This document shows positions 1 through 64,000 of a stretch of 64,000 nucleotides of DNA, piece by piece. The stretch is from Heterodera schachtii (lineage: Eukaryota > Nematoda > Chromadorea > Rhabditida > Heteroderidae). Location of the stretch: positions 350,267 to 414,266 of the forward strand of contig SIJG01000118.1 in assembly GCA_023374025.1 (NCBI GenBank). Reading direction: 5' to 3'. The first letter of the stretch is position 1. Every line of letters starts with the position of its first letter. The translations under genes were made by a program, and so were the position numbers. The notes beneath the pieces were generated by a model. The model was not told the DNA's origin. It ran no database searches and saw only the letters and a list, made by a program, of their open reading frames with translations.

Positions 1-315
1 GAGTCTCGTTCTTCTCCTTAATTTAATTAGTTATCTAATGGCAATTGTGGTTGTCGGACACACTATAAACCCGGGCTACCGTACTCCACAGTTTTTATTA
101 ATTCTCTATTGTACAATAAAAAACCTCAAAAGGTAAACTTCCCGGGTTTTTTTTGTATTTAAGTGCATTTTCATGACAATTTCACTAGCCGAAGGCGTAA
201 ATTTAAAAATTCGAATCGCTATGGGCATAAAGCTTAAAATTGCAAATACACCGAAGCATTTAAATTATTATTTTTTAAATTTCTAATTAGAGAGGCTAAA
301 AATGCTGCAGCTTGC

Positions 316-3300
316 CTGTATCCAATCCTTGGTCTCATCAACGTCCTTGTGGAAGCGTTGCACTTCATGGGCCGACTCCAACTGTTGGCCACGCTCTTCG
401 GCCTTGAAAATTAAATAAATATTAAAATGCAATTCATTAATTTTAAATATTTTTAAAATTGCACTTTTTGCTCCAACGCTTTCCATCGCGCGTTTAAATC
501 GTCAATTTGTTGACGAATGCGCACCGCCGTCTCAGTTTGGCCCATTTGGGACAATCTTTGGAAATTAGAACATTTTTTTAAATAAATTGAAAAAATCATC
601 CAAAAATCTTCTTCTTACCGTGTCGCGATTTGGTTCATCTCCTGCAAGCGCACCTCATTCGCTTTCAGATCATTTTTGAAGTCATTGAATCTGAAATTCG
701 TAAGAATGATCATTAGCAATAGAAGATAATTTACTAGATAAATTTAAAAAATTTTAGCATATTTTTGAAGGAACATAGAGAAATTTTCGGATGGGGAGGG
801 GCAGGGGGGGGACGAAAATATTTAATAATTGTTTTTCTTCAAAATTTGTCCCTTAAAAATTTTATTTTTTCATTTCATTGCTGCTAATGATCTATAGGGC
901 CTTGTGGGAAAACCCGAAAATATGTATAATCTCTCTCTCTCTCTCCCTCGCTCTCTCTGCCTCTCTTTTGATTCTCTCACTGACTTGTTCTGGAGCACCT
1001 CCACCTGCTCCAGGTCTTGGCCAATCTCTTGCTGCGAGGCGACCGTCTCACGTGATCGGATCCATTCTGCCAAATCGTTTGCTTCACGCAACAACTTAAA
1101 CAGGTGGCAAATTAAAATTATATTGCTTTGAGCAAGATTTTGACAAAAATTTTGTTGATTGATTTAACCGTCGTTTTGCTCACCTGGTAGGCCTTGCACG
1201 CCTCCTCCAACTTGCGCTTGCGCTGCTCGCCCAGCATCAACAGGCGCTTGTATTGGTCCTCAATCTGACTCTGCTTGGCATTGATAGTGTTCATCGGTTG
1301 GCCGGCCAACGCCTGACAAACAAATCGAATGTGTTATAGAAAATTTGGCCGAGAAGTGAGATCGAAATTGTGTTGGCTTCAAGACTCTCGAAAATCACAG
1401 GTCCACTGATCGATCGTGTGTTTGAATCATTTTAATTTTATTGAAATAATTAAAAAAATAATAATAATTTATTTTTATAATTGATTCTTTTGATAGTGTT
1501 ATTTTTTTGAAAATTTTGGGAAATTCTCTCATTGAATTGCTCATAAAATTCCAATAAAGGGTTTGTCCGTTAGGAGTAGGATTTTTTGTTTTAGCTTTGC
1601 CGGCTTTCCCACCTGATGGTGGTGCTGTGAGCCGGGTTCAATCCGCTTCACATAGGCGGCCGGGACGAAGCCCTGGCGGTCGCTGACCTCCACCTTCCAC
1701 CAGTCTTTGTTGGACGCGTTCAGCAGCGTCAGCACGTCGCCTTTTTTCATAGACACTTCTCGCGGCGACTTTTCGGTGTACTTAAATTAAAAAAACATAA
1801 TTTATAAGAGAAATTAAAAATGTTTTTTGATTGATAATAATGGTAATCAATTAATGAGAAAATTTGCCTTGACATTTAGGCCTAATTACCCAGCCCCAAG
1901 AGCTGAGCTGAGATTTGGTAGGAGTAATTTCTATGAACAATTGGAATTTAGAATTAAATGGAGTTTTGGAGAGGAGGAACGAATCAGGGGAATAAAATGC
2001 ACCACATGTGGCACATAATAATGCTAATGAAAAGCCATGTGTTTTGTTGGTTTCTGGGTCGAGAAATTATCGGTATCGAGCAACACTACGCAAAACATAT
2101 TTCAAAAAATTAAAAATTTCCACCAATGTTTGATCACCAAGAAATCCCTCCCAGCTTGCCTGATCAGTTCAGAGCAAATTCCGTAAATTTCTGACTGATC
2201 AACGAATACCTATCTATCCTCACAAAGTGCCATAATAAAAAAATAATTGGCATCTCATTACTTTAAATTTGACCCAACCAATCCGATTAGTCCATCCCAT
2301 CTACCACTTGCCTCGTACAGTGCTACAACGCACTCCTTGCCCAACTGTCCGCCCAACTGTTCCTGATATTTGCATTGTCCCGCCTCTCGGCGCAACTCCT
2401 CAATGGTGGTGTTGAACGCCTCCAAGTCGCTCATCATTGCCCTGTGCTTCTTCAGCAGCGACTCAGCACTGTCCTCGTCCTTGCCGTAATCCGTACTGCC
2501 CTTAAATTTCAAAATCCATTAGCACAGGGCTGATCATACGTGGACAAGGGGGGGGGGTCAATTTCGTAAATCGTACGAGGGTCCGAGGCAATTTCGAATT
2601 GCATTTAGTTAAAAATTTTTACGAAATTGAGTTTCGTTTTTCTATTTCGTTAAAATTTTACGAAATTGAGTTTCGTTTTTCTATTTCGTAAATTTTTTTA
2701 CGAAATATACTTTTTTTTGTGAAAATCATTCATGAAAATGGCAAAAATCGCAAAATTCGGTCATTTTTGTTAACAACTGCACTGCGATTCAAAAAATTTT
2801 CCGGCGGCGCCGGCACCGCCGGACCCCACCCACCCCCTGGTTCCCCAAAGATTTTGGGAAAAACGCCGCAAAAAAATGCAAAATGTGATTTGGTAACCAA
2901 AAAAAAAAAAAAAAGGTGTCGACAGAAAATTTTTTGAGCGATTTTTTCAATTTCGTAAAAATTTTGGCCTCTGAGGGGGGGGGGGGGGGGGTATTTCGTA
3001 AAGGCAAATTTTTGACCCGTGAATTTTTTTTTTGTCTAAAAACCGGGTCACTACTCGTTACAATTAAGGCAGAATAACATACCACGAGCGGCTCTTTGTC
3101 GCGCATCCATGACTCAGCCTGAAAATGGGCAAAATTAATTTGAGTCAAAAGGGGTGTTGTGTCATTAAAGGAAATCTTTGAATTTCTATTATTTTTAATG
3201 ATGTAAGAAAAAAAATAAAAAAAACCGCCCACCTCGTTCGCGTCAGCCAGGTACTGGTGCGCCTGCAGCGAGTCTTGCAAGTCCTGCTTGCGCTTGTCCG

Positions 3301-6300
3301 CCTTGGTTTTCAGTGCACGCCAATTGTCGCGCAGTTGGGCTAAATTTATATTTTTAACCAATCGAAAATAGATTCGAGATTGACCATTATCAGCTCGAGA
3401 ATTATAACTCCGAGAATTCAAGAAATTTCTCCGAGCCTAAAATAAGTTTAAAAAAAAATCCGTCTCACATTTCTTGTCGCGAATGTCCGGTGCCAAGAAG
3501 TGACCACGTTGGACCATCTGTTCCGCGGATTGTGCAACCTGCGTGTGTTTGAAAAACAATGATTTTTTTGATTAAAGCATCCCATACAATTTAATGAATT
3601 TTTTCAAAATTTGGCTAACATTCCCATAAAAATACAAAATTTCTATTCCTTAATTTCTTGGTACTTCCCATCTATCGGTCTCAGTTTACGCCATTTCACT
3701 GGAAATTAACAACTAATCTGCCCATGCTATTCCCTATTTGATAATCCAAGGCAATGGTGTATTGTAATGTACAGTAAGCGAAATGCCCTTGGAATCAACA
3801 CTTGCTGTGCCAGTAGCATTCCTCAAATTAGCCACTCACCACCGTAATTTACAGTACCCCTCCTACTCCCCGGACCTGTTCCATTTGCGGCTCGTGGTTA
3901 GCAATTTCGGTGTGCAGTGCATTCTGCTTCTTGATCAGGTTCTGCACGCCGACCAAGTCACGGCCACGGTTGGTCGATGCCGCGATTTGTTCCTTCTCTC
4001 GAATCCATGCCAATTCGTCGTCGATGTCGCGGAACAGCTGGTGGCCAAGCAGCGACTCGGCCAACTTTTGCTTCCGGCGCTGCAATGGCTCGCGCAGCGC
4101 CTCGAAGCGGGCGCGTAACGCCTCGAACTTTTTGCCGATCAGCGGCGCGTTGAAGTGGCCGGTCTCGTGGAACTCGCGCGTCTGATGTCCGATCGCGTCA
4201 ATGCGTTCCTGAAATGCCGAAAATTTTTATCGGGCAATCATAAGCAAAAATTAAATTTTTGGGTTTATTGTTAGCCAAGGTAAATTTAGTTTTCTGTTGG
4301 CTTCTGAAAGTGATAATTGTTTAAAAATTAAAGATAAATACAATTCTAGACTGATTTAAATTAAAGTTGGGCCCTCTGAATTGACATTTTTGATCTTATT
4401 GGCAAAAAATTATTTTTTAAACAAATATTCAATATTATAATTTCTCCTGCGTGATCACTTTCAATGAAAATTTAAAAAATCGAGATTCCAATGCCAAAGA
4501 TTCTAAGGTGGCGATAAAAATTATGCCAATTAAATTCACAGAAAAAATCCAGATTCGAGAGTCTCGACCCTTTTCCAGAATTGCTTTACATTTTCCCCGT
4601 CCCTCCCATTGATCATTCCCGTCCATCACATTGATCAATTTCTCCCATTGATATTTTTCCCCTTCCTTCCCATTAATCATTTTTCCCCGTCAATCACAGT
4701 GATCATTTTCCTTCCATTGATTATTTTTCACATTGATCATTTTTCTCCGTTCGTCCCACCTGGTGCGCGTTATAGTCACTCTCGACAAGGCCGAGTTTCT
4801 TCTGCAGATTTTGCACCGAGATTAGATCCTTGCCGAAGTCCTCGCTGGCCAATTGGCCCTCCAACTCGCTGAGCCACAGCTCCACGTCTTCAATGTTGCG
4901 GTTGTACAACTGCTCCTGGTTGGCTTCCTGCAGCTTGGCACCCTTCAGCCCGCTGGCATCAGCCAGCTCGGTCCACAACTGTTCCACCTCGTTGAGACGT
5001 GTCTATGATCAGAAAACAATTAAAAAATTAACAAATTTTCTCTTTTCCCACCTGAATGTGTTCGTTGGCATAGTGCCCAGATTGGATCAGTTCTTGCCCC
5101 GTGGCTTTGGTCTCGTCCAGTCGGTTGCGATTTGCGCGCAACTCCTGCTCAAAGTTGCCGTGTTTTTGCAACTTCCCACGAATGTTCGTCGGGTCCAAAT
5201 AGCTCTGCAAAAAGGGAAGAATAATTATTTTAATTTAAAAGATTATAATTGCTTGATCGATTAAAGCAGTTAATTATTGTTTTGATCTGACAAACACAAA
5301 TGAAACGGTTACTGAAGGGGTAATCGGATTGATTGTGCGATCAGAAAGAGAGAGCAACATAGGGATCACTTGATTAGTTCAGATGAAAAAATAAAGGAAC
5401 AGATGATAAATATAAAAAGATCAGATAAGGAGGAACGGGCCAAGCAAGGCTCGGTCAGCAGATCATTAAGGATCAAAAATATTTATATAGGAGTTTGATC
5501 GGTTTAATGTACTTAATTGTAAGGAAACTACAAAAATAATTGATCTATTCTAATCAGGGGTTTTGTATTGTAATTTTTTTTAAATTTTTTGACCTGGTCT
5601 TTGGCAGTCTTCAGCTTCTCCTGGATCCAGCCCAGCATTTCGTCACAGTCACGGTCAAAGCTGTGCAGGCGATAGGACTCCTTCAGACGCTCCCGGCGCT
5701 GTGCCATCCGATCCATCAAATGCCGACGACGCGCGAGCAACTGAAAAGGCATGGGGCAAATAAGAATTTTTAATTTCGACAAATTAGGTATGAAATAAAT
5801 TTAATTGAGTAGTCCTAAAATTTCAAAAAGGAATGAAATTTATAAATTTTTTAAACTTTTATTTTGAATTTAGAACATCACCAAATAAATATTTAAAAAA
5901 TTTAAAAGCGTTTGTTTATAAAAATTCAAAAAAAATAAAATAAATTAAAATAATCTCTCTCAAAAGAAAAGCGAAAATTATCAACTTAACGCTTTATAAA
6001 TAATCCTCAAGAAGAGTTCTTTAATGAGTCAACCAATATTCGAGATTAAATTAATTTAATATACATAATTTAACCACCTTTTCACGCCGTTTGGCCACAT
6101 CCTCCGCTGCATAATGTCCGCCCTCGATCAGTTTGGTGGCAAATTCATCCAATGCATGGATTTTCTCCTCCTGGGCAGCCAACGATTTCTCAAAGTCCTC
6201 GTGCTTCTTCAGCAACGACTCAACCGCGTCCAACGAGTCGCCGAGATCATCGTTTTGGAGAAAAGCCTTAAAAAATTAAGAGCAGTAGAATTAATTAATG

Positions 6301-9300
6301 AAAATATCCTATTCTGATCAGGTTGACCAAAAAAAGCATGAAACCATTCGTAAATCGTTGTCCTTCGATCTAATTTTCAGACCGATTATATTCGGTTGTT
6401 AATACAATTAGCCAAATGCCATAAGTCATTAATTAACATATGTGATCAGATTAAACACTTGCCTCCTGCTTGGTCATCCACGACTCGGCCTGCTCCGTGT
6501 CGCGGTAGAACAACTGCAGGTCCATGCACTGTTCGTACAGTATGCGACGCTCCTCCCACAAATTGTTCAGGCTTGTCTGCTCCATTGCCAAATTCTGTGG
6601 AAAAAAAAAATTGTTTTAAAGACGAAAATAAAGCCAAATTTCATTTTATATATGAGCATTTAAGAAGAGTTAAAAAATTAAAATGAAAATTCATCTAACG
6701 GTGAAAAGACATTAAAAAATTATTTTTTTAAAATTATTTTAAGGTGTCACATAATTATGTTCGTATTTTTATTTGTTTTGAGTTACGTTTTCCGAATATG
6801 GTATTCGATTTCAGAATGACTTCAGAGATCTATGATTTTCTGAAATTTATGGTTTTTGAACAAGTCCTTGAAATTATTTGTTTAAGAATTGAAAAGCTAA
6901 ATATACAATTTATAAACATTCTCTAATATTTTCTCAATATTTTAGGCTTTAAAAAATAAAAATTGGTAAACATAGAAGAAAGTCATGAATTTAAAAAAAA
7001 AAAAACACTAAAAACGAAAATAATTAATATGAGACACTCGAATAAAATATTTTTTGAGAGTTGTGCTTATAATTATTTTAAATATAACTTTGACTTGGAT
7101 GATTGTTTTTTAAATTGTTTTATTTTGTCGTCCATTCATGAAAAATCAGCTTTACAATTTGATATGCTTAAACAAAACGCTCAAAGCAGTGTTTGTCTTT
7201 TAATATTTACGCCTTTTAAAATATTTAAATTATTATTTTTCCGCCACACCTGAAGGCACTGGCGAATTTCGTCCGCCTCCTCAATGTCTTCGTCCAACAA
7301 ACGTTGCCCCGTTTCGGCCGTCTGTTTGAATGAGTCGGTTCGGGCTTCAATCTCTTAAAAATGGACACAAAATTGCCAACTTTTTTAGTCATATCATTAT
7401 TGCCTATATTGTATTTCTGGTTACTGTATCTTTTTTTACTCACCGCCCTTGTGCTCCTGGTGCTGTTCCAACAACGCTTCAGCGCCCGCAACATCTTTGG
7501 CCAATTCCGACGATTGGATGAGTGCCTTTTTTGGCGGAATTAATTCTTTTTAAAAATTTAATTTAACGAACGGGGAAATATTCCAGGAAAGCATTTCACA
7601 AAATTAGACCAACATGAAATTCTCTGGATATTTTTTCAAAATTTCTTGGAAAAAGAAAGGTAGATAAACGAAGCGGGCAAAATTTAAGATAAAATAAGAT
7701 AAAAAAAAAATTTTTTTTGTAAGGATCACTGTCATAAAAAAGATTAGAAACAAATTATTAAGATATGCCATCTTTTCCAAAAAACCACAAAATCCTGGGT
7801 AAAAACAAATTTGGCATATAATTGTGCCCGATCACCTGAATGCCCTTGGTCCACTCGACCAACTCGCGGTAGTCGGCCATGAAGCGGTGCCGGTTATACG
7901 ACCGGTCAAGGCCCCGCTTGCGCTGCTCCGCGCTCAGCTTCAGCGCCTCCCATCGGCCGCGCGCCTCGTCCACCTTCGCGGCAATGTCCTCCGACTTTTC
8001 CGGGTACAGTTGGCACAAGCGGTTCGTCTCCGTGCCGAGTTTGTCCATCTTGGGTAAAATTATATTAAAAAAAATTACTCAGTGTTTCTGATCATCGAAC
8101 TGATCAGACTTTCCCAAACTGAACAGTGAACTGATCTTCTGATCATTGCACTGAGTTCTGATCAGCTAATTGATCATATATGACTCTGATCAGTACATTG
8201 ACACTGTTTCTAATCATCGGAATCATACCAAACCGTTTGATCATCGTACTGATACTGATCAGACCATTTCATTCCGATCAATGCACTGATCAAATTTCCC
8301 CGTGCCGTGCCACCTTTGACTCCAATGCGGCCAAGTCGCGCTCGGTGCCCTCGTGCTTGCGCTGCAGTGCCTGCACATTGTTCAGATCGCGCCCAAAGTC
8401 GTCGGTGGCCAGCGTAAGCTCTTTCTCACCCATCCATGCCAATGTTTCGTCGATGTCGCGGTAAAAGCGCTGGATTTGTTGGGCGCCGAACAGCGCTTCG
8501 CCCCTAAAATAAATACTTATGAAAAATGCCAAAAACCAGCGGGGGGGGAGGGGGGGTCGAAACGGGGTGAGAAAATAATTTCCACCAATTTCCACCCCTC
8601 CTGATCGAAATGAATAAATAATTAATTTTTGGTAAAAAACTCAATAAATGTTATTTTTGAGCAATACAATTGGAAAACTTTTAGGGACCGAAGCAGAAAA
8701 AAATTGCTAATAAAATGGCATTCCATTGTAATAACATTTAATTCTGCTGGTTGGATCTTTTGCATTTTTGGCATATTTTTCTTCATTTTCTATTTTTAGT
8801 TTTGAAAATTTTTTAAAATTTTCCTATTCGAAGGGCGGGGGGACGTCGTGCACTCTCTTCCCCCACCTTGTTGATGTCAGTGTGCCCAGCTTGTGCCATG
8901 CCTCGTTCACTTCGTCCCGTTTGCCATGGATTTGCTGTTGTTCTGGATGACCTTCGTCAATGAGTGCATTTGCCTCGTGGTTTATGTCCAAGACTCGGGA
9001 CTGAAATATTTTTAAAAATTTACAAAAATAAAAAAATGCCTTAAAAAGGCGCAGGCAATCGTACTACCTCATGACTTTTCAACTCCTTTAGAAACTCGTC
9101 AAATTTGCGCTGCATCACCTCCACATGTTCAAGGTCGGCGCCCAGATCGTCCGTGGAAACGAATTGAATCTGAACTTAGCAAATAAATTAGTCTTAATAT
9201 TTGGCAAATATTCTATCAAAAAGTGTACTTATCGATATGTTTTTTGTGAAATTAAATTAATTGGTAATTGTGTCTGATCAGAATTAGCGCCATTCATCAA

Positions 9301-11082
9301 GCCCCCGGTGCACGGTCAAGCCAAAACTGATCAGTCATTCCTAATCAAGTCTTAACCTAATCACTGTGGATATGTCATGAGTCTGTATAATCAACTTTTT
9401 AACCCAACAATCATAATCTGATCAGTTCTTGATCAAGCCTTGGATTGATCAATTCCCCTCTCACCTTATCCTTGATCCAGTAGAGCATCTCGTCACACTT
9501 GCGCACAAATTGGAGCAGTTTCAGCGTCTGCTGCAGCTTGATGCCCTTGTTCTCCAGCATGGCGAACAGTCGGTCCCACAGCTCATGAAGACGGTCCAAA
9601 CGTTTGCGAATGGTTTCCTTTTCGTAGTGATCATGTTGGATCATGTCATTGCCTGTTTTGTCCAGCTTGGTGATCGCGTTCGAGTGGGCCTAAAAGAGCC
9701 AAGGTGGACAAAACGCCAAGGAAGCAATTTTTAAAAGAACTTTTACCAAATTTCGAACAAAAAATTGTTTAATTCTTAAAATAAACAACAAAAAAAAATG
9801 AGAAAAGCTTAAAGAATTTAAATTCAAAAAATTTTATTGGTCTACAAAATGTTAAATATTATTTATTAATTAATTAATAATAAATTATGAAAAATTTATA
9901 TGAAAATTTATAGCCAAAAACTTAGAACAATAAAAAAAATTCTCCAAGATGAAAAAAAACAATTTTCAAACTGCGTTTTAAATAGTAGGAATCATTAAAG
10001 GAATGCCTTTTAAATATTTATTTTCTTGAAAATTTCAACCCAAAATTAATTAAATCCTCATCAGCAGTTTCCGACCTGAACTTCTGCTACAAATGCATCA
10101 TGCTTCTGGATCTTCGCTTGTAAATTGGTCGGATCACGAAAGGACTCCTCCTGAAATTTTCCTTTATACGATTTGAAATCTAATCGAATTTTCGAAACCG
10201 ACAAATCTCTTTATCTTTCCCTTTTCATATTTCTTATCACTTAAAAAAGCTCGGTCGTTGGGGAGGGAGTAAGCAATTCGAAATTTATGCTTTGGGTTAA
10301 GATTTAACTCATAAATATTTGTCTATTAAATAAGCGGATTCCAAAAAGGAATAATTATTTGGAACGTCGAATTTTGATTCATTATGATGGCCATTTTATC
10401 GAATTCTGAAAATCCCCATTTCCGGCGCGGCCATGGTACAATAAAATAGGGTTTCTTGTCAACTATCCAACATCAGTCCCCGTTCCCGGGTTACAAAATT
10501 ACGATCTCGTTTGAGTTAAAATGTTTCCATTTTTGGCAACTAACCGCTGCCGTCTGCAGCTTCTCCAAAATCCAAATTTCCAACTCATCCGCGTCCCTTT
10601 TGAAGTACTGAAATTGACGAGCCTCCTCCAGCCGGTCCCGTTTGGTTTTGGCAAAATCTTTGAACTGCGAATAATGGTCAAGCACCTGAAATTATTAATT
10701 TTAGAATGAATGGTTAAATGAGTTTTATTTGAGAAATATCCTCATTAACCAACTATTTTATTTTTATTCTGATAGCCTCTATAGCCAAAGGCATTTCTTT
10801 AGGCATAATTTTGTGTCCAAATGACTTATGCCCACAAACATTTCGATTTTAAGCCATTAAAAACCAAATTAAATCCCCCAGGCATTGTGCATCTAATTAA
10901 CGCCAATTAACGTCCCGCATTAATGGCGTGTACTGTTCTGAACCACTTGCTTCTGTTCGTCGGTGTTGAATGTCATCCGCGCTCTCCAACACTTTGATCT
11001 CTTTTGGCGGCGGCACTTCCATCACCGGATCAGGCGGAGGACCCATGTCATTCAGGTGATTATTATGCTGATCAACAGACAT
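316..11082 (-). CDS. spc-1: alpha-spectrin, 5' half (26 exons, partial)
   Basis: Alpha chain of the spectrin membrane skeleton; it pairs with beta-spectrin under the plasma membrane. Exons, 5' to 3': 10951-11082, 10545-10685, 10076-10150, 9465-9689, 9068-9169, 8867-9000, 8314-8503, 7836-8048, 7444-7525, 7250-7353, 6463-6594, 6078-6266, 5594-5740, 5052-5204, 4760-5002, 3876-4208, 3469-3538, 3233-3339, 3083-3118, 2312-2500, 1613-1780, 1184-1312, 985-1094, 619-690, 465-555, 316-402. They total 3654 nt (1218 codons) and every junction keeps phase. Residues follow Caenorhabditis SPC-1 ([39 protein letters not shown]). An SH3 domain spans about residues 990-1050 ([21 protein letters not shown]). 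The N-terminal partial repeat is the tetramerisation site in this family. Introns after exons 1, 11, 20 and 26 use GC donors. SPC-1 is about 2400 residues, so the distal repeats and EF-hands lie beyond the left edge. The start ATG at 11082 is the first in frame. Confidence 0.95.
2520..3060. repeat. TE relic in spectrin intron 19 with a GC-rich module
   Basis: The 582-bp intron between exons 19 and 20 holds repeated ATTTCGTAAA/TTTACGAAAT words, two poly-G runs (about 2550 and 2975) and a GC island near 2800 (CCGGCGGCGCCGGCACCGCC). The same island, preceded by a run of A and T, recurs near 12460, 12650, 33690 and 33830. It is therefore a dispersed repeat rather than intron-specific sequence. 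No intact ends or target duplication were found. Confidence 0.5.
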
Positions 11083-11127
11083 TTTTTAATTGCCACACAA
11101 TGGCACAAAATGGAATGTTTAAAATTT

Positions 11128-11129
11128 CT
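11128..11129 (-). promoter_or_regulatory. possible trans-splice acceptor of the spectrin gene
   Basis: On the minus strand the sequence AATTTTTAG ends 46 nt before the spectrin ATG. Nematode mRNAs often receive a spliced leader at such a U-rich AG. No other good acceptor lies closer. This is a positional inference only. Confidence 0.35.
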
Positions 11130-13041
11130 AAAAATTAATGCATTAAACGAATTCTAACGAAAATGACGAATACTGAAAAACCTAGGCTAACAAATAAGAG
11201 ATTTATTCTTAGTTGGGCTTTAGACCAATAAATAAACAAATTTTATCGGTTCAACAATATATTTGTGGCACAGCAAAAGCCGCATAATGTTTATTTTAGT
11301 TGCTACGGGACAAAAAGCGGACAAAATGCCAATGGCGGAGAGGGGAAAATCGATTAAGCTCTGCTTTTGGCAAAAGAGAAACTATTTTTATTGGTGTGCT
11401 GAGAAAGCCAGTGAGAAGCTAACAAACATTGCAACAAAAATGTTTTATTTTAGGTAATTTTATTCTGTCGGGAGATTCATAAAATAAATATAAAATTAAT
11501 TACAGCAATTATGAAAATAATTTTAAAAAATAAAAGATTATTTTAATTTATTATTAAAGGGTTTAAAATGATAAAAAATGGAATAATATTTGACTAGTAA
11601 AATTATAGAATTGATGATATTTTATACTTTTGTTTCCAATCATTTTTCCATTAAAAAGCATGGAAAATAAAACAAAATTTTTTGATTAAAATGCCAAAAA
11701 GATTAAAAATACACTGACTAAAATGTCGAAAACAATAAAATAATAAGCCTTCTTTTCAATGGCTTTCAACTAAATTTGTGAAAAAATTTCAACAAAAGGG
11801 GCGCCGTTAGCCAAAATTTCTGTAAAACCACAAAAATTAACAGCGATGGATGGGCTGCCGTCCTAGCCTCATTTGTGTTTAGTAAAAGCCATTCATTCCA
11901 CATTCATTCAATTCATTGATTCATTTGCTGTGATGGACGGACGGGCGGGGGACGGACGACGCGTTGGGGGGGGGGGGGGGGGAGAAATGAATGAATGGTT
12001 GGGAATTTGGGTGGCGGGGGAGGTGGGGGGAAGGTCGTCGACGAATGCGGCGACGACGCCGCGCCGGTTAAAGGACGGATGAGAGCGAGAAAAGCCCGGC
12101 CTAGGAGATGTTTGGGGCCTGCCGTTGTGAGAAAGCGAAGAGGGAGAGGAGGGATGCCTCGGGAAATGCTTCCACTCGGTAAAAGCAGGGATGCGATCTG
12201 TTCTGATTTATCAGAAATGTTCTGATTTGGAGGGTCCAAATCTGATAAAATAAAAATGTTCTGATTTGTCAGAAATGTTCTGTTTTTGGGGTAGCGACCA
12301 AAATTTGTTCTGATTTCTTAAATAAACTCATAATTTTGAAATTTCTGGCATAATGTCACTATTTTATCGAGGAAATATAAGATTATGGCAAAATTTGGTC
12401 ATTTTTTGACAAAAATCTGTTAACAAATCGATTAAAAAGCGCAAAAAATTTTCCCGGCGGCGCCTATCGGCACCTTCGGACCCTCTGTCCCTCCTCCAAA
12501 TTTTTTTTAAAAAACGCTTCGCAAAAAAAAGCATTTTTAAGCAAAAAAGTCGTCGCTTGACTTTTAATTTATTGAGAAAATTGGCCTTTTTTGGTAAAAA
12601 TCTGTTATGAAATCCGAACGAAATTACAAAAATTTTTCCAGCGGCACCTATCGGCACCGCCGGAGCCTCTTCTCTCGCCCATTCATCAAAATACCTGGTG
12701 AAAAATATTCCCGTTGGCAAAATTATGCAAATAACAAAGTAACAAAATTTTTTTTTTTTTTTCATAAATTCCTTTCCGGGGAATAACAAGCACGAAAATA
12801 AGTTCTTTTTTTGAGTAAAATGTACAATTTCGAACAAAGAAAACAAAAATATACTTCAAAAAATTGAGTCTGTCAGATGATAGACTTTTCAAACAAAATA
12901 CTTTTCTTTTAAAAAAAGTTTTCATCATTGAGTGCTTTATTAATAGTTTATCAACATTTTAACTTCAATTTTCATAAATTTAATTTTTTTTCATCAGTGT
13001 TGTCCAAAGGATCAAAAACAACGGTGCAAGAAGCAACGGCA
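11130..13041. other. intergenic stretch, no gene seen
   Basis: AT-rich sequence upstream of spectrin. It has a poly-G run at 11966-11983 in a G-rich patch, repeated TTCTGATTT words at 12200-12320, and two copies of the GGCGGCGCC/CACC transposon module (about 12460 and 12650). Open frames here are short and low-complexity; none looks coding. Confidence 0.5.
12380..12720. repeat. two copies of a dispersed TE module
   Basis: Two roughly 190-bp units each read: an A/T-rich part with TTTTTGACAAAAATCTGTTA-like words, then a GC-rich core (GGCGGCGCCTATCGGCACC and a variant). The same order occurs inverted inside the hAT element at 33292-34153, and a variant of the AT-rich part occurs inside the hAT MITE at 27732-28225. 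The region is probably the remains of hAT-type elements whose ends are no longer recognisable. Confidence 0.5.
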
Positions 13042-13127
13042 TTAATGGGCGATTCCATTACATTTGACTTCGCCTTTCGTCTTCTCTTCAATCCACTTAC
13101 AGTACGGGACGATCCGAGTGAAGCATT
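13042..13127 (-). pseudogene. orphan C-terminal exon of an S1 serine protease
   Basis: After a TTTTCACAG acceptor, the minus strand encodes CFTRIVPYCKWIEEKTKGE and a short tail ending in TAA at 13042-13044. This is the C-terminal helix region of chymotrypsin-like proteases, where a (V/I)P/S-Y-C-x-WI motif ends the domain. It closely resembles the exon at 50283-50406. No upstream exon carrying the catalytic Ser is visible in the 1 kb before the satellite array starts, so the exon appears stranded. It could instead be the last exon of a gene whose other exons lie beyond the array. Confidence 0.6.
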
Positions 13128-14140
13128 CTGTGAAAATTAGAATGATTTTTGATATTAATAACATATTAAAATTAGTCACTTATTATTAGGGCTTTATCGT
13201 CAAAATAAATTGGCTTTAGGCTCTAAAAAATAGAAAATAGACACTAAAAAGGCTCAAAATTAATGGTATAAAATGATCAAATTTATTCAAAATTGGGTAG
13301 ATAAATAACTTTAAATCAATTGTCAATAGAAATTGAGAAAATTTTCATTACTTAGTAGAGTAATTTTTGGAAATTTTAGGGTCGATTCTTAGGTGTGTAT
13401 TTTTCGTTTTATTGCATTTTATTAATAATTTTGGGCTAAATGCCAAAATAAATCAAAATAGATTTTCATTTTTTAGGTTTGTAGGTTAAAAGCATAGAAA
13501 ATTGGCACAAATAACTCAAAATGTAGCTTAACAAGCACCAAAAAATTTGTTTTTCGTGTGATTTGTGTGTTTTAGGCTACTGGTAGAACAGGAAAAATAT
13601 ACTACAACCTAAAAATCGTAGCCCTGGTAATCACTTAAATCAATGAACTAAAACCAAAACATTTCGAACCCATTTATAATTTTCAGATAAAAATTTTTAA
13701 ACGAAAAATTTTGCATTTTTAAATTAAATAGCTAAAAAATTAAAATGTTTTCCATAGGCAGCAGGAATGGGAGCCGATGCAATAAAAAAATTCGGAAATC
13801 GGGATTTCGAGCCCAAAAATGTCGCAAATCAACTATCTGTATGCCGACACATCTCTAATAGGCAGTATTAACCCGAGATTTTTTTAAATTAAAATTGATG
13901 CCAAATTGTCTAATTTCGTCGTGACCAATTTTCTTTCTATGAAATCAACAAACAATTATTTTGGTAAATATTTTTTAAAATTCTCTAAACTTTCTATTTT
14001 TGACTTTTCTAATAAAAGCACTTTCATGTGATAGTGAAGTGAATGTTAAGAAGATAAGAAATTTTTAAAATGTTTCGGCAAGACAAATAAGGAAAACACT
14101 TTTGAAGATAAAAACACAAAAAATGCCCAAAACATTTTCT
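13128..14140. other. unique AT-rich flank of the satellite, no gene seen
   Basis: No reading frame of note. The stretch contains a TTCTTAGGTGTGTATTTTTC phrase near 13387 that recurs in variant form at about 21385, 26780, 28560, 31605 and 63380, which suggests a dispersed repeat. Confidence 0.4.
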
Positions 14141-17100
14141 TGCATAAAGAAGGTTTCTATGCCGCTTTGATGGATTTTATAGAAATCACCCATAAAAAAG
14201 AATTATGATATGGCAAATTTTAAATGTTTTCTTTAGTTGTATTTTTATCGGTGTTTTTTCTACCAGTAGTTTTTTCTTTATTTTTTAAAATTGAAATCGA
14301 GGGAATCATTTCGGTATTTTTTGTTTAAATAAAACATACAATACGAAATTCAGCATTTCAGTCTTAATCTGGTCGATAATTTCATAATTAATTTATTATT
14401 TTTATTAATCTTTAGTTTAATCTTTTTAAAATGGAAGAATTCGTAATTCTCAAGTAAAATCGAATTCTGACAGAGAATTAATTATTTTTATACCTTTGGC
14501 TTGGCTATTTTTATTAAATTTATTTATATGCTTGCATAAAGAAGGTTTCTATGCCGCTTTGATGGATTTTATAGAAATCAACCATAAAAAAGAATTATGA
14601 TATGGCAAATTTTAAATGTTTTCTTTAGTTGTATTTTTATCGGTGTTTTTTCTACCAGTAGTTTTTTCTTTATTTTTTAAAATTGAAATCGAGGGAATCA
14701 TTTCGGTATTTTTTGTTTAAATAAAACATACAATACGAAATTCAGCATTTCAGTCTTAATCTGGTCGATAATTTCATAATTAATTTATTATTTTTATTAA
14801 TCTTTAGTTTAATCTTTTTAAAATGGAAGAATTCGTAATTCTCAAGTAAAATCGAATTCTGACAGAGAATTAATTATTTTTATACCTTTGGCTTGGCTAT
14901 TTTATTAAATTTATTTATATGCTTGCATAAAGAAGGTTTCTATGCCGCTTTGATGGATTTTATAGAAATCACCCATAAAAAAGAATTATGATATGGCAAA
15001 TTTTAAATGTTTTCTTTAGTTGTATTTTTATCGGTGTTTTTTCTACCAGTAGTTTTTTCTTTATTTTTTAAAATTGAAATCGAGGGAATCATTTCGGTAT
15101 TTTTTGTTTAAATAAAACATACAATACGAAATTCAGCATTTCAGTCTTAATCTGGTCGATAATTTCATAATTAATTTATTATTTTTATAATCTTTAGTTT
15201 AATCTTTTTAAAATGGAAGAATTCGTAATTCTCAAGTAAAATCGAATTCTGACAGAGAATTAATTATTTTTATACCTTTGGCTTGGCTATTTTTATTAAA
15301 TTTATTTATATGCTTGCATAAAGAAGGTTTCTATGCCGCTTTGATGGATTTTATAGAAATCACCCATAAAAAAGAATTATGATATGGCAAATTTTAAATG
15401 TTTTCTTTAGTTGTATTTTTATCGGTGTTTTTTCTACCAGTAGTTTTTTCTTTATTTTTAAAATTGAAATCGAGGGAATCATTTCGGTATTTTTTGTTTA
15501 AATAAAACATACAATACGAAATTCAGCATTTCAGTCTTAATCTGGTCGATAATTTCATAATTAATTTATTATTTTTATTAATCTTTAGTTTAATCTTTTT
15601 AAAATGGAAGAATTCGTAATTCTCAAGTAAAATCGAATTCTGACAGAGAATTAATTATTTTTATACCTTTGGCTTGGCTATTTTTATTAAATTTATTTAT
15701 ATGCTTGCATAAAGAAGGTTTCTATGCCGCTTTGATGGATTTTATAGAAATCAACCATAAAAAAGAATTATGATATGGCAAATTTTAAATGTTTTCTTTA
15801 GTTGTATTTTTATCGGTGTTTTTTCTACCAGTAGTTTTTTCTTTATTTTTTAAAATTGAAATCGAGGGAATCATTTCGGTATTTTTTGTTTAAATAAAAC
15901 ATACAATACGAAATTCAGCATTTCAGTCTTAATCTGGTCGATAATTTCATAATTAATTTATTATTTTTATTAATCTTTAGTTTAATCTTTTTAAAATGGA
16001 AGAATTCGTAATTCTCAAGTAAAATCGAATTCTGACAGAGAATTAATTATTTTTATACCTTTGGCTTGGCTATTTTTATTAAATTTATTTATATGCTTGC
16101 ATAAAGAAGGTTTCTATGCCGCTTTGATGGATTTTATAGAAATCACCCATAAAAAAGAATTATGATATGGCAAATTTTAAATGTTTTCTTTAGTTGTATT
16201 TTTATCGGTGTTTTTTCTACCAGTAGTTTTTTCTTTATTTTTTAAAATTGAAATCGAGGGAATCATTTCGGTATTTTTTGTTTAAATAAAACATACAATA
16301 CGAAATTCAGCATTTCAGTCTTAATCTGGTCGATAATTTCATAATTAATTTATTATTTTTATAATCTTTAGTTTAATCTTTTTAAAATGGAAGAATTCGT
16401 AATTCTCAAGTAAAATCGAATTCTGACAGAGAATTAATTATTTTTATACCTTTGGCTTGGCTATTTTTATTAAATTTATTTATATGCTTGCATAAAGAAG
16501 GTTTCTATGCCGCTTTGATGGATTTTATAGAAATCACCCATAAAAAAGAATTATGATATGGCAAATTTTAAATGTTTTCTTTAGTTGTATTTTTATCGGT
16601 GTTTTTTCTACCAGTAGTTTTTTCTTTATTTTTTAAAATTGAAATCGAGGGAATCATTTCGGTATTTTTGTTTAAATAAAACATACAATACGAAATTCAG
16701 CATTTCAGTCTTAATCTGGTCGATAATTTCATAATTAATTTATTATTTTTATTAATCTTTAGTTTAATCTTTTTAAAATGGAAGAATTCGTAATTCTCAA
16801 GTAAAATCGAATTCTGACAGAGAATTAATTATTTTTATACCTTTGGCTTGGCTATTTTTATTAAATTTATTTATATGCTTGCATAAAGAAGGTTTCTATG
16901 CCGCTTTGATGGATTTTATAGAAATCAACCATAAAAAAGAATTATGATATGGCAAATTTTAAATGTTTTCTTTAGTTGTATTTTTATCGGTGTTTTTTCT
17001 ACCAGTAGTTTTTTCTTTATTTTTTAAAATTGAAATCGAGGGAATCATTTCGGTATTTTTTGTTTAAATAAAACATACAATACGAAATTCAGCATTTCAG

Positions 17101-19671
17101 TCTTAATCTGGTCGATAATTTCATAATTAATTTATTATTTTTATTAATCTTTAGTTTAATCTTTTTAAAATGGAAGAATTCGTAATTCTCAAGTAAAATC
17201 GAATTCTGACAGAGAATTAATTATTTTTATACCTTTGGCTTGGCTATTTTTATTAAATTTATTTATATGCTTGCATAAAGAAGGTTTCTATGCCGCTTTG
17301 ATGGATTTTATAGAAATCACCCATAAAAAAGAATTATGATATGGCAAATTTTAAATGTTTTCTTTAGTTGTATTTTTATCGGTGTTTTTTCTACCAGTAG
17401 TTTTTTCTTTATTTTTTAAAATTGAAATCGAGGGAATCATTTCGGTATTTTTTGTTTAAATAAAACATACAATACGAAATTCAGCATTTCAGTCTTAATC
17501 TGGTCGATAATTTCATAATTAATTTATTATTTTTATAATCTTTAGTTTAATCTTTTTAAAATGGAAGAATTCGTAATTCTCAAGTAAAATCGAATTCTGA
17601 CAGAGAATTAATTATTTTCATACCTTTGGCTTGGCTATTTTTATTAAATTTATTTATATGCTTGCATAAAGAAGGTTTCTATGCCGCTTTGATGGATTTT
17701 ATAGAAATCACCCATAAAAAAGAATTATGATATGGCAAATTTTAAATGTTTTCTTTAGTTGTATTTTTATCGGTGTTTTTTCTACCAGTAGTTTTTTCTT
17801 TATTTTTTAAAATTGAAATCGAGGGAATCATTTCGGTATTTTTGTTTAAATAAAACATACAATACGAAATTCAGCATTTCAGTCTTAATCTGGTCGATAA
17901 TTTCATAATTAATTTATTATTTTATTAATCTTTAGTTTAATCTTTTTAAAATGGAAGAATTCGTAATTCTCAAGTAAAATCGAATTCTGACAGAGAATTA
18001 ATTATTTTTATACCTTTGGCTTGGCTATTTTTATTAAATTTATTTATATGCTTGCATAAAGAAGGTTTCTATGCCGCTTTGATGGATTTTATAGAAATCA
18101 ACCATAAAAAAGAATTATGATATGGCAAATTTTAAATGTTTTCTTTAGTTGTATTTTTATCGGTGTTTTTTCTACCAGTAGTTTTTTCTTTATTTTTTAA
18201 AATTGAAATCGAGGGAATCATTTCGGTATTTTTTGTTTAAATAAAACATACAATACGAAATTCAGCATTTCAGTCTTAATCTGGTCGATAATTTCATAAT
18301 TAATTTATTATTTTTATTAATCTTTAGTTTAATCTTTTTAAAATGGAAGAATTCGTAATTCTCAAGTAAAATCGAATTCTGACAGAGAATTAATTATTTT
18401 CATACCTTTGGCTTGGCTATTTTTATTAAATTTATTTATATGCTTGCATAAAGAAGGTTTCTATGCCGCTTTGATGGATTTTATAGAAATCACCCATAAA
18501 AAAGAATTATGATATGGCAAATTTTAAATGTTTTCTTTAGTTGTATTTTTATCGGTGTTTTTTCTACCAGTAGTTTTTTCTTTATTTTTTAAAATTGAAA
18601 TCGAGGGAATCATTTCGGTATTTTTTGTTTAAATAAAACATACAATACGAAATTCAGCATTTCAGTCTTAATCTGGTCGATAATTTCATAATTAATTTAT
18701 TATTTTTATAATCTTTAGTTTAATCTTTTTAAAATGGAAGAATTCGTAATTCTCAAGTAAAATCGAATTCTGACAGAGAATTAATTATTTTTATACCTTT
18801 GGCTTGGCTATTTTTATTAAATTTATTTATATGCTTGCATAAAGAAGGTTTCTATGCCGCTTTGATGGATTTTATAGAAATCACCCATAAAAAAGAATTA
18901 TGATATGGCAAATTTTAAATGTTTTCTTTAGTTGTATTTTTATCGGTGTTTTTTCTACCAGTAGTTTTTTCTTTATTTTTTAAAATTGAAATCGAGGGAA
19001 TCATTTCGGTATTTTTTGTTTAAATAAAACATACAATACGAAATTCAGCATTTCAGTCTTAATCTGGTCGATAATTTCATAATTAATTTATTATTTTTAT
19101 TAATCTTTAGTTTAATCTTTTTAAAATGGAAGAATTCGTAATTCTCAAGTAAAATCGAATTCTGACAGAGAATTAATTATTTTCATACCTTTGGCTTGGC
19201 TATTTTTATTAAATTTATTTATATGCTTGCATAAAGAAGGTTTCTATGCCGCTTTGATGGATTTTATAGAAATCACCCATAAAAAAGAATTATGATATGG
19301 CAAATTTTAAATGTTTTCTTTAGTTGTATTTTTATCGGTGTTTTTTCTACCAGTAGTTTTTTCTTTATTTTTTAAAATTGAAATCGAGGGAATCATTTCG
19401 GTATTTTTTGTTTAAATAAAACATACAATACGAAATTCAGCATTTCAGTCTTAATCTGGTCGATAATTTCATAATTAATTTATTATTTTTATAATCTTTA
19501 GTTTAATCTTTTTAAAATGGAAGAATTCGTAATTCTCAACTAAAAACGAATTCTGACAGAGAATTAATTATTTTCATACCTTTGGCTTGGCTATTTTTAT
19601 TAAATTTATTTATATGCTTGCATAAGAATTATGATATGGCAAATTTTAAATTTTTTCTTTAGTTGTATTTT
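14141..19671. repeat. 391-bp satellite array, 14 copies plus a partial
   Basis: Fourteen near-identical units start at 14141, 14533, 14924, 15315, 15706, 16098, 16489, 16880, 17272, 17663, 18053, 18445, 18836 and 19228. A damaged fifteenth starts at 19619. Spacing is 390-392 bp. Each unit starts TGCATAAAGAAGGTTTCTAT and has no usable reading frame. Two variant sites (CACCCAT or CAACCAT; TTATTAATC or TTATAATC) cycle with a period of three units, giving a higher-order repeat of about 1173 bp. The type is that of heterochromatic or centromere-like satellites; no function is shown here. Confidence 0.97.
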
Positions 19672-19850
19672 TGAGGATGCGACATTTGCGGCGCAGAAAC
19701 TTGCGGCGAGAACATTTGCGGCGCCGACATTGCGGCGCGACACTTGCGGCGCCGACAGATGCGGCGCCCAGTCAAAGCGACATTTGCGGCGCAGACACTT
19801 GCGGCGCCCAGTCAAAATGACAATTTCGGCGCGGAATTAAATGACCCCAA
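19672..19850. repeat. GC-rich minisatellite next to the satellite array
   Basis: About ten copies of a 14-18 bp word of the form CGACATTTGCGGCGC, CGACACTTGCGGCGC and variants begin where the truncated satellite unit ends. The word pattern (CGAC + A/T-rich + GGNNC) resembles the terminal arrays of the element at 61249-62913. It may be one end of a related transposon that cut the array. Open frames through it are shadows of the repeat. Confidence 0.8.
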
Positions 19851-20235
19851 AAATATTTCAACAATTTATTTAAGTTAACAGAATTGTTATTATAAGTTTA
19901 TTTTTTAATAATGACTAATTTAACAATAATTCTTGCAACCTAATCACAAAGATAAAGGTTGAGTCGTTTGCCGTTGTAACATATTTAGAAAAAGTTTCAC
20001 TTCGCCCCACACAGCATTTTCATAGTATAAATGGTATACTGTAATAAAAATATTTTTATAAGGTTCATTACCGTCATTAAAAAAGAGGAAGAGCACCAGC
20101 AAAACTGCCTGAGGCCTTATGGAATTGACCCTCGTGGGATTGCTGAAAGGCCTCGCTTAAAAAATATCTTCGAAATGATGAAGCGATCCGTTGATTAGTT
20201 ATCGATTTTGACAATAAGGAAAACAAAAAGATGAT
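19851..20235. other. no gene seen
   Basis: AT-rich sequence of ordinary complexity between the minisatellite and a hAT MITE. No recognisable coding or RNA feature. Confidence 0.4.
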
Positions 20236-20243
20236 GTAATTAA

Positions 20244-20424
20244 TAGAACCCGTTAAAAAAATTGTCGGGAGCGGGATCGGGAGTTCAAAATTTTTCGGGA
20301 CGGGGGTCCCGAACGGGAATCCCGTAAAAATCCCGCTCCCGTTAAAATCCCGTTCACCGAAAAAAGAGGGAGCGGGACCGGGAATCCCGTAATCCCGCGG
20401 GAGTCCCGATCCGGCCGGGCTCTA
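20244..20424. mobile_element. hAT-type MITE, 181 bp
   Basis: Ends TAGAACCCG...CGGGCTCTA form short imperfect inverted repeats. The flanks GTAATTAA (20236-20243) and ATAATTAA (20425-20432) match at 7 of 8 positions and fit the hAT target pattern nTnnnnAn. The inside is a dense set of CGGGA/TCCCG words that can fold on themselves. The same internal style occurs in the elements at 32484 and 33292. It has no transposase. Confidence 0.7.
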
Positions 20425-20828
20425 ATAATTAATCACATTCATAAATTGCAGTACCGCCTAGGGATGAAAAGGCTTTGAAGAATAGGACTGAAAGAGTGAT
20501 TAAATAAATGTTTTTTAATCAAAAAAATTGTTCAAATAATTTTTGGGGTCATTTAATTCTGCGCCGTAAGTGTCATTTTGTAGCTGGAAAGCCCATCAGT
20601 GATCAAAAAAGCGGAGAATGGCCAGGGATGGGGAAGGGGCAGTCCCCCGAAAAGCCATTGGCTAATGCCATCGCCCTTTGGCCAAGGCATTGTTGGCAAG
20701 GAGAGAGCGAAATGAACTGCAAAATAAAACATTTTTGCGCTTTTAAACATAAAAATCAAAAAATCAAATTTAAGCAAAAATTAATCAATTTTCATTGAAT
20801 GCGGAGCGATCTGCCGGAAATCTGCTTA

Positions 20829-20948
20829 CCGTATTTTCTCTTTTTATCACCCCGGGAGGATTATTTTTCAGACTCCTCAGAAAGGGGGGGGGGGATAATT
20901 GGAGACGGCGGGATAATGGAGACGGGGTGATAAAAAGAGAAAATACGG
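20829..20948. mobile_element. 120-bp MITE with TA duplication
   Basis: Terminal inverted repeats of about 26 bp (CCGTATTTTCTCTTTTTATC... at the left and its complement at the right) are flanked by TA on both sides (20827-20828, 20949-20950), as in Tc1/mariner-type MITEs. The centre has a 10-base G run. Confidence 0.8.
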
Positions 20949-20950
20949 TA

Positions 20951-21940
20951 ATTAATTAAGAAAGACTAAGTCTGTGTTGCTGACCACATTTGCCCGTCCA
21001 ACACCGATATATACATATTATTAGATTTTAACTTTTTGCATGAAATAAATGATCATCAAACACATGGCCAAGAGAAAATGGAAGGGGGGGGGATATTAAA
21101 TATTAGTAGGGCTGAAAATTTTAGTACGAAAAATCGCGAAATGGTATTTAAATATAAAAAAACCCAAAATATTATTTACTAAATAGGTAAATAAAAAATT
21201 TTATATACGATTTTTTAATGGAAAAGAGCAAACCAAAAGGTAAAATTTGAATCTATTTTTGTATAAACGAATATTTTAAATATTTCTAATATTTTCTTAA
21301 AAAATATTTAGATTTTAAATTAAAATTTTTCAACAAAAAAATAATAAATTTTGAGGAATGAATTTTGAGAAAATTTCTCATTCTTAGGGGTGTATTTTTT
21401 GAAATTTTTTAGGTTGATTCTCTGAGGTGTATTTTTCAGACGGTCCCTCGCGGCGCTTTTCCCGTCTCCACCCCCTCCCCATTCCTCCTTCGTGTTGGTG
21501 TAAAAGAGAGAGAGAGAGAGGGGGGGGGGAAGCTCATCTCATCAACACATCACATCATCCATCCACTCATCATTCGTTCATTCATTCGAACGTTGTTTGG
21601 CATTTCTCACACGAAATTTTGGGAGACCGCCCCACCCATCCATCAATAATCGCATAACATTTGGCCAAAGTGGGAGCAATGAAAAATGAGAGAAATAAGA
21701 GAGAATGGACAGACTAATGAGAGAGTAGCTAAGAGCAACAGCATAAGGAATGGAAAAAGTTTTGCTTGCAAATTTGGGGGGTCCTCTGGCGGGGCGGGGG
21801 ACGCGTAAAAAGGAGAGATGAGACAATCTTTTTAAAATTGTTTTTTGTTTTTTGAAGTAAGAAATGTGAAAATTTATTACTCAGAAAAAGAGATCAATCT
21901 AATCGAATTATTCTCGTTTGTCCCATATATTTCCGCCAAA
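20951..21940. other. no gene seen; simple repeats
   Basis: AT-rich DNA with a (GA)n/(G)n tract near 21507-21530, a CATC/ATTC-rich stretch at 21540-21590 and the recurrent TAGGGGTGTATTTTTTG phrase at 21386 and about 21420. Open frames are short and low-complexity. Confidence 0.4.
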
Positions 21941-21944
21941 ACAC

Positions 21945-22335
21945 CTCGGCATCATTCCAATCACTGGGACTTATCTCACCAATTTTGCATTTCTATCACT
22001 TGGACTCAACCCCCCCCCCCCCCCCCCCCGGCATCCCAATCACTGGGACACTTAATTCATTAGCATTACAATCAATGAGACCCAATTCTCTGGCATACAA
22101 TCATTGGAATTCTATCTCAGCACTTCTGCATCCCAATCGCCGGGACTCAATTCTCCGGCATTCAAATTACTTGGACTCAAACTCCGCAATCCTTCGGCAT
22201 TCCAATCACTGGGACTTATCTCACCAATTCTGCATTTCTATCACTTGGACTCAACCCCCCCCCCCCCCCCCGGCATCCCAATCACTGGGTTTCAATTATA
22301 TGACATTCCAATGACCGGGACTCAAGACTCAACCT
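21945..22335. repeat. minisatellite of CATTCCAATCACTGGGAC type
   Basis: About a dozen diverged 25-35 bp units carry a CATNCCAATCACTGGGAC-like core followed by variable A/T-rich spacers. Two poly-C tracts (22011-22029, 22256-22270) sit in equivalent positions, showing that a longer block (about 240 bp) was also duplicated. Confidence 0.75.
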
Positions 22336-22349
22336 TACGGCATTCCAAT

Positions 22350-22590
22350 CTACTCACTCGGCCGCTTCGCGGCCTCGTTCAGGGGCCTTCGGCCCCCTCA
22401 AAAATTTTCTGCGCCAAAGGTACTTACTCGGCCGCTTCGCGGCCTCGTACGGGGGCCTTGGCGCCTTTCAATAATTTTCTGCGCCATAGGTACTCACTCG
22501 GCCGCTTCGCGGCCTCGTTCGGGGGCCTTCGGTCCCCTCAATAATTTTCTGCGCCATAGGTACTCACTCGGCCGCTTCGCGGCCTCGCAC
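22350..22590. repeat. tandem ~70-bp repeat with two TTC-loop hairpins
   Basis: Three and a half units begin ACTCACTCGGCCGCTTCGCG. Each holds the perfect hairpin GGCCGC-TTC-GCGGCC, and most hold a second GGGGCC-TTC-GGCCCC, followed by ATTTTCTGCGCCA(A/T)AGGTAC. The same style of hairpin recurs at about 54816, 54834 and 58540, so this is a dispersed structured sequence. Confidence 0.8.
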
Positions 22591-22594
22591 TCTT

Positions 22595-22920
22595 CTTATC
22601 TCTAAAGCATGAGAGGCACAATAGTGTGCATCGCAAAACAATACATTTTAAAAAACTGACAAATTTCACTTCTGTGTCTCATGGATAAGAGGCACAATAG
22701 TGTCACCTCATAACAATACAATAACAAACAAATCGTTTTGACAAATTCAACACATGTGTTATCTCTAAAGCATGAGAGGCACAATAGTGTGCATCGCAAA
22801 ACAATACATTTAAAAAAACTGACAAATTTCACTTCTGTGTCTCATGGATGAGAGGCACAATAGTGTCATCTCATACCAATACAATAACAAACAATTCGTT
22901 TTGACAAATTCAACACAACT
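22595..22920. repeat. two-copy ~162-bp tandem repeat
   Basis: Two units (about 22595-22757 and 22758-22915) each contain two half-repeats with GAGAGGCACAATAGTGTGCA or AAGAGGCACAATAGTGTCAC. The array therefore grew in two steps from a unit of about 80 bp. The longer open frame across it is repetitive and not convincing as a protein. Confidence 0.75.
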
Positions 22921-23317
22921 CTCAAAAATTTTCTTTCGACTTTTATTGCCCATTTTATATAATTAAAGATGGGATGAAAATAAGGAAGGGATGCGTGACA
23001 AAATTACCATTGTCTCTCCCTTCCCTTTCCTATCTCCTCTTACTCTCTCTCTTTTCCCACTCCCTCCCTCTCCCACACACACGCACGCGTCCAGCACACT
23101 GCTGCTGCACAGCCGCACGCGTCTATCCTCTGTCTGCCCCTCCCACCCGCCGCTGCCCCGCGTGGACAGACAGGCAGACAGTGAACTATTTCCTACCTTC
23201 CCTCCCTCTAACCACTACAGCATGGGAAGAGAAATCTTTTCCCTCCCACCATGACACATACACACAGACGGTCTTCTTTATTATATAGGATTCAAATTAT
23301 TAGCACACATTTGTCTC
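22921..23317. other. pyrimidine-rich low-complexity stretch, no gene seen
   Basis: A C/T-rich strand (23010-23225) with CACACACGCACGCG and TCTCTCCC runs. Reading frames through it have biased composition. It could be promoter or outron sequence for the candidate exons downstream, but nothing shows that. Confidence 0.35.
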
Positions 23318-24256
23318 AGCACCACGGAAACGAGATGTTTATTACGGACGGGATTTTTAAACTTAAAAAATCAAATTTATTGTTGAAATTCTTAATAAAT
23401 TTTTTAAAAAATTTAAATTCTTAAATTGTTTCTTTTGAATTTTAAACTTATTTGTGTGAAAATAATAGAAGATAATTTGAAGAAAAGAAGCAAAAATTTC
23501 AAATTTTTATTGGGAATTAATATAAATTATGCAAAATCAATACAGTAGATGAAACCATTTTTTTTTTAATAATTTGCTGCTTATACCGTTTTTTTAAATA
23601 GAACCCCGAGTTTTATTTTTATGACTCAATTTATTTTCAGCTCCACATCAGTGTTCATCCTCGCTGTTTGAGCATTTTTCCTCTCCTTCAAGGTTTGCCG
23701 TTGCGACTACAACAATCAATAAGCTCGAACCTCCACTCTCCTCCTCCCTTTGTCTCTTTACATTCTTAAAAAAATCACCCCACACATGCAAATCTTTTTA
23801 AGTACAGGAGCTCATTTCCCGGACGCTGTGTTATAAGCATCGATAATTTTTGATTTAAGGACCAACAAAATTCCAAATAATTTTCAATTTTCGCATTTTC
23901 AGCCCTTTTTCAATTCCAAAGTGTGCTGTGTCGGCCCCTATTGGACATTGTCAACAACAGCCATTTGAACAAAGCCGAACAAACACTCGCTGAACAGCTC
24001 GACCGAAGAACCCAAAAATATTTCTGCCATTTTTATGTATTAGATAATAATAATTTTATTTAGTTTTCTATTTTGTTTTTTGAATTTAAATTTAAGCGCG
24101 TATTTGCCTCCTTACCACGGAAACGTGGTGTTTATTACGGGTTTTTTAAATTTAGAAAATTAAAATTTTGTTGAAATTCTTATTTTTTGAAAAATTGGAG
24201 TTCAATTTTTCTTTTAATTTTTACACTTATTTTCTTTTCTCTGAAAATAATAGAAA
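23318..24256. repeat. direct repeat pair flanking candidate exons
   Basis: Segments at about 23318-23480 and 24108-24256 are diverged copies. Both start CCACGGAAAC, continue TGTTTATTACGG and share a following A/T-rich part ending GAAAATAATAGAA. They lie about 790 bp apart in the same orientation and bracket the short coding candidate at 23641-24063, which suggests a local duplication. Confidence 0.6.
23641..24063 (+). CDS. candidate 3' end of an unidentified gene (two exons)
   Basis: Not recognised. After a TTATTTTCAG acceptor, 23641-23692 encodes LHISVHPRCLSIFPLLQ and ends with a phase-1 GT donor. After a second TTTTCAG acceptor, 23903-24063 resumes in the matching phase (FQSVLCRPLLDIVNNSHL, AEQTLAEQLDRRTQKYF) and stops at TAG 24061-24063. 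Consistent phase, two good acceptors and ordinary amino-acid composition support coding. No start codon or upstream exon is visible. The end lies 318 bp before the Fic ATG, which has its own trans-splice-like acceptor; that spacing would suit a nematode operon, but this is inference. Confidence 0.38.
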
Positions 24257-24373
24257 TTCAAAATATAAATTTTGTAGAAAATTGTTGGGGTGGGGGTGAC
24301 TTGGTGACTTTTCTTATGTTTGCTTCTCAATTTGTGACTTGGTGACTTTTCTTATTTTTGCTTCTCAATTTAC

Positions 24374-24375
24374 AG
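24374..24375 (+). promoter_or_regulatory. likely trans-splice acceptor of the Fic gene
   Basis: The sequence CTCAATTTACAG ends 5 nt before the ATG at 24381. A close-set U-rich AG is typical of SL addition. The 40 bp before it are a near-exact tandem copy of the preceding 40 bp (GTGACTTGGTGACTTTTCTT... at about 24297 and 24332), so a second CTCAATTT tract lies just upstream. Confidence 0.5.
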
Positions 24376-24380
24376 TCAAA

Positions 24381-27300
24381 ATGACCGGACATCAAGATAA
24401 TGCACATGTTAACCGCATCATGCATGACCTGGGCTTGAGCTCCGAGAGCATCGCTACTCGCTTGTTAAACAGACAAATTGGACATGGGTAAATATAAGTA
24501 AAGATATATTTGTTAAATTTTTTAAGTAAACTATTTGTTTTATAAAAAATTTTCTGAATTTATTTGTCTAAAATTGAAATAAAAAATTTATTTTTTTGCT
24601 TTCTGGATATTTTTTCGCGACATTGTCCGCAAATGGCCGGCCATCAACTGCGAACTTAATTAATTAATTAATTAAAATAATTTAAATTTTATATTATATC
24701 TTCTTTGGGTGCACCCAAAATTTCACTGCTAAATTTCGCCGCCGAAATTTCTAAGAGTTTTTCCCTGAAACACTAATTTTAATTTTCTTAAACATTCTAA
24801 CTTTTAAAATCATAAAAATTTCTGTGGTGAAGTTTTGTCCCTTCCATTTCTTAACCCTATATTTAATCTCTAAATTTCAAAGGTCACAGCAACAAGCACA
24901 GGAAATGGTTGCATCGTCGGAGGAGGAAGGTGCGGACCAAACTGACACTCTTTCGGCATTTGGAGATGACGAAATACTCATGACAGAGCTTCTGGACGAA
25001 GTGCCACCCTTTGACCTAATTAACCAAGGGGTAAAAATGCAGAGTGATCAAAAATTAAATTAGAAAAGTCATTAAGATAGGAAGATTTTCATTTCCTCAG
25101 TTGAAATAGGAACCCAAATAAAAAAATGACATTAAAATTTTCCTTTTCCATAAAATTTGGGTACGATTTGAAGTGATCATTTTGAAAAACCTAAAACCGA
25201 CGGCGCCGAAATTTTTGAAATTTTAAACCGACTTATGGGAGGGTCATAATAAGATAAAAATGAAATAATATAATGCTGAGAAAAAATTGTTTTGAAGATT
25301 GTTGACACCATACACCTCGAAATTATGGCTCGCCATGGAGTTTTGGGCGGCAACATAAGAGCAGTTGACGTGAGAGTAGTTGACGAACACGGCAATATCA
25401 TCTACACTCCGCCACCTGCAGCGCATGTGCCGCAACTGTTGGAGCAATTCATCCAAGACGTGAATAGTGCGATTGGGCAAGCTTCGACAGGACTGATGGA
25501 GGCACGCGTTGTTGCCGCGTGGGCGCATTATCAATTGGTAATAGGGGTATTAACTTTACCATTTAAGACAAAAATTTGTTTAAGTTTGCAATATTTTTGG
25601 CCAATTAAAAGTTTTTCATTTTATTTATCAATTATGAATCAGACTTTTGTATTATTAAGGCTATGCTTTAATTGGGTTTTTCGCATAGAAATTTTTGATT
25701 GTTTTACCCTGTTTTCCCACATTTTGGCCTTTTGAAAATTAATTGAAAAAAAAGAATTATTCCAATCTTAATGATCAAACGCACGCAAGTTTCCTAAAAA
25801 TGAACCTAAAATTAAAAAAATGAAATTTTTCTACATAAATATTATTTTCGGAAAATGAAAAAAATAATGCATCCACAAAATAATTTTTTGATACGTCAAA
25901 TTTTTCATACCTTGTTAAAAAAATAAGTCAATTCGTCAGTGGACAATTCGTCAGAAAATTTTTTTGAGCAATGCTCAAAAATTCTTGCGAAAATGATTGT
26001 TAAATGTAATAAATTTTTATAGATTGTTAACATTTCTAGTTACTTTATACTTCAATTAATTGACCAAATTCTTTAAAAAGATTATTTCATAATTATTATA
26101 AAATATTGCAAAATATTAATCAACATTTTTAGCGACTTAAATTAATTATCACATGGTTTTAAATAAATCTCTGTGGTTTAAAAATAATTAGCTTATGAAT
26201 TAGTTACTGACGGATTGTCCACTGACGGATTGTCCACTTACTGACGGATTGTCCACTGACGGATTGACCACCGACGGATTGTCCACTGACGGATTGTCCG
26301 GGAGCCATCTATTTTAGCGTAAACCTGTTAACAAAGCGCATACAATTTTCGGTCACAGCAAGGCAAATAAACTTCAATGTAATTTCCTAAATTTCTAGCG
26401 CATGGAAAAACTGGAATTTTGGCGCGCCAAATATTCTTCACCTCAGCCAAAATTGTTTAAAAAAAACAGCTTCTATAGATTTCATGGCGCTTAACATAAT
26501 TAAAATATTTTTTTAGTCTAGTTTAGAACCAGAATACATAAAACGGCTCCCGGACTTTTCGGCAGACGACTTTTCGACAGCAAAGGACATTTCGACAGAA
26601 ATATTATAAATTTGAGAATGTGACTTATCGACAGTAGACTTTTCGACAGAAAATGTAATTAAAGTACAAATTAGGGAGTGTAAAATCGTAAAATTTTCTC
26701 CAAAACAACAAAAAGAAGCCAAATTCTTTACCAAGAAAAAAAATTTAAAAAATTTTGAGATGAATTTTTGATAAAATTTTTTCATTCTTCTTATGAGTGT
26801 AATTTTGAAAATTTTAAGGACCTGTTCTTAAGAGTGTATTTTTATAAAAAAAATTTCTAGGTAAAAAAACGTAAAAAACTTATCTCTTGTAATTCTGATT
26901 TAGCAATATATACATATTAGTGTGTTAATTTAAAAGAAATTTAGTAAAATTGACAACCAATATAATTTATTTTGATAAGAATTCTTTGTTTTTATGTTTA
27001 CTGTCTAAAAGTCCTTGATTTTTTGTTTTACTGTCGAAAAGTCCTTTGCTTCGAAATGTCCTTTGCTGTCGAAAAGTCCCTGTCGAAAAATAAATTGTCG
27101 CCTTAAGCCTTTGGTTTCGCAAAAAGTTTTCGTCTGCCTCCAACAAATAGTTGAGTCCGAATCTTGGTCCGACATCACTTTGGCTGGGAAGGGATCCGCG
27201 AGTGTAACCACAACCCTCTGATGCGAGTGAAACGGGACCCTGCAAGAAATTGAAATCTTCATTCAAAAACTTAACCACTGACCATACCAAACGCAGAATT

Positions 27301-30300
27301 ACACACTCTCCGTTGTTCCGCGCTGAAATTCGATTAAAGGTCTGTTTTACTCAGCATCTTCATCCGATGCGGCGTCTTCGGCTTGTTCATTCTCTTTTGC
27401 GTCCTCGCGTTGCATGGAAAAATGCTGCTGTTGTTGGGGTCTGGGTTCCGAGGATCTAAAATTTTTCGGAAATCGTAAATCGGAATTCCGGGGGTCAATG
27501 CCTTCCATTCCTTTTTCTTCTTCTAAAGTTCAAATCCCCCACCCTGCAAATAATTGTTTTGGTTCTTTTTCCTATCAAAAACATTTTCAAAGATTTTTAA
27601 CATCAATAATTTTGGCCTTAATATTTTTTAAATTTTTTCTCAACCTTAATTTTGGCACATGTAATACTTTTTATTGAATTGAGTGAAGCAAAGAATTTCA
27701 CATCATGTAAATCTGATCATTAGGGTTATAACAGGGCTCCCATTCATCCTTGAATGGCAAGGACGTCCTTGAAATTGGGCCCTCTTTCTTTAAAATAAAA
27801 AATGTCCTTGGGTGCAAGAACGTCCTTGAAAATGAGCTTTTGGAAAATTTTTTAAAAAATTCAACGAAATTTGATAATTTTTTTATAATTTTCAACAATA
27901 TTTTGATTAAATTATGGCACTATGCCAATAAAAATGTTATTTTTTTTCTTATGGTTTAGATTTTTTGAAATTTTATGGCATAAAGTCACTATTTTTCTTA
28001 AAAAATTAGCCCAAATTCGCAAATTTTGGTCCTTTTTGGGCAAGAATCTGTAAACAAATCGCATTTCCGTTGAAAATTACAAGCCATTTGAATAAATATT
28101 CACCGTTTTTCATTGTAGAAAAAAAATAATTTAAATGTCCTTGGATTTCATGAATTTTCCCCACTATGTCCTTGCAAATCGGCATACCCGTCCTTGGAAA
28201 TGGAGCATGGACGATGGGAGCCCTGGGTTATAAGTTGTATGCACTAAAAAATGCCCTAAAACCCGAAAAATGCCCAAATATGCACTAAAATATGCATTAA
28301 AAATTTAGCAAAATTGGTTTTAAACCTCAAAAAAAAAGCCAAAAAGGTGTGTAAAAAAATCAGAATTGACTTTAAAAACACTAAAATAATGACTAAGGAG
28401 CATTTTTAGACAATTGCAAAAATTTAGAATTTCAAAATTTATATATGCAATTTTGAATTTTTTATTTTATGCTCAAAGAATATTACATTTTTTGTATGAA
28501 CAAATTTTTTTCAAAAATTTCCACAAAAAGTTCAAAATTTTTCGATTTTTAAGGGTTTATTTTATAAAATTCTCAAAAAGTCGATCCTAGGGGTGTATTT
28601 CGTTTTTTTTTTTTTGCATTTTTCTTATGAAAATTTGCTAAAAATGACCAAAATATGCTTTAAAAACGCAAAAATGTCGAAATATGCACTTATTCTCGAA
28701 ATCCCCAAAAATGCTTTTATATGCATTATACGCACTAAAAACTTTCACAAAAACAAAAAATTTTAACGCAGAAATGCTGTTTTTGAGCCCCTTTCTTCAT
28801 AGCATATGCTCAGAAAAAATATGCAAAATCATACAAATTATAACCCTATTGATTAGAGAGGGGATTTTTATATGCTAAAAATTCTAAAAAAATGTGCCAA
28901 AATATGCTCGAAATAGGTATTAAAATTGGAAAAATTCGGTGTCTTTATGCATAAAAATTAGAAAAATTTCTTTCATTATCATTTTCTCCCCATTATTGTA
29001 AATCAATGTATTTATCGATTTCACTACCATTTGCTGGATTCAAATTCGGGATTCGAATCGCTTTAAAAGCGCATGAAAGGCTATGGAATGGTTTTCGAAA
29101 TAATTTTTGGATAAGTTGACAAATCATCGCTTTTTTGCTGAGATGTCGGATCATTGCGCGCCAAAATGCCAGTTTTTTAATGCTGAAATATTATTATATT
29201 CTGCTAGATCCCGGTGGGAAAAATTAATAAAGTGATTCGAAAATATAAAATTAATAAATTTTGTTCGAATAAATTAAAAAAATAATTTATTTGAAGTAAT
29301 TTGAAAACATTTTCTGTTTTTCGACCCTAAATCTGTTTTTTATTTCAACTTTTCTGCTTGCTAAATTTTTCAACATTTAATAAAAGGATTGCTCTTCAAA
29401 TTTGTAATTAAAAATATTTTTGTTGAGTTTTTAATTGAATTTTCGAATTCCCTCTCCCGCAGGGATTCCCGTAAAATTTCTGCGTGATTTTTACGGGAGC
29501 GATATTTTTACGGGATTCCCGTTCGCGACTCCCGTCCAGGAAAATGTGAACTCTCGCTCTCGAAAGTTTTACCCAAAAACGGGAGTAAAAATGCACTGGT
29601 AAGAATTGTTATGTTTATCATTTTCAAAAAAAAAATTCTTTTTTAAAGGAATATGAAAACTTTGACATATCAAAAAATGGGGTAAACCCAACTCATCTAA
29701 ACCCAACTCACATAAACAAAAAATGCCACGGCCAAGACCGCATAAGCAGAAAAGGCCACGACAATTACTCGTTGTGTTATGGATGAGTTGGGTCTACAGG
29801 GTGCGGCACAAGTTCTGCAACCTGCCTTCCCATGGAAAATTCCAGTTCAAAATAAAAAGAAAATCAATAACTTGGAAATTTTATTTAGCGTTTGAACGCA
29901 TGTATCTCAGCCCATAGTGGCTACTTTGTACTTTTGATGTAATTTTCTAATAACTAAGTTCCTATTAAATGAAATAGCCAAGTTATATGATTTTCTTTTT
30001 ATTTTGAACTGGAATTTTCCATCGGAAGGCAGGTTACAGAACTTATGCCGCACCCTGTATGGATGAATTGGGTTTGGATGAGTTGGGGGTGACTCAAAAA
30101 AACCATTTTGTGGAATCATTATTTTTTTAATTTTAATGTTCATTTTTAGGAAACTTGCGTGAGTTTATCGGGGAAGGGACCAGAAAAGTCGGGACCTGGA
30201 CCAAGTTACGACCGGGACCGCGAGAAAAACTGGTGCCGGGACCAACCAGGATTTTTTCCATGAGGAAAATTTTTTGAAAAAATTCTAAAATTTTAATCTA

Positions 30301-31247
30301 AATTCATTGATTAATAAAATTAAACAATTTAAAATATTTCTCTATGTAAATGATTTAGTTTTTAAATTTCATGGAATTTAAAAGCATTAAGGTTTTGTAT
30401 CTTATGAGTAGGGCATGGCTTTCTTTCGCCATTATTTTCGCCCTTATTTCGCAATTTTAAATTTTTTCATATAAAATTCACAATTTCTTTAACAAAAATG
30501 CAATGAAAATTTTTTTTTGTCACGATCACATTTTTTGGCGACTTATTCAAAGTTTTTCAAAAATAGTTTCCACTAAAAATGTTTTTTCTTTTTTCTTTCT
30601 TGTCAAAATTTGATTTTTGGAATTTTATTTATTTTGAAAAATAAATTCAATAATTTGAATATAAATAATTTTTGCAATTTTAATCAAAAAATAAAATTGA
30701 TGCCACTCGTTCTCTCGTGGTCTTTAATGATCAGGAAAATACTCCTGAGGTGCAGAAATGGCAAAAAAATGGTTTTTGAACCGGTTCAAAATTCGGAAAT
30801 TTGAACAGAATGGGACACTTATAAACTTTGGGTAAATTCAATTTTTTGCAATTGTCTAAAAGTGGTTCTTAAATGAACATTTTTTGGCATTTTTCGGCTT
30901 TTTAGGGCATAGTTTGGGAATTTTTAGTGCATATTTGGCACTTTTTTAGTGCATACAACAAAAATTGTTTGCTTTAGCTTTAACTTATTTACATAGGAAA
31001 AATCCGTGCCCTACTTATGAGATTACTCATTCTTTTTTCAATAAAATAGTAATTTAAAAAAATAAAATTTCTAATTGGGTAGGTCGCCATTCATCCTTAC
31101 CGAAACGGCAACGGTAGGACGGCGCGCGTGCTCATGAGCGCAATTCTGCGCCGTTTTCATCTTCCGCCTATGGTGCTTGAGCCGGATGCTAGAAGGAATT
31201 ATGATGCTTATCTGCAAGAAGCAAATGGGACGTGTCCACTTTCGTAA
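24381..31247 (+). CDS. Fic-domain protein (AMPylase type), 4 exons, altered motif and probable frameshift
   Basis: Exons 24381-24487, 24883-25030, 25298-25537 and 31083-31247, all in consistent phase, give 219 codons. Fic enzymes transfer AMP or related groups from nucleotides to protein hydroxyls. Exon 3 encodes the region before the active site (GGNIRAVDVRV, IIYTPPPAAHVPQLLEQF, VVAAWAHYQL). Exon 4 opens with the active loop IHPYRNGNGRTARVLM (His about residue 169). The family motif is HPFx(D/E)GNGRxxR; here Phe is Tyr and the Mg-binding acid is Asn. SSEEEG near residue 50 fits the loose inhibitory pattern (S/T)xxxE(G/N), but such a short pattern can be chance. Family members continue past the PLS-stop at 31245-31247; another frame stays open after GGG at 31227-31229, which suggests a one-base frameshift or an unseen intron. 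Intron 3 (5545 bp) is full of transposons. Confidence 0.8.
25920..26310. mobile_element. foldback element with CGTCAGTGGACAAT-type arrays
   Basis: The left end carries GTCAGTGGACAATTCGTCAG. The right end (26212-26302) carries the inverted word as a run of ACTGACGGATTGTCC repeats and finishes GTCCGGGAGCC. The inverted minisatellite ends resemble those of the neighbour at 26545 and of the MULE-like element at 61249. It lies in intron 3 of the Fic gene. Left boundary and target duplication are not clear. Confidence 0.55.
26545..27090. mobile_element. foldback element with CTTTTCGACAG-type arrays
   Basis: Left arm 26545-26655 has GGCTCCCGGACTTTTCGGCA followed by several GACTTTTCGACAG words. Right arm 27005-27090 has the inverted words (CTGTCGAAAAGTCC). 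The left terminus GGCTCCCGGAC is the inverse of the right terminus of the element ending at 26302, so the two share one family end. No transposase is encoded. Confidence 0.6.
27110..27455 (-). CDS. candidate antisense exons inside the Fic intron
   Basis: Not recognised. On the minus strand, after a TTTTAG acceptor, 27455-27347 encodes a Gln/acid-rich tail (SSEPRPQQQQHFSMQREDA) ending SDEDAE-stop. Farther on, 27239 down to about 27110 encodes GPVSLASEGCGYTRGSLPSQ and RFGLNYLLEADENFLRNQ after a TTCTTGCAG acceptor. A 43-bp intron (27240-27282) would join the latter in phase to AEQRRVCNSAFGM. The link between the two halves would need a 28-bp intron, shorter than normal. The composition looks protein-like, but no start codon is known and transposon ends adjoin it. 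Confidence 0.3.
27721..28848. mobile_element. hAT-type MITE, outer copy
   Basis: Termini TAGGGTTATAAGTTGTATG (read across the nested insertion) and its imperfect complement ending TTATAACCCTA at 28848. The flanks CTGATCAT and TTGATTAG match at only 5 of 8 positions but both fit nTnnnnAn, as for an old insertion. The interior is rich in ATGCACTAAAA/AATATGC words. A second hAT element is nested 11 bp from the left end. It lies in Fic intron 3. Confidence 0.6.
27732..28225. mobile_element. hAT-type MITE nested in the outer copy, 494 bp
   Basis: Ends CAGGGCTCCCAT and ATGGGAGCCCTG are perfect 12-bp inverted repeats, flanked by exact 8-bp duplications GGTTATAA (27724-27731 and 28226-28233). The target is the TIR of the outer MITE. 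Subterminal words CCTTGAA and GGACGTCCTTG recur. An internal TGGTCCTTTTTGGGCAAGAA stretch matches the dispersed module seen near 12400 and 33760. Confidence 0.85.
29797..30057. mobile_element. mariner-like MITE, 261 bp
   Basis: Terminal inverted repeats of about 78 bp begin CAGGGTGCGGCACAAGTTCT and end with the complement ...GCCGCACCCTG. TA dinucleotides flank both ends (29795-29796, 30058-30059). It has no coding capacity. It lies in Fic intron 3, between two copies of a GGATGA(G/A)TTGGGT word. Confidence 0.88.
30409..31013. mobile_element. hAT-type MITE, 605 bp
   Basis: Ends TAGGGCATGG and CCGTGCCCTA are near-perfect inverted repeats. The flanking 8-bp duplication CTTATGAG (30401-30408, 31014-31021) is exact and fits nTnnnnAn. 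It lies only 62 bp upstream of the Fic catalytic exon's acceptor region. No transposase. Confidence 0.85.
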
Positions 31248-31764
31248 ACTTTCTCGTATTTCAACAGCAGTCGTCAAGCGGTACTTTCTTAAAATGGTTT
31301 AAATTATGAACCTTGATTTTTAAAATTAGGCCTTACTTATTTTAAAAACTGAATTCGACTTCCGGGAATTTTTCCTGAATTGCTATTTAAAACGAAAAAA
31401 ATGTGGCGAAAAAGCTGGATAATTGAAATATAAAGGTGGACAAAAATGGTTGGAAAATTGAAAATTATTGATGAAATTATTTTTTTCTGTTCTGCGTTTG
31501 AATTTTTCGGTTCTGAAATCATTATTTTGGCGTTCTGTCACTATTTTTTTTCATTAATTCGACATTTTTTTGAAAATTCCTTTACAAAAATATACAAAAA
31601 CCAAAAAATACACCCCTACAAATCGGTTTAAAATTTCAAAAAATACACACTAAGAAACGGAAAAAATCCGCAAATGTCAATATTTGCTAAGAAAATATTA
31701 GAAAGGAAAAGTACCTTATTTGCAACTGTAATAAATGAATACGAATTATTTTTTCTCAATTTTT

Positions 31765-31941
31765 GCATGAAAATTATGTCATTCACTAATTGGCATTTTT
31801 ACTCACTATTTTAGTTAAACATTTCGAGATTTTTGGTCACAAAAAGTCACATCCCTACATATAGTGTCTGTCATTCAGTGGGGTAATTAATGTTTTTCCT
31901 TAAATTGGTCATATTTTCAGATAATTGTTAAAAGTTGCACT
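31765..31941 (-). repeat. left copy of a 16-kb-spaced inverted repeat
   Basis: About 177 bp here is nearly identical, in inverted orientation, to 47853-48028. Shared words include TAGGGATGTGACTTTT, AGTGAGTAAAAATGCC and GACAGACACTATATG. It does not correspond to the LTRs or any other named element in the window. Confidence 0.85.
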
Positions 31942-32137
31942 TTTCAATAGAGTCCTAAAAATAAAAAAATTTCTAAAAATTCATCTCTAATAAGCAGGGC
32001 TGTCAAAAAGATGCACGGAAAATGTCAAAATATACCATAAATATGCAAATAAAGTCGTGAAATAAGCATATGAAAAAAACGCAAAATATGCAAAAAAAAA
32101 CTTGAAAATCAAAATTTTTTCTATTTGTAGAAATTTT

Positions 32138-32820
32138 TCAGTATTTTCCAAGGGAGGGGAACGGCGGGGGGGTGGGAGAGGGGAAGAACTGCTCCCATTG
32201 TTTAATAAGGCCATCAAGTACTTCTTTGAACGGCGCTATTTGAATAGACTTGGAAATGCCAACAAATTGTGTGAGGAAGGAGAGCACGCTGAACGACTCG
32301 GAGCTGGACTGAATCTGTGGAACAGAGAAAGAAGGAAATGGGCGGAAATTTGAAATGCAAAAATGGAATTAGAAGAAATGAATTATTTCACCGAATTGCC
32401 AAAAAATTAATTTTAATTTCCCGTTTGGAAGTGAATAAAATCATTTAAACATTTGTTATACTAAAAGAGCAAAAAGTTGCTACTAGAGACCGGAAATTTC
32501 AAATTTGTGGATCCCGCTGCGGGATTGGAACTCAAAATACTTTGCGGGACGGGACCCTTCGGGATTAATCCCGCATTTTCCAAAAAATGCGGGATTGGGG
32601 ACTGGGATCCCGCAAAATCCCCCGTCCCGCGCCGGTCTCTAGTTGCTACCAAACCCCGTAATAAGGAGTGGTAAAAAGGCAGCCGCCAAAGAAGCGCCGT
32701 GAAAGTCGATTGTCACAAAACTCGGCATTTGACCGGCCGTTGTCCAACTCCCAGCAGGTAGAAAAGTTCAGAGAATACAGCTGCGAGTTGGAAACACTGA
32801 AACGGCCTTTGCGATACCAA
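32138..32820 (-). CDS. candidate last two exons of an unidentified minus-strand gene
   Basis: Not recognised. Exon 32655-32820 follows CTCTCTCCGCCAATTTTCAG and encodes YRKGRFSVSNSQLYSLNF and RLSRRFFGGCLFTTPYYG, ending at a phase-0 GT donor. Exon 32138-32314 follows CTTTCTCTGTTCCACAG and encodes IQSSSESFSVLSFLTQFVG and KEVLDGLIKQWEQFF before a Pro-rich tail and TGA at 32138-32140. Both acceptors are strong and the phases agree. A hAT MITE sits in the intron. The plus strand is also open over both exons, so strand is not fully settled; the splice signals favour minus. Confidence 0.42.
32484..32641. mobile_element. hAT-type MITE, 158 bp
   Basis: Ends TAGAGACCGG and CCGGTCTCTA are perfect 10-bp inverted repeats. 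The flanks GTTGCTAC (32476-32483 and 32642-32649) are an exact 8-bp duplication fitting nTnnnnAn. The inside is built from GCGGGATT/AATCCCGC words. It shares ends with the 862-bp element at 33292. Confidence 0.92.
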
Positions 32821-33247
32821 CTGAAAATTGGCGGAGAGAGTTTAAAAAGTTGAGCAAAATCAGAAAAATCGTGGCGGTTCACTTCATTTCCAACCGTTGT
32901 TTTTGCGGCATGTCAAAAATGCAAAAATTCATTAAAAATGAAAGCACGGTAATTTTTTTCGGAAATGGGAATTCCGTGCTATCCCTGTACAAATGTCTTT
33001 GTTACCATTAGAAAAACGGAAACACAAATTTGAAAATTGTTGAGAAATTGGTGAAAAAATAAAAAACTATTTGTAAGCACTCAAAAAATAAAGTATGTAA
33101 AAATACAAATTCGATTCAAAGATAAAGCTTAGTGCTCATCAATGTCCACCATTATCTCTAATGACCATGTTCACCGCTTTAGTGTAAGTGCGGTGGTCAC
33201 CCGCTAGAACAGACATCGGCGCTTCTCCTCCACCGCTCCGCGGCCCC

Positions 33248-34171
33248 TTACACCGCATTATCCTCCGCTTCGTATGAATCATCGTCACAACTAGAGACCG
33301 GAAATTTCAAATTTGCGGATCCCGCTGCGGGATTGGTACTGAAAAATTTTGCGGGACCGGATCCCGCATGTATAAATCCCGCAATCCCGCAAATCCCGCA
33401 TTTAAGATTTGCGGGATCCCGCGCGGGATTGCGGGATTTTGGAAATTTCGAAAAATTCAATTAAATTTCCAAAAAACAAAAAATACCTGTCATTTTAAAA
33501 TGAAGTTTTAGGGGCTGACGGGATGCATTAAAAGGGGTTAATGGGCTGATCTATATTTTTAAGGGTCAGAGGGTTTGGAGAGAGATCGGCGACAAATTGT
33601 TAATGAATCCATCCATAAATCTAACTATTTTATTTTTAACTCAATTTTTGCGGCCCGCTTTTTCAAAAACTTTTCAGGAACAGAGGGTCCGGCGGTGCCG
33701 ATAGGCGCCGCCGGGGAAATTTTTTGAAAATTTTGTCAATTTCTTAATGATTTTGTCCAAAAAATGACCAAATATCACACTTTTGGACTCAATTTCTACC
33801 GAGTTAATAAGTAAAAGCTGGTCCGGCTGTGCCGATAGGCGCCGCCGGGAAATTTTTTTTGAAAATTATAAAAATTGAGAGAAAAATGGCTTTAATTTGA
33901 TTGAATTTGTTAAAAATTTATTCAAAAATATTTGGCATTTTGAAAAAAAAAATCAATAAAATCCCGCAGAATCCCGCACAAAAAGTCAAATTTGCGGATC
34001 CGCTGCGGGATTTGAACTCAAAATTTTGCGGGACGGGATCCCGCAGGTATAAATCCCGCAATCCCGCAAATACCGCATTTCCCAAAAAATGCGGGATTGC
34101 GGATTGGGATCCCGCAAAATCCCGCGCGGGATCCCGTCCCGCGCCGGTCTCTAGTCACAACTGCTGCCTTC
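33248..34171 (-). pseudogene. candidate terminal exon split by a hAT insertion
   Basis: After a GCTGTGCTTTAG acceptor at 34172-34174, the minus strand reads EGSSCD up to the hAT target site. The same frame resumes on the far side (DDSYEAEDNAV, stop at 33248-33250), counting the 8-bp duplication once. This short acidic tail may be the end of an otherwise unseen gene. The intron before it also received the Pao element. Coding status rests only on the acceptor and frame continuity. Confidence 0.33.
33292..34153. mobile_element. hAT-type non-autonomous element, 862 bp
   Basis: Ends TAGAGACCGG and CCGGTCTCTA match those of the 158-bp MITE at 32484. The 8-bp duplication GTCACAAC (33284-33291, 34154-34161) is exact and fits nTnnnnAn. 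Both subterminal blocks carry GCGGGATCCCGC-type words. The centre holds two copies of the GGCGCCGCCGG module (33690, 33830) known from 2800 and 12460. No transposase frame. Confidence 0.92.
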
Positions 34172-34290
34172 CTAAAGCACAGCGAAAAAAACAATTAAAA
34201 ACTGAGAAGTGCAGCCTTTGATAAAATTTTAAGGCCTTTTCTAATAAGCTTTTAAACTCAAAATCAAGAAACTTGTCATTTTCAAAACTT

Positions 34291-35161
34291 TGTCCCGACG
34301 TGCTCTGGGGTCGGGCCAAATGAATTCCGCGGTGCGGGGGTCAGGGGGGCAGGCAGGGACAAGAGCAACCAATTCAAACGCCGAAGAAAAATTAATAAAA
34401 AATTTATTCCGGGGGAGAGCCTCAAACTTGGGTAATTAAACATGAAAATGAAATGGTGAAAAATATCACAAATTGATCACAGAAATGCCATCACCGGGGA
34501 ATTATCACAAATGGAATTGGGCACCGGGATGGGACAGGAAAATTTCAGAAAGGAGGCATTCGGGCACCGGGGCAAATGGAAAATCACAGAAACAAATGAA
34601 TGGGACCGGGAGGAACAGAAATGGAAGGCACCGGGGCCACAGAACAAAGATCAATAACCGGGGGTCAGGAAATGATCACAATTGGGGAGTCATCACAGTT
34701 AAAGGCTGGAGGGACGGGGAGAGAAACGGCAAAAATGCCCAATAAATTTGGGTTGTAAATTTTGGGGGCATTTGGCCGTTTAAATAACAATAAAGTTAAA
34801 TAAAAAGTGGCAAATGTGAGCAGAACGAAAATGGACCAAAAATTGTGCACGAAATGAAAAACGGGGGACAAAATTGAACAGATGAACAAATTGGTGGAAA
34901 ACGGGAAATTTGGGGGTTCATCGTTCTTTGGAGTCGCATTCGCCAAATTGGGGGACGGGGGCGAAAAGTTGCGGTTTTGATGAATTGTTGATTAATTTGT
35001 GCGCGGGGCGGAGGGGGAACACAGAAAAACAATTAACAATTTGAAGGAAAAAGGGGGCAGAGGGATGGAACGGCGAAAACACGTCCCGCGGCGGGGGGGG
35101 GGGCGCCCTCCCTCTCAATTCGCCGATCATTGATTGGCGATCGGAATTTGAAATTCCGACA
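34291..35161 (-). repeat. 3' LTR of the Pao element
   Basis: 871 bp, TGTCCCGACG at the left and ATTCCGACA at the right on the plus strand. It contains the SL1-identical stretch (34421-34441) and an AATAAA signal (34403-34408) in the element's sense. Frames within it are shadows also found in the other LTR. The polypurine tract just upstream on the sense strand is not obvious. Confidence 0.95.
34421..34441 (-). promoter_or_regulatory. SL1 spliced-leader sequence inside the 3' LTR
   Basis: The same 21 bases as in the 5' LTR, unchanged, although the LTRs have diverged elsewhere. In this copy AATAAA begins 12 nt downstream, where it would direct 3' end formation. Confidence 0.93.
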
Positions 35162-35188
35162 TTCCGGCGCGAAAAATGATGGGGCCCG

Positions 35189-36046
35189 TCAGAATTCTTT
35201 TCGTCTGGGCCTCCCAAAGGGCGTGTCTTCCGTGAGGTCGAGGTGGCTCTGTGTTCGTGGTTGTTGGTACCGAGCCGTTCTGGCAATCATGTCCAATTTG
35301 ATTGGTGACATGGATCGGTGTTCTGCCCTGCGCGCCGGTGATTTGGGGGTTCGTGGCATTTCACGCAGCGGCATTCCCTCTTCGATCCCGAGTGGTTTGG
35401 AAATGGTGGGTCGAAGTTTCGGATGCTGGCGTACTCCAACGAGACTTAGAAGAGTAACTCTGATGGGGTTGAGCAAGTACGCCAGAAGGCATGGAAGTAT
35501 GATGTCGCGTAGCATGAGGAAGGTTGAGTAGACGCAGGCGACGCGAATCCACCACGTGATCGCTTCGTCAACAAGGCTTTTTAGCCAACGTACGGTGAAT
35601 CCTTCTATTCCGCCCTTCAGCGCGCCTAAAGCTTCCGTCCTAGCCGTGACATGTTGTTCCAGCTTCTCCTTGAACTGCTCCGAGTTGATGAATTCGTTGA
35701 TGTGTGGGAAACGTGTCGCGTCTGACTCATTGTCGAGCTGCCATGCGTGGAAGATCAGCGGATGAAGTTCCAAATTGCTGTTCGTTTGGTTGATTGTTGT
35801 CTCGTATAATTCGTGGACGTAATCCTTTGGCATTCGTCGTGCCGTGCCGGTTCGAGTATCGATCCACAACCAAATGTTGGGATTGCTCCGCAGTTGAAGA
35901 TGATGGAACCGGTAGCTATTACAGCTTGCCTGTTGAGCAGTCAGCGAGATGATGCGAAGTTCCGGATCCAAGAAGGCTGCGATAGCTCGGTCGGGAAAGT
36001 GCGCAGTAACGGGAATGTAGAGGCGACAGTCATTCATTGGCCTGTA
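35189..36046 (-). pseudogene. C-terminal part of Env-like protein beyond an in-frame stop
   Basis: The polyprotein frame continues in the same phase after the TAA at 36047-36049. An ATG at 36037 opens 282 codons to a stop at 35189-35191. The segment has a hydrophobic membrane-anchor region (about residues 155-200 of this part) followed by a long basic, Pro/Arg-rich tail, as expected for the end of a class of Env proteins. It ends 27 bp before the 3' LTR. The stop separates ectodomain from anchor: either a disabling mutation or a site of read-through. The Env family was not determined. Confidence 0.75.
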
Positions 36047-39000
36047 TTAGATGTCCTGTAGCGAAATGTTGACACATGGAAACACTTCCATTGTCGTCTC
36101 GCCGATCCAACGGGCTTGGATGTTTGCTTGCCGTAACAGTCTCCTGGCTTGTAACGTTGGGTTCGCGGCTCTCGAATTTCGTTGGCATTCTCTTATGTAG
36201 AGCTGGTTCAAAGCAACACTTGTCGCTACTTGAGAAGCCGAAAGTTGTGATGCGAGTTGCTCGGGCCGAATTCCTCTTTTCCACCTCCTCGTGGTGCTGA
36301 CAATGTCGTCGTACTGGTCTTTGGTAATCCCAAAGTTCTGTTCAGAGAGGACGATGCGTACGCCATCGCAGGCGATGAGTTCGGGAGCCTTTTTAGCGAA
36401 TGTCAAGGCCTTCTGATGATCGTCGGATATCCACGTGGCTACTGTTTCTCCGTAAGCGGCGGTGAATTTTCCACTGATGATTTCCGTCCGTTCGTAGTCG
36501 CACATTTTGCATTCGTCTCCAGAGCACGTCGATTTCCAAATCAGAGTCGTGTTGTCTTGCAACTGGCAGAATTCCGCAGAGTATTGACAGTTTTCGACTT
36601 GGTGGACTGGCGAAAGCATTTGTAGAGTTTGCCGTTTGATGAATACGGTTGCTGGCTGCACAAAGCAATTCGTAGCTGTGCTCGTCTGTTCGCCCTTGAA
36701 GAGTCCGGAAATGGGTCCTGGGAAGTTGACGTTCAGTTCGTCATTCGTTGACCACAGCTGTCCCTCGTGGTTGGTCATTTCGGACGTGGCGTATGGGCAT
36801 TCCTGGTGCAGTGCCATTTGCTTGCAGATGCGTTTGTTGACCGGTGGGAATTCTTTTACAATGGTCACAAACTTGTCGGCCAACAAATTTGTATAATAAT
36901 TCTCCGTCGTTCGTTTGACGGAGCAATGCCACGCGGAGTCAATCTGCTCTGGCCTGATGCTTTTGGCGTAGAGTTCAATTGCGAGATTGTGCCATTCCGC
37001 GGTGAGTGATGGTGGGGGACGACAGAATGGTGAACTCTCGGGGCCCTTGAGATCCCAAATCGTGCTGCCCCTGTCGGAACACCAGAAAACGTCCGCGCCG
37101 TCACGGTTCGTTCCCAAGTCTCTTTTCGCTGATTTTGCCGATTTGATTGTGCCAGGAGGTGTCGTTGCGTCCGTTTGTTGGCTTCTTGCTCTCGTGACGT
37201 ATTGGATTCGGGTTCGTCTTGTCGTCCGAGTTGATGCGCTGGTTGTTGGAGTCCATCTTTGCCTGGTGGTAGTCATCGGTGCCCATGTTGTCGTTGTCCA
37301 TGGACTTGTCTTCGTGGTGGTCATCATTTCAGTTTGAGTTTTTGTGCTGTACCACGACGAAGTTACTGGTGGGAGTGCGGTACTCAAAGTGCTTGTTGGT
37401 TCAAATGGCGGTGCAGTAGTGAGTGTGCTGTAGTGCGCGGATACCATTTGAAGGAATCGTTGAGCATTTTGGCTTAATGAGGCACGATGAATGCGTAGCG
37501 GAGCCGCTGCTGTTGGCTGAAGGAACAACAGCCCGAACATGCTGATGAACATCAGCATATTTATTGTGTTTCTGGACAAAAGACCACTGCTGCTTGCGGC
37601 TGATGTCGAAGGTGTCGGATCAACTTCCATGATTTCGTCTTCTTCTCGCGCCAAAATCATGTCGGTCAATTGTCTTGCTTCACCGGTTCGCCGGTGGTAG
37701 ACGAAAAAGCCTGCCTTGGCCGCCTTGGCCAGCTGGTAGCATTCGTTTTTGTTTTTAAGCCATGATTTTTCCTCTGTTTTTGCCAACACGATGGTGAGCT
37801 GAATGTCCGTCTTTGCGAGTTCTCGGACGTACGGAGTGATGCCTTTAGCCAAGTCGCTTTCATTGGCCAAGTAGCAGAAAATGATGTGCTGTACATCAGG
37901 TCCGGGGGATAGATGAAGTTTGTCCGAGGCATAGTGCGTGAACCATTGAGTTCTCGAGGCGTTCGCCAATTCTTCTGCCGCCAGATCTCCAACGCAAATG
38001 ATTTCGTGGTTGCTGTAGTGCTGGTTTGCTATCGCTGCTTTTGTTCGAGAAGCGACATTTGCGGTGAACTTGTTGAGGTTTTCGAGCCAATTCTCGAACT
38101 CGGATGCTTCTTTCCCTTCCATTGAAATTGGCCTGAGCTTTATTGGCTCAAATTGGTTCAGCTGCATTAATGCTCCAAAGCGATCACACGAATTGCTCCA
38201 TTGCTTGAGTAGGTCAATGAGTGGCGCTTGCTTCACAAGTTGTCGATTTTTGGCGATGAATTGCTCATTCCAGAATTTCTCGGCCAACTGTTTCGGTGTC
38301 AGCATGGATGGCATGACGTATTCCTCGTGGAGAATGACTGCTTCGCTCCGAAGGTTTAAGAGTCGTTGGACCCAATCGAAAAGCATTGCGTTCATCAGAG
38401 AATTTGCTTCGCAGTCTTCGAATCCGTTCAATTGCTTTTTGCGAGTTGAAGCAATTTGTTGGTACGTGCATTTGGCACAGCTTTCGTGACGTCCACCAGA
38501 ACATTCGGTTAAAATGTTATAACCGACGTATTGTTCTCCTTTTGGCCAGCTTTGTTGGTAGCATTCGATGCGTAACTCTTCCGGTTCTGGAATGTGCGGT
38601 GCTGGTGGGGGAGTGTGTCCCGCTCTCTGAACTCGTCGCTCGTTTTCCTCTTGAAGCTCGGAGGACGACACATCCTCCATGACGATGATTTCTGGTTCAG
38701 GCTCGCTTTCAATGACCGGTGGGCCATGGAAGACCATTTCTTCTGGCGTCAGATTGGTGTAATGGCCCTCCTTGAATCTGACGTTCATGGATGGCCGAGT
38801 ACCACCAAGGAATTCGGATGGTTCGACCAGTTTTCCTTTTTGGTCGTGCAATGTCCATCCTTGAGTTTCGAGCTGATGTAGCTCCCTGGAAGTGCGTCCG
38901 TTTTTCCAGAGAAACTGCCAATTGTCGTTGCCGTAAATCCGTTGACAGTACGTAAGCAGTACTTCGTTGTGTTTTGGCATGTCCTCGATTGGTCGACCTT

Positions 39001-42000
39001 TTGTTTTTTCTTTCATCGATTCGGCTTTCTTTGCACTCCAAAATGATCGTGCTTCTTCTCTTTCTTTGCGCGATGGTTTTTTGAATGCTTCTTCCGCTTC
39101 TTTTCGCTTTTCAGCTCGCTGCTGGTCGTGGGTTTCTCTCTCCTTCTGTTGCTCCTCTTTTTCTGCTTCCGTTTGTGCAGATGCCCTTGGCAAGTCGGCG
39201 AGCTTCTGCTTCAGTCTGTCTGATGTCTTTGTTCGTGCCTTCTCACGTTGCTTCTTCGCCATTTTTTGCTCGAATTCCTTTTGGACCGGTGGCGGCGCCT
39301 TTTCCACGGCGCGGCTTTCGTTGATAGCTTCCGTCGTTGCCTTGCTCCCGCCTTCTTGCTCTGAGATGGCGCAAAACAACTTGCGTAGTCCGGAGTCTTG
39401 TAATTCCCTTCTTTTGCGACGCGGTCCTTGAAGAGGGCTGTGCTGTTGCGGGATCGGCCGAAGAAATGCCCGTTTGCGTTTCGGAATGCGGAATCTGTTT
39501 TTCGGCTGCGGCATTTCATCCTCGCTGCCGGCGAGAGAGACGCTGTCGATGTCGTTGTCCAAGTTGCTCATGACGAAGGTGGTGAAGTGTGTTTCTGGAA
39601 ATTCGGGTTGAATTTCCAGACTGTAGAGCTGATTGACAGCTCTCCATTTTTCTTTCCCATTGTGGGAAATCAGGGCAGAACGGGATTTGTTATCCCGTCC
39701 TATTTGGACTTTAAGGACCCGGGCCAAGCTCCAGACTGATCGCGGATTTGCTTCTTCTTCAACAAGCACAATGTCTCCTTCGTTAGGAGTTTGCTGTTCG
39801 TTGTTCAATCGTTGGTTTGCACGTTCACGCAGGGAAAGGAGATATTCGGATCTCCAAATTTCCCAGAAGCTATTCAGTCTTGAATCTGCCTTCTGAAGCA
39901 TCGTTTTCAGCTTGTTGGGGTTCGGCTGGTATTCTGGATCTTCCGGATCCGTTGCCATTGACGGAAAATTCGTTTCCGTTGATCCGTACGGGATCAGAAA
40001 ATTGACCGGTCTGAGTACCGGGTCTGGTTCGCGGTCTGACTCAAAAGTCAGTGGGCGATGGTTCACAATTGCTTCGATTTCAACGACGAGTGTGCCGAAT
40101 TCGTCGAATGTGAGAAGTCTGCGTCCAATGCTTCTCCTCAAGGCATTTTTGGTAATGCCGATCAGTCGTTCCCAAGTGCCACCTTTCCATGGCGCATGGG
40201 CTGTGTTGAAATTCCAAGTGATTCCTTGATGAGCCAGCTGTTCTTGCACTTCGAGTGTGAGTAAGTCCGTGGTCCAATTTTCCTTGATGACCTTGGCTCC
40301 AGCGATGAAATTTGTCCCTTGGTCGGACAGGATGACTCTTGGTACACCGCGTCGGGCGGCAAATCTCCGGAACACGCGGAGAAAGGCTTCGGCAGAATAG
40401 TCATCTGCCACTTCCAAATGAATTGCTCGGATGACGAGGCAAGTGAAAAGTGCGACATACACTTTCACCGTTTCGGGGCCTCTCTTCACTTTTAGTGGAC
40501 CAAAGTAGTCAATGCCGGTGTTGTTGAAGGGTCGTGTCTCGTTGACTCGCTCTTTTGGCAGATTAGGAGCTTCGGGATAAGCGTATGGCTTCAGCTTTTC
40601 CCTTTTGCATGCCAAGCATCCAATTCGACTTGAGTAGAGGGCATTTTGGACCGTCTGTCTGCCCCTTGGAACCCAAAATTTCTCGCGAATTTTGGATAGA
40701 AGAATCCTCGGTCCACAATGCTTGTGAATCCGATCGTAGTGGACAATGATGAGTTTGGTTGTCCATGCTTCGGCGGGCAAAAATATCGGATTTTTGCTTT
40801 GGATGGGAAGATTGGCATTTCCCAGCCTTCCTTGGCACTTCAATGTTTCCAGAGGCTTAGACTTGAAAAGCTTCAAGTTATTGATGACTGATTCCGAGGG
40901 CCAATGTTGCAGTTGTGTTTCGATCAGCATCCATTCGTCGGCTATTTCCAATTCGTTTGCCGTTAATGGCCCTTTTTCCGATTGGTGCCCATGTGTGAGA
41001 AGCGGACTGTTCGTCGGTTCTGGATTTTGTCTCTTCTGAAGCATAGTCACCGCGAAGCGGATGACGTGAGCAGCGGTTGCTCTGAGACGATTCCAATTTG
41101 AGAAGCGCTCAAATTGGATTGCAGGGACGAATTCTTCGCGCTGTTGTACGGCATTACTCCATTCGACAATGGGAGGTTCCGTCACTTCCCTTATTTCTTC
41201 GCCAGGGTTGTAAGTGACGTTTGATTCCGGCCATTGGCTAACTTTGGTTAGCCACGCTGGGCCAAATCGCCAAAGCAATGACGATTGGAGACTCTGTGGG
41301 TCTGTTCCACGTGAAGCGATGTCTGCCGGATTTTCATCCGTTCGGATGTGCATGACTTTGAAGCGTGCTTCTCTGATTTTCTTCAGCCGATTACATACGA
41401 ATCTGTCGTATTTCCGTTCCTCTTTGAGCCTTTCGATTGAACATTGGCTGTCTGTCCAAAGTACGACTTGTTGGTCGTTGAAGTTGAGTTGAGTTTGGAC
41501 GAACTTGGTCACTTTGACTCCCAAAGTTAGCGCTTGGAGTTCCAATTTTGGAATTGTTGAATCGTGGTCGGCCACTTTGAGCGGTTTGACATGGCTTTTG
41601 CCAAAAATCAAGTTGCTTTCCTTTTTTCCGTAGGAAGTGTCTGCGAGCTGGTAAAGCGCGACGCCGAGTCCCGATTTGCTGGCATCGCAGAAGCAGTGAA
41701 ATTCCTCACTGGGACTTGTCGCAATGTGACGAGGGAATTCCACCCTGAAGTTGAAGCCGAATCCTTCCCACGCCTGCATTAGTTTGATCCAGTCAAGTGC
41801 CATCTTTTCCGGCAGCGGATCGTCCCATTTGAAATTCAAATTTTGGACGATTTGCAAAAAATGCTTGGCGGGCAACAGTGCCGGTGAAATAAGTCCAAGT
41901 GGGTCGTACACTTTTGCGATGTGTGACAGGATCTTCCGTTTTGTGGTTGGACTGCTGAAGATTGGCATTTTGAAGATCAGCTGGTCATGTCGTGGCTTCC

Positions 42001-45000
42001 ATTCGATGCCTAACACCTTTGTGTTTTCCAGGTCCTTGGCCAATTCGGATGAGTCAAGTTCTTTGAGCTCGTCAATGTGACTTCCGAAGAATTCGCGGAT
42101 CCGCATTCCGGCGGATTCAAAAATGATTTTTGCTTCCGTGACCAGTTGAGTGATGCTTTCACTTGGCGTGACTTCCATCATGATGTTGTCCACGTACAGA
42201 TTGTCACTGATGCGTTGTGCAACATCCGTGTCGTAAAGTGCAAGGTGCTCCCTGAGCGTGGCATTGAGCAGAAATGGCGACACGGTCAATCCGAAACTGA
42301 CTCGGCAGAATCGGAAAACGCGGAAGTCTTCTCGTTTCAGTTGTTCGAGATTTGCTTCCTTTGGTTTGGCAAGCCAAAGGAATCGTGTGGCATCGCGGTC
42401 CTGTTCTCTGACGCCCAATTGCAGGAATGCTTTCTCAATGTCGGCAAGGATGACCTTTTCCATGCGTCTGAATCGAAGGAGAATGCCGGTCAGGTCCTTC
42501 AAAAGTAGCGGGCCTGTGTGCAGGCATTCGTTGAGTGATGGTGCCGACGGAGTGGATTTGGGTTTTGCAGAGGCATCCATCACGATGCGGATTTTGGTCG
42601 TGGATTTGTCGGTTCGGATTACTGCCCTGTGTGGCAGGTAGTGGACTGGACCACATGAATGATCAGAATTGACCAATTCGATGATGGAATTTTGCTGTTG
42701 TTCATCCAGGATTGCTTGGTATTCGTCGACCAAGTTAATTGTCCGAAGCTTTCGGATGAGGCTTATGAGCCTTGCCTTTGCTTGATGGTAATTCGTTGGC
42801 AATTGTGCCACTCTATCGTTCCATGGTAATGCGATTTGGTATTTGTTGTTGACGAACGACAAGTTTTCCTTGAAATTTTTCATCACTTCATCACGATCGA
42901 TTGGCGTTGAAGAGTCGTCCATGCCAATGATGTTGAGGCCGTAGAACTTGTTGAGTTCTTCGTTGGCCTTCAAGTCTTCTTCCGTTGTGAAGACATTTTC
43001 GTCTGTGACCGTGAGGACGAATGTCACATTGGACGGTTGACTGAGTTCAATCCGTCCAGTGCCGCTGATGATTTTGCCAATTTTCGACTGGCAAATCGTG
43101 AATCCGCTCGGCAATCGTTCAATTGGCTGAACATGCAAGTCATGCCAGACATCCATTCCGAGCATGACGTCCGGTTGTCGTGACTCATGCGGCGGAAAAA
43201 GCTTCTTCTGTTGAAGCTGCTGCTTGTCCAATGTGTTCAGTTGGAGGACAGGCAAATTGTTGAGCAGAAACTTGAGTGCGTTCAAGTTGAAAATAAGTCG
43301 GTCCCCGTTGGGACATAGAAAGCCGATTGCGACTCGGTCGCTGACGTAACGCTTCGGTTCGCGTTCGCCGAAGCTTGTAAGGAAGCATTCTTCCGTTCTG
43401 AGCACGGTCAGTTCGAGCTGTTTGGCTGCCGTGTTTGAAATGAATGACCGGTGGCTTCCCGGGTCAATGAAGACGGTTGCCATCATGCTTTGGCATGGCC
43501 TCGACGGGTTGAAAATTGTGGCCATTGTTGTCATTAGCAGAGCTCGGGTGTCACTGCTTTGAACGGCGTTGCTCATTGATTGTGCCGTTGGATTTGTGGA
43601 TTTCTGCTCATCCTGATTTGGGTGCCGTTCCGTTACGGCTGCTGCTTGTTGTGATTGCGTTGCGGCATTTGTGCCTTCTTGGCAGAGTATGGCCGGGTGC
43701 AGCTGTCTGCATTTGTAGCATTTGATTGGCCTTGGGCACTCGCTGGCCCGATGGTTTGACTTCAAGCACTTGAAGCACAATCCTTTGTCTCGAACAAAGG
43801 CTGACCGTTGCTGTACGGTGTTGTATCTCTGGCATTCTTCGTTCCAGTGATTTCCATTGCAGAAAAGGCACGGTGAGGGTGGCTTCCTAGGTCCGGCTTG
43901 AATTGCGGTGCCATTCCGGATTGGCACAGTTGAAGGCGCTTGAGTTGGCCTTAGTCCCTTCGGTTGGGAGTTCCGCAGTTGCTGCTTGTTGTGGTTCACT
44001 TGCTTATGAACCTCCTCAATTGTTGAGGACATGAAAGTGCGTTCCCGAATGGCGGGAGTTGCATTGCGGTTCCGGAAATTTGCTGCGAAATTGCGTGTTC
44101 GCGGTGCTTGTGCTTGAGTCGCTGGCCTTGCTGGCCGATCGATTGATTGATGGTGGTGCCCGTACTCGCCCAACACTTCTTGGATTTGGACTTCTTTTCG
44201 TACGGCTTCGTTTAGCACGTCCCGAAATTTGGTTGTCGTCCAATTTGCCGGATCCTCTCCTTTCTTGTTGAGGATGTTTCGCAGGAATGCTGGCGTCAGC
44301 TTCTTTTCCAGCATGAGGAATACTTGAGGACCTTCGATGTCCTCTCCGGCATTGTTCAGCTCCCTTGTGAGCCGCTCGAGCTGAAGCAGAAAGTCTTTGG
44401 TCTCACGGAGGCCTCGGCATGGCTTGAGATTGGCCAATTCGAAGTGAAGACTTCTGATGTGTTCCTCCGGAGCTCCGTACGTGTCCTTTAGCAGCTGAAG
44501 GACCGTCTCGTAGTTTGCGTCTTCCAGCCGGAAGCCCGCTATGAGTTCTCGTGCTTCTCCGCCCAGCAGATTGCGGAGCAAGTTCAGCTTCTGTGCTTTG
44601 CTGATTGATTGGCTGCCGATTGCTGATTTGAATGACTCGTAGAATTCGGGCCATTTTCGCTTTTGGCCGAAGAATTTGTCCAGCTGAATTGGCTGGAATT
44701 GGTAGAGCGGTGCCGTGAATGTCGGTGCCGCCATTGGCGCTGCCATGGCTGGTGGCATGGGCGCTTGTTGCTGCGGATTAGCCAATTGATCCGCTTTTGC
44801 TTCTCTGTCGGCTCTGCCTTTGTGCAGTTTGGCTGCGGCACTGAGCGTTGCTTCGAGATCTCGCAAATCCCGAAGTTTGGTTGTTGCTGCGTCGTATCGC
44901 TCGGCGATTTTCTCATTCTTGTCGAATTTGACGTATTCTTTTTCGCCGTTGTCTTTGTCGTCTCCGATCAGTCGGGCGAGAAGTTCGATCCAGGCGTTGG

Positions 45001-45199
45001 ATGAATCTCGTAGACTGTCCATCTGCATTTCCATCGAGCGAATTTCCTTGACGACGCGATCAAATTGAGCCTCCAAGTTGACGGCATTTTCCCAGTTTGA
45101 TAGGTCAGGATCGGGGTGAAGAAGGAGTGAGGTGGCGCTTTTGGCATTGTCGAGGGCTTTCAGTGCATTGATGATCCCTTTTTGTATTGGCCCAGACAT
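36047..45199 (-). CDS. Pao/BEL Gag-Pol-Env polyprotein, 3050 aa
   Basis: One open frame from ATG 45199 to TAA 36047-36049. Approximate residues: coiled Gag 1-430; three CCHC-like knuckles 443-510 ([40 protein letters not shown]); aspartic protease about 578 ([10 protein letters not shown]); reverse transcriptase with [10 protein letters not shown] about 916 and YVDN about 1000, where YVDD is usual; RNase H about 1167 ([10 protein letters not shown]); integrase His/Cys region about 1480-1520, core GIDYFGP about 1560 and LSDQGTNF about 1623; DUF5641-like domain 1808-1869. Then a region of about 670 residues of unknown nature, an internal signal-like hydrophobic segment about 2546-2567, a Thr-rich mucin-like stretch 2586-2670 and an Env-like ectodomain rich in Cys with a basic RRWKRG site about 2970. 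A 544-nt leader precedes the ATG. Confidence 0.93.
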
Positions 45200-45327
45200 T
45201 GTGGCAAGTTTGTGCGTGTTTGTGCGTGTGTGCGTATGTGTGTGTGTGCGTGTGTGTGCTTGTTGTTTTGTGTCTCTTGCCGGATCAGTCTGGCCTTGGC
45301 CCTGGGGCCTTTGGGACCTCTGTGACT

Positions 45328-45648
45328 AAACACCTGCCTCGGAGGACAAGGTGTTTGCCTTTTGCCTTATGGCTAAACTAAAGCCTCGGAGGACTGTTAG
45401 TTTGCCTTTTTTCCTTATTTGTCAGTGGCCTAGTGCGCGCTTAAACACCCTTTTTGAACGAAGTACTTCCTCGAAGGGCAAGTACTACGTTCACTAAAAC
45501 CTTCACACCTCTACCCTTTGCTTAAGACGAAGTACTTCCTCGGAGGGTAAGCACTAAGTCTGCTATGTCCCTCGTGAAGTTAGGCCTCGGAGGACCGTAA
45601 CTACACGAAACTATGAACACTAGACAAGCCTCGGAGGGTCTTGTCTAG
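45328..45648 (-). promoter_or_regulatory. six tandem leader hairpins with one shared loop
   Basis: Between the primer site and the gag ATG are six stem-loops: 45328-45356, 45375-45403, 45456-45492, 45525-45561, 45572-45608 and 45620-45648. On the plus strand each loop contains CCTCGGAGG (CCTCGAAGG in the third). Stems of 7-11 bp are unrelated in sequence yet pair, for example AAACACCT/AGGTGTTT, AAACTAA/TTAGTTT and CTAGACAAG/CTTGTCTAG. Different stems presenting a constant loop is the mark of selected RNA structure. The leader position suggests packaging, dimerisation or translation control. Confidence 0.85.
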
Positions 45649-45720
45649 GCTCTCTAATTTGCTTTTTCCTTTCCCCCTTTGTCACCGGGATCCGTCGATT
45701 CAGTCCGTGGTTCACAGCAG

Positions 45721-45740
45721 ATCCAGCTGCAGGAGCGCCA
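45721..45740 (-). promoter_or_regulatory. putative tRNA primer-binding site
   Basis: Three bases inside the 5' LTR the sense strand reads TGGCGCTCCTGCAGCTGGAT. The initial TGG complements a tRNA CCA end. The tRNA was not identified. Confidence 0.6.
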
Positions 45741-45855
45741 ATTTGTCCCGACGTGCTCTGGGGTCGGGCCAAATGAATTCCGCGGTGCGGGGGTCAGGGG
45801 GGCAGGCAGGGACAAGAGCAACCAATTCAAACGCCGAAGAAAAATTAATAAAAAA

Positions 45856-45861
45856 TTTATT
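45856..45861 (-). terminator. AATAAA polyadenylation signal in LTR (also 34403-34408)
   Basis: AATAAA on the element's sense strand, 12 nt after the SL1 stretch and before a T-rich tract. In the 3' LTR it would define the end of R. Confidence 0.65.
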
Positions 45862-45873
45862 CCGGGGGAGAGC

Positions 45874-45894
45874 CTCAAACTTGGGTAATTAAAC
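45874..45894 (-). promoter_or_regulatory. SL1 spliced-leader sequence inside the 5' LTR
   Basis: Twenty-one consecutive bases, sense strand, equal positions 2-22 of the nematode SL1 leader; GTTTAATTACCCAAGTTTGA is the first 20. The base before them is T instead of the first G of SL1. The next bases are GCTCTC, not the GT donor of an SL RNA gene, so this is leader sequence and not an SL RNA gene. A 21-base match cannot be chance. Position just upstream of AATAAA suggests the start of R. Confidence 0.93.
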
Positions 45895-46620
45895 ATGAAA
45901 ATGAAATGGTGAAAAATATCACAAATTGATCACAGAAATGCCATCACCGGGGAATTATCACAAATGGAATTGGGCACCGGGATGGGACAGGAAAATTTCA
46001 GAAAGGAGGCATTCGGGCACCGGGGCAAATGGAAAATCACAGAAACAAATGAATGGGACCGGGAGGAACAGAAATGGAAGGCACCGGGGCCACAGAACAA
46101 AGATCAATAACCGGGGGTCAGGAAATGATCACAATTGGGGAGGCATCACAGTTAAAGGCTGGAGGGACGGGGAGAGAAACGGCAAAAATGCCCAATGAAT
46201 TTGGGTTGTAAATTTTGGGGGCATTTGGCCGTTTAAATAACAATAAAGTTAAATAAAAAGTGGCAAAATTGGGCAGAACGAAATGGGGCCGAAAATTGTG
46301 CACGAAATGAAAAACGGGGGACAAAATTGAACAAATGAACAAATTGGCGGAAAACGGGAAAATTGGGGGTTCATCGTTCTTTGGAGTCGCATTCGCCAAA
46401 TTGGGGGACGGGGGCGAAAAGTTGCGGTTTTGATGAATTGTTGATTAATTTGTGCGCGGGGCGGAGGGGGAACACAGAAAAACAATTAACAATTTGAAGG
46501 AAAAAGGGGGCAGAGGGATGGAACGGCGAAAACACGTCCCGCGGCGGGGGGGGGGGGGCGCCCTCCCTCTCAATTCGCCGATCATTGATTGGCGATCGGA
46601 ATTTGAAATTCCGACAACTT

Positions 46621-47852
46621 TTTCCCGGCGGCATCGAAATTGATCAACTTAAAATTTTAGTTAAAAAATTATGAATTTTTGGAAATTAAAGAAAATAATA
46701 AATTTTGCATTTGATTGGTTCTCTCTGTGGTGCAATGGTCTTTGAAAAATTTTAATGGAAAACTATGGTGTATGTGTGTGGTGGAGGGGGAAAACGTATA
46801 ACCTTCGTGGAGTTACGCGCTGCCGCCCCCCCCCCGCGAGTTTTTTATTGAAAATGAAATTTAATTGAAATTTTTGTTGAAAACTTGGATAAGATTTTAA
46901 TTGTAAAAAATGTCTTGCGGTGTCCTGAAAAGATGCGGTCACAAAAAAGACAAAACCCCCGAAAAAAAATTGAATTTAATGAATTATTTAACTCTTAACA
47001 GGTAATTCGAAATTAAATTTAATTATGAATGAGCGAAGGTTAAAACACTGAGGAAAGCGTGAAAGAAGACAAATGTCGGGAGATATTAATGGAAAGATCA
47101 TTGATCAATATTACAAATGAATTTGCCAAAAATGGAACATTTGTCAAAAAGCAAGAAATATTTTTTTAGAAATGGCACAGACACACCACACCTAAACAGA
47201 AAGCGTTTTCTGATTTGTGCCACACGGAAATTTTCACAAAAATTTGAAGGCTCAATAGTTTTAAAAGTGGTGTGAAAAGCGGGCATTTCTGCTGAAGAAG
47301 TCGGACAATGAGAAGAGTGCAAAATGGTGGAAAGTGGAGAGAATGAAATGATCATAATAAATGGTATATGATTTTCTGTTTTTTGTCCCGTGTCTCTCTT
47401 TCTTATTCGTTATGGAAATGCCACCGGCCGTCATTAGCGAAGGTGAGATGGAGAACGGCAAATCATCATCTGCCTACTGCATGCGCTCTGAAACAATTAA
47501 ATAAAAGATATAATGGTGCGTTTCTTGAAAACTGCCCCAAATGTACATTTCCTAAACCAGGTTGCGCCCGGCCCGAATTAGGTCATTTTTAGGTAAAGCC
47601 GGCTTGATATTCCGCATCCGAGCGCAACCCATCACCCCGAGTTTGATTTAGAACGACTTAGGCTTTTTGGCACATTGAAACATATACACATATTATGGCA
47701 TTTTTGGAAGAATTTTAAGAACCAAAGAAAATAGAAAAATACACCCAATGGATTTTCTTGTCTTTTAAAGTATTTTAAAATTTTCTTTAAAATATTTCGA
47801 GTGCCGAAAATAACCAAATCAAATTATGGTTATTGGATTTCGAAGTTCCCTG
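46621..47852. other. mostly non-coding flank of the Pao element
   Basis: AT-rich, with a poly-C tract near 46827. One small open frame (47413-47505) is listed separately. Nothing else recognised. Confidence 0.4.
47413..47505 (+). CDS. possible short exon or peptide
   Basis: Not recognised. ATG at 47413 opens a 30-codon frame (MEMPPAVISEGEMENGKSSS, AYCMRSETIK) ending TAA. Composition is ordinary, but it is short, has no clear acceptor upstream and could be chance. Confidence 0.2.
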
Positions 47853-48028
47853 TTGCAACTTTAACAATTATCTGAAAATATGACCAATTTAAGGAAAACA
47901 TTAATTACCCCACTGAATGACAGACACTATATGTAGGGATGTGACTTTTAGTGACCAAAAATCTCGAAATGTTTAACTAAAATAGTGAGTAAAAATGCCA
48001 ATTAGTGAATGACATAATTTTCATGCAT
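47853..48028 (+). repeat. right copy of a 16-kb-spaced inverted repeat
   Basis: Inverted near-identical partner of 31765-31941. The two enclose candidate exons, two hAT elements and the whole Pao element. It abuts the protease pseudogene exon at 48089. Confidence 0.85.
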
Positions 48029-48088
48029 AAGCAAAATCTTTTACTTACCGTGCACCCTTTTCTGGGGTTAGTCCATTAAGTTCGACAC

Positions 48089-48784
48089 CTTTGCGCGCAA
48101 GATATCGTTAGGGGCAAATAAACAATACGCGGCAGTCAAAATCCATTTTGCGCCTATCAGAACAAGTTCCAAGCACCTCCCGCTTTGCGTTTTGCTTCGT
48201 TTCACACTCAAGCCGAACTGACACTTCCCATGGCCAGTCGTTATCTGGTGAAATTTGACAATGCTCAATCTGTACGTCGGAAAAAATAAATATCGATAAA
48301 AAAGTGACTTAAATAAAATTAGTAAAAAAATAATATTTTTAAAAATTATCAAGATTTATAAAAACAATTAGCAATTTTAAAATAAATATAAAATGCAAAG
48401 ATAAAATTATTAATTCTCATTTTTCATTTAAAATATATTATTTTAATTAATTACTCACACGTGATTAAAAGTGGTGTTTGGTTAGGCCGCATTGGGTTTC
48501 TCGCCCTGAAATAAGTTATTGAGCTCGTCATTAAGGTTTATTAAATGATTAAATCATTTTTAGAGATTTAAACAATTTATAGCTAATGATGATAATTTTT
48601 TACCAAAGTCCTCGTTGAATTCCTCCTCCTCCTCCTGACGATTCGGTGTACAATTTGGTAAAGTCATTGCTGCTGGCTTTGGCTTGTCCAACGCTGCACT
48701 CCGGTGATTTGGTGGCGGTACGTACGCGCTTGCAGCCAAAGATATGAACGGCGAAAGGAAAAACTGTATTAATTTGTTCGGCAT
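48089..48784 (-). pseudogene. S1 serine protease, N-terminal half, disabled
   Basis: Exon 1 (48604-48784) encodes a signal peptide (MPNKLIQFFLSPFISLAASA) and a short pro-region. Exon 2 begins at 48505 (GRETQCGLTKHHF) and then meets an in-frame TAA. Exon 3 (48089-48269) encodes PDNDWPWEVSVRLECETK, as in the start of chymotrypsin-fold domains, then needs a frame shift to reach LIGAKWILTAAYC. The catalytic His motif TAAHC is TAAYC. Stop, frameshift and lost His mark a pseudogene. The exons bearing Asp and Ser are not found downstream, where the inverted repeat and Pao element lie. It is a paralogue of 50283-51225. Confidence 0.75.
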
Positions 48785-49079
48785 AATTTCAAAATGAATG
48801 TATCAAAATTTATCATTAAGTTAGCAAAAATCCATGAAGTCAGGCACCAAGGAAATCAGAAAATAATTGCAAAATTTATAAATAAACTAAAAAATTAATA
48901 AATTATTTATTTTTATACACGCTAATAATTTTTGATTGGTACTCTAGTTCCGTCATTGCATGAAACAAAGAAAAAAATAAATGGTCGGAAATTAAAAGAG
49001 GGGTCGCATTTAAACTTCAGTTGTAACAAAATAAGCAATAAATTCGCTTAACAGACTTCTCGTATAATAAGATATTTAT

Positions 49080-49640
49080 TCTATGATATATTATTCTCGC
49101 AGAAATGGTAAAGCGGGGGCCGGGCGGAAAGGAATTTGTGTGTTTAGATGATTAATCAGTGATTGGTAAATGACTAATCAGCTCGCAGTAAAAAAGTCAA
49201 GGCCATGATTGGCATTAATTTTAGTTTGCTTATTTGTGCACATTAAAACGAATAAATGCTACTGTATGATTTATAAGTTGGAAAATTTTTTAAAATTTTT
49301 GTGTGTTATGGGATAATTTCAAAGTGCCTGATTTGATGCCATATAATGAGGTATTATGAAAACTAAAACAAAATTTTGGAACGGAACAATGCCTGCCTAT
49401 TGTGTTGAGCTCAATGACCTGAATGGCCTGTTCACTCGACCATGTCGTGGTTGTCGCCATGAAACGGTGCCATTTGTACTGCTCAGTCAGTCTCTGTGCA
49501 GAATTTGTCCACCGGATACATTTTCAGTATAACAAATTTTCATTCAATTTAATACTAATCAATAGGGGTGGTCAGATTTGTGCATTGATCATATAGGCAT
49601 GTTTCTTACTGTTGTCCGAGAGTTTAGGTCTAGAGTCTCG
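49080..49640. repeat. segmental duplication, copy 1
   Basis: This block matches 51655-52130 in the same orientation with diverged identity (shared words ATTATTCTCGC, GATTGGTAAATGACT, GTCAAGGCCA, AATTTTTCATTCA-like and CAATAG(G/A)GGTGGT). Each copy lies upstream of a serine-protease pseudogene and holds a spectrin fragment. The locus therefore arose by tandem duplication of spectrin fragment plus protease. Confidence 0.7.
49415..49512 (-). pseudogene. alpha-spectrin exon 8 fragment, copy 1
   Basis: The minus strand reads GTGGACAAATTCTGCACAGA, then TGGCACCGTTTCATGGC, TGGTCGAGTG and GGCCATTCAGGTCA. These match both ends of spectrin exon 8 (7836-8048: start MDKLGTETN, end [20 protein letters not shown]). 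About 115 bp of the exon middle is missing. Frame is lost, so it is a non-coding scrap. Confidence 0.75.
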
Positions 49641-50282
49641 GGTTTAGAGTCGAGACTTTTTACACCCCATAATGATTCGCTTTGGTAAACATAAATAATT
49701 TGTACATTTGAGGATTTAATATTTTTTGGCGACTTTTGGCTTTCTGCAAAAACAATATTTGTGACACGACATTTTCGCCAACGGACATTTACGCCATAAG
49801 CCAAAAATGACATAGCGGCCAAATTTTTTGATCTCAACCAAAATATAAACCTCAGAAAATTATTTTCTACCAATTAAGCGAATTTAAAAACTTTTTCTGA
49901 TAAGCAGATTCATATTTTCTCAAAACCGTACCTAACCCCCACCCTTAAGTAACGAAGAGGAGAAGATAATCACAAAACAACTTCCGTCCAGTGAATTTCA
50001 TCTATCAAACTGAAAAATGTAAGAAAATTGTGGGAAATTTCAGATCTCTCAAAAGTTTATTATTACACTACGAAATGATGGAGAAGATGTATGAACATTA
50101 TTCGAAAATTTCAGATCTCTACAGAATCAAGTAATATCTTTTAGCGGGAATATTTTTAGTGTCAATATCCATTATTATTAAAATTTAAATTGAAAAAGTG
50201 AAAGGCAAAAAAGAATACTTTCATTTATCAACCTTTAATAAATTAATTACACAACATCGTATTTTCATTAGCGTCTAAATGA
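49641..50282. other. no gene seen
   Basis: AT-rich DNA. A GACATTTTCGCCAACGGACATTTACGCC stretch shortened here as GACATTTTCGCC...GGACATTTACGCC (about 49767-49795) resembles the terminal words of the minisatellite-ended transposons. A near repeat, TTTCAGATCTCT, occurs at 50039 and 50108. Confidence 0.35.
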
Positions 50283-51225
50283 TCATATTTTCCAGAACAG
50301 TGACTCAAAATCATGGCATGCACTAATGGACAATCCCATAGAATTTACTGCGCCATTCGTTTTCTCTTCTATCCAGGAACAATGTGGAACATCCTTGTGC
50401 ATCACACTGTAAAAAACAATCAGACCACTCTATGATCAGTTTTTTATAATGATTGTTAAATATGAAAGACTTTCAATTCGTTTTTGCGGATTTGTTTTTG
50501 TAACGATTCGTTGTTTTTTATCTTTGTGTTTATGTAGGAGTGCTGACAGTGAAAAAACAAAAAATTAATATACATACCAATCCGCAAGTGGTTTTTAGTC
50601 ATAAATATAAAACATCAATTTGATTAATAATTGAAAAATTTAGAACAGCTCATTTGTGAAACTTACTGAGCGACCCGCAATGTCCTCGTGTAACGCCAAA
50701 TAGGTACCATTTGCCACATGATTCTCTGATAAGGAGCCCTCCTGAATCGCCTTGTAAATTTTAATTTTTATTCACTTTAATAAGTTATGCACCTTTCTTG
50801 TTTGCCGTGTAGGTAATGAATTGCAGAGCATGTTGAGGACATAGATCTTCCCTCAGTTTGGTCGTTTACCAAGGTGGGTAATGTTATTTTCGCATGCTAA
50901 ATTAGGTGAAGCTTTAATTAATTTGTTATAGTGCAAAATAAACATCCAATAATCGGATCAATGTTTGTTCAAAAAATATATTTAATAACTCAAAATAAAT
51001 TTACGCGACATTAATAAATTACAATATTTTCCAAAAACTGATACAAAACTGATACTAAAACTTAATCCGGGATAAAAAAGTAAGTTCAAATTAAAAATTA
51101 AGAAACTGCCCACCGAACGTGTGCCCATAACCAAGTACGTAAGCAGAGTATCCGCTCTTTGAAGTGTACACTTGAAGTAGGCAGACCCGGTTTATTTCTT
51201 TACCCATTACCATTGATGGATTCAA
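50283..51225 (-). pseudogene. S1 serine protease, C-terminal half, disabled
   Basis: Exon 51114-51225 encodes KEINRVCLLQVYTSKSG and AYVLGYGHTFG, a typical strand before the Ser region. Exon 50793-50896 encodes LREDLCPQHALQFITYTANKK but needs a frame shift near 50845. It splices in phase to 50667-50750, which has the catalytic Ser motif (GDSGGLLIRESCGKWYLFGV). The last exon (50283-50406) carries CSWIEEKTNG but is one base short compared with the exon at 13042, and the expected phase meets a stop. No exon with the catalytic His is found upstream (to 52.7 kb). The gene is therefore a remnant. Confidence 0.75.
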
Positions 51226-51654
51226 CTAAAAATATCTTAGTACCTTACATTGTATTTTGCATTGAAGGGGAAAATTCACGGCTTAATAGAGCAAAGATAA
51301 ATTTTTAAGTCAAAGAAAACCGGATAGTCAAAAAATTCGTAATGTTTGGCTCTTTTTTGAATGATTTAATTAAAAGATTTGGTAAACCTTTTTGACTACA
51401 AGTTTTTTGAGACTCAAGCAAATTTTTTGAAATTTTACAGTCAAACGCTTAGGACTATCAAAATATACCAAGAATTCTTAATTTGGATGTTTCTAGAAAA
51501 AGTTATGGTGTATGAAAAATTAATTAATCATTAGAATAACTCTTCCGTACTGAAATGACCCGCCCCTTCTGATTACCACTCATTTGCCTTTTTGTCACTT
51601 CGCCCACATTTGCCTTTTTGTCACTTCGACCCAACACCGTATATAATATAATTA

Positions 51655-52130
51655 TTCTCGCCGAAATGATAAAGTTTGGTGTGGGTGGGAAGGAATTGGT
51701 GTGTTTGGATGAATAATCAGCGATTGGTAAATGACTGATCAGCAGCAGAAAAATGTCAAGGCCAGCGGTGCCTATTTGAGCACATTAAAGAATAAATGAC
51801 ATTTATCATTTATAAAATTTTTATTATATTTCTGATTAAAATGCCAATATTACGGTATTGAAAACCCAAAATAGAATATGGATATGGCATGGTGCCTGAT
51901 TGTCTTGTACTCTATCACACTCGACCAAGTGTGATTGACGGCCATGAAGCGGTGCCGTTTGTGCGACTCGGTTCGTCTTTGTGCCGAGTTTGTCCACCTA
52001 GGCGAAACATAAATAAGATAATAAATTTTTCAGTTTAACAGATTTTTCATTCAAATTAAATGCTAATCAATAGAGGTGGTACATCTGTGCATTGGTCTTA
52101 TAGGCATGATTCTTAGTTCTTTCCGAGAGT
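51655..52130. repeat. segmental duplication, copy 2
   Basis: Partner of 49080-49640, lying upstream (minus-strand sense) of the second protease remnant. Just before it (51545-51640) is a small array of TTTGCCTTTTTGTCACTTCG words. Confidence 0.7.
51901..51999 (-). pseudogene. alpha-spectrin exon 8 fragment, copy 2
   Basis: The minus strand reads AGGTGGACAAACTCGGCACA, AGACGAACCG, then CGGCACCGCTTCATGGCCGT and TTGGTCGAGTG. It has the same internal deletion as the copy at 49415, so the truncation came before the duplication. It is closer to the functional exon than copy 1. Confidence 0.78.
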
Positions 52131-52712
52131 TTCGGTCTCGACTCGAACTCATTGAGATGGTGCTATTTCATTATAAAAAAGTCATCAAAAAGGGCGTTAT
52201 AAAAAACATCAAATGAAAATTTTCAACAAAAAACCACCACCCATAACTTTGCTTGAACCTAACTAAAATTTTAATTCTTGACATCTTTCGATAGACCTAC
52301 GCTTCTCTATTAGCCTGTAAAATTTCAAAAAATTTGGTCATGTTTGAGCTAAGTTATGGCCAAAAGTACCAAGGAACCTGGTTTTGAAACATTTTTGGCC
52401 ATAACTTTTTTTTAAAACCTAATAATTTTGCAGGCTAATAGAGGACACATAGGCTATCGAATAATAGCCAGAAAATAAAAAATAAAAATAATTTATAAGA
52501 AAATTTATTTGCAAAATTTTAATTAATTAATTATTAATATCATTGGGGACATGCAAAGAAATGCATTTGCATAAACCTTGAAAATTCATTGATTTCCAAT
52601 ATAATGTTTTATATATATATATTGAATATAAATTTTGCTTTTTCATGCCCAAAACGTAATAATAGCTAACATTAATAAAAAATTATATAATAAATATATA
52701 TTCAATTAAACA
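52131..52712. other. no gene seen; upstream of the repeat-protein gene
   Basis: AT-rich. The words GGCCATAACTTTTTTTT and GCTAATAGAGGACAC recall a similar sentence near 61850-62060. A (TA)n tract at 52609-52620 precedes the ORF by about 95 bp. Confidence 0.35.
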
Positions 52713-54653
52713 ATGATTATTTCAAAGTTATTGTTTTTGTTATTGAGTGGAGTTTTTTATTTGATTTCGCTGGGCTCATCTGATCACTCTGACAAAAAAC
52801 AAATGCATATTGATCACATAAACAAATCCGAATCAATGGAATCATCTGATCACTCTGACAAAAAACAAATGCATATTGATCACCCAAACAAATCCGAATC
52901 AATGGACTCATCTGATAATTCTGACAATAAACTAATGCATATTGATCACCCAAACAAATCCGAATCAATGGACTCATCTGATAATTCTGACAAAAAACAA
53001 ATGCATATTGATCATCCAAACAAATCCAAATCAATGGGTTCACCGGATCACTCTGATAAATTAAAACCAATGCATGTTGATCACCCAAACAAATCCGAAT
53101 CAATGGACTCATCTGATCACTCTGACAAAAAACAAATGCATATTGATCACCAAAACAAATCCGAATCAATGGGTTCATCGGATCACTCTGATAAATTAAA
53201 ACCAATGCATGTTGATCACCCAAACAAATCCGAATCAATGGACTCATTTGATCACTCTGACAAAAAACAAATGCATATTGATCACCAAAACAAATCCGAA
53301 TCAATGGGTTCACCGGATCACTCTGATAAATTAAAACCAATGCATGTTGATCACCCAAACAAATCCGAATCAATGGACTCATCTGATAATTCTGACAAAA
53401 AACAAATGCATATTGATCACCCAAACAAATCCAAATCAATGGGTTCACCGGATCACTCTGATAAATTAAAACCAATGCATGTTGATCACCCAAACAAATC
53501 CGAATCAATGGACTCATCTGATCACTCTGACAAAAAACAAATGCATATTGATCACCAAAACAAATCCGAATCAATGGGTTCATCGGATCACTCTGATAAA
53601 TTAAAACCAATGCATGTTGATCACCCAAACAAATCCGAATCAATGGACTCATTTGATCACTCTGACAAAAAACAAATGCATATTGATCACCAAAACAAAT
53701 CCGAATCAATGGGTTCACCGGATCACTCTGATAAATTAAAACCAATGCAAGTTGATCACCAAAACAAATCCGAATCAATGGACTCATTTGATCATTCTGA
53801 CAAAAAACAAATGCATATTGATCACCCAAACAAATCCGAATCAATGGACTCATCTGATCACTCTGATAAATTAAAACCAATGCATGTTGATCACCAAAAC
53901 AAATCCGAATCAATGTACTCATCTGATAACACTCACAAAAAACAAATGCATATTGATCACCAAAACAAATCCGAATCAATGGACTCATCTGATCATTCTG
54001 ACAAAAAACAAATGCATATTGATCACCAAAACAAATCCGAATCAATGGACTCATCTGATCACTCTGATAAATTAAAACCAATGCATGTTGATCACCAAAA
54101 CAAATCCGAATCAATGGACTCATCTGATAACACTCACAAAAAACAAATGCATATTGATCACCAAAACAAATCCGAATCAATGGACTCATCTGATCACTCT
54201 GATAAATTGAAACAAATGCATATTGATCATCCGAATAAAACCGAATCAATGGACTCATCTGATAACACTCACAAAAAACAAATGCATATTGATCATCCAA
54301 ACAAATCCGCATCTATGAATTCATCTGATCACTCTGATAAATTGAAACAAATGCATATTGATCATCCGAATAAAACCGAATCAATGGATTCTGTTCATTC
54401 AAATGAATCAATTGAAATAATTTTTAGTGATTTATCTGCACAAAAACCTTCAAAACAGATATTTTCAAATGATGAAAAGCATTCATTTGTTCTGCGATTT
54501 ATTGAATTAAAAAAGAAATGTCTTTCTCGCGGTTATAATGGCCCAATTAAAAATTTGGAAACAACAATTAGTGACAAATTGGGCGTAAAACGTGGCACCA
54601 TTCATTATTGGAAAGGAATTTTTGGTGTTAAACGTAAGTGTTCTAATTACTAA
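52713..54653 (+). CDS. secreted repeat protein with HTH-like basic C-terminus, 646 aa
   Basis: Single open frame. Residues 1-21 (MIISKLLFLLLSGVFYLISL) form a signal peptide. Twenty-four tandem units of 22-23 residues follow, of two alternating types: SDHSDKKQMHIDHPNKSES and SDHSDKLKPMHVDHPNKSES. They are rich in His, Asp, Ser and Lys, and could bind metal (inference). Units 4-9 and 10-15 are nearly the same six-unit block (405 bp), showing recent expansion. After the repeats come about 85 unique residues: FVLRFIELKKKC, ETTISDKLGVKRGTIHYWKG and a basic VKRKCSNY end, which reads like a helix-turn-helix DNA-binding module. Signal peptide, repeats and variable copy number resemble secreted effectors of cyst nematodes; family membership is not established. 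No clear trans-splice site is seen. Confidence 0.72.
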   Translation: MIISKLLFLLLSGVFYLISLGSSDHSDKKQMHIDHINKSESMESSDHSDKKQMHIDHPNKSESMDSSDNSDNKLMHIDHPNKSESMDSSDNSDKKQMHIDHPNKSKSMGSPDHSDKLKPMHVDHPNKSESMDSSDHSDKKQMHIDHQNKSESMGSSDHSDKLKPMHVDHPNKSESMDSFDHSDKKQMHIDHQNKSESMGSPDHSDKLKPMHVDHPNKSESMDSSDNSDKKQMHIDHPNKSKSMGSPDHSDKLKPMHVDHPNKSESMDSSDHSDKKQMHIDHQNKSESMGSSDHSDKLKPMHVDHPNKSESMDSFDHSDKKQMHIDHQNKSESMGSPDHSDKLKPMQVDHQNKSESMDSFDHSDKKQMHIDHPNKSESMDSSDHSDKLKPMHVDHQNKSESMYSSDNTHKKQMHIDHQNKSESMDSSDHSDKKQMHIDHQNKSESMDSSDHSDKLKPMHVDHQNKSESMDSSDNTHKKQMHIDHQNKSESMDSSDHSDKLKQMHIDHPNKTESMDSSDNTHKKQMHIDHPNKSASMNSSDHSDKLKQMHIDHPNKTESMDSVHSNESIEIIFSDLSAQKPSKQIFSNDEKHSFVLRFIELKKKCLSRGYNGPIKNLETTISDKLGVKRGTIHYWKGIFGVKRKCSNY

Positions 54654-54659
54654 AACTAG

Positions 54660-54880
54660 CGGGTGCGTGAACCGTCGGATCTGGGCCTGGGAAAAAGCGC
54701 TTCGCGCTTCTTGAGCTTCGCTACCTAGACTTTAAAACGATTCAAATTGATCGAATTTGTTGGGGAGATTTTTTTGTTGTGAAAAATTTGGATTAAAAAA
54801 ATTCAGTGATTTTTAGGCCGCTTCGCGGCCTTGAATGGGCGCTTCGCGCCCGTTTTAAATTTAGTTGGACTCAGACGGGC
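54660..54880. repeat. TTC-loop hairpins downstream of the repeat gene
   Basis: Three compact GC hairpins: AAGCGC-TTC-GCGCTT (about 54695), GGCCGC-TTC-GCGGCC (about 54817) and GGGCGC-TTC-GCGCCC (about 54837). The second is identical to the hairpin repeated at 22350-22590. Confidence 0.7.
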
Positions 54881-54883
54881 ACT

Positions 54884-55660
54884 TCGTACAACCATGGCGG
54901 AAGGGGTACAGCCACAGGGGAAGTGGTACAACCACGGGGGAAGAGGTACAACCACGGGGGAAGAGGTACAACCACAGTGATTAAAAGAGGTACAACAGTA
55001 ATTAGAAGAGGTACAAAAGTGATGAGAAGAGGTACAAAAGTGATTAGAAGAGGTACAAAAGTGATGAAAAGAGGTATAAAAGTGATTAGAAGAGGTACAA
55101 CCACAGTGATTAAAAGAGGTACAACAGTAATTAGAAGAGGTACAAAAGTGATGAGAAGAGGTACAAAAGTGATTAGAAGAGGTACAAAAGTGATGACAAG
55201 AGGTACAAAAGTGATTAGAAGAGGTACAACCACAGTGATTAAAAGAGGTACAACAGTAATTAGAAGAGGTACAAAAGTGATGAGAAGAGGTACAAAAGTG
55301 ATTAGAAGAGGTACAAAAGTGATGACAAGAGGTACAAAAGTGATTAGAAGAGGTACAAAAGTGATGAAAAGAGGTATAAAAGTGATTAGAAGAGGTACAA
55401 CCACAGTGATTAAAAGAGGTACAACAGTAATTAGAAGAGGTACAAAAGTGATGAGAAGAGGTACAAAAGTGATTAGAAGAGGTACAAAAGTGATGAGAAG
55501 AGGTACAAAAGTGATTAGAAGAGGTACAAAAGTGATGAAAAGAGGTACAAAAGTGATTAGAAGAGGTACAACAGTGTTAAGAAGAGGTACAACAGTAATG
55601 AGAAGAGGTACAATGGTGATAAGAAGAGGTGAAACAGTGATTAGAAGAGGTACAAAAATG
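54884..55660. repeat. 21-bp minisatellite kept open as a reading frame
   Basis: About 35 units of AGAGGTACAAAAGTGATTAG type (21 bp, with 24-bp variants adding a codon) run with no stop in one forward frame (ATG 54806 to TAA 55666, 286 codons, RRGTKVI repeats) and also in the reverse. No signal peptide, homology or splice signal supports translation. It is best described as a minisatellite that may be transcribed. Confidence 0.85.
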
Positions 55661-55666
55661 CATTAA

Positions 55667-57340
55667 TTATTTTTGAAAATTGTAAAATAAATTCCTTTTT
55701 TTATTCCTTTTTTTATTAATTAAAAATAACCTTTAAAGCTTACAATAATTTAAATTTATTTAAATTGAAATTAAATTAATCTCTGACTAACTCAAATAAA
55801 AAAATATATGTAATGCTTTAATTAAAAAAATATTAATTAATTTTAATAAAATTTTTGACAAAAAAAAATAATTTAAAATTAAAAAATTTTATTTTTTATT
55901 AAAACAACAAACACTCTTTTAAATGAATTAAAAGCATTGAAAATAAACTCAAAAAAATAAATAGAAAATAATGTACACCGCCCGGATTCGAACGCCCCCC
56001 CCCCTCAAAATGATGCCTCAGAATCCCCAATCACACAGGGATTCTGCCCTTTGGTCCAGAATCCCAAAATCACTTTTATTTTTATAACAATTTTTAAAAA
56101 AGTGATAAAAATTTAAAATAAATTTTATCTTCTAGAGCAAAAAATTGCGGATTTTTGTAGTATTTTAATTTTCCAGAATGACTTTTCAGAACTGAGTTAT
56201 AAAAAAATTTCTGAAAAATCGAATTTTTCCAGAAATTCTGGAATAACTTTTTTCATTTTAGAGATAGAAATACCAAATAAATCCCATAAAATTCTCCTTA
56301 TTTTTTGCTATTTTTAATGTTTTATTTCATTAAAATTTATCAACCCTTCGATTTGTTATGAATTTTCAAAAATTAGCTCAAAATCTCGAGGGCCAAAAAA
56401 TTGCCAAAAAATAAAGAATTTTTAAAAAATTCCAAAAAATATGAAACTGAAAATTAACATCATATTCGTGCTCAGCACCATAAATTACCCCAGAAAAATA
56501 TTTTTGACCACTATTTTCCTCCGAAAAAAAATTCCGGAAAATTTCTAGGGGGCCTAGCTCGAAAATTTTTGAAAATTTCCGCCCATATAGCACACCGTTC
56601 GATAGAGCTCAAAAAGCTCTACAATTTTGCTCTAAGCCAATTTTTGGCTAAAACCGACTCCTGACGAGTTATGGGCCCGGGACTCAAATGTCCCGCTCAG
56701 GCCAAAAATTTTTTCTATTTCCGAGAAAAAATCAAAATTTTTTCGAAAAAAATACCATTCGATAGAGCTCGAAAAACTGTTGCTTGAAAGTGGTCTCCGT
56801 TTTTCTGGGAAAAATCGGCTAAAAATCCTAAAATTCAAAAATTGAAAAACCGAATTTTAGGCCTAACTCGAAAATTTTTGAAAATTTTCGAAATTTTAAA
56901 ATTTGGAAAAATCAGGGCTCATTGAGCTCTACAATATGTCTGCTGGCATCCCCTGGCTTAGTTCAAACCCTAATGAGTTATTCGCTCGGTACTGACCCGG
57001 ACAATGTTGGTACTGAAAAAGTTCACGAACCTACAGCCTTCCCTATTTGAGTTAGAGGCCTGGAATTTTTTTTGATTTTTAGAAAACACTTCAACTTAGG
57101 TCCCTACCAGCGGAAACTTTTTGATTAGAGTTTCAGAAAAAAAGTTACGGGCCTTGAAACGCAAGCAAAATCGGGAAATTAGCCGCTGGGACTCAGTTAG
57201 CACTCTGATCAAAAAACCTATAGTTTTCCCAGATGCCCCGACCCAAGATGCATACCTATGCCAAATTTCAGCCCTCTACCTTTATCCAGTCTTGAGATTT
57301 CCTTTTTGCCAACGAAACCCCTTGTCGATATAACATATAT
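55667..57340. other. no gene seen
   Basis: Very AT-rich, then (56340-57100) a stretch of loosely repeated phrases such as CTCGAAAATTTTTGAAAATT and CGATAGAGCTC that looks like decayed transposon. A poly-C tract with an adjacent GGATTCGAAC word lies at about 55985. Confidence 0.4.
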
Positions 57341-57365
57341 TGAATAACGGATGATTGTTTTTTTA

Positions 57366-57918
57366 GAAAAAGAAAAACTCTCAGAAAAAATAAATTTGGA
57401 AGCAAAAGTTTTAATTAAAAAGAATTTGATTGAACAAATAAAAAAGTTTAAGGATTTTAGAACTTCTCTCAATGCCAAATGTCAATTAAAATGGTGCCAA
57501 AAAGCAAACAATGAAATTGTGAAAAAAATGTTAATTTTGAAATTAAATGGTGACAATTCGACGAGAAGAAGCAGAAAAATTGGAAGTTCGACGAATATTT
57601 TTTATATTATAATATTAAATAAATTATTTAAATTATCACTGGAAAGAGTGTTTGCTTTTTTGTGTGCAAATTTTTTTTACTAATAGCTTTTTTTTTTATT
57701 TAGAGAAAATGAGCGCTAAACAAAAATTGAATTTTGTCTGCAAACAAATTGCCATTAAGAAAGCGTTTCCAAAAATGTCAAACTGTGAAATTTCCACCAT
57801 TTTAAACATACCAAATGGCACGATGAAAAATTGGCGAAAAAAACTCAGTGTACGAAATTATGGCTTTTTTATTGAACAGCCCAAAAAGGTCATTGTTTCA
57901 TTATCCTTTCAAATTTAG
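57366..57918 (+). CDS. candidate small gene with HTH-like second exon
   Basis: Not recognised. After a TTTTTTTTAG acceptor, an open stretch from 57366 encodes a Lys-rich helix-prone segment (KEKLSEKINLEAKVLIKK). A second exon after TTTTTATTTAG (57702) contains ATG 57709 and encodes QKLNFVCKQIAIKKAF, CEISTILNIPNGTMKNWRKK, stop at 57916-57918. The second part matches the pattern at the end of the 52713 protein (FV...KK...IS..L.v..GTi..W+K). The joining intron and start codon are uncertain. Confidence 0.4.
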
Positions 57919-58077
57919 TAATTTTAACAAGAGAAAATTCAAGGAAAAGTTTAAAATTTGTTTTTTTTTTGTTATAAAGTTTTTTAAACCTTTAATCTTT
58001 TAAAATTTGGTAAGTTTAATCAAATGCAAGTAAGGCTAAAAATTTTAAATTTTTATTCATTTTGGTATATTTATTTA

Positions 58078-59035
58078 CTAAATCCAATAATAGGAAAATA
58101 TTGATCATAGTCCCCAAACTCAAAAATGCTTAAAAACGTCAGAATCGATGTAAAAAGGTTCGAAATGGGTTGGAAAAATAGAATTAGGGGAGCGCTTGCC
58201 CTTTTCAGGCTGAAAAAGTGCCGGAATTGGGGTGCCAAACTCAGCTGGGACTCAAATGACCGCACTATAAAAAGCACTAAAAAGACATTTTAAATAATTT
58301 TTCTAGGGTAATTTGTGGCGCTGATCACGAATATGACCTTTATTTTGCAAACTTCCGAACCCCGAACCCTAATTCGAACAAAATTTTAAATTTAGAAAGG
58401 ACGTCAAATATAAAAGTTTGAATTTGCATATTGCGCTAAAAAACCGCCGCACACTCGACTACGGCGGCCAGTAGGTGGGGCGAGACTACGGGCTACGGAA
58501 GAAGTCCGCGCGTGATCCGCAGGCGATTGACTGATTGGCGGGGGCCCTTCGGGCCCCCGCAGTCAACCGCCTGTGGCGCTCGTCAGACTGCTTCCTCCGC
58601 CCTCCGTCTCGCCCCACTACTTGCTCCGTCTTCGCATGCTCCCTTTTGCGAAAATGTTCATAACCGTGTTCAGCAACCTCGAAAACCCCTAAAAATTCGT
58701 TTTTCATTTAATTTATAAATTTTAAATTTTGTTCGAATTAGGGTTCGGGGTTCGGAATTTCGCAAAATAAAGGTCATATTCGTGATCAGCGCCACAAATT
58801 ACCCTAGAAAATTATTTAAAATGTCTTTTGAGTGCTTTTATAGCACGGCCAATTGAGTCCCAGCTGAATTTGGCACTCCATTTTCGGCACTTTTCATCCT
58901 GAAAAAGGGCAAGCGCGCCCATAATTCTATTTTTCCAACCCATTTCGAACCTTTTTACATCGATTCTGACCGTTTTTATGCATTTTTGAGTTTGGGGACT
59001 ATGATCAATATTTACCCAATAATACTTTTTAATTC
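58078..59035. mobile_element. large foldback element, ~320-bp arms
   Basis: Arms 58078-58395 and 58720-59035 are inverted copies of about 90% identity (shared words TTCGAAATGGGTTGGAAAAA, GGGTAATTTGTGGCG, TTCGGGGTTC). The centre holds a GC-rich block with the perfect hairpin GCGGGGGCCC-TTC-GGGCCCCCGC (about 58538-58560) and other complementary pieces. No transposase. Target duplication was not determined. Confidence 0.8.
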
Positions 59036-60837
59036 TTTAGAAAGAGCAATCGCAAAATTGAAAATTGGAAGGAAAAATCATTGAATGGACACCAGAGAAA
59101 ATTGAGGTCAATTCAAAGAAATATGTAACAATCTAAACGAAAAAAATTGAGGCATTTTTGAACAAATGAGAACAATTGAGAAACAAAAAGTTTATTTAAA
59201 ATTTTTAAATTAAAATTGATAAATAATATTTATAAATTTCCATTTTTAATTTTCAACCATTTTTTCACATTGTATTTAAATGTGGGCTTAATTGTCTGGG
59301 ACTAGAAGCCTCTAAAATAGTATGCTTTCGGCGCTAAAACCCATAAATAAGCGGGAAAATGGTTGGAAAATAGGCATTAAGAAGCTAAATTTGTAAAATT
59401 GGTTTATACATTTTTGACCTGTATAGCCTAATTATTTTTAGTCCACAACAAATTGTATAACCGTGAATAAATTTGACACAAATAGTGTTATTTGTCCATT
59501 TTAAAAAACTTTGTAAAGGAAAACTTATAAAAAAAGTTTATCATTTTGTTTTAAAATTCATTCAGGAAAATGCGGGACCGGGTCAGTTTAATCTGACCAT
59601 TATAGTCTGGCCGTTATAGCCAGGGGGTTGGTTGAGTCCGTGCTGAGACGAACCGAAAATAGTCTCAATGTCAATAAAAATATTTAAATTTAATTATACA
59701 ATTTAATTCGGTCACGAAAAATAATAAATTTTAATTAGACAATTATTTAAAAAAATAAATAAAAATAAAAACTTTCTCACTCCCGATCAAAAAAAAATTA
59801 AATCCGAACGAAAATTTTAATTTCAAATCTTGAAGCCATCAAATTGATAGAGTAAGCTTACTACTGTAGAGGATTTTTCATTAAAAAAAACAAATCTACT
59901 GATTTTCTTCTGAAATTTCATCCAAAATTTTAGTAAATTTAACTTCTTCATTCGTTTCTCCATAAATTCATGCATTTTTCCTATAAATTTTACTTCATCA
60001 CTATACTTTTTTTCCCTAATGTTATAATTCAAAAATTATTTGCATTTTTTAATGGTATGAAAGTTAACATTTATTTTGAGCAGAATCTATGAAGAAAAAA
60101 CATTGAAGAAAAGTTAAAGCTCTGACTTACATTATTGTTTTATTTTAAAATTTTTTAACATTATTATCATATTTAAAAAAACATTGCTTTAAAAGAATTA
60201 AATTTAAATATTTTTATTGACACTGAGATTATTTTTCGGTTCGCCCTTACTGAGACATTTTCGGTTCGACCTAGCACCGGTTGAGTCTGGCAAGCTGTTT
60301 TCGCCCATAACTCTTACAAATATTTTTTTTTACCAATCATAAACAAGGAAACATAAAGGCATTTTTTAAGTCTAATGGCGCAAGCATTATTTAAAATTTT
60401 TATGCATTTTTGAAAAATGACCATTTTTATCGATTTTTCTGATCATTTTGGCGCCATGGTGAAAAAACCCGAAATTACATAGCAAATCGAAAATTAATAT
60501 GTCTATATGATAAGTGATCTATGTGTTAATTGTCAGAGTTAACCAACCCTTCACTTTATTACATATTGTTACGTAATCCAGCAAATTCTTGTCATTCGAA
60601 TCCTTTATTTTTAACTACCATTTATTTTAGTCATTGCTAATTTTAAGCGGAAAGAATAAAAATGTTTAACATTGATTGATTTTTATGTTTTATACTATGG
60701 CACATTGATTTTGTGAAGTTGAAATGGTTACAATTTATTTCAACTTTAATAATCAGAATTTCCATTTAAAAAACCGGTTTCATTTTTAAATTAAAAAATA
60801 TTTTTTCTTGGCAATTTGTCAATTTCTCGCGACTTTT
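59036..60837. other. no gene seen; one small inverted element
   Basis: AT-rich. Inverted segments at 59640-59700 and 60205-60290 (AACCGAAAAT, TGTCAATAAAAATATTTAAA, GGTTGAGTC) bracket about 500 bp and look like a MITE. The rest is unremarkable. Confidence 0.45.
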
Positions 60838-63762
60838 TCATGGCAAAATGTCCAAAAAGTCTCGGTAACGGTGGCTTCTCCGCTTCTTCTTCATGGTCAC
60901 GATCAGCTCGCGTTCCTCGTCCTTGAACACGGTTTCCAAGTTGAGCACACCGATGTCAAACGTTTTCTTTGGCGTCGCACTGTCCGTGACATATGAATTC
61001 GGAATTTTGAACTTCAACTTGCGCGAGCCGGGCTTAAAAAATCCAATTATTTCTTCGGCATTTAGATTTATTAAGAAGTTAATATTTAAAACTAATGATT
61101 GGCATTAACTTCAAATTTTTTAAAATAATTTTTGCAATGCGAATATTATTCTAAAACAAAGTTAAGGAGCATATATTAAAAATTTTATTTAAAAATATTA
61201 TTTAAATAATATATTTTTATATTTAAATTTAAGCACAATGTTTTCACCGTGGTGCGACTTTTGGGGATTTGCAACTTGGGGACCCGACATTTGGGGACCC
61301 GACTTTTGGGGACCCGACACTTAGGGAACCCGACACTTGGGGATCCCGACATTTGAGGACCCGACTTTTGGGGACTCGACACTTAGGGAACCCGACATTT
61401 GGGGACCCGACATTTGGGGACCGAACGACATTTGAGCAAAAGGCACTTAAGGAAACCACCGACATTTGGCAACCCGACATTTAGGGACCCGACATTTGGG
61501 GATTTTAATAAAACAAAAAAAAAATTATTTAAAAATTTAATTTTAAGCCCAAAATTAGACAAAATTAAGTCTGCTTTAGCCGGTGCTGGCGCGTTTCTTA
61601 AATTCCGCCACCCATCGCGTTTCTTAAATCCGCCAATGGGTTTTAAAACAAAAAATGGGAATATATATATAAATTCGTAGCTTGGCTCAAATTCATTAAA
61701 TTAATATTTAGTGGTATTTTTCAATAGCTTTAATTGTTCTCTTTCAGTATATAATTTTTCAATAACTACAAACTTTTAAAATTTAAGTGTTTAAATTCAA
61801 TTGTCGCAAAATTAATTTATATATTCGATAGCACTAAGAATTCTCTAATTACCTCTAAAATTTCAGAAAATTTCATTGAGTTTCAAAAATATTCATGGGC
61901 AAAAGTTCTGGTTTAACGTTTTTTGAAATTTTATTACAATAACTTTTTTTTATACTAAGTAAAAAATTTTAGAAAATTATATTCTGGTAGAGAATAATTA
62001 ATGGTATTGAACGTTACCATGAAATATTAATTTGGTAGACTTTGAGCTAAGTTATGAAATGTGTTACCCATTTTTGTTTTCAAACCCATTGGCGGATTTA
62101 AGAAACGCGCATGGGTGGAGGAATTTAAGAAACGCGCCAGCACGCTTTAGCCAGAGTTAATTCCATTGCAAGAAAAAATTAAAGAACATTTTAAAAATTA
62201 ACTCTGTTTCCGGACTCACCGCGAGGAGGTAGCATAATTTTGCTGTTAAATTGCATTTAAGAAACCGAAAAGTAACCTCGGCATTTTGTTTCTGTACGCA
62301 ATTAGACAGCAAAGTCGTCTGGAATTTTTTGAATGCCCTTGACGGATTTCTGTTCCCGTTGGCCCTTGGGAAAGGCACTTTAAATAAAAGTTGAAAAAGG
62401 GTGTACTGTACATAAAAGTGTATTGTGATTTGTCTATTGTGTAGTGGTTAGTATGGGCTCAAAATTCTGCTACCTCCTCGCGGTGAGTCCGGAAACAGAG
62501 TTAATTTTTAAAATATTATTTAATTTTTTCTTGCAATTGAATTAACTCTGGCTAAAGCAGACGTAATTTTGTCTAATTTTGGGCTTAAAATTAAATTTTT
62601 AAATAATTTTTTTTTGTTTTATTAAAATCCCCAAATGTCGGGTCCCTAAATGTCGGGTTGCCAAATGTCGGTGGTTTCCCTAAGTGCCTTTTGCTCAAAT
62701 GTCGTTTGGTCCCCAAATGTCGGGTCCCCAAATGTCGGGTTCCCTAAGTGTCGGGTCCCCAAAAGTCGGGTCCCCAAATGTCGGGATCCCCAAGTGTCGG
62801 GTTCCCTAAGTGTCGGGTCCCCAAAAGTCGGGTCCCCAAATGTCGGGATCCCCAAAAGTCGGGTCCCCAAATGTCGGGTCCCCAAGTTGCAAATCCCCAA
62901 AAGTCGGGTAGCCTGTTTTCACCTTAATCCCATCATCACAGTCGTGGTAGACCTTAAAAACAACGTCGATGTTCGTCAGCTCAGAGGTATGGCCAGAAAG
63001 TTGAAAGTTGCCATTTGGGTCAGAATATCCTGAAAAAGAAATATTTTACGACTATCTAAGAATTAATAAATTTTTAACCCCCCCAAAAAAAATTTTTTTT
63101 TTTCAAAATATAAAAATCCCTCATATTTTCGCTGTCCATTCTTTTACCGGCATCAAGTTGGTCATCTGGGTCGACACCAGCGTCCTCATCGTACAGTTTG
63201 ACCCGAACGTTTCGTGCCGGTGCCGTGCCACACAACAGACGCCCTAACAAAAATTTAAAAATAATTTGGTCCCTCCCTTCCTGGATATTCAGGCACAAAA
63301 ATGTTGAGGATAGGACGAATTTTTGGGAAATTTTTTTTGTTTCTTATGGCTATATTTTGTGCGAATTTGGTCAATTTTTAGGGGTATTTTTCTGAAATTG
63401 TTCGGATTAATTCTTAGTATTATCCGCAAAAAAAAAATAGGTTAAAGCCTAAAAATCTGGTCTCTAGTGATAATCAGTAATGACAATGTCATTTTAGAAA
63501 CCGGGTAAGAAAACGAAAAATCTCGGAGATTTGGGGGATCAGGGTTTGAACAATAGGAATAGGCCCAAATATTGGGGATTGGCATCTTGGAGCAACCAGG
63601 ATTGCTCCATATTCAACTAATTGGTTCACTTTCTGCCCATTTATACGCCTCTTTTTGAGTTAAATTTCCCGCACCTTTCACAGCGACGGATTGAGTTCGC
63701 GCATCAATCAAATAAAACACAGCGAACAATAACAGAAGGCAAAGTTGACGCAGAAGAAGCAT
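60838..63762 (-). CDS. transthyretin-like (TTL) secreted protein, 161 aa, 4 exons
   Basis: Nematode TTL proteins are small secreted beta-sandwich proteins; plant parasites deploy some in infection. Exons: 63675-63762, 63148-63243, 62923-63029, 60838-61032; all junctions keep phase and give 161 residues. The N-terminus is a signal peptide (MLLLRQLCLLLLFAVFYLI), then the mature start RTQSVAVKGRLLCGTAPA, KLYDEDAGVDPDDQLDAG, YSDPNGNFQLSGHTSELT, FKVYHDCDDGIKPGSRK and the conserved end FDIGVLNLETVF. Two Cys (in LLCG and HDCDD) match the family. Length and exon layout are normal. Intron 3 (1890 bp) carries a MULE-like transposon inserted at its 5' splice site; the donor at 62921-62922 remains intact. 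The gene otherwise looks functional. Confidence 0.93.
61249..62913. mobile_element. MULE-like element with minisatellite TIRs, 1.67 kb
   Basis: Flanked by an exact 10-bp duplication TGTTTTCACC (61239-61248, 62914-62923). Terminal inverted repeats extend over about 420-450 bp: 61249-61581 plus 62153-62240 on the left, 62460-62913 on the right. Their outer 250 bp are arrays of a 13-16 bp word (CCGACATTTGGGGAC and variants CCGACTTTTGGGGAC, CCGACACTTAGGGAAC). Long TIRs with 9-10 bp duplications point to the Mutator group. No transposase is present. Reading frames across the arrays are artefacts. A second element is nested in the left arm. Confidence 0.85.
61583..62143. mobile_element. nested TIR element, 561 bp, 9-bp TSD
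   Basis: Inverted ends GTGCTGGCGCGTTTCTTAAA and its complement, each followed by a second GCGTTTCTTAAATCCGCCAA block. The 9-bp duplication GCTTTAGCC (61573-61581, 62144-62152) splits the outer element's left arm. No coding capacity. The TSD length again suggests a Mutator-type transposase acting in trans. Confidence 0.85.
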
Positions 63763-64000
63763 TTTAAGACTGAATTTTACGATAAAAATTATTTGTCATA
63801 ATCAGAAAATCATTAATACAGTATTTCAACGAAACGTACTGTAACATTGTGTATTGTAGTATTACAAAAAGTCAAAATTGTATAAGTGACCTCACGCTCA
63901 GAATTTTAATAAAATTATGAAAAATTACCCAAAAATCTTATTCACTGACGCATTTTCCACCGAAACATTCCATTTTCAGGTTACGGGAATAAGTAAACTT
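63763..64000. other. upstream region of the TTL gene
   Basis: AT-rich 5' flank, under 300 bp in view. No convincing promoter element or trans-splice acceptor is seen close to the ATG. Confidence 0.3.

Follow-up and report, generated by a model that had tools for sequence, protein, structure and literature searches.

In hosts that trim and replace the 5' ends of their mRNAs, LTR retrotransposons risk losing to trans-splicing the 5' copy of R on which strand transfer depends, and how they cope is an open problem. A Bel/Pao LTR retrotransposon on the minus strand of the window (the whole 64-kb stretch of DNA from the cyst nematode Heterodera schachtii that was analysed) raises this problem in concrete form, as the spliced leader SL1 is embedded in both of its LTRs. 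How did the leader come to lie there, and what keeps it in place?

The element was identified by its Pfam domains and LTRs. Direct-repeat comparison delimited a 5' LTR of 873 bp (45744-46616, minus strand, as for the features that follow) and a 3' LTR of 871 bp (34291-35161), which are identical at 861 of 875 aligned positions (98.4%) and have the termini TGTCGG...GGGACA. As expected for Bel/Pao, the TG..CA-ended pair is bordered by a target-site duplication within the usual 4-6 bp, here the 4-bp ACTT (plus strand) at 46617-46620 on the 5' side of the element and 34287-34290 on the 3' side. The primer-binding site presumably lies just inside the inner edge of the 5' LTR (45720-45743). A gag-pol ORF of 3050 aa (36047-45199) contains the Pao gag domain DUF1759 (44276-44674), a DUF1758 peptidase (43061-43510), part of a reverse transcriptase (RVT_1, 42230-42475), the Pao retrotransposon peptidase Peptidase_A17 (41447-41944), an integrase core (rve, 40190-40510, just below the cut-off) and DUF5641, which lies C-terminal to Pao integrases (39620-39895). 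DUF1759, A17, RT, integrase and DUF5641 thereby agree with the Pao domain order, with RVT_1, rve and Integrase_H2C2 scoring below the cut-off in the pieces searched. A further ORF of 282 aa (35189-36037) matched no Pfam family itself. The protein closest to it comes from Heterodera trifolii (99% across 87% of the query), followed by one from Globodera pallida (57%), and this second homologue (P0002) scored a little under the cut-off against a model of a viral fusion glycoprotein; the ORF is thus possibly env-like. Elsewhere in the window, positions 52794-54509 and 54842-55721 hold tandem repeats spaced about 66/69 and 21/24 nt apart, each spacing being a multiple of three, and positions 58132-58976 hold a nested inverted-repeat pair with arms of 131-141 nt that are 86-87% complementary.

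The sequence-only reading had reported that both LTRs carry positions 2-22 of SL1, oriented as the element is and 12 nt ahead of AATAAA, and this was borne out. The 21 bases (GTTTAATTACCCAAGTTTGAG) are exact at 45874-45894 in the 5' LTR and 34421-34441 in the 3' LTR, in equivalent places of the two direct repeats, and AATAAA lies 12 nt 3' of each (45856-45861 and 34403-34408). When up to three mismatches were allowed, these two sites were the only ones in the window, and none of 100 shuffles gave any. Position 1 of SL1 (G) is missing from the window LTRs because the preceding base is T; in the LTR-type contexts of the genome defined below it is present in 120 of 143 and absent in 23, the window's among them. 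The same reading had denied that this is an SL RNA gene, correctly as judged here. SL1 in the window is followed by GCTC rather than a GT donor, the intron with an Sm site and the RF00198 match that mark such genes are absent from the window LTRs, and an Rfam search of positions 34000-47000 at E 0.1 returned no match. What is found is the arrangement of an SL-tagged cDNA, in which the exact 3' end of the leader runs straight into element sequence and the SL RNA intron is missing.

The window LTRs are one case of a genome-wide pattern. The assembly searched spans 178.49 Mb in 356 contigs, and SL1 was the only leader searched for. The assembly contains 230 exact copies of SL1 (2-22), against none of the reversed control, and the base that follows is A in 87, G in 91 and C or T in 52. 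Forty-four copies, nearly all in arrays, overlap matches to the SL1 RNA family RF00198, and in the array copies that were read a donor is present and an Sm-like stretch lies downstream. RF00198 had 45 genomic matches, the best at 56 bits and all under the 75-bit cut-off. Of 223 copies that were located, 45 are of SL RNA type (the 44 matching RF00198 and one degenerate copy) and 178 are dispersed. The flanks of the dispersed sites collapsed to 176 distinct contexts: 11 SL RNA, 22 LINE-like and 143 LTR-type, the last assigned by exclusion as neither of the others. Five rows were re-called LINE-like once the state of their poly(A) signal was known (four without, one with), which left 138 LTR-type contexts. 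In 133 of these (134 of 143 before the rows were dropped) NATAAA begins -1 to 13 nt after SL1, and the specific form AATAAA accounts for 89 of the 133; when 5712 points in the U3s of these contexts were tested likewise, the background came to 0.8%. Over all 230 copies, 98 have AATAAA 2-23 nt downstream, with none in the control. A scan of viral contigs for SL1 gave no match.

This uniform position is held in sequences that are otherwise very diverse. When the 140 nt immediately upstream of SL1 and the 90 nt immediately downstream were grouped separately, the LTR contexts fell into about 27 U3 classes and 24 R-U5 classes. The 178 dispersed sites include 36 pairs of copies 1-17.5 kb apart on the same strand and none on opposite strands. 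A target duplication of 4-5 bp was read by eye in 11 of 15 LTR pairs, the window pair also being computed; L085/L084 and L048/L047 have none, and L040/L039 and L087/L088 could not be read either way. That the stretches are fragments of SL RNA genes, or products of collapsed or chimeric assembly, is so improbable that we set it aside. SL RNA gene arrays do contain SL1, but the LTR-type contexts lack the intron start GTAC, the RF00198 matches lie elsewhere than the window LTRs, and an assembly error would have to account for 178 dispersed sites on many contigs and for the target duplications. A chance origin is ruled out by the shuffles, the reversed control and the low poly(A)-signal background.

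SL1 is restricted to a part of the retroelement complement. Peptidase_A17 marked 135 rows, which became 122 Pao hits after 13 adjacent fragments were merged. Same-strand SL1 within 9 kb brackets 14 of the 122 and flanks 21 on at least one side, leaving 101 without an exact copy at that distance. Among the best 150 of 544 Ty3 candidates (RT_RNaseH_2), none was bracketed and two were flanked on one side, and SL1 as a Ty3-wide feature was accordingly rejected. Some loci without an A17 hit bear the Pao gag domain DUF1759 (L048, L054). The SL1 LTRs that could be classified all belong to Pao elements, with the exception of one helicase-bearing family, and many SL1 classes stay unclassed. In the helicase family, which has the R' ATGGAAC and a 289-bp LTR, an AAA_12 helicase and a zinc knuckle replace a recognised pol, and the ORF sits before the 3' LTR (L053:2-1096, L083:3-899).

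The sequence-only reading had held that SL1 would be an accidental capture if transcription started far from it and related Pao families lacked it at this position. The lack is real for 101 of the 122 hits, whereas the carriers keep SL1 in one fixed place. Possibly SL1 was captured from trans-spliced element RNA on one or a few occasions and has been passively inherited since, its place before AATAAA reflecting no more than a short R and any mosaics being made by ordinary recombination at shared stretches. There is a precedent of SL1 near elements of this kind in Brugia malayi, and few captures might suffice, since the classifiable carriers are Pao elements apart from the helicase family. We nevertheless regard this course of events as quite unlikely, in the first place because SL1 is exact while the U3s and R-U5s around it have diverged beyond recognition. 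A search for SL1-N7-AATAAA at up to three mismatches returned 41 exact sites, one of them LINE-like (L032). Beyond the known exact-SL1 sites it added three with one mismatch (one of which could be an exact SL1 outside the located set), none with two and ten with three, compared with one in the control. Wherever SL1 stands in this arrangement it is thus exact with few exceptions, even where U3 and R-U5 have diverged past alignment, and both renewal and selection fit such exactness.

Repeated leader addition would leave traces of its own. If SL1 were trans-spliced onto an RNA that already holds SL1, only the leader's own AGs could serve as acceptors. Use of the last AG would renew the leader exactly and invisibly; use of the inner AG (CCCAAG|TTTGAG) would produce SL1-TTTGAG; and use of an AG made of A plus G1 would produce SL1-SL1, a repeat of 21 nt. 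In the 165 contexts that are not SL RNA, the longest exact suffix of SL1 repeated after SL1 was 0 nt in 141, 2 nt in 11, 6 nt in 12 and 21 nt in one; lengths of 3-5 and 7-20 nt did not occur. The 2-nt repeats (AG) are all in one LTR group. The 6-nt repeats are TTTGAG, and their 12 contexts trace to about ten lineages, of which eight are LTR and two are LINE-like. Additionally, TACCCAAGTTTGAG followed by TTTGAG occurs at 18 genomic sites, 13 of them at exact SL1 sites. Locus L016 has three leader layers, the outermost bearing one change, and L184 has a second leader copy with three extra bases, which is hence not of acceptor length. The addition can be seen almost in isolation in L102 and L103, which are identical over 250 of 250 nt upstream of SL1 and, TTTGAG aside, differ once in the 70 nt to the LTR end. 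The 6-nt repeat could in principle have arisen by slippage. The usual acceptor in nematodes is TTTTCAG, which the AAG and GAG of SL1 match poorly. No leader layers of acceptor length were found in the window's own family (13 contexts, class U4 D2); they are present in its relatives. Leader additions in about ten lineages are more than inheritance from a few captures would lead one to expect.

The layers bear equally on another explanation, in which the LTR promoter starts RNA at SL1 without any trans-splicing, for instance for the benefit of translation, and selection keeps the leader intact. Neither SL1-TTTGAG nor SL1-SL1 is predicted by such an encoded start, and neither are LINE-type copies tipped with SL1. 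Such copies exist, with SL1 at their start and an endonuclease domain in two of those searched (L001, L006). In 11 of 11 loci picked for this feature (L001, L006, L014, L158, L165, L168, L169 and L180-L183), U6 snRNA lies directly upstream of SL1. At L158 two U6 matches precede SL1. The U6-SL1 fusion resembles the template switch between U6 and L1 in mammals. Together with the leader layers, these SL1- and U6-tipped copies make it very likely that trans-spliced RNA has been copied into DNA in this genome.

Two further features upstream of SL1 could speak for an encoded start. The hexamer TGTATT is found 17-40 nt before SL1, about the distance of a TATA-like box, in 10 of 34 representatives from 7 U3 classes; over the stretches of up to 250 nt examined, 12 of 13 occurrences fall at -17 to -40 and one elsewhere. 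Many U3s also end in TTCG, as do SL RNA genes. The hexamer may act like a TATA box or, since TGTA is the CFIm site and is expected upstream of a poly(A) signal, it may serve 3' processing. The suggestion of the sequence-only reading that SL1 is encoded at the transcription start keeps some standing through these representatives, although the window element lacks the hexamer. Three short patterns taken from the upstream block shared by SL RNA genes matched none of the 34 LTR representatives, which tells against an encoded start and lends no support to the further suggestion that SL1 works here as an SL RNA-type promoter. Overall, a promoter that starts RNA at SL1 without trans-splicing seems to us unlikely, if still deserving of attention. 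Palindromes with a stem of at least 5 that end within 8 nt of SL1 occur in 13 of 31 U3 representatives, compared with a background of 9.2%. Differing palindromes able to form hairpins lie in the last 24 nt before SL1 at L127, L087, L008, L017, L051, L072, L078, L011 and others; the U3 of the window element has none that ends at SL1.

Some LTRs are, moreover, mosaics joined at the leader. U3 and R-U5 classes occur in several cross combinations. L087 and L088 share 200 of 200 U3 positions and 71 of 110 in R-U5, where both R-U5s fall in one loose class (D0), the LTRs may belong to one element or two, and the end of L088 is broken. The R-U5 of L088 agrees at 99 of 100 positions with that of L104, where the U3s agree at 123 of 231, and at 99 of 100 with that of L113, where the U3s are likewise unrelated. 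Similarly, L047 and L096 match at 99 of 100 positions in R-U5 and 135 of 243 in U3, L017 and L090 at 95 of 102 and 119 of 230, while L011 and L071 show the reverse, with 188 of 202 in U3 and 64 of 116 in R-U5. In these pairs the switch coincides with SL1 or lies no more than about two bases away, and U3-side insertions or losses end exactly at SL1 in L020/L023, L021/L055 and W/L068. Variation is modestly raised just before SL1 (mean 0.28 at -10..-1 vs 0.14-0.23 in the other upstream bins); the 0.28 found 0-10 nt downstream reflects TTTGAG insertions and family swaps. Joints that fall at SL1 count against mere inheritance of a captured leader. Some LTR mates do differ in dense patches away from SL1 and are identical elsewhere (L048/L047, L070/L069, L092/L091), a pattern that patchy conversion or template switching might leave and that would suit inheritance with ordinary recombination.

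We consider it probable, reasoning from these sequence patterns, that SL1 is the start of R in many Bel/Pao and some other LTR elements, and that it is captured and renewed through trans-spliced RNA. The reading builds on direct observation of the position and spread of SL1, the permitted repeat lengths, the mosaics and the SL1- or U6-tipped LINE-type copies. The RNA of the element would start within U3, upstream of SL1, and the host SL1 snRNP would add SL1 by trans-splicing, using as acceptor an AG that lies at the encoded leader or within it. Strong-stop cDNA would then terminate at or beside the first base of the leader and move to the 3' end of an RNA by means of SL1 and the short stretch between it and the poly(A) site. 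Transfer through SL1 would leave the leader in both new LTRs and, because SL1 is common to many families, could combine a U3 and an R-U5 that come from different families. We infer the RNA 5' end, trans-splicing in living elements and the use of SL1 as transfer homology. R itself is probably very short, with SL1 at its start; adding up the leader, the gap, AATAAA and a usual cleavage distance, we infer a length of roughly 45-60 nt. The sequence-only reading had proposed that trans-spliced RNA was copied back and the leader fixed in R, and that an R tipped with SL1 would still permit strand transfer; acceptor-length repeats, SL1-joint mosaics and the shared place ahead of the poly(A) signal in many LTR classes support both. 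The window family itself counts against renewal, being without leader layers and mostly without position 1 of SL1, which exact renewal should restore. The missing base could be explained by reverse transcription halting one base before the cap. A more far-reaching proposal, that SL1 is a self-renewing R that serves a guild of retroelements as a shared replication terminus and as the common joint at which U3s and R-U5s are reassorted, is offered tentatively, at somewhat short of an even chance. On this proposal every trans-splicing event at the leader's last AG would rewrite SL1 and so keep it exact, and unrelated families that share it could exchange their strong-stop DNAs.

A leader fixed in R would solve the loss of the 5' end, and the solution would be readable in the DNA of other nematodes. 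In effect, a host RNA-processing step seemingly became part of how these retrotransposons copy themselves, and their LTRs would be a natural record of template switching among retroelement families. The pattern could account for SL1 loci outside SL RNA genes in Heterodera glycines and B. malayi, and it advises caution in taking SL1 at the start of a read as proof of trans-splicing.

Related observations are available from several systems. In B. malayi, 120 SL1 copies lie outside SL RNA genes, 60 of them within 1 kb of PAO elements, and a same-strand SL1 pair occasionally flanks such an element; the authors inferred that expressed PAO RNA had received leaders, which then became integrated (PMC7181701). 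The accessible sections of that paper do not describe a position in the LTR, R, the poly(A) signal, repeated addition, mosaics or renewal. The cyst nematode H. glycines has a similar surplus, with SL1 at 180 loci, 22 of them near an Sm motif; it uses at least 21 SLs, of which HgSL3 is the commonest, and roughly one in three of the genes tagged with an SL co-aligns with a repeat, the commonest annotated one being LINE/CR1 (PMC6362198). The surplus is left unexplained and an LTR position undescribed in the parts of that report consulted. The C. elegans element Cer1 is likewise an LTR element, and its spliced RNA occurs with and without SL1, but it is related to Gypsy/Ty3 and its full-length RNA is apparently not trans-spliced at the site used by SL1, according to the available portion of the study (PMC3315495). 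In the open-licence literature, as far as its accessible text goes, we found no mention of an R that starts with SL1, of LTR layering of acceptor length or of mosaics joined at SL1. There is also a likeness in mechanism with dinoflagellate retrogenes, in which, as proposed here for SL1 LTRs, leader-bearing RNA is copied to DNA and tagged again, so that leaders become stacked; a promoter role for the leader has also been discussed (PMC6050394). Those are ordinary genes rather than LTR elements, and R, strand transfer and exact renewal do not feature in the sections of the paper at hand. SL1 beside PAO elements in Brugia and the surplus loci of H. glycines were thus known before, and what the H. 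schachtii genome adds is the anatomy of the SL1 LTR, its layering and the mosaics joined at SL1.
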